Shown here: in pieces, positions 1-43,408 of the stretch
Layout: each line of letters opens with the position of its first letter
Numbering within the stretch: the first letter of the stretch is position 1
Assembly (NCBI GenBank): GCA_020692235.1
Contig: JAIMKU010000002.1
Coordinates: 43,039-86,446, forward strand
Origin: Hydrogenophilus sp.
GTDB taxonomy: Bacteria > Pseudomonadota > Gammaproteobacteria > Burkholderiales > Thiobacillaceae
Length of the DNA: 43,408 nucleotides
Direction of reading: 5' to 3'
Made by a program: the position numbers and the translations under genes
The notes under the pieces: generated by a model
Seen by the model: only the letters and a program-made list of their open reading frames with translations
What the model was told of the DNA's origin: nothing
Databases searched by the model: none

Positions 1-1687
<1,687 letters not shown>

Positions 1688-1704
1688 GTTTTAAGGGCGC
1701 GAAG

Positions 1705-1995
1705 TTACTTTTCCACGACGCCCATGATGTCTTCTTCGCGCATGACCAGAAGCTCGTCGCCTTTGACCTTGACGGTCTGGCCGGAATACTTGCCAAACAG
1801 CACGCGGTCGCCGACCTTCAATTCCATGGCGATCAGCTTGCCGCTGTCATCGCGCTTGCCGGGGCCGACGGCGACGACTTCGCCCTGGTCGGGCTTCTCG
1901 GCGGCGGTGTCGGGTATGACAATACCGGAAGCGGTCTTATGTTCTTCTTCCATGCGCTTGACGATGACGCGGTCATGCAAAGGGCGGATTTTCAT
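1705..1995 (-). CDS. groES: Co-chaperonin GroES (Hsp10)
   Basis: The 96-residue lid of the GroEL chamber. The protein begins [18 protein letters not shown], contains the mobile-loop region [16 protein letters not shown] and ends [14 protein letters not shown], all typical of bacterial GroES at its usual length. It is the first gene of the groES-groEL operon. A GGAG-type ribosome site precedes the ATG at 1995. The CIRCE operator and a near-consensus sigma-70 promoter lie 60-120 nt upstream, implying HrcA-type heat-shock repression. No anomalies seen. Confidence 0.98.
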
Positions 1996-2058
1996 CGATT
2001 TCTCCTTGACTGAGATTTGCAGGATACATAAATCGGGGTTAAGAAACGGACCAGACTG

Positions 2059-2085
2059 TTAGCACTCTGGTACTTCGAGTGCTAG
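2059..2085 (-). promoter_or_regulatory. CIRCE operator (HrcA binding site)
   Basis: TTAGCACTC (2059-2067), a 9-nt spacer, then GAGTGCTAG (2077-2085). This matches the CIRCE consensus at 17 of 18 arm positions, with the canonical 9-nt spacing. It sits directly downstream of the -10 box of the groES promoter, where bound HrcA would block initiation. hrcA itself is not in the window. Confidence 0.95.
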
Positions 2086-2114
2086 ATAATAGGGATGGCG
2101 GCGGTAAATTTCAA
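2086..2114 (-). promoter_or_regulatory. Sigma-70 promoter of groES-groEL
   Basis: Read on the minus strand: -35 TTGAAA (2114-2109), a 17-nt spacer, -10 TATTAT (2091-2086). Both boxes are 5/6 matches at optimal spacing, and the transcript start would fall in the CIRCE element. A vegetative promoter with CIRCE fits HrcA repression; no sigma-32 promoter was recognised. Confidence 0.8.
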
Positions 2115-2350
2115 GTGGTGAACTTTTTAAGGGGCCAAGAAACAATAACCCAGAACATTCCGGCCGCGCTGTCTGGCGCGCTGCCGCGTTGCCGGTCGCT
2201 TGCAGGGAATGGCCATGCGGCGCGCCCGACGCCTTGCATCGCATCCGGCCGACGTAGCCACAATTGGCCAAGTTATTATTTCTCGACTCCTAATGTTTGC
2301 TACCTCGGTCCATCGGATAATGCACCGCATCGAATGAACTTCCGCACATC

Positions 2351-3238
2351 ATGAAACCCTCAAGCATCCTTATCAGCTTTATTTTATTGGTCTTTGCAGC
2401 GAATGCCCTTGCCGATGAAGGCAGCGTGTTTTCACATGCGATCGTTGGCGGGGTCTTTCCCTATGTTGCGCAATCGGGCGACCGGCTGAGCCGGATCGGC
2501 GCTCGCTTCGGCGTTTCCGCGACCATCCTGGCCAAGGCCAACAACCTGGATCGCAAGGTGCCGCTCGCGGCCGGCGACGCGCTCTGGGTCGACAACCTGC
2601 ATATCGTCCCGGAATGGCGCGAGGACGGGATTGTCATCAATCTACCGCAGCGTATGTTGTTCTTTTTCCGGCAAGGCGCGCTGGCCGCCGCATTTCCGAT
2701 CGGGGTAGGCAAGCCCGACTGGCCAACCCCGACGGGTAATTTCAAGGTGGTTGACTTGCAGACCAACAAGTCATGGCTGGTGCCGCTCTCGATACAGGAA
2801 GAAATGCGGGAGGAAGGCAAGGAGGTCATTACCCGCGTGCCGCCTGGGCCAAAAAATCCGCTGGGCCGGCACTGGATCGGCTTGAGCGCCGTCGGCTATG
2901 GCATCCACGGCACCATCTCGCCGGCCAGCGTCTATGGCTTCAAGAGTCACGGCTGCATTCGCGCGCACCCGGACGACATCGAGGCACTTTCCCAAGTGGC
3001 CGAGGTCGGTACCGGCGTGGTATTAGCCTACCGCACCACGTTGCTGGCGGAAACTCAGGACGGCCGGGTGTATGTCGAGGTCCATCCCGACGTCTATAAA
3101 CGGGGCATCGTGCCGCTGGATGAGATACGGAAGCAGGCGCGCGACAATGAACTGGCGGATCGAATCGATTGGCCGCGCACAATCGAGGCGATACGGCGCC
3201 AGGATGGCCTGGCGACCGACGTTACCCTGAGACCGTAG
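2351..3238 (+). CDS. L,D-transpeptidase (YkuD/ErfK family) with N-terminal LysM-like domain
   Basis: Periplasmic enzyme that forms 3-3 peptidoglycan cross-links or attaches lipoproteins to the wall. Residues 1-21 are a signal peptide ending ANALA. A LysM-like segment follows at about 37-80 (YVAQSGDRLSRIGARFGVS). The YkuD domain spans about 90-230, with its catalytic signature: His186 in HGT and SHGCIR with nucleophile Cys202. The 295-residue length and order fit the ErfK/YbiS/YcfS group, but the exact paralogue cannot be told. It appears monocistronic: about 230 nt of non-coding DNA precede it and a hairpin terminator follows. A GATAAT box at 2316-2321 is a possible -10, without a convincing -35. 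Confidence 0.93.
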   Translation: MKPSSILISFILLVFAANALADEGSVFSHAIVGGVFPYVAQSGDRLSRIGARFGVSATILAKANNLDRKVPLAAGDALWVDNLHIVPEWREDGIVINLPQRMLFFFRQGALAAAFPIGVGKPDWPTPTGNFKVVDLQTNKSWLVPLSIQEEMREEGKEVITRVPPGPKNPLGRHWIGLSAVGYGIHGTISPASVYGFKSHGCIRAHPDDIEALSQVAEVGTGVVLAYRTTLLAETQDGRVYVEVHPDVYKRGIVPLDEIRKQARDNELADRIDWPRTIEAIRRQDGLATDVTLRP

Positions 3239-3256
3239 GGCGACTGCGAATCCTGA

Positions 3257-3314
3257 CCGGGCAAACGCCCGGCAGCCATATCAAGCGGACGCGCCGCCCG
3301 ATATGGCGTTTTTT
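3257..3314 (+). terminator. Double hairpin terminator after the L,D-transpeptidase gene
   Basis: The first hairpin has CCGGGC (3257-3262) pairing with GCCCGG (3267-3272) over an AAAC loop. The second has GCCATATC (3275-3282) pairing with GATATGGC (3300-3307), plus an internal GCGG/CCGC pairing, and is followed by TTTTTT at 3309-3314. The second is a standard intrinsic terminator for plus-strand transcription. The convergent sulfur-globule-like gene ends just beyond it. Confidence 0.8.
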
Positions 3315-3315
3315 A

Positions 3316-3633
3316 TTACCACCAACCGCTACACCAGGGTCCCCAGCCAGGCCCGCCCCAGCCGTTGTTGCCCCAGCCATTGTTCCAGCCGTTACCCCAA
3401 CCGTTGTTGTCGTTCCAGCCATCCCAGGTATTGCCATTGCCCCAGCCGTTGCCGTAACCGTTGTTCCAGCCGTTGCCGTAGCCAGGGCCGCCCCAGCCTG
3501 GGCCATAACCATATCCAGGGCCACCCCAACCTGGACCGCCCCAGGGAGCGGCGGCTGCCAGGCCGCCATATGAAAGCCCGGCAAGCATGGCCAAAATCAG
3601 CAATTTTTGTTTGCCAAGAATATTGAATTTCAA
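3316..3633 (-). CDS. Secreted Gly/Trp/Asn/Pro-rich repeat protein, sulfur-globule-protein-like
   Basis: A 105-residue precursor. The N-terminus (MKFNILGKQKLLILAMLAG) is a signal peptide ending at LAAAAP, about residue 29. The mature part is low-complexity, built from GWGGPG, GYGYGPG, GNGWNNG and GWGNG units and ending in CSGWW. Regular glycine plus aromatic repeats after a signal peptide are the hallmark of the sulfur globule envelope proteins (SgpA/B/C) of Allochromatium and relatives. That assignment is from composition, not a search; other Gly-rich secreted proteins look alike. The start is TTG at 3633: a GGAG box (3643-3640) sits exactly 6 nt upstream and no ATG or GTG is near. It is monocistronic. 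bioA is divergent, 410 nt away. Confidence 0.75.
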   Translation of the reverse strand: MKFNILGKQKLLILAMLAGLSYGGLAAAAPWGGPGWGGPGYGYGPGWGGPGYGNGWNNGYGNGWGNGNTWDGWNDNNGWGNGWNNGWGNNGWGGPGWGPWCSGWW

Positions 3634-4043
3634 TTTTTTCTCCTTTCAAGGTTGAATGGCCTTACTTTGGCCCACTGTTAAGCCGTCGATTCACCTGCCC
3701 GATGCCGGATGTTTCCAGTCATTTATTCGACCCGGGCAGATGGCCGGTTTGTCTCCGTCTTGGGGAAACCGCGTTTATTTCCCAGCAAACTTCGTGACAT
3801 GTGTATCTATTTGATTTATATGATTATATTTTTAATGTGGAGCTACTTTATGTTGCACTTCCCTGCAACGAGGCGCCCATTCTTGTGCGTCAAAAAATTT
3901 TTATCCCGAAAAATCAAATGGCTACATAATTTCATTGGTGCAACATCTCGCAACGGCCTAATTGGCATCATGATGGCGCGAAGCAGTCCCCGATGTCGGC
4001 GCCGAGGCAAACCAGTGCCGAGCTTAAAATCACAAGACAAAAA
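3634..4043. other. 410-nt intergenic region between the sulfur-globule-like gene and bioA
   Basis: No convincing gene. The stretch 3790-3960 is clearly AT-richer than its surroundings and presumably holds the divergent promoters. A short dyad, GTTGCA (3854-3859) and TGCAAC (3866-3871), lies in it. I found no clear BirA operator and no well-spaced sigma-70 promoter. A plus-strand reading frame at 3709-4047 has poor composition and was not called. Confidence 0.5.
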
Positions 4044-5414
4044 ATGAACGCTACTACCAGTAACAACGCCTGGTCGGACCGCAGCCAGGCCGCACTTTGG
4101 CATCCTTGTACCCAGATGAAACAGTTGGTGGCGACGCCACCGTTGCCAATCGCCCGGGGTGAAGGGCCGTGGCTAATCGACTATGCCGGCCGACGCTATC
4201 TCGACGCCATTTCGTCCTGGTGGGTGAATCTGTTTGGCCACGCCGAGCCGCGTATCAATGCCGCCATCGTCGATCAGCTCGGCCGCATCGAGCACGTCAT
4301 GCTGGCCGGCTGCACGCACGCCCCGGTAGTCGAGCTTTCTGAGCGCCTGGCCCGGCTGACCGGGCTGGGCCATGCCTTCTACGGTTCTGACGGCGCCTCG
4401 GCGATCGAGATCGCCCTGAAGATGAGTTTCCACTATTGGCGTAATTCCGGCCGGCCGGCAAAGACCGGCTTTGTCAGCCTGCAGAATGCCTATCACGGCG
4501 AGACCATCGGGGCGCTGTCGGTCACCGATGTCGCCCTGTTCAAGGCAACCTACGCGCCACTGCTGCGGCCCAGTCATCAGGTCATGAGCCCGGACTGGCG
4601 GCGGGCGGCAGCGGGCGAGTCGGCCGAGGCCTATGCCCTGCGCGCCGCCGCCAATCTGGATGGCTATCTCGCCATCCATGCCGATACTACGGCGGCGGTG
4701 ATTGTCGAGCCCCTGGTGCAGGGCGCGGCCGGGATGGCCATGTATCACCCGGTCTATCTGACCAAGGCGCGCGAGTCGTGCGACCGTTATGGTGTTCACT
4801 TGATCGCCGACGAGATCGCCGTCGGCTTTGGCCGCACCGGGACCCTGTTTGCCTGCGAACAAAGCGCCCCCTCGTCCTTCGGGCGGGCAGGCGGGGTTGA
4901 GGCAGCCGTGCCCAATGTGGCCGCCATTGCCGATTTTATCTGCCTTTCAAAAGGCATCACCGGTGGCTACCTGCCGCTGTCGGCGGTGCTCACCACGGAT
5001 CGGGTCTACGCCGCCTTTTATCACGACGACACCGCGCGGGGCTTCCTCCATTCCCATTCCTACACCGGCAATCCGCTGGCCTGCCGGGCGGCCCTGGCGG
5101 TGCTGGACATCTTCGAGCAGGACCACGTGATCGAGGCCAACCGGGCCCGGGCTGAACGCTTCACCGCATTGTTAGCCGAGCTGCGCGGCCACCCCAGGGT
5201 GCGCCATTTCCGCCAGGCCGGTATGATCTGGGCCTTCGACGTGGCCGATGCGCCGCCCGGGTTCGGCCGGAACTTCCAGCGCCAGGCGCTGGCCAAAGGC
5301 CTGTTCATCCGCCCCATCGGCAACACGGTCTATTTCATGCCGCCCTATGTGATCGATGCGCCGGAGATGCGGCTGATGGCCAACGTCACTCTCGATATTT
5401 TGCAAACACTATGA
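4044..5414 (+). CDS. bioA: Adenosylmethionine-8-amino-7-oxononanoate aminotransferase
   Basis: PLP enzyme of biotin synthesis that transfers the amino group of S-adenosylmethionine to KAPA, giving DAPA. The protein has the BioA-specific WHPCTQMK near the N-terminus, then GRRYLDAISSWWVNLFGH, the class-III motif LIADEIAVGFGRTG and Schiff-base Lys303 in LSKGITGGYLPLSA. Length (456 residues) is slightly above E. coli BioA. I chose the ATG at 4044 because the next residues look like a normal BioA start. An in-frame ATG at 3993 would add 17 residues; neither has a good ribosome site. Other bio genes are absent. The stop overlaps the ATG of a DUF255 remnant (ATGA at 5411-5414). Confidence 0.95.
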   Translation: MNATTSNNAWSDRSQAALWHPCTQMKQLVATPPLPIARGEGPWLIDYAGRRYLDAISSWWVNLFGHAEPRINAAIVDQLGRIEHVMLAGCTHAPVVELSERLARLTGLGHAFYGSDGASAIEIALKMSFHYWRNSGRPAKTGFVSLQNAYHGETIGALSVTDVALFKATYAPLLRPSHQVMSPDWRRAAAGESAEAYALRAAANLDGYLAIHADTTAAVIVEPLVQGAAGMAMYHPVYLTKARESCDRYGVHLIADEIAVGFGRTGTLFACEQSAPSSFGRAGGVEAAVPNVAAIADFICLSKGITGGYLPLSAVLTTDRVYAAFYHDDTARGFLHSHSYTGNPLACRAALAVLDIFEQDHVIEANRARAERFTALLAELRGHPRVRHFRQAGMIWAFDVADAPPGFGRNFQRQALAKGLFIRPIGNTVYFMPPYVIDAPEMRLMANVTLDILQTL

Positions 5415-5680
5415 AAGTCGCCACTGTCAACGCCGAATACCTTGCGCCGCCCACCATCGTGGTGTTACGCGGCCCTGAGGCTGGACTGAACGACTGGCAG
5501 AGGGAAATTTCACTAACCGGTCCTGAGCGAGCGTTGGTCTGCGCCATCCCCAACGGCACGGCAGGTTTGCCGGTGGCACTGGCCAAACCGGAACGGGAAC
5601 AGGTGACCGGGTATGTTTGCGCCGGTGTGAATTGCCTACCGGAAGTAGTTCAAATATCTGACTTGACGGCTATTTTATCC
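5411..5680 (+). pseudogene. C-terminal remnant of a DUF255/YyaL-type thioredoxin-domain protein
   Basis: About 90 codons, from an ATG overlapping the bioA stop, resemble the extreme C-terminus of the ~650-700 residue YyaL/SSP411 family (DUF255). The segment has APPTIVVLRGP, then GYVCAGVNCLPEV and SDLTAIL, like the family's terminal 'Y.C....C.PP' motif. The catalytic thioredoxin-like and glycosidase-like domains are missing, so the gene is a 3' relic. Its natural stop is also gone: the frame stays open and runs into the downstream cytochrome c gene (to 6073). An intact gene probably once followed bioA and lost its 5' 85-90 percent. The family call is from motif memory. Confidence 0.6.
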
Positions 5681-5770
5681 TGCATAATCTATGCATTAAG
5701 ATGCGTTTCATGGCTGAATAATCGGTCATGGGTATCGCAACTGGCACTTAAATTATTAATGGAGAACACC

Positions 5771-6073
5771 ATGAAAACTGCACTGATTATTGCCGCCGTA
5801 CTGATGGCCTTCACTGGTACCGCCTCCGCCAACCAGGCCCTGGCCCAGAAGAGCGGCTGCTCGGGTTGCCATCAGGTCAACAAGAAAGTGGTCGGCCCCG
5901 GCTACAAGGATGTCGCCAAGAAGTACAAGGGCAACGCCAAGGCCGAAGAACACATCGCCGGTGTGATCCACAATGGCAGCAAGGGTGTCTGGGGCACCAT
6001 GCCCATGCCGGCTCAGCCCCAGATCAAGCCCGATGACGCCAAGGCCCTGGCCAAGTGGATCATGTCCCTGTAA
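5771..6073 (+). CDS. Periplasmic class I c-type cytochrome (c551/c552-like)
   Basis: A 100-residue precursor: signal peptide of about 20 residues ending TASA, haem-attachment motif CSGCH at residues 30-34, and a Met ligand in GTMPMPAQ (Met77 or Met79). The ~80-residue mature protein ends in the usual C-terminal helix (DDAKALAKWIMSL). It resembles the c551/c552 electron carriers feeding terminal oxidases or denitrification enzymes; the partner cannot be told. The ATG at 5771 is preceded by GGAG at 6-nt spacing, which rules out the longer in-frame start at 5411. A TTGACG element (5663-5668) with a CATAAT or TAATCT box near 5683-5690 is a possible promoter. A strong hairpin follows. Confidence 0.93.
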   Translation: MKTALIIAAVLMAFTGTASANQALAQKSGCSGCHQVNKKVVGPGYKDVAKKYKGNAKAEEHIAGVIHNGSKGVWGTMPMPAQPQIKPDDAKALAKWIMSL

Positions 6074-6088
6074 GTCCGTCGCAACGCT

Positions 6089-6121
6089 GAACAAGGCCGG
6101 TCAAAACCGGCCTTGTTCATT
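6089..6121 (+). terminator. Strong hairpin terminator after the cytochrome c gene
   Basis: GAACAAGGCCGGT (6089-6101) pairs perfectly over 13 bp with ACCGGCCTTGTTC (6106-6118) around a CAAA loop. The stem ends in a U-rich arm and is followed by ATTTCTGG, so the T-tract is short. It should insulate the cytochrome gene from the liv operon. Confidence 0.8.
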
Positions 6122-6189
6122 TCTGGTCCAGAGGCCCCGCTCCTTGTGGTATAAATCGGCCAATTCGTTTGTTGCATCGGGGGCTGATC

Positions 6190-7341
6190 GTGCGTTGGGC
6201 TTATCTGGGTTTACCTATTGTTTCCATTGCTGTTGCGATGCTGCTGACCGGTTGCGGCCAGGGCAAAAATACCGCCGCAAACGGGGTTGTCATACGCATC
6301 GGCTCGGTGGTGCCGCTCACCGGCCCGCAATCGCACATCGGCAAGGACAACGACAACGGCGCCCGTCTGGCGGTCGACGAGATCAACGCCCAGGGACTGA
6401 AACTGGCTGGCCAGCCAGTCAAGCTGGAGCTGATTAGCGAGGACGATGCCGCCGACCCCAAGACCGCCGCCACCGTTGCCCAGAAGCTGGTGGACGAGGG
6501 CGCCAAGGCCGTTATCGGCCATCTCAATTCCGGCACCACCATCCCGGCCTCCAGGATTTATCACGATAATGGCATTCCCCAAATATCGCCCTCGGCGACC
6601 GCCATCGCCTACACGGCGCAAGGCTATGGCACCGCCTACCGAGTGATGGCCAACGATGCCCAGCAGGGCAAGGCGCTGGGCCAGTACGCGGTGACCAAGC
6701 TGGGGGCGAAAAAGGTCGCCGTCATCGACGACCGGACCGCATACGGGCAGGGTCTGGCCGATGAATTCGAGAAGGCGGTCAAGGCCGCTGGCGCCAGCAT
6801 CGCGGCGCGCGAGTACACCAGCGACAAGGCCACCGATTTCAGCGCGATCCTGACCAGCATCAAGGGCAAGAATCCGGACCTGGTCTTTTTCGGCGGCATG
6901 GACCCGCAAGGCGGCCCCATGAGCCAACAGATGAAACGCTTGGGCCTGCGCGCCCAGTTGCTGGGCGGTGACGGGTTACAGAATATCAACTTCCTGAAAC
7001 TAGCCGGCGTCGATGCCGAGGGGGTTATCGCCTCGTCGCCCGGTCTGCCGCTCGCCGCCATGCCGGGCGGACCGGCATTCAAGCAAAAGTTCGAGGCCAG
7101 GTTCGGCCCCATCCAGGTCTATGCACCCTATGCCTACGACGCGGTAAACGTGCTGGTGGCGGCCATGAAGCGGGCCGACTCGGCCGAGCCGGCCAAGGTT
7201 TTGGCCGAGTTGCCCAAGACCGATCAAGCGGGCGTCACCGGGCCGTTGCGGTTCGATGCCAAGGGCGACATCGCCGGCGGCTCGGTTACCCTGTATCGGG
7301 TAAAGAATGGTGCCTGGGTGGTGCTGGAAACGGTCAAGTAA
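6190..7341 (+). CDS. livK: Branched-chain amino acid ABC transporter, substrate-binding lipoprotein (LivK/LivJ)
   Basis: Extracytoplasmic binding protein of a HAAT-family importer. It has a lipoprotein signal with lipobox LLTGC (acylated Cys22) and the start of the Leu/Ile/Val-binding fold (IRIGSVVPLTGPQSHIGKDN). Further on are NDAQQGKALGQYA, KKVAVIDDRTAYGQGLADEF and YAPYAYDAVNVLVAAMKRA, all typical of LivJ/LivK. I chose GTG at 6190, preceded by a GGGGG run at suitable spacing, giving 383 residues; an in-frame TTG at 6169 would add seven. It is the first gene of livKHMGF. Ligand specificity within the family (Leu/Ile/Val, other amides) cannot be read from sequence. Confidence 0.93.
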   Translation: MRWAYLGLPIVSIAVAMLLTGCGQGKNTAANGVVIRIGSVVPLTGPQSHIGKDNDNGARLAVDEINAQGLKLAGQPVKLELISEDDAADPKTAATVAQKLVDEGAKAVIGHLNSGTTIPASRIYHDNGIPQISPSATAIAYTAQGYGTAYRVMANDAQQGKALGQYAVTKLGAKKVAVIDDRTAYGQGLADEFEKAVKAAGASIAAREYTSDKATDFSAILTSIKGKNPDLVFFGGMDPQGGPMSQQMKRLGLRAQLLGGDGLQNINFLKLAGVDAEGVIASSPGLPLAAMPGGPAFKQKFEARFGPIQVYAPYAYDAVNVLVAAMKRADSAEPAKVLAELPKTDQAGVTGPLRFDAKGDIAGGSVTLYRVKNGAWVVLETVK

Positions 7342-7377
7342 AGCGCTGCCCTCGCTCGCCGGGCGAGGGCGATAACC

Positions 7378-8307
7378 ATGGATATTTTCATACAGCAGCT
7401 CGTCAACGGCCTGGTCCTGGGCAGCATCTACGCCTTGGTCGCGCTGGGCTACACCATGGTCTACGGCATTCTGGAACTCATCAATTTCGCCCACGGCGAG
7501 GTGACCATGATCGGCGCCATGATCGCCCTGGCGGTAATCGGTGCGCTGCTCGGCGCTTACCCCCAGGCGCCCGCGCTGCTGGTCCTGCTGGCCGGCGTGC
7601 TGGCGGCGATCCCGGCTTGCATGGCCCTGGGCTATGTCATCGAGCGGGTTGCCTACCGGCCCCTGCGCCGGGCACCGCGTCTGGCGCCGCTGATTACCGC
7701 TATCGGCGTGTCCATCGTCCTGCAAAACGCCGCCATGCTGATCTGGGGGCGCAGCTACATCTCCTTTCCGCCGATCCTGCCCCATGGCTCGCACACGGTA
7801 TTGGGCGCCGTGGTCACCGACCTGCAAATAGTCATCGTCGCGCTGTCGATCCTGATTATGTTCGGCCTCACCCTCCTGGTCGAACGGACCCGGCTTGGCC
7901 GCGCCATGCGGGCCACCGCGCAGTCGCGCGAAATGGCCGAACTGATGGGGGTCAACGTCAACACGGTGATCTCCATCACCTTCATCATCGGCTCGGCGCT
8001 GGCTGCTATCGCCGGCGTCATGGTCAGCGCTTACTATGGCCTGGCCCATTACTACATGGGCTTCATGCTCGGTCTCAAGGCCTTCTCGGCGGCGGTGTTG
8101 GGGGGCATCGGCAACCTTGCCGGGGCGATGCTGGGCGGCTTGCTGCTGGGCGTGATCGAGGCCCTGGGCGCCGGCTACATCGGCGACCTGACCGGTGGCT
8201 TCCTGGGCAGCAATTACCAAGACGTATTCGCCTTTCTGGCCCTGATCCTGGTGCTGGTGTTCAGACCCACCGGGCTGTTGGGAGAGCGCGTTGCCCAACG
8301 TGCCTGA
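7378..8307 (+). CDS. livH: Branched-chain amino acid ABC transporter permease LivH
   Basis: Inner-membrane permease of 309 residues starting MDIFIQQLVNGLVLGSIYAL, the classic LivH N-terminus. About eight hydrophobic segments follow, with the family features YGILELINFAHGE and AVLGGIGNLAGAMLGGLLLG. It forms the translocation heterodimer with LivM. The ATG at 7378 has a GAGGG-type ribosome site. The 3' end overlaps livM by 17 nt, indicating translational coupling. Confidence 0.95.
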   Translation: MDIFIQQLVNGLVLGSIYALVALGYTMVYGILELINFAHGEVTMIGAMIALAVIGALLGAYPQAPALLVLLAGVLAAIPACMALGYVIERVAYRPLRRAPRLAPLITAIGVSIVLQNAAMLIWGRSYISFPPILPHGSHTVLGAVVTDLQIVIVALSILIMFGLTLLVERTRLGRAMRATAQSREMAELMGVNVNTVISITFIIGSALAAIAGVMVSAYYGLAHYYMGFMLGLKAFSAAVLGGIGNLAGAMLGGLLLGVIEALGAGYIGDLTGGFLGSNYQDVFAFLALILVLVFRPTGLLGERVAQRA

Positions 8308-9403
8308 GTGGCTGCGCCGACATCCCCGCCTGGCCTTCGGCCTGCTCGCCGTTCTCCTGGCCGTGTTGCCCTTCATCGTCGGCGCCGGGTTGGGCCGGGG
8401 CTGGGTCCGGGTGCTCGACTTCGCACTACTCTATGCCATGCTGGCCCTCGGCCTGAACATCGTGGTCGGCTATGCCGGCCTGCTCGACCTGGGCTATATC
8501 GCCTTTTACGCCTTGGGCGCCTATCTGTTCGCCTGGCTGAGTAGTCCCCAGTTCGGCCTGCACCTGCCGTTCTGGCTGGTCCTGCCGTCTGGCGCCCTGC
8601 TGGCCGGCGGCTTCGGCGTCTTGCTCGGCGCGCCGACCCTGCGGTTGCGTGGCGATTACCTGGCCATCGTCACCCTGGGCTTTGGCGAGATCGTGCGTAT
8701 CTTCATGAACAACCTGGACGCGCCGGTGAACATCACCAACGGGCCGCAGGGCATCAACCTGATCGACCCGATTAGCATCGGCGGCGTCTCGCTCGGCGTG
8801 CGCCACACTATCCTCGGCGTCCATGTCTTCCCACCCACTTTTTATTATTACCTGTTCCTGTTCTTCACCCTGTTCACTATCCTGGTCGCCATGCGCCTGC
8901 AGGACTCGCGTATCGGCCGGGCCTGGGCGGCGATCCGCGAAGATGAAGTCGCCGCCGCCGCCATGGGCATCGACACCCGCAGCGTCAAGCTGTTGGCCTT
9001 TGCCATGGGCGCCAGCTTCGGCGGCCTGGCTGGAGGTCTGTTCGCTGCCTTCCAGGGCTTCATCAGCCCGGAGAGCTTCAACCTGATGGAATCGGTCATG
9101 ATCCTGTGCATGATCGTGCTCGGTGGCATGGGCAATATCCCCGGCGTGATCCTGGGCGCGGTGCTGCTCACCGTGTTGCCCGAAGCGCTGCGTTACCTCG
9201 GCGCTTGGCAGCGGGCCACACTGGGCCATGTGGTGGTCGATCCCAACGATCTGCGTATGTTGCTGTTCGGCCTGGCCATGGTGGCGATGATGCTGTTCCG
9301 GCCGGCCGGCCTGCTGCCCTCGCGCCAGCGCAAGCGAGAATTCCGCGCCGAGGATGGTGTGGCCGGGCAGGAAGCCGCCAGCCTTTACGATGCCCAGGCC
9401 TGA
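8291..9403 (+). CDS. livM: Branched-chain amino acid ABC transporter permease LivM
   Basis: Second permease, up to 370 residues, with repeated hydrophobic helices, NIVVGYAGLLDLGYIAFYALGA and the EAA-like segment AAIREDEVAAAAMGI typical of LivM. A TTG at 8291 has GGAG 6 nt upstream and overlaps livH. A GTG at 8300 would shorten the protein by three residues but sits too far from that box, so TTG is preferred. The C-terminal ~30 residues (QRKREFRAEDGVAG) are a polar cytoplasmic tail. Downstream livG starts after 6 nt. Confidence 0.94.
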   Translation: MPNVPEWLRRHPRLAFGLLAVLLAVLPFIVGAGLGRGWVRVLDFALLYAMLALGLNIVVGYAGLLDLGYIAFYALGAYLFAWLSSPQFGLHLPFWLVLPSGALLAGGFGVLLGAPTLRLRGDYLAIVTLGFGEIVRIFMNNLDAPVNITNGPQGINLIDPISIGGVSLGVRHTILGVHVFPPTFYYYLFLFFTLFTILVAMRLQDSRIGRAWAAIREDEVAAAAMGIDTRSVKLLAFAMGASFGGLAGGLFAAFQGFISPESFNLMESVMILCMIVLGGMGNIPGVILGAVLLTVLPEALRYLGAWQRATLGHVVVDPNDLRMLLFGLAMVAMMLFRPAGLLPSRQRKREFRAEDGVAGQEAASLYDAQA

Positions 9404-9409
9404 GGCGCC

Positions 9410-10177
9410 ATGACCACGCTGCTGACGGTAGAAAATGTGACCAAGCGCTTCGGCGGCCTGAGCGCCCTGGAGGCGGTCAGCCTGACCGTCAACTCGGGCG
9501 AGGTTTATGGCCTGATCGGTCCCAACGGCGCTGGCAAGACCACTCTGTTCAACTGCATGACCGGCCTGTACACGGTTAGCGCGGGCGTCATCCGTCTGGA
9601 CGGCGTGCCGATCCAGAACCGCAAGCCCCACCAGATCGTCAACCGTGGCTTCGCCCGCACCTTTCAGAACATCCGCCTGTTCGCCAATATGACCGCCCTG
9701 GAAAACGTCATGGTCGGCCGTCACGCGCGCACCCGGACCGGGGTGCTCGGGGCGGTTCTGCATAGTCGGCGCTGCCTGGCAGAAGAGCGCGACAGTCGCG
9801 AGCGGTCCCAGGCACAGATGGCATTCGTCGGCCTGAAGGATCGCGGTCGGGGCCTGGCCGGTCATCTGGCCTATGGTGATCAGCGGCGCCTGGAGATCGC
9901 CCGCGCCCTGGCCACCGAACCTAAATTGCTGGCGCTGGACGAGCCGGTGGCCGGCATGAACCCGAACGAACGGCGTGAGATGAGCGAGTTGTTCCTCAAA
10001 CTGCGCGACGCCGGCATCACCCTGCTGCTGATCGAGCACGATGTGAAGCTGGTCATGGATGTCTGTGACCGGGTCGCGGTGCTCGATTACGGCAAGAAGA
10101 TCGCCGAGGGCGTGCCCGATGAAGTCCGCCGCGACCCGGCTGTGATCGAGGCTTACCTGGGCGGGGCGGTAGCGTGA
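9410..10177 (+). CDS. livG: Branched-chain amino acid ABC transporter ATP-binding protein LivG
   Basis: Cytoplasmic ATPase of 255 residues. Walker A is GPNGAGKTT (about residues 38-46), the LivG-specific signature is LAYGDQRRLEIARAL, Walker B is LLALDEPVAGMNP and the H-loop is LLLIEHDVKLVMDVCDR. The C-terminus (DPAVIEAYLGG) is the usual LivG tail. It pairs with LivF to power the LivHM channel. It overlaps livF by 4 nt (GTGA), so the two are translationally coupled. Confidence 0.96.
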   Translation: MTTLLTVENVTKRFGGLSALEAVSLTVNSGEVYGLIGPNGAGKTTLFNCMTGLYTVSAGVIRLDGVPIQNRKPHQIVNRGFARTFQNIRLFANMTALENVMVGRHARTRTGVLGAVLHSRRCLAEERDSRERSQAQMAFVGLKDRGRGLAGHLAYGDQRRLEIARALATEPKLLALDEPVAGMNPNERREMSELFLKLRDAGITLLLIEHDVKLVMDVCDRVAVLDYGKKIAEGVPDEVRRDPAVIEAYLGGAVA

Positions 10178-10881
10178 GCCTGCTCGAAGTCAAAGACCTG
10201 AAGGTTGCTTACGGCGGCATCCGGGCGGTGCGCGGCATCGACCTCGCAATCGACGAAGGCGAGCTGGTCTGCCTGATCGGCGCCAACGGTGCCGGCAAGA
10301 GCAGCGTGCTCAAGGGCCTGATGGGGCTGGTTCACCATGGCGGCGAGGTCCGCTTCGCTGGTGCGCGGCTGAACGGTCTGCCGACCCATGCCATCGCCGC
10401 CAAGGGCATGGCCCTGGTGCCCGAAGGACGCGGTATCTTCGCGCGCCTGAGCGTGGCCGAAAACCTCGATATGGGCGCTTATACCCGGCGCGATGCCGGG
10501 CAAGTGCGGCTGGATCTGAACCGGGTGTATGACCTGTTCCCACGCCTGGCCGAGCGCCGCGCGCAACTGGCCGGTACCCTGTCCGGCGGCGAGCAGCAGA
10601 TGTTGGCCCTGGGCCGCGCCATCATGGCCAAGCCCCGCCTGATGTTGTTGGACGAACCGAGCATGGGCCTGGCGCCGCTCGTGGTGCGGAAGATTTACCG
10701 CACCATTGTCGATATTGCCAGCGAGGGCGCCACGATATTGTTGGTGGAACAGAACGCCAACCTTGCGCTGCAAGTCAGCCGGCGCGGTTATGTCATGGAG
10801 AGCGGCAGCGTGGCATTGACCGGCGCCAGCCAGGTGCTGGCCGCCGATCCCATGGTCAAGGCGGCCTATCTGGGCGAATGA
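10174..10881 (+). CDS. livF: Branched-chain amino acid ABC transporter ATP-binding protein LivF
   Basis: Second ATPase of the importer, 235 residues. Walker A is GANGAGKSS, the signature LSGGEQQMLALGRAI, Walker B LMLLDEPSMGLAP and the switch region LLVEQNANLALQVS, as in LivF. The GTG start overlaps the livG stop. It closes the livKHMGF operon. No clear terminator follows, only a weak 5-bp CTAGG/CCTAG hairpin at 10908-10921. Confidence 0.96.
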   Translation: MSLLEVKDLKVAYGGIRAVRGIDLAIDEGELVCLIGANGAGKSSVLKGLMGLVHHGGEVRFAGARLNGLPTHAIAAKGMALVPEGRGIFARLSVAENLDMGAYTRRDAGQVRLDLNRVYDLFPRLAERRAQLAGTLSGGEQQMLALGRAIMAKPRLMLLDEPSMGLAPLVVRKIYRTIVDIASEGATILLVEQNANLALQVSRRGYVMESGSVALTGASQVLAADPMVKAAYLGE

Positions 10882-10956
10882 AATACACTGCTTAAGCTTC
10901 GGTTAATCTAGGCGGTCCTAGACTGCGGCCTTCACTTACTTCACGAGGTACGCAGC

Positions 10957-11124
10957 ATGAAATTACGAGATACCGAATTTACCAAGCAAATGCTGGGCGT
11001 CGTTTTGAGCACCGTGTTTGTGGCTGTCAGCGTTGCCGCCATTACCTTGACCGCGACGCTGGGTTGCGATCAAGGCGTGGGCGGCGGATGCGCAACCTCG
11101 GCGCTGGTCTGGCATCTGACCTGA
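10957..11124 (+). CDS. Small membrane protein of unknown function (55 residues)
   Basis: A short frame begins MKLRDTEFTKQMLGVVLSTV and continues with a hydrophobic helix at about residues 12-36. A Gly/Cys-containing tail (LGCDQGVGGGCATS) leads to the TGA at 11122-11124. A GAGGT ribosome-site-like element at 10945-10949 lies 7 nt before the ATG, and the codon choices look native. One transmembrane helix or an uncleaved signal anchor is predicted; the two cysteines could face the periplasm. It stands alone between livF and the convergent cyclo-ligase gene, whose stop is 8 nt away. I do not recognise a family. Confidence 0.6.
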   Translation: MKLRDTEFTKQMLGVVLSTVFVAVSVAAITLTATLGCDQGVGGGCATSALVWHLT

Positions 11125-11132
11125 TATGCGGG

Positions 11133-11738
11133 TCAATGTTTGAAACACCGATAGCGCCGCTCGGTGATGACCGCATCCAGCGGTATATCCCAGGGGTCGA
11201 TAGGCAGGCGCTCGATGCCCTGCGCCTCGAAGGCAAGGCCGATCAGCAAGGGCCGGCGCCAATGCCGGCGCCTGGCCAGAAAGGCCAGACTGGCATCGTA
11301 ATAACCGCCGCCCATACCCATGCGATAACCCCGCCGGTCGAAGCCGAGCAAGGGTAAAAACAGGGTATCCAGGTTGGCGGCGCGCACCCGGCCAGCGTGT
11401 CGGACGTATTCCGGAATGCCATAGCGATTGAGCGCCCAGTGCGGGCCGTTGCCTAACAGCGAGAACCACAGTTTTTTTTGCCGCGCCGGTGGCACTACGG
11501 GCAGATAGCAGTCCATGCCCATACGCATGGCCCGCTCGATCAGCGGCAGACAGTCGAACTCGCCCTTGGCCGGGATGTAGAAACCGACCCGGTTTTTTTT
11601 GCCGAGTAGACGTCGATGCAAGGCGATGCGTAGCGCCTGGCGAGCGGCCAGAATCCGCAATGCGACGGGAACGGCGTTACGCGCGCGGCGCAGTTGGCGC
11701 CGAATTTCGGCCTTGCTGGGAGCAGTACTGATGGTCAT
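11133..11738 (-). CDS. 5-formyltetrahydrofolate cyclo-ligase (YgfA)
   Basis: ATP-dependent conversion of 5-formyl-THF to 5,10-methenyl-THF, recycling the folate that inhibits one-carbon enzymes. The 201-residue protein has an N-terminal basic helix (KAEIRRQLRRARNAVP), the motif GFYIPAKGEFDCLPLIERA and the conserved folate/ATP loop GYRMGMGGGYYDASLA. The ending WDIPLDAVITE is typical of the family. It lies directly downstream of 6S RNA, as ygfA does in enterobacteria, so it is probably co-transcribed with zapB-zapA-ssrS. Confidence 0.94.
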   Translation of the reverse strand: MTISTAPSKAEIRRQLRRARNAVPVALRILAARQALRIALHRRLLGKKNRVGFYIPAKGEFDCLPLIERAMRMGMDCYLPVVPPARQKKLWFSLLGNGPHWALNRYGIPEYVRHAGRVRAANLDTLFLPLLGFDRRGYRMGMGGGYYDASLAFLARRRHWRRPLLIGLAFEAQGIERLPIDPWDIPLDAVITERRYRCFKH

Positions 11739-11745
11739 GGTTGAG

Positions 11746-11925
11746 TGAGCCCCGCGTGCGTTGTCCGGCTAGCAATCCTGAACCCAGGGTTCAAGAGGGC
11801 CGCGACATACCGGCTTCGGGTACATGGACCAGGCCACGCGCACACCCGCCGGATGATTGTCGCTGCCACGCGGTTTACGCATCGGTTCAAAGAATACGCC
11901 GACCTCGCGAACGCGGCAGGGCTCA
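11746..11925 (-). ncRNA. ssrS: 6S RNA (RNA polymerase-binding regulatory RNA)
   Basis: The ~180-nt gap between zapA and the cyclo-ligase gene is where 6S RNA sits in gamma- and betaproteobacteria. Read on the minus strand, the ends pair: GAGCCC and CGCGT near the 5' end with ACGCG and GGGCTC at the 3' end, forming the closing stem. The 3' half has the hairpin CTTGAACCC/GGGTTCAGG (near 11777-11795), which matches the TTGAACC/GGTTCAA hairpin of E. coli 6S RNA. 6S RNA mimics an open promoter and sequesters sigma-70 polymerase in stationary phase. The 5' end overlaps the zapA stop codon; exact ends are estimated. Confidence 0.85.
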
Positions 11926-12234
11926 GAACAGATTATCTTGCTGAGCCAGTGTTTGGTCAAGCAGTCCGCCGATTTTGTCGATGCGCGAGCGCATCTCCGC
12001 GCTGTCGGGGTCGGCGGGCTGGGCGTTCAGGTAATCGTGGGCGATGTTGAGCGCGGCCATGATGGCGATACGTTCGACGCCGATCACCTTGCCGGTATCG
12101 CGAATCTCGCGCATCTTTTTGTCCAGGTAGCCGGCGGCTTCCATCAGGCTCAGCTTCTCATTTTCCGGGCAGGAAACCCGAAATTCACGGCCCATGATGG
12201 TGACATCCAGGCTGACGTTTTTGGCTGGTGGCAT
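11923..12234 (-). CDS. zapA: Cell division protein ZapA
   Basis: A 103-residue FtsZ-ring stabiliser. The N-terminus (VSLDVTIMGREFRVSCPENE) gives the ZapA beta-strand domain. The middle (LMEAAGYLDKKMREIRDTGKV) and the C-terminal coiled-coil helices that tetramerise ZapA follow. The phrase GVERIAIMAALNIAHDYLN is family-typical. It is the second gene of a zapB-like/zapA/ssrS/fcl unit on minus; the zapB-like gene ends 19 nt upstream. Confidence 0.93.
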   Translation of the reverse strand: MPPAKNVSLDVTIMGREFRVSCPENEKLSLMEAAGYLDKKMREIRDTGKVIGVERIAIMAALNIAHDYLNAQPADPDSAEMRSRIDKIGGLLDQTLAQQDNLF

Positions 12235-12253
12235 GGTTTCCAGTGAGTGTCTG

Positions 12254-12445
12254 TTAGTCGGGCAATTTGGCGGACAGGTCTTCCATCCGGCGGCGGACCT
12301 CGGCCAGTCGTTCGGACAGCAGCTTGTTGGCGTTTTCCGCAGCGACTACCTGTTGACGTAGCCTGGCGTTCTCGGCGCGCACGGATTGGTTGCGTTCCAG
12401 CAGTTGCGCGAGTTTTGTTTCCAGGGCATCCAGTTCTTCCAACAT
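12254..12445 (-). CDS. ZapB-like short coiled-coil cell division protein
   Basis: A 63-residue protein, almost wholly predicted coiled coil (MLEELDALETKLAQLLERN to VRRRMEDLSAKLPD), rich in Leu, Glu, Ala and Arg. Small coiled-coil genes just upstream of zapA are usual in betaproteobacteria and are annotated ZapB-like or DUF904. I chose the ATG at 12445. A longer form from TTG at 12481 (75 residues) would have to span the promoter TTGACG-N18-TATAGT, whose own -35 is that TTG. With this promoter the mRNA would begin at or next to the ATG, so the message may be leaderless. ZapB identity is inferred from position and structure. Confidence 0.75.
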   Translation of the reverse strand: MLEELDALETKLAQLLERNQSVRAENARLRQQVVAAENANKLLSERLAEVRRRMEDLSAKLPD

Positions 12446-12451
12446 CCCGGC

Positions 12452-12481
12452 ACTATAATTGGCTAATTTTTGTTGCGTCAA
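12452..12481 (-). promoter_or_regulatory. Sigma-70 promoter of the zapB-zapA-ssrS-fcl unit
   Basis: Minus strand: -35 TTGACG (12481-12476), an 18-nt spacer, -10 TATAGT (12457-12452). The ATG of the zapB-like gene lies 6 nt downstream of the -10 box, about where transcription should begin. The divergent msbA gene starts 28 nt from the -35 box, so its promoter must overlap this region. Confidence 0.7.
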
Positions 12482-12508
12482 CAGGTGTTTACGTACGACT
12501 GCGCTTTT

Positions 12509-14254
12509 ATGGACTCAAAAGCCCTTTATCTGAACCTGCTCGGCTACGTCAAACCCCACTGGCGAATGTTCGCCCTGTCGGTGGCGACCATGGTGTTGAC
12601 CGCTGCTTCCGAGCCAGTGTTGCCGGCCCTGATGAAGCCGATGCTGGACGGTAGCTTCATCGCCAAGGACACGGCTGTCATCCGCTGGATTCCCATCGCC
12701 CTGGTGGCCTTGTTTGTGGTGCGCGGCATCGCCTCGTTCATCTCGGTGTATAGCATGGCCTATGTCGGCAACCATGTGGTGATGGACCTGCGCAGACGCA
12801 TGTTCGACAAGCTGCTGGCCCAACCGGTGCCGTTTTTCGACGATGCCAACAAGGGCCAACTGGTGGCCAATGCCGCTTACAACGTCAGCCAACTGACCGA
12901 TGCCGCCACCAATGTGCTGACCACGTTGGTGCGCGATATTCTTTCAGTGCTGGGTCTGCTCGGCTGGCTGCTCTACCTCAACTGGGAATTGTCCCTGGTG
13001 ACCTTTGCCATCGTCCCACCGGCCCTTTGGGTGTTCCGTTATGCCAGCCGTCGTTTGCGCTACACCAGCCGTGAGTTGCAACGCAACCTGGGCGATATCA
13101 CCCATGTCCTGGACGAGAGCATCGCCGGCCAGAAGATCGTCAAGGTGTTCGACGGCCGACAATACGAGCGCCGCCGTTTCGCGGCGGTCATCCAGCGCGC
13201 CCGGCGCTTCGCCATGAAGCAGACCGCCGCCGACCAGGCCCATAACCCGATCACCCAACTGCTGGCGGCGATCGCCCTGGCCATCATCGTCTATATCGCC
13301 ACTCGCCAGGCGGAGGCTGACCAGACCACCGTGGGTGGCTTCGTGTCGTTCATGGTCGCCATGATATTGCTCTCTGCGCCGCTCAAGCGGCTGTCGTCGG
13401 TCAACGCCGCCCTGCAACGCGGCTTGGCCGCCGCCGAGGCGGTGTTCTCACTGATCGATCTGAAAGACGAACCGGATACCGGCACGGTGACCATCGAGCG
13501 GTCACGCGGCGAGTTGCGCTTTGAGGCGGTGCGCCTGGACTATCCGGGCAAGCCGCGTCCAGCCCTGGCCGACATCGACCTGGAGATTCACGCCGGGGAG
13601 ACGGTGGCGCTGGTGGGCGGCTCGGGCGGCGGCAAGACCAGCCTGGTCAATCTGATCCCGCGTTTTTATAGCCCCACTCAGGGCCGCATACTGCTCGACG
13701 GCGTCGATCTGAACGACATCAGGCTCGACAGTCTGCGCGCCAACATTGCCCTGGTCTCGCAAGAAACCACCTTGTTCAACGACAGCATCGCCGCCAACAT
13801 CGCTTACGGCCGGCTGGAAAAGGTGTCCCGGGCCGAGATCGAGCGCGCCGCCGAGGCCGCCTATGCGCTGGACTTCATCCATGAATCGCCGGCCGGCCTC
13901 GATACCATGATCGGCGAAAACGGCGTCAAGCTGTCTGGCGGTCAGCGTCAGCGCATCGCCATCGCCCGTGCCATCCTCAAAAACGCCCCCATCCTGATCC
14001 TGGACGAGGCGACCTCGGCACTGGATAGCGAATCCGAGCATCAGGTCCAGGCGGCGCTGGATAACCTCATGCAGGGCCGTACCACCGTGGTCATCGCCCA
14101 TCGCCTGTCGACCATCGAAAATGCCGACCGCATCGTGGTCCTCGATCAGGGCCGCATCGCCGAGGTCGGCCGCCATGCGGAACTACAGGCACGGGGCGGT
14201 ATCTACAGCCGCCTGCACGCCTTGCAATTCCACGAGGAGAAGGACGCCGTTTGA
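12509..14254 (+). CDS. msbA: Lipid A export ABC transporter MsbA (permease/ATPase fusion)
   Basis: Flips lipid A-core across the inner membrane. At 581 residues it matches E. coli MsbA (582). The N-terminal half has six membrane helices. The ATPase domain has Walker A GGSGGGKTS, signature LSGGQRQRIAIARA, Walker B ILILDEATSALD and H-loop VVIAHRLSTIENAD. The ATG at 12509 is preferred over an in-frame TTG at 12470, which would extend into the divergent promoter region; no clear ribosome site precedes it. The stop overlaps the gluQ start by 1 nt (TGATG). lpxK, a frequent partner, is not adjacent. Confidence 0.93.
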   Translation: MDSKALYLNLLGYVKPHWRMFALSVATMVLTAASEPVLPALMKPMLDGSFIAKDTAVIRWIPIALVALFVVRGIASFISVYSMAYVGNHVVMDLRRRMFDKLLAQPVPFFDDANKGQLVANAAYNVSQLTDAATNVLTTLVRDILSVLGLLGWLLYLNWELSLVTFAIVPPALWVFRYASRRLRYTSRELQRNLGDITHVLDESIAGQKIVKVFDGRQYERRRFAAVIQRARRFAMKQTAADQAHNPITQLLAAIALAIIVYIATRQAEADQTTVGGFVSFMVAMILLSAPLKRLSSVNAALQRGLAAAEAVFSLIDLKDEPDTGTVTIERSRGELRFEAVRLDYPGKPRPALADIDLEIHAGETVALVGGSGGGKTSLVNLIPRFYSPTQGRILLDGVDLNDIRLDSLRANIALVSQETTLFNDSIAANIAYGRLEKVSRAEIERAAEAAYALDFIHESPAGLDTMIGENGVKLSGGQRQRIAIARAILKNAPILILDEATSALDSESEHQVQAALDNLMQGRTTVVIAHRLSTIENADRIVVLDQGRIAEVGRHAELQARGGIYSRLHALQFHEEKDAV

Positions 14255-15180
14255 TGGCGACCCCGCCCTATCGCGGCCGCTTCGCCCCAACGCCCAGCGG
14301 TCCGTTGCACTTTGGCTCTTTGCTGGCGGCCATGGCCAGTTATCTGGATGCGCGCGCCAATGGTGGTGAATGGCTGGTGCGAATAGAAGACGTTGATCCG
14401 CCTCGTATTGTGCCCGGCGCGGCTGATCGGATATTGCATACGCTTGAGTTGTATGGCTTCCAGTGGCACGGCCCGGTCATGTACCAAAGCCGACGCGGCG
14501 TGGCATACCGTGCGGCGCTGGCGGAATTGAGCCGGCTCGGTCTGGTCTACCGCTGCGTCTGTAGTCGCAAGGCACTGCTGGAAAATGCCCGGCGCGGCGT
14601 GGACGGCCTGGTTTACCCCGGCGTTTGCCGGGCGCTGAATCTGGAAACCAGGCAGGCTGCCCTACGCTTTCGGGTGCCGGCAGGTAGAGTGATCTTCGCC
14701 GATGCGATTCAAGGCCGGGTGGCCTGCGATCTGGCCACTGAGTGCGGCGATTTCGTCCTGCAACGGGCCGACGGCGTTTATGGCTATCAACTGGCGGTCG
14801 TGGTGGACGATGCCGAACAGGGCATCAGCCATATCATGCGCGGCGCCGACTTGCTGACCTCCACCCCGCGCCAGATCGCCTTGCAACAGGCGCTCGGCCT
14901 GCCGTCGATCCGCTACGCCCATCTGCCCGTCGCGCTCGACCGGCATGGTGACAAACTGTCCAAGCAAACCCTGGCCACGGCCATCGACGACCGACAGCCG
15001 CTGCCAGCGCTGAAGATGGCAGCCCGCTTCCTGGGTCTGGCGCCGCCGGTCGATCTGGCCGGCCTTGACGAATTCTGGCACTGGGCCGTTGCCGCCTGGC
15101 CGTCCCGCCTTGTGCGACCGCTGCGCGGCTACCGCCAACCCCTTGTAATTCTTGACATTAAGATGGTTGCAAACGGATAA
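14254..15180 (+). CDS. gluQ: Glutamyl-Q tRNA(Asp) synthetase
   Basis: Truncated GluRS paralogue that attaches glutamate to queuosine at position 34 of tRNA-Asp. It lacks the anticodon-binding domain (308 residues). Visible are the HIGH-region equivalent RFAPTPSGPLHFGSL, the zinc ligands C-x-C plus Y-x3-C (YRCVCS and VYPGVC), DGVYGYQLAVVVDDA and KLSKQ in place of KMSKS. The ATG at 14254 overlaps the msbA stop, so translation is coupled. The 3' end contains the promoter of the downstream tRNA. Confidence 0.94.
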   Translation: MATPPYRGRFAPTPSGPLHFGSLLAAMASYLDARANGGEWLVRIEDVDPPRIVPGAADRILHTLELYGFQWHGPVMYQSRRGVAYRAALAELSRLGLVYRCVCSRKALLENARRGVDGLVYPGVCRALNLETRQAALRFRVPAGRVIFADAIQGRVACDLATECGDFVLQRADGVYGYQLAVVVDDAEQGISHIMRGADLLTSTPRQIALQQALGLPSIRYAHLPVALDRHGDKLSKQTLATAIDDRQPLPALKMAARFLGLAPPVDLAGLDEFWHWAVAAWPSRLVRPLRGYRQPLVILDIKMVANG

Positions 15181-15181
15181 T
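15152..15181 (+). promoter_or_regulatory. Promoter of the tRNA-Met gene, inside the gluQ 3' end
   Basis: TTGACA (15152-15157) is a perfect -35 box. An 18-nt spacer and GATAAT (15176-15181, 5/6) follow. The sequence just downstream (GCGCGGC) is a GC-rich discriminator, the hallmark of stringently controlled stable-RNA promoters. The -35 box lies within gluQ codons and the -10 overlaps the gluQ stop. Confidence 0.8.
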
Positions 15182-15246
15182 GCGCGGCTTGTTTTTAGCC
15201 GCGTAGCCTTGCCAGCAGGGCCGGTCGCGACGGACGAGCCCAGCGT

Positions 15247-15323
15247 GGTGATGTAGCTCAGTCGGTTAGAGCGGAGGATTCATAACCCTCAGGTCGGCGG
15301 TTCGATTCCGCCCATCACCACCA
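15247..15323 (+). tRNA. tRNA-Met (CAU anticodon, elongator type)
   Basis: A 77-nt cloverleaf with encoded CCA. Acceptor GGTGATG/CATCACC, D stem GCTC/GAGC, anticodon loop TTCATAA, T stem GGCGG/CCGCC with T loop TTCGATT. The start GGTGATG excludes initiator tRNA (which starts C). A CAU tRNA-Ile2 is less likely from the acceptor sequence but needs a dedicated check. The anticodon stem GAGGA/CCCTC has an A-C mismatch at the pair next to the loop. Confidence 0.93.
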
Positions 15324-15356
15324 CCCTTTCCCAGATTCACACCCTCTCCAGCTATC

Positions 15357-16700
15357 GTGACGCGCAAAGTTTTCATCAAGACCTTCGGCTGCCAGATGAA
15401 CGAGTACGACTCGGCCAAGATGGCCGACGTCCTGGGCGCGGCCGAGCCTTATGAGGTGACCGATAACCCGGAAGAGGCCGACGTCATCCTGTTCAACACC
15501 TGTTCGGTGCGCGAGAAGGCCCAGGAGAAGGTGTTCACCGACCTGGGCATGGTCAAGCATCTGAAGCAGCGTAACCCCAACCTGGTGATCGGCGTCGGCG
15601 GCTGCGTCGCCAGTCAGGAAGGCGCGGCGATCGTCCGGCGGGCGCCGTATGTCGATCTGGTGTTCGGCCCCCAGACCCTGCACCGCCTGCCGGCGATGAT
15701 CGAGAAGATCAAGCGGACCGGCCGGCCACAGGTGGACATCGAATTTCCGGAGATCGAGAAGTTCGACCATATGCCGCCGGCTCGGGTGGACGGCGCCACC
15801 GCCTTTGTCTCGGTCATGGAGGGTTGCAGCAAGTACTGCACCTATTGCGTGGTCCCCTTCACCCGTGGCGAGGAGGTCTCGCGGCCGCTCGCCGACGTAC
15901 TGGCTGAGGTCGCCCATCTGGCGGCGGAGGGGGTCAAGGAAATCACCCTGCTGGGTCAAAACGTGAATGCCTATCGAGGCATCATGGATGACGGCGAGAT
16001 CGCCGATTTCGCGCTATTGATCGAACTGGTCGCCGAACTGCCGGGTGTTGAGCGCATCCGTTACACCACCTCGCATCCCCGCGAATTCAGCCAGCGGCTG
16101 ATCGACGTCTATGCCAGGGTGCCCAAGCTGGTGTCGCACCTGCATCTGCCGGTGCAGTCCGGGTCCGACCGTATCCTGGCTGCCATGAAGCGCGGCTATA
16201 CGGTGCTTGAATACAAGAGCATCGTCCGCAAGGTGCGCGAAGCCCGGCCCGACATCGCCCTGGCCAGCGATTTTATCGTCGGTTTCCCCGGTGAAACGGA
16301 TGCCGATTTTGAGGCCACGATGAGGCTGGTCAAGGAACTCGACTTTGACCATTCGTTCAGCTTCGTCTACAGCCCACGCCCCGGCACCCCGGCCGCCGGC
16401 ATGGCCGACGACCTGTCTCCGGAAGCGAAGTTGCAGCGGTTGTACCGGCTTCAGGCCCAGCTCGATAAGCAGGTGAATGCCTACAGCGAGGCCATGGTCG
16501 GCACGACGCAACGGGTATTGGTGGAAGGGCCGTCGAGAAAAGACCCGAACGAGCTGATGGGCCGCACGGAGAACAACCGGGTGGTCAACTTCGCCGGCAA
16601 CCCGCGCCTGATCGGCCAGTTCGTCGATGTGACGATTACCAGGGCCATGCCCAACAGTTTGCGCGGCCAGGTGCTAACCTCGGGACACCGAGGCCCTTAA
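15357..16700 (+). CDS. miaB: tRNA-2-methylthio-N6-dimethylallyladenosine synthase
   Basis: Radical-SAM methylthiotransferase that adds a methylthio group to i6A37 in tRNAs reading UNN codons. The N-terminal domain holds the auxiliary cluster ligands Cys12 (TFGCQMN), Cys49 (FNTCSVR) and Cys83 (GVGGCVA). The radical-SAM triad is Cys157, Cys161 and Cys164 (CSKYCTYC). A C-terminal TRAM domain completes the 447 residues. The start is GTG at 15357, without a good ribosome site. It heads the widely conserved miaB-phoH-ybeY-corC cluster, 34 nt after the tRNA, so it may share the tRNA promoter. Confidence 0.97.
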
Positions 16701-16708
16701 CCGACGCC

Positions 16709-17656
16709 ATGCAAGTCACCTTTCCCGAAGCCGACAACCATCGGCTGGCCAATCTATGCGGCGCATTGGACGAGAACCTGCGCCAGATGGAAACCGCCCT
16801 CAACGTCAACATCGCCCGGCGCGGCGAGGTGTTCAACATCACCGGCCCGGACCGCCTGGTCGAGCAGGCCGCCAGACTGCTCAAGGATTTCTACCAGCGG
16901 GCGCGTAAGCCGCTGGATATCGACGACATCCAGTTGGCACTGGTGGAAGTGGCGCACAAACCGGCCGCGGCCCCGGATGCGGAGAGCGATATGCCGGTCC
17001 TGATGACCCGGCGCACTGGCTTGCATGGCCGCACCGCGCGGCAGAATCAGTACATTCGACAGGTCCAGGAACATGACATCACCTTCGGCATCGGCCCGGC
17101 CGGCACCGGCAAGACCTATCTTGCCGTCGCCAGCGCGGTGGATGCACTAGAACGTGATCTGGTCAAACGCATCGTCCTGGTCCGGCCAGCGGTCGAGGCC
17201 GGCGAGCGGCTCGGCTTCCTGCCCGGCGATCTGGTACAAAAAGTCGACCCTTACCTGCGCCCGCTGTACGACGCGCTTTATGATCTAATGGGCTTCGAGA
17301 AGGCTACCCGGCTGTTCGAGAAGGGCGTAATCGAAGTGGCGCCGCTCGCCTTTATGCGCGGCCGGACGCTCAACAACGCCTTCATCATCCTGGACGAGGC
17401 GCAGAATACTACGCCGGAGCAGATGAAGATGTTTCTGACCCGGATCGGCTTTGGCGCCAAGACCGTGGTCACCGGAGATGTCACCCAGATCGATCTGGCG
17501 CGTGGCCAAAGATGCGGTCTGGTCGAGGCCAGGCTGGTGTTGAATGCGGTCCGGGGCATTGCCTTCACCGATTTCCAGAACGACGATGTGGTGCGCCATC
17601 CGTTGGTGGCGCGCATCATCGACGCCTACGACGCTTGGCAGAAGAGCGCGGCATGA
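16709..17656 (+). CDS. ybeZ: PhoH-like ATPase (YbeZ)
   Basis: Cytoplasmic P-loop ATPase, a partner of the RNase/ribosome factor YbeY in RNA metabolism. The 315-residue protein has an N-terminal KH-like part ([16 protein letters not shown]), Walker [18 protein letters not shown] near residue 128, and the PhoH-typical stretch [16 protein letters not shown]. Walker B is [10 protein letters not shown] and sensor-type [12 protein letters not shown] follows. It starts 8 nt after miaB and overlaps ybeY. Confidence 0.95.
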
Positions 17657-18117
17657 TGGCCGACACGCCGACCCTGGCATTGACGGTCCAGTATGAAGTC
17701 GGCCCGGTTGGCCTGCCCAGTCGGGCGCAACTGCGGCGCTGGGCCAAGGCCGCGTTGGTGGGCGATGCCGTGGCGACCCTGCGCATTGTCGACGAGGCGG
17801 AAGGCCGGCAACTCAACCGCGATTTCCGCAACAAGGACTACGCTACCAACGTGCTGACCTTCGAGTACGGCCCGGACGACGCCATCGAAGGGACGCCGAT
17901 GAGCGGCGACATCGTCCTGTGCGCGCCAGTGGTGACCCGCGAGGCCAGGGAGCAGGGCAAGACACTGGAGGCACATTACGCGCACCTGACGGTGCATGGC
18001 ATGTTGCACCTGCAAGGCTACGACCATATAGACGAGACTGAGGCGGCGGCCATGGAGGCGTTGGAAAATTTTGTTATGATGCGGCTGGGATATCCCGATC
18101 CATATTTAGAACCATGA
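17653..18117 (+). CDS. ybeY: Endoribonuclease / rRNA maturation factor YbeY
   Basis: Metal-dependent RNase-like factor in 16S rRNA 3' processing and ribosome quality control. The 154-residue protein has the UPF0054 signature [15 protein letters not shown], whose three histidines bind zinc, plus the family motif [17 protein letters not shown]. Two adjacent ATGs (17653, 17656) overlap the phoH stop; either is possible. The 3' end overlaps corC by 4 nt (ATGA). Confidence 0.95.
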
Positions 18118-18953
18118 GTGACGACAGTAGTCCGCGACCTAGTTTGATAGACCGTTTGACCGCCTGGCTCTCGCCCGAGCCGGAGAACCGCGAGGAGCTT
18201 CTCGAACTGCTCCACGCCGCCTACGACAACAACCTGATGGATGCCGATGCCCTGTCCATGATCGAAGGGGTCATGCAGGTGTCCGAGATGCAGGTACGCG
18301 AGATCATGATTCCCCGTGCCCAGTTGGACGTGGTGGACATCAACGACAGCCCGGACAAGCTGTTGCCCTTCGTTATCGAGACCGCCCATTCGCGGTTTCC
18401 CGCCGTCGACGGCGACCGTGACAACGTGGTGGGCATCCTGTTGGCCAAGGACCTGCTGCGCTTGTGTAACGACGAGGAGGTCAACCTGCGGGAAATCCTC
18501 CGTCCGGCGGTATTCGTACCCGAATCCAAACGACTCAACGTCTTGTTGCGGGAGTTCCGCGCCTCGCGCAACCATATCGCCATCGTCGCCGACGAATACG
18601 GCAGCGTCGCCGGTCTGGTCACCATCGAGGACGTGTTGGAACAGATCGTTGGCGACATCGAGGACGAATACGATTACGACGAGGACGAAGACAATATCCT
18701 GCTGGAAAAGCGTGATACCTGGCGGGTCAAGGCCCAGACCGAGATCGAGGACTGCAATGCCATCCTGGGGACGCACTTCTCGAACGAGGAATTCGATACC
18801 ATTGGCGGCCTGGTCACTCACGCCTTCGGTCACATGCCCAAGCGGGGCGAGAGCGTGACGATTGGCGGCTATCGCTTCCGGGTCAACCGAGCCGACAGCC
18901 GTCGGCTGCACACCTTGGCGGTCGAGCGGCTGGCGCAGCCCGACCAGCAATAA
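18114..18953 (+). CDS. corC: CorC/YbeX family CBS-domain protein
   Basis: A 279-residue cytoplasmic protein linked to Mg2+/Co2+ efflux and ribosome-related fitness. It has an acidic N-terminus, then two CBS domains: about 60-125 ([16 protein letters not shown]) and about 130-185 ([20 protein letters not shown]). The acidic linker [14 protein letters not shown] and a C-terminal CorC_HlyC domain ([20 protein letters not shown]) follow. It ends the miaB-phoH-ybeY-corC operon. In many proteobacteria lnt comes next; here it does not. Confidence 0.94.
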
Positions 18954-19028
18954 GCCTCGGCCAGCCTTGCTAATCGGCGAAGTGACCGTTAACTTACCGA
19001 GCATTCCGATTTCCCCTATGGGCCAACC

Positions 19029-20069
19029 ATGAGCAACGACTGGACTCAATTTCTGCAAAGGCACGGCGCTCGACTGGTCGCTGCCTGTCCGAGCGATTTC
19101 GGCGACTTGCCCGGCGAACTGGTGGCGGCGAAAACAGGCCTGGTGGTGGCCGATCTGTCGCACTGGGGCTTGATCGGCTTCTCGGGCGCGGAGGCCCAGG
19201 GCTTTCTCCATGGCCAAGTGACCAACGACCTGCGCGACCTCGCGCCGGATCAGGCGGTATTCGCCGGCTACTGTTCGGCCAAGGGTCGAATGCTGGCTGA
19301 TTTCCTGGTCTTCAAGCGCGGCGACGACCTGCTGCTGATGCTGCCCCAGGCGCTGCGTGAGGCGATTCAGAAACGCCTGACCATGTTCATCCTGCGCACC
19401 AAGGCCCAGGCCCGCAATGCCAACGACGAGTGGCTGCGGCTCGGCCTGTCCGGCCCCGGCGCCAGCGCGTTGTTGGCCGAGGCGCTGGGCCTCGCGCCGG
19501 CCCCGGCGATCATGGCCGTGGCCCAGGGCGAGGCGGCCTTTGCGGTACGTCTGGGCGACGACCGTTTCGATATCCTGGTCACCTCGGCCGAGGCGCCGGC
19601 CGTTTGGCTGAAACTGAGCGCCAAGGCCAGGCCGGTCGGCACCGTCGCGTGGGACTGGCTGATGGTGACCGCCGGCATCCCGGTCATCCTGCCCGAGACC
19701 CAGGACCAGTTCGTGCCGCAGATGGCCAACATGGTCGATCTGCACGGCGTCAGTTTCACCAAGGGCTGCTATCCAGGTCAGGAGATCGTGGCCCGGAGTC
19801 AATATCTGTGCAAGCAGAAGCGGCGTATGTACCTCGCCCACGCCGAGGCCGAGGCCAAGGCCGGCGACCCGGTATTCAGTCCCGAGTTCGGGACCCAGAG
19901 TGCGGGCATGGTGGTGAATGCGGCACCCGCGCCGGACGGCGGCGTCGATCTGTTGGCGATAATCCGGATCGACAGCTATGAAGGCGGCGAGGTGCGCTTG
20001 GCCGCGCCCAACGGCCCGAAACTGGACTTCCGGCCGTTGCCTTACCCCGTGGCGGAGCCGGCGGCATGA
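19029..20069 (+). CDS. ygfZ: YgfZ/GcvT-family folate-binding protein (Fe-S cluster assembly/repair)
   Basis: Tetrahydrofolate-dependent factor needed for some Fe-S enzymes, notably MiaB. The protein resembles aminomethyltransferase (FLHGQVTNDL early) and has the YgfZ signature loop KGCYPGQEIVARSQY near residue 245. The usual form is KGCYTGQE, so Thr is Pro here, as I recall for other betaproteobacteria. Length 346 residues is normal. It overlaps slmA by 4 nt (ATGA). Proximity to miaB is functionally sensible. Confidence 0.92.
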   Translation: MSNDWTQFLQRHGARLVAACPSDFGDLPGELVAAKTGLVVADLSHWGLIGFSGAEAQGFLHGQVTNDLRDLAPDQAVFAGYCSAKGRMLADFLVFKRGDDLLLMLPQALREAIQKRLTMFILRTKAQARNANDEWLRLGLSGPGASALLAEALGLAPAPAIMAVAQGEAAFAVRLGDDRFDILVTSAEAPAVWLKLSAKARPVGTVAWDWLMVTAGIPVILPETQDQFVPQMANMVDLHGVSFTKGCYPGQEIVARSQYLCKQKRRMYLAHAEAEAKAGDPVFSPEFGTQSAGMVVNAAPAPDGGVDLLAIIRIDSYEGGEVRLAAPNGPKLDFRPLPYPVAEPAA

Positions 20070-20704
20070 ACAAGCCGGGCGGGCGCAAGCTGCAAATCCT
20101 GCAGACCCTGGCTGAAATGCTGGAGGCGCCGCGGGCTGAAAAGATCACTACGGCGGCGCTTGCGGCCCGGATCGAGGTCTCCGAGGCCGCCTTGTATCGG
20201 CACTTCGCCAGCAAGGCGCAGATGTACGAAGGGCTGATCGAGTTCATCGAATCGACCTTGTTTTCCCTGATAAACCGCATCGCCACCGAAGAAACCGCTG
20301 GTCTTGCCCAGGCGCGTGCCATTGCCCAACTGTTGCTCGGTTTCGTCGAGAAGAATCGCGGTATGGGCCGGGTGCTGACCGGCGAAGTCCTGGTGAATGA
20401 AAATGAACGCTTGCAGGCCCGTGTCAACCAGTTGCTGGATCGGGTGGAGGCCAGCCTGCGCCAGTCGCTGCGCATCGCCGCCAGCCAGGGCAGCGTGGTC
20501 GAAGGCCTGGATGCCGGCGTTGCCGCCAACATGATCCTGGCCATGGTCCAGGGCCGCTGGCAGCAATTTGTGAAAAGCGGTTTTAGCCGCACCCCGCTGG
20601 ACCACTGGCCGGACCAATGGGACTTGCTATCGGCCGGCCTGACGGTATCGGTCAGGCCGGCCGATAGCAATCCCGGTCGCTTAGGGGAGCGACCAATCAA
20701 TTAG
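20066..20704 (+). CDS. slmA: Nucleoid occlusion factor SlmA (TetR family)
   Basis: DNA-binding inhibitor of FtsZ assembly over the nucleoid. The TetR helix-turn-helix is at about residues 25-55 (ITTAALAARIEVSEAALYRHFASKAQMYEGLIEFIE). The C-terminal dimer domain ends around GRWQQFVKSGFSRTP and WDLLSAGL. The last ~20 residues (TVSVRPADSNPGRLGERPIN) extend beyond the usual end. They are coded by the second arm of a perfect 20-bp inverted repeat and its flank, so the ancestral stop was probably displaced. The stop (TAG, 20702-20704) overlaps the convergent ctpA stop. Confidence 0.92.
   Translation: MNKPGGRKLQILQTLAEMLEAPRAEKITTAALAARIEVSEAALYRHFASKAQMYEGLIEFIESTLFSLINRIATEETAGLAQARAIAQLLLGFVEKNRGMGRVLTGEVLVNENERLQARVNQLLDRVEASLRQSLRIAASQGSVVEGLDAGVAANMILAMVQGRWQQFVKSGFSRTPLDHWPDQWDLLSAGLTVSVRPADSNPGRLGERPIN
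20624..20670. repeat. Perfect 20-bp inverted repeat at the slmA-ctpA junction
   Basis: Arms at 20624-20643 and 20651-20670 are exact reverse complements, with a 7-nt loop GGTATCG. The left arm begins TTGCTATCGG. The element is within the last codons of slmA and 31 nt beyond the ctpA stop. It would fold in RNA from either strand. No T-tract follows on either side, so it is an atypical, possibly bidirectional terminator or a small repeat insertion. Confidence 0.85.
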
Positions 20705-22092
20705 CGGCTTTGCAGCAGCGAGACGCCTTTGAGCAAGGTCAGTGCCTGGTTGAACTGGTAGTCTTTCCGGGACACAATCTCTTTCTGGTCGCCGTTCTCG
20801 GCATCCGTCTTGGCCTTTTCGTCTTTCTTGATCTTCGGAACCGGGTTGGCGCCGGAGTCCTGCACGTTGGCAAGGTGTTTTTCCAGATTGGCCTCGTGGA
20901 TTTCCAGTTTCTGTTCATCGGCCTGCGTCACCGTGGCTTCCGCCACGACAATGTCGGGGGTGATGCCCTTGTTCTGGATCGAGCGGCCGTTGGGCGTGTA
21001 GTAGCGGGCCGTGGTCAGCTTGATGGCGCTGCCGTTGTTGAGTGGCAGTATGGTCTGCACCGAACCCTTGCCGAAGCTCTGGGTGCCGACGATCAGGGCA
21101 CGTTTGTGATCCTGCAGGGCGCCGGCGACGATTTCCGAGGCCGATGCGGAACCACCATTGACCAATACCACGATAGGCGCGGTCTTGACCCAGGCCGGCA
21201 GCGTTTTTAGATAATCCACGTCGCCGCGCTGCATGTAATCACTGGGCGTGTTGGTCAGGCGCATCTTGGCGTCCTCGCTGCGGCCATCGGTGTAGACGAC
21301 TAGGTCATTGACCTTGAGAAAGGCGCCGGCTACGCCGACCGCCGTATTGAGCAGGCCGCCCGGATCGTTGCGCAGATCGAGGATCAGGCCCTTGATCGGG
21401 GCCTTGTTGGTTTCCTCCAGGTATTTCAGCGCCGCGACCAGATTCTCGCCGGTGTGTTCCTGAAACTGGGTGATGCGGATATAGCCGAAACCGGGCTCGA
21501 TCATTTGACGCTTGACGCTCTTGATTTTGATGACGGCGCGAGTCAGCTTGGCGATGATGGGTTTGGTTTCGCCTTTGCGGGCGATGGTCAGGACGATATC
21601 GGTGCCGGGTTTGCCGCGCATACGCTTGACCGCCTCGTTGAGGGTCAAGCCCTTGACCGGGGTGTCGTCCAGTTTAACGATCAGGTCGCCGGATTTAATG
21701 CCGGCCTGGAAGGCGGGCGTATCCTCGATGGGTGAGACGACCTTGACGAAGCCGTCTTCCATGCCGACCTCGATGCCCAGGCCGCCAAATTCGCCTTGGG
21801 TGCCGACCTGCAATTCCTTGAATGCCTCCGGGTCCATGTAGGTGGAATGGGGGTCGAGCCCGGAGAGCATGCCGTTGATCGCTTCATTGATGAGTTTCTT
21901 GTCCTTGACCGGCTCGACATAGTCGCTCTTGATCTTGGCGAAGACCTCGGTAAAGGCGCGCAGGTCATCGATGGGCAACGGCTCGGGCTGGCGCTCGGCG
22001 ATGGCGGAGAAATTAAGGGTGAGCGCCACGCCAACTGCGGCGCCGAGGCCGATGAGCCCGAATTGTTTGAATTTGCTAGTCATATAGTTCAT
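20701..22092 (-). CDS. ctpA: C-terminal processing peptidase (S41 family)
   Basis: Periplasmic serine protease that trims C-termini and controls cell-wall hydrolases. At 463 residues it has an N-terminal membrane/signal segment (about 10-31), a PDZ domain (about 100-180, with GLGIEVGMEDGFVKVVSPI) and the S41 domain. The nucleophile region is VNGGSASASEI (about 311-321) and the general base is Lys342 in SFGKGSVQ. A Lys/Glu-rich C-terminal tail follows. Two candidate starts, ATG at 22092 and at 22083, differ by three residues. It is the third gene of gpmI-envC-ctpA, 12 nt after envC. Regulation of peptidoglycan hydrolases would fit that neighbour. Confidence 0.95.
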   Translation of the reverse strand: MNYMTSKFKQFGLIGLGAAVGVALTLNFSAIAERQPEPLPIDDLRAFTEVFAKIKSDYVEPVKDKKLINEAINGMLSGLDPHSTYMDPEAFKELQVGTQGEFGGLGIEVGMEDGFVKVVSPIEDTPAFQAGIKSGDLIVKLDDTPVKGLTLNEAVKRMRGKPGTDIVLTIARKGETKPIIAKLTRAVIKIKSVKRQMIEPGFGYIRITQFQEHTGENLVAALKYLEETNKAPIKGLILDLRNDPGGLLNTAVGVAGAFLKVNDLVVYTDGRSEDAKMRLTNTPSDYMQRGDVDYLKTLPAWVKTAPIVVLVNGGSASASEIVAGALQDHKRALIVGTQSFGKGSVQTILPLNNGSAIKLTTARYYTPNGRSIQNKGITPDIVVAEATVTQADEQKLEIHEANLEKHLANVQDSGANPVPKIKKDEKAKTDAENGDQKEIVSRKDYQFNQALTLLKGVSLLQSR

Positions 22093-22104
22093 TCTCTGAA
22101 TAGA

Positions 22105-23304
22105 TCACCGGACCCAACTCATGGGGTCGAATGGTTGCCCTTGGCGGCGCAGTTCGAAATACAGGCCGGTTTCCTCCTGGCCGCCGGTGTCGCCAGTTGC
22201 GGCGATGACATCGCCCGCGTGGACAGTGTCTCCCGCCTGTTTATACAGACTTTCATTATTGCTGTACAGACTGAGGTAACCGCCGCCGTGGTCGACTATA
22301 AGCAGGTTACCGAAGCCCCTCAGCCAATCGGCAAACACCACTGCGCCGCTGGCTACCGTCCGGACCGGTTGGCCGGACTTGGTGCGGATGAACAAACCCT
22401 TCCAGGCGGGCCCACCGCCGGCCCTGGCCTGGCCGAAGCGGGCCAATAATTCACCCGCCACGGGCAGCGCCAGCTTGCCCTTGAGTGCGGCGAACTTGAG
22501 CCCCGCCAGGCTGGCATCGGCAACATTGGTGACTATTTTTCCGCCGCGCGGTTGGCGCGGCTTGGCAATTTTTCTGCTCTCGGCCAGGCGTTGCAGGCGT
22601 TTGATCAGCCTGCTCAGGCGGCCTTCATCCCTGACCAGGCTGCCGATTTGTTTGCGCTGTTGCCGCACCTGATCGGACAACTGGTTATAGGTGGACTTAC
22701 GCAGCCGCTTCTCCTTGTCCAGGGTTGCGCGTTGAGTGAGTTGGTTTTGTTTGATCTGTTCCAGGTCGGCCTTCCGGCTGCGGGTCTCGGTCTCTACCGC
22801 CGCGAGGCGACCTAGCGAGGTGTTGTGGGCACGGACCAAGCGCACCCTGGCCCGAACGATGTAGGCGTAATACTCCAGGTCGCGCTGGATCTCGCTCGGG
22901 TCGCGGCCGCTCAATGCCAGACGGGTTGCATCGTCGCTGCCCTGGCGATAGCGTTGCCGAAGCAGGGCGGCCAGTTGCTGCCGCTCGGTGTGCAATTGCA
23001 CCTTGGTCAAGCGGTGTTCTTGAGCCAGTTCGTCCAGGGACAGGCCTAGCCGCTGCTCCTTTTTTTGTAGCTCGATCAGGGCACGGTCGACGTCGGAAAT
23101 CTTACGTTCGGAATTGCGTAGCCCATCGGCGGCCTCAGAGCGGTCGGCCGAGGCGCGTTCCACCTCGTCCTTGAGCCTGGTGATGCGACTACGCAGGTCT
23201 TCCAATTCCTGTTGCTTGCCGTTGTCGGCCGGGCTGGCGATGCCCGGCAGCAGCAACAGCAGCAATAAGGCGCAGCCGCTAAGGCTCGGAATGGGCGGGC
23301 GCAT
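22105..23304 (-). CDS. envC: Murein hydrolase activator EnvC-like (degenerate LytM/M23)
   Basis: Secreted division factor that activates the amidases AmiA/AmiB at the septum. The 399-residue protein has a signal peptide (ALLLLLLLPGIASPA) and a long coiled coil (about 30-250). A C-terminal LytM domain (about 280-399) follows. The metal ligands are missing: the first His/Asp site reads WKGLFIRT, the usual 'YxH' site reads YLSLYSN and the terminal HxH reads LYFELRR. It therefore cannot be a zinc endopeptidase and matches the non-enzymatic EnvC type. The start overlaps the gpmI 3' end by 26 nt. Confidence 0.92.
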   Translation of the reverse strand: MRPPIPSLSGCALLLLLLLPGIASPADNGKQQELEDLRSRITRLKDEVERASADRSEAADGLRNSERKISDVDRALIELQKKEQRLGLSLDELAQEHRLTKVQLHTERQQLAALLRQRYRQGSDDATRLALSGRDPSEIQRDLEYYAYIVRARVRLVRAHNTSLGRLAAVETETRSRKADLEQIKQNQLTQRATLDKEKRLRKSTYNQLSDQVRQQRKQIGSLVRDEGRLSRLIKRLQRLAESRKIAKPRQPRGGKIVTNVADASLAGLKFAALKGKLALPVAGELLARFGQARAGGGPAWKGLFIRTKSGQPVRTVASGAVVFADWLRGFGNLLIVDHGGGYLSLYSNNESLYKQAGDTVHAGDVIAATGDTGGQEETGLYFELRRQGQPFDPMSWVR

Positions 23305-24844
23305 CGAGGCGCATCAGTGGATGGCCGGTCATCTCGCGGGGTTTCGGCAGGCCCATCATCGCCAACAACGTGGGTGCGATGTCTTCCAGGGCGCCAGTCT
23401 CGGCCAGATGCGCCGGGCGGCCGATATAGAGTAATGGCACCAGGTTGGTCGTGTGGGCTGTATGCGGCTGTTTATTGGCCAGGTCCAACATACATTCAGC
23501 ATTGCCGTGGTCGGCGGTTATGAGTATCTCGCCGCCGCTTGACTGCATGGCCTCCACTACCCGGCCCAGACAGATATCCAGGGCCTCGATGGCCTGTTTG
23601 GCGGCGGCGAAATTGCCGGTATGGCCGACCATGTCGGCATTGGCGTAGTTGCAGACGATGGCATCGTACTTACGGCCCTTGATCGCCTCGACCAACTTGT
23701 CGGTGACCTCGTAGGCGCTCATTTCCGGTTGCTGGTCGTAGTGGGCGACCGGCGGCGATTGCACCAGGACGCGGTCCTCGCCGGCATAGACGGTTTCCTC
23801 GCCGCCGTTGAAGAAATACGTGACGTGGGGAAACTTTTCGGTTTCGGCAATGCGCAATTGGCGCAGGCCTAGGTTGGCTATGTATTCGCCGAAACCGTTG
23901 TGGATACGCTCAGGCGGAAAGGCGACCGGCACCTTGAATTCGTCCGCGTAGTGAGTCAGGGTGCAGTAATCGGAAAGCTTGGGCACGTATTTGCGCTCGA
24001 AGCCATCGAAGTCCGGTTGCAGAAAGGCCTTGGTCAATTGCCGGGCGCGGTCGGAACGGAAATTCATGAATACCACGGCGTCGCCGTCCATCATGCGTGG
24101 CGCCGGCTGGCCCTGGGCGGCGATTACCGTCGGCTTGACGAACTCATCGGTTTCGCCGCGTTCATAGGCCATGGCCAGGCCCTCCAGCGCGGTAGGAGCG
24201 CGATATTCTGCTTCGCCCAGGGTAATCAGGTCATAGGCGACCTGGACCCGAGGCCAGCGCTTGTCACGGTCCATACCGTAATAACGGCCGCTGATCGTGG
24301 CGATGCAACCCTTGCCGAGCGCGTCCAGCTTGGCCTGTAGGCGTTCGAGATAGACATCGGCGCACTTTGGCGGCGTATCGCGGCCGTCCAGGAAGGCATG
24401 TACCGAAATCTTTTCGACGCCGCCGCGCACCGCCATGTCCAGCATGGCGTGGATGTGCCGTTCGTGGCTATGGACACCACCGTCGGAAAGCAGGCCGAAC
24501 ACATGCAAAGTGGAATTGTTGGACTTGACCCGCTTGATTAAGTCGACCAGGACATAGTTCTCGAAGAAATGGCCAGCCTCGATCGAACGGTCGATGCGGG
24601 TGAATTCCTGATAGACGACGCGGCCAGCGCCGATATTCAAATGGCCGACCTCGGAATTGCCCATCTGGCCCTTGGGCAGGCCCACGGCGGACTCAGAGGC
24701 ATGAATGAAGGTATGCGGACAGGTTGCCCAGAGCCGGTCCCAATTGGGTTTACGGGCAGCGGCGACGGCGTTGTCGGTGACCTCTTCGCGATAACCGAAA
24801 CCGTCGAGAATAATCAGGAGTACAGGCAGGACACTAGGTGGCAT
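23279..24844 (-). CDS. gpmI: 2,3-bisphosphoglycerate-independent phosphoglycerate mutase
   Basis: Mn2+-dependent glycolytic/gluconeogenic mutase of the alkaline phosphatase superfamily, 521 residues. The N-terminal metal site is LLIILDGFGYRE. The phosphoserine loop is LPKGQMGNSEVGHLNIGAGR, with Ser64 as the likely phospho-Ser. Later motifs HTHAFLDGRDTPP-like (SVHAFLDGRDTPP), NFRSDRARQLT and ITADHGNAECM hold further metal ligands. It is the first gene of gpmI-envC-ctpA. Its promoter must lie in the 138-nt region shared with divergent arsR. Confidence 0.97.
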   Translation of the reverse strand: MPPSVLPVLLIILDGFGYREEVTDNAVAAARKPNWDRLWATCPHTFIHASESAVGLPKGQMGNSEVGHLNIGAGRVVYQEFTRIDRSIEAGHFFENYVLVDLIKRVKSNNSTLHVFGLLSDGGVHSHERHIHAMLDMAVRGGVEKISVHAFLDGRDTPPKCADVYLERLQAKLDALGKGCIATISGRYYGMDRDKRWPRVQVAYDLITLGEAEYRAPTALEGLAMAYERGETDEFVKPTVIAAQGQPAPRMMDGDAVVFMNFRSDRARQLTKAFLQPDFDGFERKYVPKLSDYCTLTHYADEFKVPVAFPPERIHNGFGEYIANLGLRQLRIAETEKFPHVTYFFNGGEETVYAGEDRVLVQSPPVAHYDQQPEMSAYEVTDKLVEAIKGRKYDAIVCNYANADMVGHTGNFAAAKQAIEALDICLGRVVEAMQSSGGEILITADHGNAECMLDLANKQPHTAHTTNLVPLLYIGRPAHLAETGALEDIAPTLLAMMGLPKPREMTGHPLMRLDAPAHSEP

Positions 24845-24982
24845 AAGGATATTCTATCTTAGAAAACGGTAGCACTTCATGCGCCAAGTATTTTAGTATA
24901 TTTGAATACGACTTAGAATTGACGTCGCCGTTGCCAAAGCCTTTGGTGTCGGCACCTGTTGCCTTACTAGAGACACTCGACC
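24845..24982. promoter_or_regulatory. Divergent gpmI/arsR control region with a TA-rich dyad
   Basis: 138 nt between divergent starts. A locally AT-rich stretch holds an imperfect dyad, GTATT (24888-24892) and AATAC (24905-24909), separated by 12 nt. ArsR repressors usually bind such TA-rich dyads and autoregulate. No consensus sigma-70 promoter is evident, although TTGACG lies at 24919-24924. The operator role is inference. Confidence 0.35.
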
Positions 24983-25303
24983 ATGACCATGGAGTCCATC
25001 ACGGCACTAATCGATAACGACGATCATATCGAACAGGCCTCGCGCGCGCTGAAGGCGATGTCGCATCCGCTACGACTCAAGATACTCTGCGTTCTGGGCG
25101 ACAATGAAGTCAGCGTCCAGGGCATCGTCGACCGTGTCGGCACCTCCCAGAGCAATATCTCCCAGCATCTCGCCATCCTGCGCGACAAGGGAGTGCTACG
25201 CACCCGCAAGGATGCCAACCGGGTGTTCTACCGCGTGGCCGATACCCGTACCTTGCAACTCATCAGCATCATGCGGGATGTGTTCTGCGGCTTCACCAAA
25301 TAG
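24983..25303 (+). CDS. ArsR-family repressor with the SqrR/BigR-type cysteine pair
   Basis: A 106-residue winged-helix regulator with SHPLRLKILCVLGDNEVSV, recognition helix TSQSNISQHLAILRDKGVL and wing TRKDANRVFYRVAD. It has exactly two cysteines: Cys36 in helix 2 (RLKILC) and Cys102 near the C-terminus (RDVFC). Their 66-residue spacing equals that of the persulfide-sensing pairs Cys41/Cys107 of SqrR and Cys42/Cys108 of BigR, in the same local contexts. The classic arsenic (ELCVC) and SmtB metal motifs are absent. It lies upstream of an RND/DUF2892/rhodanese operon, separated by 2 kb of mobile DNA. Persulfide sensing is inference; the ArsR fold is certain. Confidence 0.93.
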   Translation: MTMESITALIDNDDHIEQASRALKAMSHPLRLKILCVLGDNEVSVQGIVDRVGTSQSNISQHLAILRDKGVLRTRKDANRVFYRVADTRTLQLISIMRDVFCGFTK

Positions 25304-25352
25304 GGAACTACGGTTTATAGCCGTCACATTCAATCAAAACCAAATAAAAAAT

Positions 25353-25366
25353 GTGGTCTGACCCTG
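25353..25366. repeat. REP-like motif GTGGTCTGACCC (solitary copy)
   Basis: GTGGTCTGACCC at 25353-25364 is the same core found at 25691, 27280 and, degenerate, at 25785 and 26496. Here it abuts the broken 3' end of the rha fragment and is in inverted orientation to the 25691 copy. It is a presumed substrate of the RAYT transposase at 26551. Confidence 0.7.
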
Positions 25367-25367
25367 T

Positions 25368-25484
25368 TTATTCCTGAAGCACATGGTCATGCCGCTTGCC
25401 GAAACTCTTGGCGACGATGCGGGAAGTGGTGAGGGAATGCTGGTGGCCGGCGAGAGCGCCGGTGAAGACTTGAACAGAGGTCAT
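25368..25484 (-). pseudogene. Truncated phage Rha-type regulatory protein (N-terminal fragment)
   Basis: A 38-codon minus-strand frame with a good ribosome site (AAGGA, 9 nt before the ATG). It starts MTSVQVFTGALAG and continues SLTTSRIVAKSFGKRHDHVL, the N-terminal DNA-binding helix of the phage pRha family ('SrdVAerFgKrHdnVL'). The rest is missing: after VLQE a TAA occurs exactly where the REP-like motif begins. A structured leader lies upstream (25485-25690), including the hairpin CCCACG/CGTGGG near 25511-25527. I read it as a prophage relic cut by repeat insertion. Confidence 0.65.
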
Positions 25485-25687
25485 GATTACGGTTCCTTAT
25501 CAGGGAGAGCCCACGAAGACCGTGGGTGGTCAGGCGCTGATAACCTGCCGTAGACAGGCGGAGTTATTCCCCCTTGCGGGGTCTTGTATTCCTCGCGCGC
25601 CCGGCCATTGATGGAACCAATGGACGTAAAAAAACCACGACTGCGGGCGCGGATAACCGCTACGGACAGGGTGTTATCAGTAGCGTA

Positions 25688-25800
25688 ATAGGGGTCAGAC
25701 CACGGTTTCTTTGCGGCGATGCGAGCGCGACGAGGTGAACTCGGGTTTGCAGGGAATGGGAGCGGTCTAGTAGAGATGAGCAAACCGTGGTCCCCCTATC
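25688..25800. repeat. REPIN-like element: two inverted REP motifs about 75 nt apart
   Basis: The left copy is ATAGGGGTCAGACCACGG (from 25688) followed by TTT. The right copy, AAACCGTGGTC then CCCCTATC (25782-25799), is its reverse complement apart from a 3-nt gap. The pair would fold into a long hairpin enclosing GC-rich spacer. Paired inverted REPs (REPINs) are the form typically dispersed by RAYT transposases. No gene is seen inside. Confidence 0.7.
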
Positions 25801-25842
25801 GCTATTAATAGCTTCGTTAGACATCACCCCCAAAACGGCACC

Positions 25843-25872
25843 TTGACATACCATTATTGGTATATTCATAAT
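25843..25872 (+). promoter_or_regulatory. Promoter and palindromic operator of the toxin-antitoxin pair
   Basis: The -35 TTGACA (25843-25848) is perfect. CATAAT (25867-25872) lies 18 nt downstream. Between them is a perfect dyad, ATACCA (25848-25853) and TGGTAT (25858-25863) around TTAT, placed where an Xre antitoxin would block polymerase. The toxin ATG begins only 5 nt after the -10 box, so the mRNA would be leaderless or nearly so. Confidence 0.75.
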
Positions 25873-25877
25873 GCGGC

Positions 25878-26162
25878 ATGTGGGAAATCGAAGAACACCA
25901 TCGCGTCGACAAACAGCTTTCCGGCTCTGTTCCTATTGAAGTTCTGAAGCGGTACGAAAAATGGAAAGATATTGCCAGTATCTCTGGGCCACAGGGATTG
26001 CGCCTCATCAAGGGTTTTTACGATGAGGCTCTGTCAGGTGAATGGAAAGGTCATCGTTCCTCCCTGTTGGGGCTCCAGTGGCGGGTGATTTACCGCGTCG
26101 TTGCCAAGGTATTGCTGATTCAAGTTGTTCAAGTAACTGCCCACGATTACAGGAGGCCATGA
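25878..26162 (+). CDS. RelE/HigB-type toxin (mRNA interferase family)
   Basis: A 94-residue protein of the RelE/ParE/HigB fold. The N-terminus is MWEIEEHHRVDKQL. The middle is GLRLIKGFYDEALSGEWKGHRSSLLG and the C-terminal sheet is QWRVIYRVVAKVLLIQVVQVTAHDYRRP; the basic residues and terminal His-Asp-Tyr resemble ribosome-dependent RNases. The antitoxin gene follows after 1 nt, the toxin-first order of higBA. The start lies 5 nt from the -10 box. Base composition is AT-richer than neighbouring genes, consistent with recent acquisition. Confidence 0.85.
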   Translation: MWEIEEHHRVDKQLSGSVPIEVLKRYEKWKDIASISGPQGLRLIKGFYDEALSGEWKGHRSSLLGLQWRVIYRVVAKVLLIQVVQVTAHDYRRP

Positions 26163-26163
26163 T

Positions 26164-26424
26164 ATGAAAGAGTTTCGCCCCGCAAAAAAACGAGTTGAAG
26201 TCTCGGTGGGAGAGTCTGTTCGTATTTTGCGTGAACTCCAAGAGCTGAGCCAAAGCCAGTTCTCTGAACTTACGGGCATCCCTCAAGCCACTATCTCCGC
26301 CATCGAAAACGGCAGAATAAATTTGGGTGTCGAGCGCGCAAAGGTTTTTGCTCGAGCCCTTCAGTGCCATCCTGCAGTGCTCGTCTTTCCCGGCTGGGAA
26401 GTTTCACTTGCGCGTGTAGCCTAA
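26164..26424 (+). CDS. Xre-family antitoxin (HigA-like)
   Basis: An 86-residue helix-turn-helix protein. The N-terminal ~20 residues are basic. The HTH spans about 20-75, with VRILRELQELSQSQFSELTGIPQATISAIENGRINLG as its key region. The tail (VLVFPGWEVSLARVA) presumably touches the toxin. Paired with the preceding toxin, it should neutralise it and repress the operon through the dyad at 25848-25863. Whether the pair is functional is unknown, but both frames are intact. Confidence 0.88.
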   Translation: MKEFRPAKKRVEVSVGESVRILRELQELSQSQFSELTGIPQATISAIENGRINLGVERAKVFARALQCHPAVLVFPGWEVSLARVA

Positions 26425-26490
26425 CCCTACGTTCAAGTTCGCGGCCCTTTGGTCGCTGGGACGTAATTAGGCAGATGCGCGTAATTAGGA

Positions 26491-26507
26491 GGGCCCTGAC
26501 CACGGTT
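26491..26507. repeat. REP-like motif upstream of the RAYT transposase gene
   Basis: GGGCCCTGACCACGGTTTT is a degenerate copy of the GGGGTCAGACCACGGTTT core. It is inverted relative to the copy at 27276-27296. The two bracket the transposase gene (26551-27261), the classical RAYT arrangement. Confidence 0.65.
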
Positions 26508-26550
26508 TTAATGCTAGGATTTTTACCTCTTCCGTCCCGAGGCGTCATCC

Positions 26551-27261
26551 ATGCCACGCCGTCCCCGTCTGGTCCTGCAAGGCGTTCCGTTGCACCTGAT
26601 CCAGCGCGGGAATAACCGCCAGGCTTGTTTTTTTGCGGAGGAGGATTACCGCCTCTATCTGCAATGGTTGTCCGAGTACGCAGGCAAGACCGGATGTCGC
26701 GTTCACGCATATGTGTTGATGACCAACCATGTCCATCTGCTAATTTCGGCAGAAAAGGCGGTGGCGCCGGGGGCCTTGATGAAGGCACTGGGACAGCGGT
26801 ATGTGCAGTATGTGAATCGCGTCTATCGGCGTAGCGGCACGTTGTGGGAGGGCCGCTTCCGCTCCTGCCCGATTCAGGAGGACGCGTACTTGCTGGCCTG
26901 TCAGCGTTACATCGAACTCAATCCGGTGCGGGCTGAAATGGTGGCGCATCCGGGGCAATACAACTGGTCGAGCTATCGCGCCAATGCACAGGGTGAGGAA
27001 AATGCGCTGATTCGAGCGCACGGGCTTTACGACGCCTTGGGACTGGATGCGCCGGGTCGGCAGGCGGCCTACCGGGAGTTGTTCCGGCATGAATTGGAGC
27101 CGGGGCTTGTGGACCAGATTCGGCGAGCCACCCATGGCAACTTTGTGCTGGGAGACGAACGTTTTGCGGCAGAGGTGGCAGCGGTAGTCGGTCGGCGAGT
27201 CCTGCCGGGAAAATCGGGCAGGCCGCGTAAGGCGGTGGAGCCGGTATCGGGGGGCGTTTGA
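26551..27261 (+). CDS. REP-associated tyrosine transposase (RAYT, Y1_Tnp domain)
   Basis: A 236-residue single-domain HUH/Y1 nuclease related to IS200/IS605 TnpA. The N-terminus is MPRRPRLVLQGVPLHLIQRGNN. The metal-binding HUH motif is MTNHVHLL, the WEGRFRS signature is typical of RAYTs and the likely nucleophile Tyr lies in CQRYIELNPVRAE. WSSYRAN and a basic C-terminus follow. It is flanked by inverted REP-like motifs, and further copies lie between 25353 and 25800. The frame is intact, so it may be active. RAYTs are usually single-copy domesticated genes that spread REP/REPIN elements. Confidence 0.93.
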   Translation: MPRRPRLVLQGVPLHLIQRGNNRQACFFAEEDYRLYLQWLSEYAGKTGCRVHAYVLMTNHVHLLISAEKAVAPGALMKALGQRYVQYVNRVYRRSGTLWEGRFRSCPIQEDAYLLACQRYIELNPVRAEMVAHPGQYNWSSYRANAQGEENALIRAHGLYDALGLDAPGRQAAYRELFRHELEPGLVDQIRRATHGNFVLGDERFAAEVAAVVGRRVLPGKSGRPRKAVEPVSGGV

Positions 27262-27275
27262 CAAATCGTGAAATA

Positions 27276-27296
27276 AACCGTGGTCTGACCCCGGTT
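27276..27296. repeat. REP-like motif downstream of the RAYT gene
   Basis: AACCGTGGTCTGACCCCGG contains the intact GTGGTCTGACCC core, inverted relative to the copies at 25691 and 26491. It lies 15 nt after the transposase stop and only ~14 nt before the palindrome controlling the RND operon. Confidence 0.7.
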
Positions 27297-27309
27297 TACC
27301 CTAATGTGT

Positions 27310-27331
27310 AATATTAGAGTCCGCTAATATT
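27310..27331 (+). promoter_or_regulatory. TA-rich palindrome upstream of the RND efflux operon
   Basis: AATATTAG (27310-27317) and CTAATATT (27324-27331) are perfect reverse complements with a 6-nt spacer. TAATAT hexamers inside each arm could serve as a -10 box. BigR was described as binding a TA-rich palindrome overlapping the -10 region of its target promoter, so this is the best candidate operator for the ArsR protein at 24983. The link is inference. The -35 region would lie in REP sequence. Confidence 0.6.
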
Positions 27332-27378
27332 CCGGGCCTGGGTTCAGGTCTGGGAGACAGTTCCAAAGGAGCATGGAT

Positions 27379-28764
27379 ATGGTGTTGTTTACGCCGCGCC
27401 GGGTAATCTTGGTCATCACGTTGGCCTTGGCAGCGTCGGCTGCCCGGTCGGAAACTTTCGATTTCAAGCAGTGCGTCGGCATTGCCCTGGCGCAAAATCC
27501 AGACCTGGTTGTGGCCCAGACCCAGGTCAAACAGGCTGAGGCCGGGTTGCGTCAGGCCCAGGCCAATTACTGGCCGAAATTGAATCTGTCGATGACCGCT
27601 ACCCGAAGTAACGACGCATTGAATGCCTTTGGTCTGAAACTGGGACAGCGCGGCGCCACGTTCGGCGACATCGGCTTTCGCGATTTCGATTCGACCAATC
27701 CGAATATCCTGACCGTCGCCCCGCATAACCTTAACCAGCCCGGCGCGGTAACCAACTACAACCCGCGCGCCGAGTTGCTCATCCCGGTCTACAACGGCGG
27801 CCTGGTGGCTGACTACGTTAAACAGGCCCAGTCTTACGTCAAGGCGGCCCAGGCGGGTGACCGACTGGCCCGTCAGCAACTGATCGATCAGGTACTGATG
27901 GCCTACCAGGGCGTGCATACTGCCCGAGCCTACGTCCGGGTTACCGGCGAGGCCGAGGCCGCCGCCGAGGAATATGCGCGGATCAGCGACCGGCTTCTAA
28001 AACAAGGCATGGCGGTAAAAAGCGACCTGCTCAGCGCCGAGGTCAATCTGGCGGACATGAAACTGAAATCGGTCTCGGCCCGCAATGCCGAGGCCGCCGC
28101 GCTCGACCAGCTCCATCTGCTGCTGGGTAAACCGCTGACCGAGCCGATCGAGGTCGGCGCGCCGGTCATGCCGACCATGCTGGTGGGCGATGTCGCCAGC
28201 TTGCGGCAGACGGCCCTGGCCAACCACCCGGGCCTGCAGGCATTGCGTAACCAGGCCGACGGTGCGGGCGCCGCCGTGGCCGCCGCTCGCGCCGGCAAAC
28301 TGCCGCAATTCAACGTCATGCTGCGCCAGGACTGGAACGGCAAGACGCCGGGTTTCGATGCCGGTTCCTATACTGCGGCGGGTGTATTGTCGTGGACCGC
28401 CTTCGACGGCGGCGGCAGCCGGGCCGCGGTCGATCGGGCCGAAGCCCAGCGCCTGGAGGCGGTCGCCAAGCACGACCAAGCCAGCAACGGCATCGCCTAC
28501 AAAGTGGGCGACGCCAAACGTCAGGCGCAGGAGGCGGAGGATAAGGTCAAGGCCCGTAAGTTGGCCCTGGACCTGGCCGTCGAGGCCCAGCGGCTGGTCA
28601 AGAAACGCTATGAGAATGGACTGGGCACGTTAATTGAGCTGCTGGCCGCCCAGGCTCAACTGGACAAGGCCCGCGCCGACCTGGTGGCCGCCGACTACGA
28701 ACAGGCTGTGCAGCGCGCGGCATTGAAACTCGCCGTGGGCGTACTCGACGCCGATCAATTGTGA
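27379..28764 (+). CDS. TolC-family outer membrane efflux protein
   Basis: Outer-membrane channel of a tripartite RND pump, 461 residues. The signal peptide (MVLFTPRRVILVITLALAAS) ends at AARS. Two OEP repeats of coiled helices follow, with CVGIALAQNPDLVVAQTQVKQAEAGLRQAQANYWPKL-type periodicity and a final helix KKRYENGLGTLIELLAAQAQL. I chose the ATG at 27379, 7 nt after AAAGGAG; the ATG at 27373 is only 1 nt from it. First gene of the efflux operon; the adaptor gene starts 11 nt after its stop. Confidence 0.93.
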   Translation: MVLFTPRRVILVITLALAASAARSETFDFKQCVGIALAQNPDLVVAQTQVKQAEAGLRQAQANYWPKLNLSMTATRSNDALNAFGLKLGQRGATFGDIGFRDFDSTNPNILTVAPHNLNQPGAVTNYNPRAELLIPVYNGGLVADYVKQAQSYVKAAQAGDRLARQQLIDQVLMAYQGVHTARAYVRVTGEAEAAAEEYARISDRLLKQGMAVKSDLLSAEVNLADMKLKSVSARNAEAAALDQLHLLLGKPLTEPIEVGAPVMPTMLVGDVASLRQTALANHPGLQALRNQADGAGAAVAAARAGKLPQFNVMLRQDWNGKTPGFDAGSYTAAGVLSWTAFDGGGSRAAVDRAEAQRLEAVAKHDQASNGIAYKVGDAKRQAQEAEDKVKARKLALDLAVEAQRLVKKRYENGLGTLIELLAAQAQLDKARADLVAADYEQAVQRAALKLAVGVLDADQL

Positions 28765-28775
28765 GGAACGAACCG

Positions 28776-29840
28776 ATGAACAAGCTCAACCCTATCTTAA
28801 TCTTACTTGCCCTCGCCCTGAGCCTGTCAGGCTGCGGCGGCGGCCATGAACAAAAACCAGTGGCCGTGGCTGGCCGCACGGTTGATGCCGGGGTTGTGAC
28901 CTTGCAGCCGGTCGAGAGCGCGGTCTTCAGCGCGATGCCCGGCGTCGTGGTGGCCCAGGAATCGGTTCAGGTAGCCTCGCGTCTGATGGGCTACATCAAA
29001 AATATCGCGGTGGCCGAAGGCCAGTCGGTCAAGGCCGGCCAGCGCCTGTTCACCATCGATCCGCTGGACATTGAGAGCGGCGTTGCGCAAGCCCGGCTGG
29101 GCCTGGATCAGGCCGAGAAGGCCATGCAGGACGCCAAGGCCGACTATGCCCGTTTCGATGCCCTGTACAAGGATGAGGTGGTCAGCCGCCAGCAGTATGA
29201 AAAAATGAAGCTGAACTACGACATCGCCGTGTCCCGCGCCGCTCAGGCCAGGGCTGGCCTGCAAACCGCCCACGGCCAGATGCGCTATGCCGTGGTGAGC
29301 TCGCCCATCAATGGCGTGGTAGTACAGAAATTTGCCAATCAGGGCGACATTGCCGCGCCGGGGCATCCCATCCTGCTGGTGGAAAATCAGTCCCATCTAC
29401 AGGTACAAACCTCGGTGTCCGAGGAGATTTATTCCGGCCTGAGTCTAGGCGAACCGATCCAGGTGGAGATCGATGGCCAAGCTCAGGTGCTGACCGCCAA
29501 GGTCGCTCGGCTGTCGCCGGCAGCCGACCCGGTGGCGCACACCCATCTGGTTAAGCTCGATCTGAGCGCACCCCGTTTGCGTAGCGGCGCCTTCACCCGG
29601 GTGCTGTTTCCAACCGGTCGGCAGACCGTTTTGAAGGTCCCGCAGGAAGCACTGCTAAACCGGGCCGGCATCACCGGCGTATTCGTGCTGGATGACAAAG
29701 GCGTTGCCGACTATCGCATGGTCCGCGCCGGACGGACCGACAGCGGCCAGGTCGAGATATTGTCGGGACTGTCCGCCGGCGACCGGGTAGTCACCCGCAA
29801 CGCATCGGCGGTCAATAACGGCGACCTGGTGCGGGGCTGA
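28776..29840 (+). CDS. RND efflux periplasmic adaptor lipoprotein (MFP subunit)
   Basis: A 354-residue membrane-fusion protein linking pump and outer-membrane channel. It has lipobox LSGC with acylated Cys20. The biotinyl-lipoyl halves surround a hairpin: GYIKNIAVAEGQSVKAGQRLFTIDP, then the coiled helices (KAMQDAKADYARFDALYKDEVVSRQQYEK), then SPINGVVVQKFANQGDIAAPG. A beta-barrel and membrane-proximal domain complete it. The ATG at 28776 has GAGGA 8 nt upstream; an upstream GTG at 28761 is less likely. The next gene starts 3 nt after its stop. Confidence 0.93.
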   Translation: MNKLNPILILLALALSLSGCGGGHEQKPVAVAGRTVDAGVVTLQPVESAVFSAMPGVVVAQESVQVASRLMGYIKNIAVAEGQSVKAGQRLFTIDPLDIESGVAQARLGLDQAEKAMQDAKADYARFDALYKDEVVSRQQYEKMKLNYDIAVSRAAQARAGLQTAHGQMRYAVVSSPINGVVVQKFANQGDIAAPGHPILLVENQSHLQVQTSVSEEIYSGLSLGEPIQVEIDGQAQVLTAKVARLSPAADPVAHTHLVKLDLSAPRLRSGAFTRVLFPTGRQTVLKVPQEALLNRAGITGVFVLDDKGVADYRMVRAGRTDSGQVEILSGLSAGDRVVTRNASAVNNGDLVRG

Positions 29841-29843
29841 ACA

Positions 29844-32800
29844 ATGAGCGACAGCGGACACCAAAGCCCGATGAACATCGCCGGCAAGCTGGCCCGGGCC
29901 TTTTTAACCTCCAAGCTGACCCTGCTGACCATCGTCGCGGTGACCCTGACCGGCACCCTGGCGCTGATGGTTACGCCGCGCGAATACAACCCCCAAATCG
30001 TCGTGCCGGCGGCCAATATCATTGTCGCCAAGCCTGGCGCGACCCCGGCCGAGGTGGAGAACCTTATCGTCAAGCCGCTGGAAGCGATCATGAATGCCCA
30101 GTCCGGGGTCGATCACACCTTCGGCTATGCGACCAACGACTTCGGCGTGGTGACCATCCAGTTCAAGGTCGGCCAGAAGCAGGAAGACAGCCTGGTCAAG
30201 CTATACAACCAGTTGATGCAAAACATCGACCGCATCCCGTCGGGGGCCACGCAGCCCCTGGTCAAGCCGATCAACGTTGACGATGTGCCGATCATGACCC
30301 TGACTCTGGCGACATCGGCTTATGACGATTACACCTTGCGCGAGGTGGCCAACCGTATCCTGGAACAGTTGCGCAATGTCCCCGGTGTCTCGTTCACCCA
30401 GGTGGTCGGCGGCCGTAAGCACATGATTAATGTCTGGCTCGACGCCCAGCGACTGGACGCCGCCGGCCTGACCCTGGACAAGGTCGATAAGATGCTGCGC
30501 GGCAGCAATGTCTCGGCGCCGCTGGGCGACCTGGTTCAGGATAACCGGGCCCGGCCATTGCGACTGTCCGGGTTCCTCGGCTCGGCCGACGAAGTCGGCA
30601 AGATCGTGGTGGGCGTGTCCCAGATGAACCGTCCGGTCTACCTCAAGGATGTGGCGCGGATCGAGGACGGCCCCGGCGAGTTGGAAGAAACCACCCGGTT
30701 TGCCTGGGGACCTGCCTCCGACAAGGCAGGTCACGGTGAGAACCCGGCCGTGACCTTGGCCATCGCCAAGAAGGCTGGCGCCAATGCCGTGGTGGTGGCC
30801 GACGCGGTACTGACCAAGCTGGCGGACCTGAAGCGACAGGCGATTCCGGCCGGCATAGAGGTCGCGGTGACCCGCAACGACGGTGAGAAGGCCAACGAGG
30901 CAGTCAACGAGCTGGTCTCGCATCTGGGCATCGCCATCGGTTCGGTAGTGCTTATCCTGGTGATCTTCCTGGGTTGGCGCGAGGCCGGCATCGTTACCCT
31001 GACGGTGCCGTTGATCCTGTTCGTAGTCCTGGCGATTGGACTGGCCTTCGGCCAGACGATCAACCGCATTACCTTGTTTGCGCTGATCCTGTCGCTTGGT
31101 TTGCTGGTCGACGCGGCTATCGTGGTGATCGAGAATATCCACCGCCACCTGCACCACGGCAGCGGCGGCAAGGATTTTGGCAGCGTGCTGGTCGAGGCTA
31201 CCAACGAGATCGGCAACCCGACCAATGTCGCCACCATCGCCGTGATCCTTGCCTTCATCCCCATGGCCTTTGTGACTGGCATGATGGGGCCGTTTATGGC
31301 GCCGATCCCGTTCAACGTGCCGGTCGCCATGATCGCCTCCATCGTCATCGCCTACATGGTCGTGCCCTGGGCCGCCAACATGTGGCTGGCCAAGAAAGCG
31401 GTCTGCGAAGAGGCCGCGCGCAAGCCCAGCCTGGAAGATGAAGGCGCATCGGAGCAAGACCCGCTGCATCGCGCCTACGTGGCCGTGCTTACACCGCTGA
31501 TTGCCTCCCCGGCCAAACGCAACGCGATCTTTCTGGTGGTGCTGGCGTTGCTCCTGGGCGCCATGCTGATGCCGGCCTGGCAGTTCATCCGGCCAGCGGG
31601 TCTGAATGGACCGCTGTCGATGCTGGGCGTCGAACTGAAGATGTTGCCCAACGACAATACCAACACCATGCTGCTGGAGGTTGACCTGCCTGCCGGTACC
31701 GCCTTGGCGGCAACCAATCAGGTGGCGCGCGAGGTCGGCCGAGTATTGGCCAAGCATCCCCATGTGACCGACTACCAGACCTTCCTGGGCATGACCGCGC
31801 CGATCGACTTCGCCGCCCTGGTGCGCGGCGACCTGATTAAAAAGGGCCAGAACCTGGCCCAGATTCGAGTCAACCTGATCAACAAGCACGAGCGCGATAG
31901 TTCGTCGCACGAGATCGCCAACGAGTTGAATGGGCAGTTGATGGCGCTACGCAAGCGCTTTCCAACGGCCAAGATCAAGCTCTATGAAACGCCGCCCGGG
32001 CCGCCGGTTCAGGCCCAGGTCCTGGCCGAGCTGTATGGCCCGGACTATGACCAGCTACGTGCGGCGGCGGCCATCGTGGAAACGGATTTCGAGGCCATCT
32101 ACGGCATGACCAACGCCGACAATTCGGTTACCGCCAACGCCGAGGCTTTCGACATCGAGGTCGATACCGAGAAGGCCCTGTTGTCCGGTGTGGCGCCGGG
32201 CCAGGTGGCCGAGCTGCTGCGCAACTATGTTTCCGGTTTCAATATCGGCAGCCTGCACGCGGTCGACGCGCGCGAGCCGGTGGACATCCAGGTGCGTCTG
32301 CCGCGCGAGTTGCGCGCCACGCCCGATACCCTGCTCAGCCTGCGGATCGCCAACCCACAAGGCAAGCAGATACCGTTATCGGCCATCGCCACGGTGACCA
32401 AGGTGACCACCGCCAAGCCCGTTTACGACAGGGACCAACACCCGATGGTCATGGTCGGCGGCGAGTTGCTCAAGTCCAGCCCGGTCTACGCCGTGCTGGC
32501 CCTGGACAAGATGCTCGACGGCCAGAAGCTGAGCTTGGGCAAAGGCAAGGGGGATGTGTCCTTCGCCACCGGCAACCTAGGCTTTACCCAGGCCAGCCCC
32601 AAGGATGTAGTGGAAAACACACTGCTCTGGGGTGGCGAGATGCGCTTGACCCTGGATGTGTTCCGCGACCTCGGTTCCGCCTTCATTATCGCGATCATCC
32701 TGATCTATCTGGTGCTGGTCGGTTACTACAAGTCCTTCGCCCTGCCGTTCATCGTCATGGGCGCGATCCCACTGACCCTGGTCGGCGTATTCCCCGGTCA

Positions 32801-33146
32801 CTGGGCGACTGGCCAGGCCTTTACCGCCACCTCGATGATCGGCGTCATCGCCCTGGCCGGCATCGTGGTGCGTAACTCGTTGCTGCTGATTGACTTCATC
32901 CTGGATTACCGCAAGCAGGGTTATGACCTGCAAACGGCGGTCATCGAGGCCGGCGCAGTGCGTTTCCGTCCCATCCTGCTGACTGCCCTGGCGATCATCC
33001 TGGGCTCGGCCATCATGATTACCGATCCGGTCTTCGGGGGCTTGGCGGTTTCGCTTATTTTCGGTACCTTTGCCTCCACGGCCTTGACCCTGGTGGTGAT
33101 CCCACTGGTCTATTACCTGTGGCAGCGCCGTCAACAAACCGCATAA
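29844..33146 (+). CDS. RND-superfamily inner membrane efflux pump, substrate unknown
   Basis: An 1100-residue AcrB-fold proton antiporter with two sets of TM helices and two large periplasmic loops. PTPAEVENLIVKPLE-type porter motifs are present (PGATPAEVENLIVKPLE). In TM4 the motif is LVDAAIVVIENIHRH: Asp423 is kept, but the second Asp of the AcrB 'LVDDAI' pair is Ala424. In TM10 the AcrB Lys940 equivalent is Arg1010 (GIVVRNSLLLIDF). 'VDAA' is usual in heavy-metal (CzcA/CusA) pumps, yet the CusA methionine triad is not evident. It is therefore an atypical RND type. Neighbours DUF2892 and rhodanese suggest a sulfur-related substrate; this is inference. Confidence 0.92.
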   Translation: MSDSGHQSPMNIAGKLARAFLTSKLTLLTIVAVTLTGTLALMVTPREYNPQIVVPAANIIVAKPGATPAEVENLIVKPLEAIMNAQSGVDHTFGYATNDFGVVTIQFKVGQKQEDSLVKLYNQLMQNIDRIPSGATQPLVKPINVDDVPIMTLTLATSAYDDYTLREVANRILEQLRNVPGVSFTQVVGGRKHMINVWLDAQRLDAAGLTLDKVDKMLRGSNVSAPLGDLVQDNRARPLRLSGFLGSADEVGKIVVGVSQMNRPVYLKDVARIEDGPGELEETTRFAWGPASDKAGHGENPAVTLAIAKKAGANAVVVADAVLTKLADLKRQAIPAGIEVAVTRNDGEKANEAVNELVSHLGIAIGSVVLILVIFLGWREAGIVTLTVPLILFVVLAIGLAFGQTINRITLFALILSLGLLVDAAIVVIENIHRHLHHGSGGKDFGSVLVEATNEIGNPTNVATIAVILAFIPMAFVTGMMGPFMAPIPFNVPVAMIASIVIAYMVVPWAANMWLAKKAVCEEAARKPSLEDEGASEQDPLHRAYVAVLTPLIASPAKRNAIFLVVLALLLGAMLMPAWQFIRPAGLNGPLSMLGVELKMLPNDNTNTMLLEVDLPAGTALAATNQVAREVGRVLAKHPHVTDYQTFLGMTAPIDFAALVRGDLIKKGQNLAQIRVNLINKHERDSSSHEIANELNGQLMALRKRFPTAKIKLYETPPGPPVQAQVLAELYGPDYDQLRAAAAIVETDFEAIYGMTNADNSVTANAEAFDIEVDTEKALLSGVAPGQVAELLRNYVSGFNIGSLHAVDAREPVDIQVRLPRELRATPDTLLSLRIANPQGKQIPLSAIATVTKVTTAKPVYDRDQHPMVMVGGELLKSSPVYAVLALDKMLDGQKLSLGKGKGDVSFATGNLGFTQASPKDVVENTLLWGGEMRLTLDVFRDLGSAFIIAIILIYLVLVGYYKSFALPFIVMGAIPLTLVGVFPGHWATGQAFTATSMIGVIALAGIVVRNSLLLIDFILDYRKQGYDLQTAVIEAGAVRFRPILLTALAIILGSAIMITDPVFGGLAVSLIFGTFASTALTLVVIPLVYYLWQRRQQTA

Positions 33147-33166
33147 CTTTACCAGGAGAGATTCAA

Positions 33167-33394
33167 ATGACCGTCGAACGCGCGATCCGCATCATGGCTG
33201 GTGTCATAATCCTGTTGTCCCTGGCCTTGGCCCACTTCAGCGGTCAGATCGACCTTGGCCATCTATCCTGGCTGTGGTTCACCGTCTTTATCGGCCTCAA
33301 CCTGCTCCAGTCCGGCTTTACCGGTTTCTGTCCGCCGGCACTGCTGTTCAAGAAGCAGGGCCTCAAGTCCGGTGACGATGCCTGCTGCCGCTAA
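33167..33394 (+). CDS. DUF2892 (YgaP-type) small membrane protein
   Basis: 75 residues with two transmembrane helices (about 10-28 and 34-52) and the DUF2892 ending GFCPPALLFKKQGLKSGDDACCR. The cysteines are in GFCPP and the terminal CC. DUF2892 is the membrane part of E. coli YgaP, which is fused to a rhodanese domain and controlled by the ArsR protein YgaV. Here the rhodanese is the next gene and an ArsR gene lies upstream. A CAGGAG box precedes the ATG at 33167 (an in-frame ATG at 33119 lacks one). Gap to the RND gene is 20 nt. Confidence 0.85.
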   Translation: MTVERAIRIMAGVIILLSLALAHFSGQIDLGHLSWLWFTVFIGLNLLQSGFTGFCPPALLFKKQGLKSGDDACCR

Positions 33395-33435
33395 GGTAGA
33401 ATCCCGGCGTTCCTGATTACATGGAGGTAAATGGG

Positions 33436-33843
33436 ATGGAATTCGCCCAACAAAACATCTGGTTGATCCTGTTGATGCTGGTATCCGGTTACATGCTGGT
33501 CGGTGGCAGCTTGATGGGCCGCCTGTCCGGCGTCAAGCAGGTTAGTCCCCAGGACGCGGTCAGGCTGTTCAACAACGACGCGCTCATGCTCGACGTGCGC
33601 GAGAGTTCGGAATTTGTCGACGGCCACATCCCGAAATCCAAGCACATCCCGCTCAGCCAGTTGAAAGGCCGCCTGGCCGACCTGGAAAAGTACAAGGACA
33701 AGCCCATCGTTGCGGTCTGCCGTAGCGGCAACCGCTCCGGCCATGCCTGCGGCATATTGCGCAAGGCCGGGTTTGAGGATGTCAGCAACCTGAGCGGTGG
33801 CATCATGGCCTGGGAACAGGCCGGTTTCCCCAAGGAGCGCTGA
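33436..33843 (+). CDS. Membrane-anchored rhodanese (sulfurtransferase)
   Basis: A 135-residue single-domain rhodanese. An N-terminal helix (about 8-26, WLILLMLVSGYMLVGG) anchors it. The catalytic loop is VCRSGNR with persulfide-forming Cys95, and the domain ends GGIMAWEQAGFPKE. GGAGG 8 nt before the ATG at 33436 fixes the start; an in-frame ATG at 33421 lies upstream of that box. In betaproteobacteria a rhodanese of this kind usually precedes grxC-secB-gpsA, so it belongs to the conserved block but directly follows DUF2892. It could carry sulfane sulfur delivered through the membrane partner. Confidence 0.93.
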   Translation: MEFAQQNIWLILLMLVSGYMLVGGSLMGRLSGVKQVSPQDAVRLFNNDALMLDVRESSEFVDGHIPKSKHIPLSQLKGRLADLEKYKDKPIVAVCRSGNRSGHACGILRKAGFEDVSNLSGGIMAWEQAGFPKER

Positions 33844-33844
33844 G

Positions 33845-34102
33845 ATGCCCCACGTCAAGATGTACTGCACCGCAACCTGCCCCTACTGCCAGATGGCCGA
33901 GCGGCTGCTCAGCAATAAGGGCGTCACTGAGATCGAAAAGATCCGCATCGACCTCGATCCGGTGCAGCGCGACACGATGATCGAAATTACCGGCCGCCGC
34001 ACCGTGCCGCAGATTTTCATCGGCGACCATCATGTCGGCGGCTTCGACGACCTGTCGGCGCTCGACTCGGGCGGCGCTCTCGACCCCTTGCTGGCGGCTT
34101 GA
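33845..34102 (+). CDS. grxC: Glutaredoxin 3
   Basis: An 85-residue dithiol glutaredoxin, active site Cys12-Pro-Tyr-Cys15 (TATCPYCQM) plus an extra Cys8. The GSH-binding features are RRTVPQIFIGDHHVGGFDDL. It uses glutathione, whose synthesis genes lie at 36666-38908. The ATG at 33845 directly follows the rhodanese stop, with GAGCGC and GAG upstream; the longer in-frame start at 33797 is unlikely. Co-transcribed with the rhodanese. Confidence 0.95.
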   Translation: MPHVKMYCTATCPYCQMAERLLSNKGVTEIEKIRIDLDPVQRDTMIEITGRRTVPQIFIGDHHVGGFDDLSALDSGGALDPLLAA

Positions 34103-34156
34103 AATCGGGCGTTTTGGCGCCATTTTCGCTCTTGATACGTTTTTCAGGAGTGCATC

Positions 34157-34579
34157 ATGGAACTGGTTTGCCCTGACTGTGGCGCCATCAACCGGGTCCC
34201 GGCCGAGCGTCTCGGCGATAACCCGAAATGCGGCAAGTGCGGCGGCGCAGTCCTGCCTGCCGCGCCGATCGCACTGACCGCCGCCACGTTCGAGCGTTTT
34301 ATCGGCCGCGACGGTCTGCCCGTACTGGTCGATTTCTGGGCGCCCTGGTGCGGTCCATGCAAGCAGTTCGCCCCCACCTTCAGCCAGATGGCCGGCCAAT
34401 ATGGCGGCCAGGTGCGCTTTGTGAAGGTTGACACCGAGGCCGAGCAGGGCCTGGCCGCGCGCTACAACATCCGTAGCATCCCCACCTTGGCGCTATTCAA
34501 GGGTAGTCGTGAACTGGATCGGGTCTCCGGCGCCCTGGCCGGGCCGCAGTTGGCTGCCTGGCTGCGTCAGCATCTGTGA
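34157..34579 (+). CDS. trxC: Thioredoxin 2 (zinc-binding TrxC)
   Basis: 140 residues. The N-terminal zinc ribbon uses Cys5, Cys8, Cys25 and Cys28 (CPDC and CGKC), which defines TrxC. The thioredoxin domain has the active site Trp64-Cys65-Gly-Pro-Cys68 and cis-Pro in SIPTLALF. TrxC is an oxidative-stress thioredoxin. AGGAG lies 8 nt before the ATG. It sits between grxC and secB, a place where I do not expect trxC in the usual rhodanese-grxC-secB-gpsA order. No OxyR site was identified. Confidence 0.95.
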   Translation: MELVCPDCGAINRVPAERLGDNPKCGKCGGAVLPAAPIALTAATFERFIGRDGLPVLVDFWAPWCGPCKQFAPTFSQMAGQYGGQVRFVKVDTEAEQGLAARYNIRSIPTLALFKGSRELDRVSGALAGPQLAAWLRQHL

Positions 34580-34606
34580 GCGACAAAATCGCCGAGCCGA
34601 AACGGC

Positions 34607-34612
34607 TATAAT
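34607..34612 (+). promoter_or_regulatory. Probable -10 box of the secB-gpsA promoter
   Basis: A perfect TATAAT lies 35 nt before the secB ATG, in the trxC-secB gap. No good -35 is found at 16-18 nt. The best candidate, CGACAA, is at a poor 20-nt spacing. The mRNA would have a leader of about 30 nt. Confidence 0.5.
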
Positions 34613-34647
34613 CACCCACTTTCACCCGCACTGACTTGGAACAAAAA

Positions 34648-35106
34648 ATGAGCGAACAAGAGCAAGCCGCAGCGCCTGGATTCAATATCGAAAAAATCTA
34701 CCTGAAAGACCTGTCGGTTGAGGTGCCCAATGCCCCGCAAATCTTCCTGGAGCAGACCCCGCCCCAGATCGACGTGCAGTTGCGTAACCAAAGCGAGGCG
34801 GTCGATGCAGGTATCTATCAGACCACATTGACGGCCGTGGTCAACGCCAAGATCGGCGACAAGACCGCCTTCCTGGTCGAGGCCCATCAATCCGGCATCT
34901 TCCGGGTCCAGAACCTGCCCCAGGAGGCGCTGGAGCCAATGCTGGCGGTCGGCTGCCCGAACATCTTGTTCCCCTATCTGCGCGAGACGGTATCCGATGC
35001 CGCGGCCCGTGCCGGGTTTCCGGCGCTCTATTTGCAGCCGGTCAATTTCGAGGCGATTTATCAGCAACAGCGTGCCCAGGCTCAAGCTCAACCGCAAGCC
35101 GACTGA
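34648..35106 (+). CDS. secB: Protein-export chaperone SecB
   Basis: Tetrameric cytosolic chaperone that keeps preproteins unfolded for SecA. The 152-residue protein has the conserved FNIEKIYLKDLSVEVPNAPQIF, then VEAHQSGIFRV and the helix-forming VGCPNILFPYLRETVSDAAARAGFPALYLQPVNFEAIY. The Gln-rich tail (QAQAQPQAD) is variable in the family. The start is ATG 34648 (a TTG at 34636 is less likely). gpsA follows after 6 nt, as in many proteobacteria. Confidence 0.97.
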   Translation: MSEQEQAAAPGFNIEKIYLKDLSVEVPNAPQIFLEQTPPQIDVQLRNQSEAVDAGIYQTTLTAVVNAKIGDKTAFLVEAHQSGIFRVQNLPQEALEPMLAVGCPNILFPYLRETVSDAAARAGFPALYLQPVNFEAIYQQQRAQAQAQPQAD

Positions 35107-35112
35107 TCTGCC

Positions 35113-36093
35113 ATGAAAATCGCGCTTCTGGGCGCCGGCGCCTGGGGCACTGCCTTGGCCATGCAACTGCGCGGCGACGCGGAGGTGACGCTGTGGACCC
35201 GCAACCCCGGCCATGCCGAGCGGATGGTTCATAGCGGGACCAACGACCGCTACCTGCCGGGTTCCCAGTTGGCCGGGCTGGACATCCAGTCCGATTTGGC
35301 GGCTGCGATCCGTGACGCCGACTATCTCATAGCGGCCGTGCCGACCTCGGGTTACCGGGACCTGTTACGGCAATTGCGCGGGCACGGCGCCGCGGCGCCG
35401 CTGATCTGGCTGTGTAAGGGTTTCGAGACTGGCACCATGAAGCTGCCCCACGAGGTGCTGGCCGAGGAATGGCCGGAACATGACGACGTGGCGGCCCTGT
35501 CCGGACCTAGTTTTGCCCAGGAAGTGGCGGCGGGCCAGCCGGCGGCGTTGACCGCCGCCTCGCTCAACGCTGAATTTGCCCGCCAGGTCGCCCACGATCT
35601 GCATCGCCCCCGGATACGTCTCTACTCTAGCAACGACCTGATCGGCGTCGAGGTCGGCGGCGCGGTGAAGAACGTCATCGCCATCGCCGCCGGAATCTCC
35701 GATGGCCTGGGCTTCGGCCTCAATGCGCGGGCCGCGCTGATTACCCGCGGCCTGGCCGAAATCGCCCGGCTCGGCCTGCGTCTAGGTGGCCGGCTGGACA
35801 CCTTCATGGGTCTGTCGGGTATGGGCGACCTGATCCTGACCTGCACCGGCGATCTGTCCCGCAACCGCCAGGTGGGACTCAAACTGGCCCAGGGCGAAAG
35901 CCTGGAGGGTATCCTGCGCGAACTCGGCCACGTTGCCGAAGGCGTCACCACGGCGCGCGAAGTCGCCAGGCTGGCGCGCGAGATGGCCGTGGACATGCCC
36001 ATCGCCGAAGCCGTGCGCGGCGTACTGGAACAAGAGCAGCCGCCCAAGGAAGCGGTCGCGGCGCTATTGAACCGGGAAATCAAGGACGAATAG
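35113..36093 (+). CDS. gpsA: NAD(P)H-dependent glycerol-3-phosphate dehydrogenase
   Basis: Reduces dihydroxyacetone phosphate to sn-glycerol-3-phosphate for phospholipid synthesis. The 326-residue protein starts with the Rossmann motif ALLGAGAWGTALA. It has KGFETGTMKLPHEVL, the catalytic GVEVGGAVKNVIAIAAGISDG-type segment (Lys in GGAVKN) and MGDLILTCTGDLSRNRQVG. It ends the secB-gpsA pair. No obvious terminator occurs in the 54 nt before the convergent trmL. Confidence 0.97.
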   Translation: MKIALLGAGAWGTALAMQLRGDAEVTLWTRNPGHAERMVHSGTNDRYLPGSQLAGLDIQSDLAAAIRDADYLIAAVPTSGYRDLLRQLRGHGAAAPLIWLCKGFETGTMKLPHEVLAEEWPEHDDVAALSGPSFAQEVAAGQPAALTAASLNAEFARQVAHDLHRPRIRLYSSNDLIGVEVGGAVKNVIAIAAGISDGLGFGLNARAALITRGLAEIARLGLRLGGRLDTFMGLSGMGDLILTCTGDLSRNRQVGLKLAQGESLEGILRELGHVAEGVTTAREVARLAREMAVDMPIAEAVRGVLEQEQPPKEAVAALLNREIKDE

Positions 36094-36147
36094 GCCCCCG
36101 AGGGTGTTGCAAAAGTCTGAACGCGTTTAGCAATTACCTCTGTACTC

Positions 36148-36651
36148 CTATACCCCACCGCCAAAGCCATTCTGCCGCCACGCCTCGAACACCGCCACCG
36201 CCACCGCGTTGGACAGGTTCAAACTGCGCTGGCCGGCCCGCATCGGTAGCCGCAAGCGGTTCTCCGGCGGGAAGTCGGCCAGTACGTCTTCCGGCAACCC
36301 CCGCGTTTCCGGGCCGAACACCAAGACGTCGTCCGGCTTGAAGGCGATTTCGTGGCAGAGGTGCGACACCTTGGTGGTAAAGGCATAACGGGCCGCTGGC
36401 AGGACGGCCTTGGCGGCGGCCCAGCTTTCATGCACCTGTAGTTCCGCGTATTCGTGGTAATCGAGACCGGCGCGCCTCAAGTGCTTGTCGGTCAATTCGA
36501 AACCCAAGGGCTTGATCAGATGCAGCCAGCAACCGGTATTGGCGCTCAGGCGGATGATGTTGCCGGTATTGGGCGGTATCTCGGGTTGGAACAGGACGAT
36601 ATGGAACACGGGAGCGGCGGCCGGCCTTGCATTACAATCAGAAGACGGCAT
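36148..36651 (-). CDS. trmL: tRNA (cytidine/uridine-34-2'-O)-methyltransferase TrmL
   Basis: SpoU-family (SPOUT) enzyme that methylates the wobble ribose of tRNA-Leu isoacceptors. The 167-residue protein carries motif 1 (FQPEIPPNTGNIIRLSANTG), motif 2 (DVLVFGPETRGLPEDVL) and motif 3 (RLPMRAGQRSLNLSNAVAVAVFEAW), which form the SAM-binding knot. It is convergent with gpsA and divergent from gshA, whose ATG is only 14 nt away. The gshA promoter must therefore lie inside the trmL 5' end. Confidence 0.95.
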   Translation of the reverse strand: MPSSDCNARPAAAPVFHIVLFQPEIPPNTGNIIRLSANTGCWLHLIKPLGFELTDKHLRRAGLDYHEYAELQVHESWAAAKAVLPAARYAFTTKVSHLCHEIAFKPDDVLVFGPETRGLPEDVLADFPPENRLRLPMRAGQRSLNLSNAVAVAVFEAWRQNGFGGGV

Positions 36652-36665
36652 TTTAGCGAGTAATT

Positions 36666-37964
36666 ATGGTTCCTCACCTTACCACGGCCCTGTCCGGCCC
36701 TCTGCTGGACCTGGAAAAACGGGTCATCGACGCGCAACCGGCCATCGAACACTGGTTTCGCAATCAGTGGCAAGAACACGCCACGCCGTTCTATACCTCA
36801 GTCGACCTGCGCAATTCCGGGTTCAAACTGGCGCCCGTGGACACCAACCTGTTTCCCGGCGGCTTCAACAACCTGAACCCGGCCTCCCTACCGCTGGCGG
36901 TACAGGCCGCTCAAGTGACGGTGGAGAAGATGTGCTCGTCGGCGCAGCGGTTCCTGATTATTCCGGAGAACCACACCCGCAATACATTCTACCTACAGAA
37001 TGTCGCCGCCCTGGCCGAGATCATTCGCAAGACCGGCCTCACGGTGCGCATCGGCAGCCTGATCCCGGACCTCAAGGAGCCCCTGATACTGGACCTGCCG
37101 GACGGTGGCGTGCTGAAACTTGAACCGGTCAAGCGGCTCGGCAATCGCCTCGCGGTTGACGATTTCAACCCGTGCGCGGTGCTGCTCAACAACGATCTGT
37201 CGGGCGGTATTCCCGACATCCTCAAGGGCCTCGACCCGGACCAGACCCTGCTGCCGCCGCTTCATGCCGGCTGGGCGGTGCGGCGCAAGTCGAACCATTT
37301 CAGGGCCTATTCCGATCTGGCGCAGGCCTTTGCTCAGGTGGTCGGCATTGATCCATGGTTGATTGACCCGTATTACGCGGTCTGCGGCGCGGTGGATTTC
37401 CAGACCCGTGACGGCGAAGAATGCCTGGCCTCGAACGTTGACGCGATGCTCAAGCGGATCAAGCTGAAGTACCAGGAATATGGTATCGACAAGGGGCCCT
37501 TCGTCATCGTCAAGGCCGACGCCGGCACTTACGGCATGGGCATCCTGACCGCCAGGAGCGTCGATGACGTGCGCGACCTCAATCGCAAGACCCGCAACAA
37601 GATGGCCGTGGTCAAGGAGGGCCTGGCTGTCGATCAGGTGCTGGTGCAGGAGGGCGTTTACAGTTTCGAATCGATCAACGACGCGGTAGCCGAACCGGTG
37701 ATCTACATGATCGACCACTTTGTCATCGGCGGTTTTTACCGGGTCCATACCAGCCGCGGCGTGGACGAAAACCTGAATGCCCCCGGTATGCAGTTCGTGC
37801 CCCTGGCCTTCGAGGCGGCCTGCACCCTGCCGGATGCCAGCGCGCGTCCGGATGCCCCGGTCAATCGTTTTTACACCTACGGTGTGCTGGCTCGCCTGGC
37901 CGCCCTGGCGGCGGCGATCGAGCTGGAAGACACTGATCCCGAATTCCATACGCCCACACCATGA
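36666..37964 (+). CDS. gshA: Glutamate-cysteine ligase, ferrooxidans/betaproteobacterial type
   Basis: First step of glutathione synthesis. The 432-residue protein is not the classic E. coli GshA. It matches the betaproteobacterial/Acidithiobacillus type (TIGR02049), with SVDLRNSGFKLAPVDTNLFPGGFNNL, VKADAGTYGMGILT and HFVIGGFYRVHT as recognisable parts. The family call is from memory of these motifs. It overlaps gshB by 4 nt (ATGA at 37961-37964), implying coupled expression of both steps. A TACAAT at 36633-36638, inside trmL, could be its -10. Confidence 0.93.
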   Translation: MVPHLTTALSGPLLDLEKRVIDAQPAIEHWFRNQWQEHATPFYTSVDLRNSGFKLAPVDTNLFPGGFNNLNPASLPLAVQAAQVTVEKMCSSAQRFLIIPENHTRNTFYLQNVAALAEIIRKTGLTVRIGSLIPDLKEPLILDLPDGGVLKLEPVKRLGNRLAVDDFNPCAVLLNNDLSGGIPDILKGLDPDQTLLPPLHAGWAVRRKSNHFRAYSDLAQAFAQVVGIDPWLIDPYYAVCGAVDFQTRDGEECLASNVDAMLKRIKLKYQEYGIDKGPFVIVKADAGTYGMGILTARSVDDVRDLNRKTRNKMAVVKEGLAVDQVLVQEGVYSFESINDAVAEPVIYMIDHFVIGGFYRVHTSRGVDENLNAPGMQFVPLAFEAACTLPDASARPDAPVNRFYTYGVLARLAALAAAIELEDTDPEFHTPTP

Positions 37965-38908
37965 AATTGCTGTTCGTCGCCGATCCCTTGGCCAGTTTCA
38001 AGGTCTACAAGGACTCGACCTACGCCATGATGGCGGAGGCGGTCCACCGCAGCCATGCGCTTTGGGCGTGCGAGCCGAACGATCTGGTCTGGCGTAATGG
38101 CCGGGTCTCCGGCCTGACCCGGGCCGTTACCCTGACTGGCCGTGGCCCCGACTGGTTTACCGCCGCCGCGCCGGAATGGCGGCCGCTGGCCGGCTTCGAT
38201 GCCGTGCTGATGCGCAAGGACCCGCCTTTTGACGAAGGCTATCTCAACGCCACCTACCTGTTGGAAATGGCGGAACGGGATGGCGCCCGGGTATTCAACA
38301 AACCGCGTGCATTGCGCGATTGCAACGAGAAGCTGACCATCGCCCGGTTCCCACAATTTACCGTGCCGAGCCTGGTGACCTGTATGGGCGCCGAGGTCCA
38401 TGCCTTCCTGGCGGAGCAGGGCGACATCGTGGTCAAGCCGCTCAATGCAATGGGCGGCAGTGGCATTTTCAGGTTGCGGGTCGGCGACCCCAACCTGAAC
38501 GCCATCCTGGAAACGGCGACCGGCCTGGGCACGCGCCAGATCATGGCTCAGCGTTTCATCCCCGAGATCGCCGAGGGCGACAAACGCATCCTGTTGATTG
38601 CCGGCGAGCCCGTGCCTCACGCCCTGGCCCGCGTTCCCGCGCCGGGCGAGACGCGCGGTAATTTGGCGGTGGGCGGCCAGGGCGTGGCCCGGCCGTTGAG
38701 CCAACGCGACTGCGAGATCGCCGGGACGCTAGGCCCAGTGTTGCAGGCCGAGGGTCTGCTACTGGTGGGCCTGGACGTGATCGGCGACTGGCTGACCGAG
38801 GTCAACGTCACCAGCCCGACCTGTTTCCGCGAAATTACCGATCAGACTGGTTGTGATGTGGCGGCGCTGTTCATCGACGCGCTGGAACGAACGGTGAGTC
38901 GGGCATGA
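37961..38908 (+). CDS. gshB: Glutathione synthetase
   Basis: ATP-grasp ligase joining gamma-Glu-Cys and glycine, 315 residues. The N-terminal domain has FVADPLASFKVYKDSTYAMM. The ATP-grasp core includes DIVVKPLNAMGGSGIFRL and RFIPEIAEGDKRILLIAGEPV. GLDVIGDWLTEVNVTSPTC is the usual metal/product-site ending. It overlaps gshA upstream and apbE downstream by 4 nt each, so the three are one transcription unit. Confidence 0.96.
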   Translation: MKLLFVADPLASFKVYKDSTYAMMAEAVHRSHALWACEPNDLVWRNGRVSGLTRAVTLTGRGPDWFTAAAPEWRPLAGFDAVLMRKDPPFDEGYLNATYLLEMAERDGARVFNKPRALRDCNEKLTIARFPQFTVPSLVTCMGAEVHAFLAEQGDIVVKPLNAMGGSGIFRLRVGDPNLNAILETATGLGTRQIMAQRFIPEIAEGDKRILLIAGEPVPHALARVPAPGETRGNLAVGGQGVARPLSQRDCEIAGTLGPVLQAEGLLLVGLDVIGDWLTEVNVTSPTCFREITDQTGCDVAALFIDALERTVSRA

Positions 38909-39963
38909 TGGTTCGGTCGCATTGGGGGCGATTTTTTGCCATGTGTCTTGGGTCGTTCGCCACCGTTCTTCTAGCCGGCTGCGCCCACCCGCCGCCATAC
39001 AAGCAGCAGGCCTACGTCTTCGGCACCCTGGTTGACATCACCATCGCCGGCGAGCCTGAGGCCAAGGCCCGTCAGGTAACCGACCATGTCCTGGCCGAGT
39101 TCGACCGCCTGCACCATGAGCTCCATGCCTGGGAGCCAGGCGATCTGCAACGGCTCAACGACCAACTGGCGAAGTCGCCTGCTTCCGGTACGCTGGCGCC
39201 TGAACTGGCGGCCATCCTGCAAGATGCGACCCGCGATTCGGCTCAGGGCGACTGGCTGTTCAACCCGGCCATCGGCAACCTGATCCACCTATGGGGCTTC
39301 CAGTCCGACACCTTCGTGCCGCACCTGCCAGACAAGAATGAGATTGCCCGGCTGGTCAAGGCCAATCCGCGTCTGAGCGACGTCCGCATCGAAGGCACAC
39401 ACTTCAGCAGCACCAACCCGGCGCTGCGCATCGACCTGGGCGGTTATGCCAAGGGCTATGCCCTCGACCTGGCGGCCAATTACCTGCGCAGCCAGGGGGT
39501 GAAGAATGCGCTCATCAACATCGGCGGCAACATCATTGCATTGGGCCAGCATGACAACCGGCCCTGGAAGGTCGGCATCCAGCACCCCCGCCAGGCCAGC
39601 GCGATTGCTACACTGGAACTCCATGACGGCGAGGCGATTGGCACATCGGGCGATTATCAGCGCTATTTCGAGCTAAACGGCGTGCGTTATTGCCACCTGA
39701 TCGACCCGCGCACCGGCTGGCCGGTGCAGGGTACCCAGGCGGTCACCATCATCGCCCACGGTCCCCATGCCGGTACGCTTTCGGACGTCGCCAGCAAGCC
39801 GATCTTCATTGGCGGCGCGAGCGAGTGGCGGGTGCTGGCCGATAAAATGGCCATCACTGAAGTCCTGCGCATCGATGCCTCGGGCCGGGCCAGCCTGACC
39901 CGGACCATGGCGGCCCGGCTGGATTGGCAGGACAAGTCGGTGCCGCTAAACATCGTGCCCTGA
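38905..39963 (+). CDS. apbE: FAD:protein FMN transferase (ApbE), lipoprotein
   Basis: Periplasmic flavinyltransferase that attaches FMN to Ser/Thr of partner proteins (NqrB/C, RnfG and similar). The 352-residue precursor has lipobox LLAGC (Cys26). The ApbE fold shows FGTLVDITIAG, EFDRLHHELHAWEPGDLQRLN and LRIDLGGYAKGYALD. GGNIIALGQ and HLIDPRTGWPVQG follow; the late Asp/Thr metal site appears as GTLSDVASKPIFIGG. No flavinylation target is in the window. Overlap with gshB (ATGA) ties it to the glutathione operon. Confidence 0.95.
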   Translation: MMVRSHWGRFFAMCLGSFATVLLAGCAHPPPYKQQAYVFGTLVDITIAGEPEAKARQVTDHVLAEFDRLHHELHAWEPGDLQRLNDQLAKSPASGTLAPELAAILQDATRDSAQGDWLFNPAIGNLIHLWGFQSDTFVPHLPDKNEIARLVKANPRLSDVRIEGTHFSSTNPALRIDLGGYAKGYALDLAANYLRSQGVKNALINIGGNIIALGQHDNRPWKVGIQHPRQASAIATLELHDGEAIGTSGDYQRYFELNGVRYCHLIDPRTGWPVQGTQAVTIIAHGPHAGTLSDVASKPIFIGGASEWRVLADKMAITEVLRIDASGRASLTRTMAARLDWQDKSVPLNIVP

Positions 39964-39975
39964 AGGGAGAACGAA

Positions 39976-40512
39976 ATGTATGGTTGGAAAAGCTATTTCG
40001 TGGCCCAGTCTGACTACCAAAACTGGGCCAACAATGTCTTGTTCGAGGCGCTTGGCCATCTCAAGACGGATGCCCTGGAGCGGGACGAGGGTCTGTTCTT
40101 CGCCAGTATTCACGGTACCGTCGATCACATGCTGGCGGTCAGCCAGCTCTGGCTGGCCCGACTGCAAGGCGCGAGTCCGCCAGCGAATCCACGGGAAATC
40201 CGGCACCCGGTGTGGCGCGAATTGCAAAATGCCATGCGTCACGAAACCCGACGTCTACAGGAATGGCTTGAGGCCCAGCCGGATACGTTCTTCGAGGGTG
40301 AGGTCCAGTTCGTCGCTGGCGACGGTCAAACCAGGACCATGCGGATTCGGGATTTGCTGACCCACCTATATACCCATTATGCCCATCACCGCGGCCAGAT
40401 ATCGGCCGTCGCCACTCGTCTGGGGGCACCTTGTCCGAAGATGGATTATGTCTACTACCGGCGCGAGATGGACATGCTGCTGGAAGAGGCCCGCCAGGCG
40501 CCTATAGCTTAA
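39976..40512 (+). CDS. DinB/YfiT-superfamily protein (possible thiol-dependent enzyme)
   Basis: A 178-residue four-helix bundle with the DinB metal-binding histidines: HGTVDH (His46, His51) and THYAHHRGQ (His134, His138). It starts DYQNWANNVLFEAL, typical of the family. DinB-like proteins include bacillithiol and mycothiol S-transferases and isomerases, as well as many of unknown role. It follows gshA-gshB-apbE by 12 nt with an AAGGGAG ribosome site. A glutathione-dependent role is therefore conceivable, but only by association. Confidence 0.88.
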   Translation: MYGWKSYFVAQSDYQNWANNVLFEALGHLKTDALERDEGLFFASIHGTVDHMLAVSQLWLARLQGASPPANPREIRHPVWRELQNAMRHETRRLQEWLEAQPDTFFEGEVQFVAGDGQTRTMRIRDLLTHLYTHYAHHRGQISAVATRLGAPCPKMDYVYYRREMDMLLEEARQAPIA

Positions 40513-40525
40513 TAAGCAAACCGAT

Positions 40526-41983
40526 ATGTCATCGTCTGAAGAAAAACCAGCACGCAAAAAACTCACCCTGAGCGCCAAGCCCGAAGGCGAAAAGGGCGAC
40601 CGCAAACACAAGCCAGCCCGTTGGAGCCAGTTACAGCGGGATAGGAGCAAACCGGCGGCCGGCACCGCCGGACCGGCCGCCGCAGACAAGGAGAAGGCCA
40701 AGCGACGCGGCCCGGCCAGCTTGGCTGGCGCAAAAGGGCGGGGTGAGAAACGACCGTCCGCCGCTGCCGCCGGAAAGGCCGAAAACGACAGTGCCAAGGC
40801 CGCCGCGCCCCGGCGGCGAAGCCTGCCCACGGTGCCGTCCCAAGTCAAATTCTTCGCCCCTTGCCCACGCGGGCTGGAGGCAGAACTGGCCCGTGAACTG
40901 GCGGAACTGGACGCCACGGAGGTTGCCCCGGGGGCCAGCGGCGTCGAGTTTAGCGGCGACCTGGCCATGGCCTGGAAGGTCAACCTGTGGAGCCGGCTGG
41001 CGATTCGGGTACTGTGGCAGGTTGACCGGGGCAGTTACCGCGACGAAGATGACCTGTACCGCGCCGCGCACCGGCTACCCTGGTCGGACTGGTTCGCCGT
41101 GGACCGCACCATCGCCATCCGGACGGTCGCCCATATCAGCCCGCTCAAGAGCCTCAACTTCGCCACGTTGCGGATCAAGGACGCAGTCTGCGACCGCTTT
41201 CGGGAAGACCTGGAACTGCGCCCCAACGTCGATGCCCGCGCCCCCCAGGTGCCCATCCTGCTGTACCTGGATCGGGACGCCTACACCCTGTATCTGGACC
41301 TGTCCGGCGAGCCGCTTAACCGGCGCGGCTACCGGGTCGAACCGGCGCCCGCGCCGCTCAACGAAAACCTGGCTGCCGGCCTGCTGCGACTGTCTGGCTG
41401 GACGCCAGAAATGCCGCTGCTCGACCCCATGATGGGCGGCGGCACCATCCTGCTCGAAGCCGCAATGATCGCCCTGAACATGGCGCCGGGCCTGAAACGA
41501 CACTTCGCCTTCGAGAACCTGATCGGCTTCGACAAGGTGGAATGGACCCGGCTGCGCAAGGACGCCGAGGCCGCTCAAGGCGAACCGCGCAAATTAGCGA
41601 TTTACGGCTGCGACATCGACCCCAACATGGTCCGCGCCGCCGGCCTCAATCTCAAGGCGGCCGGCCTGCTGGATTGCGTTACCCTGCGCGAGGGTAACGT
41701 CCTGGAAATACCGGCCCCCGACGAGACCGGATTCATCGTCAGCAACCCGCCCTATGGCGTTCGCCTGGACACCGATGCCACCTTCTATGCCGATCTGGGC
41801 AGCGCCATGAAACAGCATTTTTCCGGCTGGTCGGCCTATTTCATCTCGGCCGACCCCGAATTCCCCAAGCATATGCGGCTCGCGGCCAGCCGGCGCATCC
41901 CGCTCCACAACGGGCCGCTGGACTGCCGCCTGTATGAGTACAAGCTGGTAGCGGGGACGATGCGCAAGCAGCCCGAGCAGTAG
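40526..41983 (+). CDS. THUMP-domain class I rRNA methyltransferase (RlmL/YcbY N-terminal type)
   Basis: 485 residues. Residues 1-105 are a Lys/Arg/Ala-rich, probably disordered, extension. A ferredoxin-like/THUMP part (about 107-210, FFAPCPRGLEAELARELAEL) follows. The SAM methyltransferase has LLDPMMGGGTILLEAAMIALN (motif I region) and motif IV SNPPYGVRLD. It resembles the m2G2445 half of E. coli RlmL; the RlmK half is absent, as usual in betaproteobacteria. It lies 13 nt after dinB and may belong to the same transcript. Confidence 0.9.
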   Translation: MSSSEEKPARKKLTLSAKPEGEKGDRKHKPARWSQLQRDRSKPAAGTAGPAAADKEKAKRRGPASLAGAKGRGEKRPSAAAAGKAENDSAKAAAPRRRSLPTVPSQVKFFAPCPRGLEAELARELAELDATEVAPGASGVEFSGDLAMAWKVNLWSRLAIRVLWQVDRGSYRDEDDLYRAAHRLPWSDWFAVDRTIAIRTVAHISPLKSLNFATLRIKDAVCDRFREDLELRPNVDARAPQVPILLYLDRDAYTLYLDLSGEPLNRRGYRVEPAPAPLNENLAAGLLRLSGWTPEMPLLDPMMGGGTILLEAAMIALNMAPGLKRHFAFENLIGFDKVEWTRLRKDAEAAQGEPRKLAIYGCDIDPNMVRAAGLNLKAAGLLDCVTLREGNVLEIPAPDETGFIVSNPPYGVRLDTDATFYADLGSAMKQHFSGWSAYFISADPEFPKHMRLAASRRIPLHNGPLDCRLYEYKLVAGTMRKQPEQ

Positions 41984-42054
41984 ACAAAAGGGGTATAGGC
42001 TGCGTTTCGGTATTCTTGACAGAGCGCTCGCGGCCAATGCGACGATTACAATGT

Positions 42055-42084
42055 ATACATAACTTATTTAGGTTATGTATTTTT
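42055..42084 (+). terminator. AT-rich hairpin with T-run downstream of the methyltransferase
   Basis: ATACATAAC (42055-42063) pairs perfectly over 9 bp with GTTATGTAT (42072-42080), followed by TTTT. It can act as an intrinsic terminator for the upstream operon, although the stem is AT-rich. It also lies 27 nt before the ATPase pseudogene and could instead be an operator dyad. Confidence 0.5.
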
Positions 42085-42110
42085 GATAATCCATAGTAAG
42101 GTTAATAAAT

Positions 42111-43101
42111 ATGGACCCGCGAATCAACCCATACGCACCTGGTGCAGGTACCCAGCCTCCTGAACTGGCGGGGCGCGATGAAATCATCGAGAAAGCCGCA
42201 ATCGCATTGGATCGACTTCGTAATGGTTTGGCGGCCAGAAGTTTGCTGATGGTGGGGCTTCGGGGTGTAGGGAAGACGGTCCTTTTGACGCGGATTGCGC
42301 AGGAAACGGAAGCACGAGGGTTTGTCGTAGTAACGATCGAGTCGCCCGAAAGGCGTTCATTGCCTGCATTGTTGATCCCATCGTTGCGGCTGGCATTGCT
42401 CAAGCTTGATCGGGTCGCTGCGGCAGGCGAACTGGCAAAGAAAACACTCAGGGCGCTTGGCGGATTTGTCGGAGCAATGAAGGCTAAATACCAGGATATC
42501 GAATTTGGCATTGATTTGGGAAACGAACCCGGCATCGCGGATTCAGGCGACCTTGAGCATGATTTGGTCGATCTCTTCGTGGAGTTGGGGCGGGCTGCCA
42601 AGGAAAAGAAAACTGCGGTTTTTTTCTTTATTGACGAATTGCAATACGTCGAAGAAGGGCAATTTGCAGCGCTGATTACAGCGCTTCATAAATGCGCGCA
42701 ATTGCAGCTCCCCATCGCATTGATAGGTGCAGGGCTGCCGCAATTAGTGGGGTAAGCACAGTTGGCATTGCGCACATGCTTCACCCATTACGAGGGCAGA
42801 CGCAGTGTCAGCAACCGAATTTGCCATTCAGGAATTGGACGCCAGCTTTTTCAGGGTTCGATTCGATCGACTCACGCCGGCAGAGAAGCGGTATTTGCGT
42901 GCTATGGCGGAACCGGGGGAGGGGCCGCACCGCTCCGGTGATATCGCCCATTTGCTGAACCGGGATGTCCAGGCCGTAGCGCCGATTCGGGCAAACTTAA
43001 TTAGCAAAGGGATGGTGTACAGCCCATCGCATGGTGATAACAGCTTTACCGTACCGTTGTTTGACGGCTATATGAAACGTGTGATGCCCAATCTGCAATG
43101 A
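42111..43101 (+). pseudogene. AAA/archaeal-type ATPase gene disrupted by an internal out-of-frame deletion
   Basis: The first part (42111-42755) encodes residues 1-214 of a P-loop ATPase: GLRGVGKT Walker A (about 49-56) and FFFIDELQ Walker B. It stops after ALIGAGLPQLVG. In another frame, from about 42748, the reading resumes with WGKHSWHCAHASPITRADA and then LDASFFRVRFDRLTPAEKRY. It runs through a winged-helix C-terminus (VPLFDGYMKRVMP) to 43101. In intact members, as I recall them, about 65-80 residues lie between these parts. Short GTGGGG/TGGGGT homology at the join (42747-42753) suggests microhomology deletion. Composition is AT-richer than the neighbours, and function is presumably lost. 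Confidence 0.8.
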
Positions 43102-43184
43102 TCCTGGGATGACCCGAATCGCTGTCCGGTTTCGGCGAACAGTATTTACCGACCCATATCAACTAATCACATAAAGTGTAATCC

Positions 43185-43408
43185 ATGCTACCCTGCCCAA
43201 GAGAGATCATCACCCCATTCCGTCCGATCCCGCTCGAGGTCCCGGACGGGATGAAGCCGAACGAGTTTTTCAACAGCACCGAGAACCTGAACGACCTGGT
43301 GCACAACAACGGCCTGTTGCAGAACCCGGAGGGCCTGTTGCTGTATCGGAAAGCGCTCGGCCACAGCAACGCATTCGATACCTCGATCGGGAGTGTCAGG
43401 ATTTTTGT
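43185..43408 (+). CDS. Unidentified protein, truncated by the window edge
   Basis: An open frame starts MLPCPREIITPFRPIPLEVP and stays open to the window end (74 codons visible). Codon choice is strongly GC at third positions (CTC GAG GTC CCG GAC), so it is probably a real gene. No ribosome site is seen before the ATG at 43185, and the true start may differ. I recognise no family in the visible part (NEFFNSTENLNDLVHNNG). It follows the ATPase pseudogene after 83 nt. Confidence 0.5.
   Translation, partial: MLPCPREIITPFRPIPLEVPDGMKPNEFFNSTENLNDLVHNNGLLQNPEGLLLYRKALGHSNAFDTSIGSVRIF

Follow-up and report, generated by a model that had tools for sequence, protein, structure and literature searches.

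What does the small repressor of the ArsR type encoded at 24983..25303 (forward strand, 106 aa) sense, and which genes does it govern? The question arises within a window of 43,408 nucleotides from Hydrogenophilus sp., for which an original prediction had proposed that the protein is a persulfide sensor of the SqrR/BigR kind. What is known of dithiol sensors in the ArsR family comes largely from a handful of model operons, and the subfamily described here brings a testable regulon that would join export, a cytoplasmic sulfane-sulfur relay and a small RNA family. The genome carries dsrA (477 bits against a cut-off of 393), and the bacterium is presumably a sulfur oxidizer.

The protein and its cysteine pair

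Translation bears out that the reading frame holds exactly two cysteines, Cys36 and Cys102; histidines occur at 15, 28 and 62 only. The winged-helix fold of the ArsR family is indicated by a PF01022 match of 44.8 bits and by a predicted monomer model (pLDDT 86.7) with the core H-H-H-H-E-E-H, in which Cys36 is placed in the second core helix (29-38), helix 3 spans 45-52 and Cys102 ends the last helix, helix 5 (88-102). The original prediction numbers the sensing cysteines Cys41/Cys107 in SqrR and Cys42/Cys108 in BigR. The BigR/SqrR-like spacing that had been claimed is recovered in the alignments: both cysteines fall on those of BigR (3pqj) without a gap, the SqrR pair coincides with the BigR pair equally ungapped and matches the same two columns in a multiple alignment, and an ungapped alignment with the HlyU structures 4k2e and 3jth likewise sets Cys36 and Cys102 on the HlyU cysteines. 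YgaV differs by a one-residue insertion, with the cysteine columns still matching; its Cys31 and Cys98 lie 67 residues apart (PMC9774250), so that a spacing of 66, found also between Cys50 and Cys116 of sHdrR (PMC12423496), is not universal. In the accessible text of PMC10509353, the RSS cluster of ArsR proteins (SSN cluster 4) is defined by cysteines in helices 2 and 5, which is where the model puts this pair.

Both cysteines are kept in 75 of the 80 best-matching of at least 579 relatives. The five exceptions within those 80, all from Chromobacteriaceae (L059, L060, L065, L070, L074), have serine in place of Cys36 and, belonging to one clade, count as one event; their loci are also without a linked rhodanese or glutaredoxin and represent natural single-cysteine variants. 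Conservation of the pair is not a matter of chance, because in a class-level sample of 31 ArsR proteins (the two others of the same genome and the best PF01022 match from each of 29 class-level genomes) 13 have cysteine in the two columns and the remaining 18 in neither of them. Among the matches listed, the subfamily occurs in genomes of the Thiobacillus, Hydrogenophilales and Gallionellaceae type.

Among proteins in the PDB, the closest by sequence are BigR (2e-18), HlyU (2e-17), YgaV (2e-16) and SqrR (7e-14), all of them reported persulfide sensors, and the metal sensors SmtB (1e-6) and CzrA (1e-5) are far weaker. Fold comparison of the model ranks CzrA (Z 15.7) slightly above HlyU (14.6) and YgaV (14.5), with BigR (13.9) and SqrR (13.2) following, and therefore cannot separate sensor types within the family. 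A broad NCBIfam ArsR/SmtB 'metalloregulator' model matches at 84.8 bits (cut-off 55); assignment to the BigR equivalog (NF040642) was rejected, at 80.2 bits against a cut-off of 155. SmtB-type metal sensors carry an Asp/His ligand set in helix 5. The CxC cysteines of metal-sensing ArsR proteins and the two proximal cysteines of the H2O2-sensing RexT group are both placed in helix 3 in the available text of PMC10509353. Here, neither helix 3 nor helix 5 contains a cysteine or histidine save Cys102, in agreement with the predicted absence of ArsR and SmtB metal motifs. A sensor of the RexT type was rejected on the absence of cysteine at 45-52, and a metal sensor on the missing helix-3 CxC and helix-5 ligands together with low similarity to metal sensors.

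For the phylogenetic check proposed with the original prediction, a tree of ArsR proteins was built from 86 columns, the two cysteine columns left out; in it the subfamily forms a clear clade (28 rows, support 99/93), and the deep branches are unstarred. AU tests reject placement of the subfamily with E. coli ArsR (p 0.015) and, at p 0.05, reject neither a grouping with the RSS references (p 0.31) nor one with SmtB/NmtR/CzrA (p 0.098); in the best tree the five RSS references stand opposite the subfamily and the metal sensors on an unstarred branch (55/94). Phylogeny thus neither confirms nor refutes the sensor type, and the case rests on similarity, cysteines and regulon. The genome encodes three PF01022 proteins in all, the two others being without the cysteine pair and placed with E. 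coli ArsR and Rv0081.

The locus, its insert and the palindromes

Divergent from arsR lies gpmI (23279..24844, reverse strand), encoding phosphoglycerate mutase, and then envC. On the other side, a mobile insert with approximate boundaries at 25304..27300 holds a RelE-like gene (25878-26162), an XRE-type gene (26164-26424), a REP-associated transposase-like gene (26551-27261) and GGTCTGACC repeats at 25353, 25691 and 27280. Beyond it follow, all on the forward strand, genes for a TolC-like outer-membrane efflux protein (27373..28764), an RND periplasmic adaptor (HlyD/RND_mfp, 28761..29840), an RND permease (ACR_tran, 29844..33146), a YgaP-like transmembrane protein (PF11127, 33119..33394), a rhodanese with an N-terminal hydrophobic stretch (33421..33843), a glutaredoxin (33797..34102, the real start probably being later than the listed GTG) and thioredoxin TrxC (34157..34579). 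Elsewhere in the window, a 6S RNA was found at 11745-11925 on the reverse strand (RF00013, 56.2 bits). The claim that arsR sits beside sulfur-handling genes is only loosely true of the window itself, where the immediate neighbours are gpmI and the insert and the rhodanese lies 8 kb off behind the RND pump; it fits the relatives L004 and L005, in which the insert is absent, 130 bp take the place of the 2 kb that part arsR from the pump, and arsR adjoins the RND/rhodanese operon.

The E. coli chromosome has gpmM-envC running divergently from yibN-grxC-secB-gpsA and lacks an arsR between the two, and the arsR of the relatives occupies a gpmM/yibN junction of this type. Identities between the window and E. 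coli are 57% for gpmI (to gpmM), 29% for envC, 36% for the rhodanese (to YibN), 53% for the glutaredoxin (to GrxC) and 43% for gpsA. Among those loci of the best 80 of at least 579 relatives that have enough sequence, a divergent gpmI lies within 800 bp of arsR in 54 of 74, while 50 of 60 have a rhodanese no more than 8.5 kb downstream and 30 of 60 an RND permease within that distance; in many Rhodocyclales loci (e.g. L056, L063, L068) the rhodanese follows arsR directly. Rhodaneses or sulfurtransferases together with transporters are the neighbourhood that marks the RSS group. The RND proteins encoded next to arsR in L017, L018, L020 and similar loci are about 39% (permease) and about 28% (adaptor) identical to those of the window, and given this low identity under a kept gene order the pump may have been exchanged.

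Between gpmI and arsR lies op1 (24888..24909), a 22-bp imperfect palindrome GTATTTTAGTATATTTGAATAC presumed to be the autoregulatory operator. It is letter-identical in the upstream regions of 9 of the best 80 of at least 579 relatives, at varying distance to the start codon; no second match with fewer than three mismatches occurs in the own genome, no clear -35/-10 pair was found around it, and no clear copy stands upstream of E. coli ygaV (14 of 22 positions match). With 44 bp between op1 and gpmI and 74 bp between op1 and arsR, action on gpmI is possible too. The 130-bp gap between arsR and the pump in L004 and L005 contains a near-perfect palindrome, of which the window retains a copy just past the insert and directly upstream of the pump operon (op2, 27310..27331, AATATTAGAGTCCGCTAATATT), a presumed operator of a class that the pump-bearing relatives carry as well. 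That the insert had cut the pump off from its repressor was rejected in part, as op2 is intact and only the -35 region is changed, reading TTGACA in L005 and a repeat-supplied CTGACC in the window.

A palindromic motif learned from 41 arsR-pump gaps (260 bp downstream of arsR in the 40 of 80 loci that bear a pump, and 172 bp before tolC of the window) reads TATATTAGaaTAttCTAATATA, with a log-likelihood of 453 versus 36-45 in three shuffled sets. Its ATTA-N8-TAAT has the half-site spacing of the SqrR/YgaV operator, reported as ATTC-N8-GAAT (PMC9774250), with one base changed per half, and binding by ArsR is predicted. Nulls were single-base shuffles for op1 and motif learning, and dinucleotide-block shuffles for the scans of arsR-upstream, rhd and small RNA regions. 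With this motif op1 scores 4.6, above the 95% level of the null (2.5) and below its 99% level (7.9); over the arsR upstream regions of the window and the best 80 of at least 579 relatives, 57 of 81 exceed the 95% level and 30 of 81 the 99% level. A palindrome-constrained search of the arsR upstream regions alone settled in a different register, AaTATTtTAaAATAtT, and was set aside; the pump-gap motif was therefore used for scanning elsewhere.

Sites before rhd-tusA-dsrE2 and a small RNA gene

Scanning the own genome (1.8 Mb) with the 16-base pattern AATATTAG-N6-CTAATATT, at up to three mismatches, returned four sites versus two for the reversed control: op2, a site starting 41 bp ahead of a rhodanese gene behind which lie tusA and dsrE2, a site on the promoter of an RF02278 small RNA and, the poorest, one by a gene of the C_GCAxxG_C_C type. 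A looser 12-base pattern with up to two mismatches gave 12 sites versus 40 in the control, that is, no enrichment in this genome, and consequently only the best own-genome sites are credible. The poorest site adjoins a gene that shares 79% identity with a C_GCAxxG_C_C redox protein gene of genome G127, which has its own site; these redox genes following a palindrome (L121:1005-1541 in the own genome, L209:985-1485 in G127) are possible regulon members. In the own rhd, own small RNA and L005 pump promoters, the -35 box (TTGAAA, TTGACA and TTGACA, respectively) is followed after 17 bp by a -10 box that overlaps the putative operator, an arrangement that suits a repressor. Checks of this placement covered, by script, the own rhd and small RNA promoters, the small RNA promoter of genome G116 and the pumps of three loci from relatives and, on visual inspection, 14 aligned small RNA promoters.

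The rhodanese was found in 32 of the 36 genomes that carry the subfamily arsR. Thirty of these 32 matches, each with tusA and dsrE2, were scanned, and in all 30 the motif scores higher upstream than in any of 900 shuffles, the palindrome starting 37-52 bp before rhd in 29 of them and 137 bp before it in the other. The mean score is 22.1, and none of 300 permutations of the motif columns gives a mean above 16.5, although single permutations place up to 23 of the 30 regions at 12 or above, versus all 30 observed. An order-level draw of 60 genomes included 18 with the rhodanese (own included) and 19 loci, of which 12 score at least 12.5 and 7 below 0, the cut having been set after the scores were seen, with the remaining loci all negative. 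The ArsR ortholog (E <1e-40, both cysteines in every case) is present in 12 of the 17 order-level genomes other than the own, and the rhd site in 11 of those 12 versus none of the five without it (Fisher p 0.001), the genomes being related and the counts of sites and co-occurrence therefore not independent. Restricting the count to the best rhd copy of each genome leaves 10 of the 12 with the site (p 0.003); G092 has ArsR and no rhd site, and G079 has the site only before a second rhodanese copy. Across 10 of the 36 genomes the short pattern finds 60 sites versus 7 for the reversed control. Among the 20 of these 60 that were inspected, palindromes also precede genes with no known tie to sulfur (SBP_bac_11, aminotransferase class IV, cytochromes, Pfam-less proteins), as chance matches or candidate regulon members, and no peroxidase gene stands beside any of these few. 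Genomes G090 (L201), G105 (L200) and G078 (L198) hold a different ArsR domain, within a long open frame that also matches rhodanese, and in G090 this frame adjoins rhd-tusA-dsrE2.

The RF02278 match (Betaproteobacteria_toxic_sRNA) of the own genome scores 56.2 bits against a gathering threshold of 50 (L119:1571-1636); its gene region, G000:C2:35732-35865 (L119), has the palindrome on the -10 box and stands before argC. In several relatives the RF02278 gene precedes a gene for a pentapeptide-repeat protein; that this gene lies near several palindromes is better accounted for by its small RNA neighbour. The family is matched in 34 of 36 genomes with the subfamily arsR (29 above the cut-off) and, in the order-level set, in 13 of 18 (10 above). 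Scanning covered the 47 of 57 matches that had a locus, 45 from ArsR-carrying and two from ArsR-less genomes: the motif in the promoter region exceeds the 99% level of the null in 43 of the 45 copies and its maximum in 28, whereas the ArsR-less copies, only two to compare, score 4.9 and -15.8. Against column-permuted motifs the mean is 17.0 versus at most 14.5 in 300 permutations, with single permutations placing up to 28 of 45 regions at 12 or above versus 39 observed.

In the accessible parts of the published account, RF02278 is a growth-inhibiting, CU-rich small RNA (PMC5688073, PMC7011215), with a double hairpin and CU-rich stretches and a name taken from growth inhibition in E. coli (PMC5688073); a promoter with an ArsR-linked palindrome on its -10 box departs from that account. 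The open-licence literature searched, as far as its text was available, ties neither RF02278 nor the rhd-tusA-dsrE2 genes of these bacteria to an ArsR regulator, names no regulator of RF02278 and holds no joint link of such a regulator with both.

A proposed regulon, its rivals and known systems

The conserved cysteine pair, the lack of metal ligands, the recurrent palindrome with its placement and the co-occurrence of rhd site and ArsR are computed observations, and from them we infer, with a probability of roughly 0.75, a sulfane-sulfur-responsive ArsR repressor that binds the palindrome and controls arsR itself, the RND pump/YgaP-like/rhodanese operon, the Rhd-TusA-DsrE2 relay and the small RNA. 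In a host with dsrA, a dithiol repressor of the SqrR/BigR/YgaV kind would in its reduced form bind the AT-rich palindrome ATATTAG-N6-CTAATAT on or by the -10 box and block RNA polymerase. As sulfane sulfur (persulfides, polysulfides) accumulates, a polysulfide bridge would form between Cys36 and Cys102 within one subunit, and the bridged dimer would leave the DNA, with derepression of its putative targets: arsR, the TolC-HlyD-RND pump with the YgaP-like protein and rhodanese, rhd-tusA-dsrE2 and the RF02278 RNA. Rhd-TusA-DsrE2 would hand sulfane sulfur onward within the cell, a cytoplasmic relay that probably supplies dissimilatory sulfur oxidation. Given the -10 boxes that overlap the operator and the cysteine pair, derepression by sulfane sulfur is the most likely mechanism. 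The persulfide-sensor reading that started this analysis thus finds support, at the level of sequence comparison, in the top matches, the missing metal ligands and the sulfane-sulfur genes of the predicted regulon. The odds stand about even for the further proposal that one persulfide-responsive ArsR protein governs both the sulfane-sulfur relay (Rhd-TusA-DsrE2 with the export pump) and the RF02278 'toxic' RNA. If it is true, sulfur overload also reaches a post-transcriptional arm, and in sulfur-oxidizing Betaproteobacteria an orphan RNA family acquires both a signal and a regulator.

An identical dithiol architecture would equally suit a redox sensor whose signal in the cell is mainly oxidants (H2O2, disulfides, quinones) or haem and not sulfane sulfur. 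SqrR structures with diamide and with a disulfide are on record, haem binding is reported for YgaV and SqrR in the available text of PMC9774250, and glutaredoxin and thioredoxin genes lie near; however, SqrR, BigR and HlyU are described as unreactive to peroxides and disulfides (PMC10509353, accessible text), and the predicted regulon contains sulfurtransferases, with no peroxidase among the few sites inspected. We regard such a signal as unlikely. It is less likely again that the palindrome belongs to another regulator, with ArsR binding its own promoter alone or nothing. ArsR binding to the palindrome is itself a prediction, op1 departs from the motif, and some order-level genomes have other ArsR-type genes near rhodanese genes, but the two other PF01022 proteins of the own genome are without the cysteine pair, the motif tracks the ArsR ortholog, and it exceeds the 95% level in the 57 of 81 arsR upstream regions (window and best 80 of at least 579 relatives). 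It is very improbable that the protein senses metal or arsenic, in the manner of SmtB/ArsR, and drives an RND metal pump: the helices that would hold the ligands contain no cysteine or histidine save Cys102, SmtB and CzrA are far weaker by sequence, grouping with E. coli ArsR is rejected and rhd-tusA-dsrE2 belongs to the predicted regulon, all of which outweighs the adjacent RND pump, the 84.8-bit metalloregulator match, the p of 0.098 for SmtB/NmtR/CzrA and the first place of CzrA in the fold list.

Sulfane-sulfur ArsR proteins, rhodanese and RND neighbourhoods and control of tusA by SoxR are already known (PMC12423496, PMC10451225, PMC10509353), rhodaneses and RND pumps having been listed beside such regulators in the available text of PMC12423496 and PMC10451225. 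The repressor proposed here resembles SoxR and sHdrR of Hyphomicrobium denitrificans, sulfane-sulfur ArsR repressors of sulfur-oxidation genes including tusA; those are, however, alphaproteobacterial and have Sox and sHdr targets (PMC12423496, PMC10451225, accessible text), and the main text of PMC12423496, as available, contains neither 'sRNA' nor 'small RNA' (0 occurrences). With SqrR of Rhodobacter capsulatus and BigR of Xylella and Acinetobacter it shares the cysteine pair, the fold and, by prediction, control of sulfur genes, but it falls under the NCBIfam BigR cut-off and its predicted targets differ. No persulfide dioxygenase or sulfide:quinone oxidoreductase was found among the window proteins scanned. 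A further close system is YgaV-YgaP of E. coli, an ArsR repressor with a cysteine pair whose gene adjoins ygaP and whose reported operator, ATTC-N8-GAAT (PMC9774250), has the half-site spacing of the palindrome. YgaP, the source of the PF11127 name, combines a rhodanese with a membrane domain, whereas here the membrane part and the rhodanese are separate genes; unlike those of E. coli, they stand behind an RND pump at the gpmI/yibN-grxC locus, and the predicted regulon extends to rhd-tusA-dsrE2 and a small RNA.
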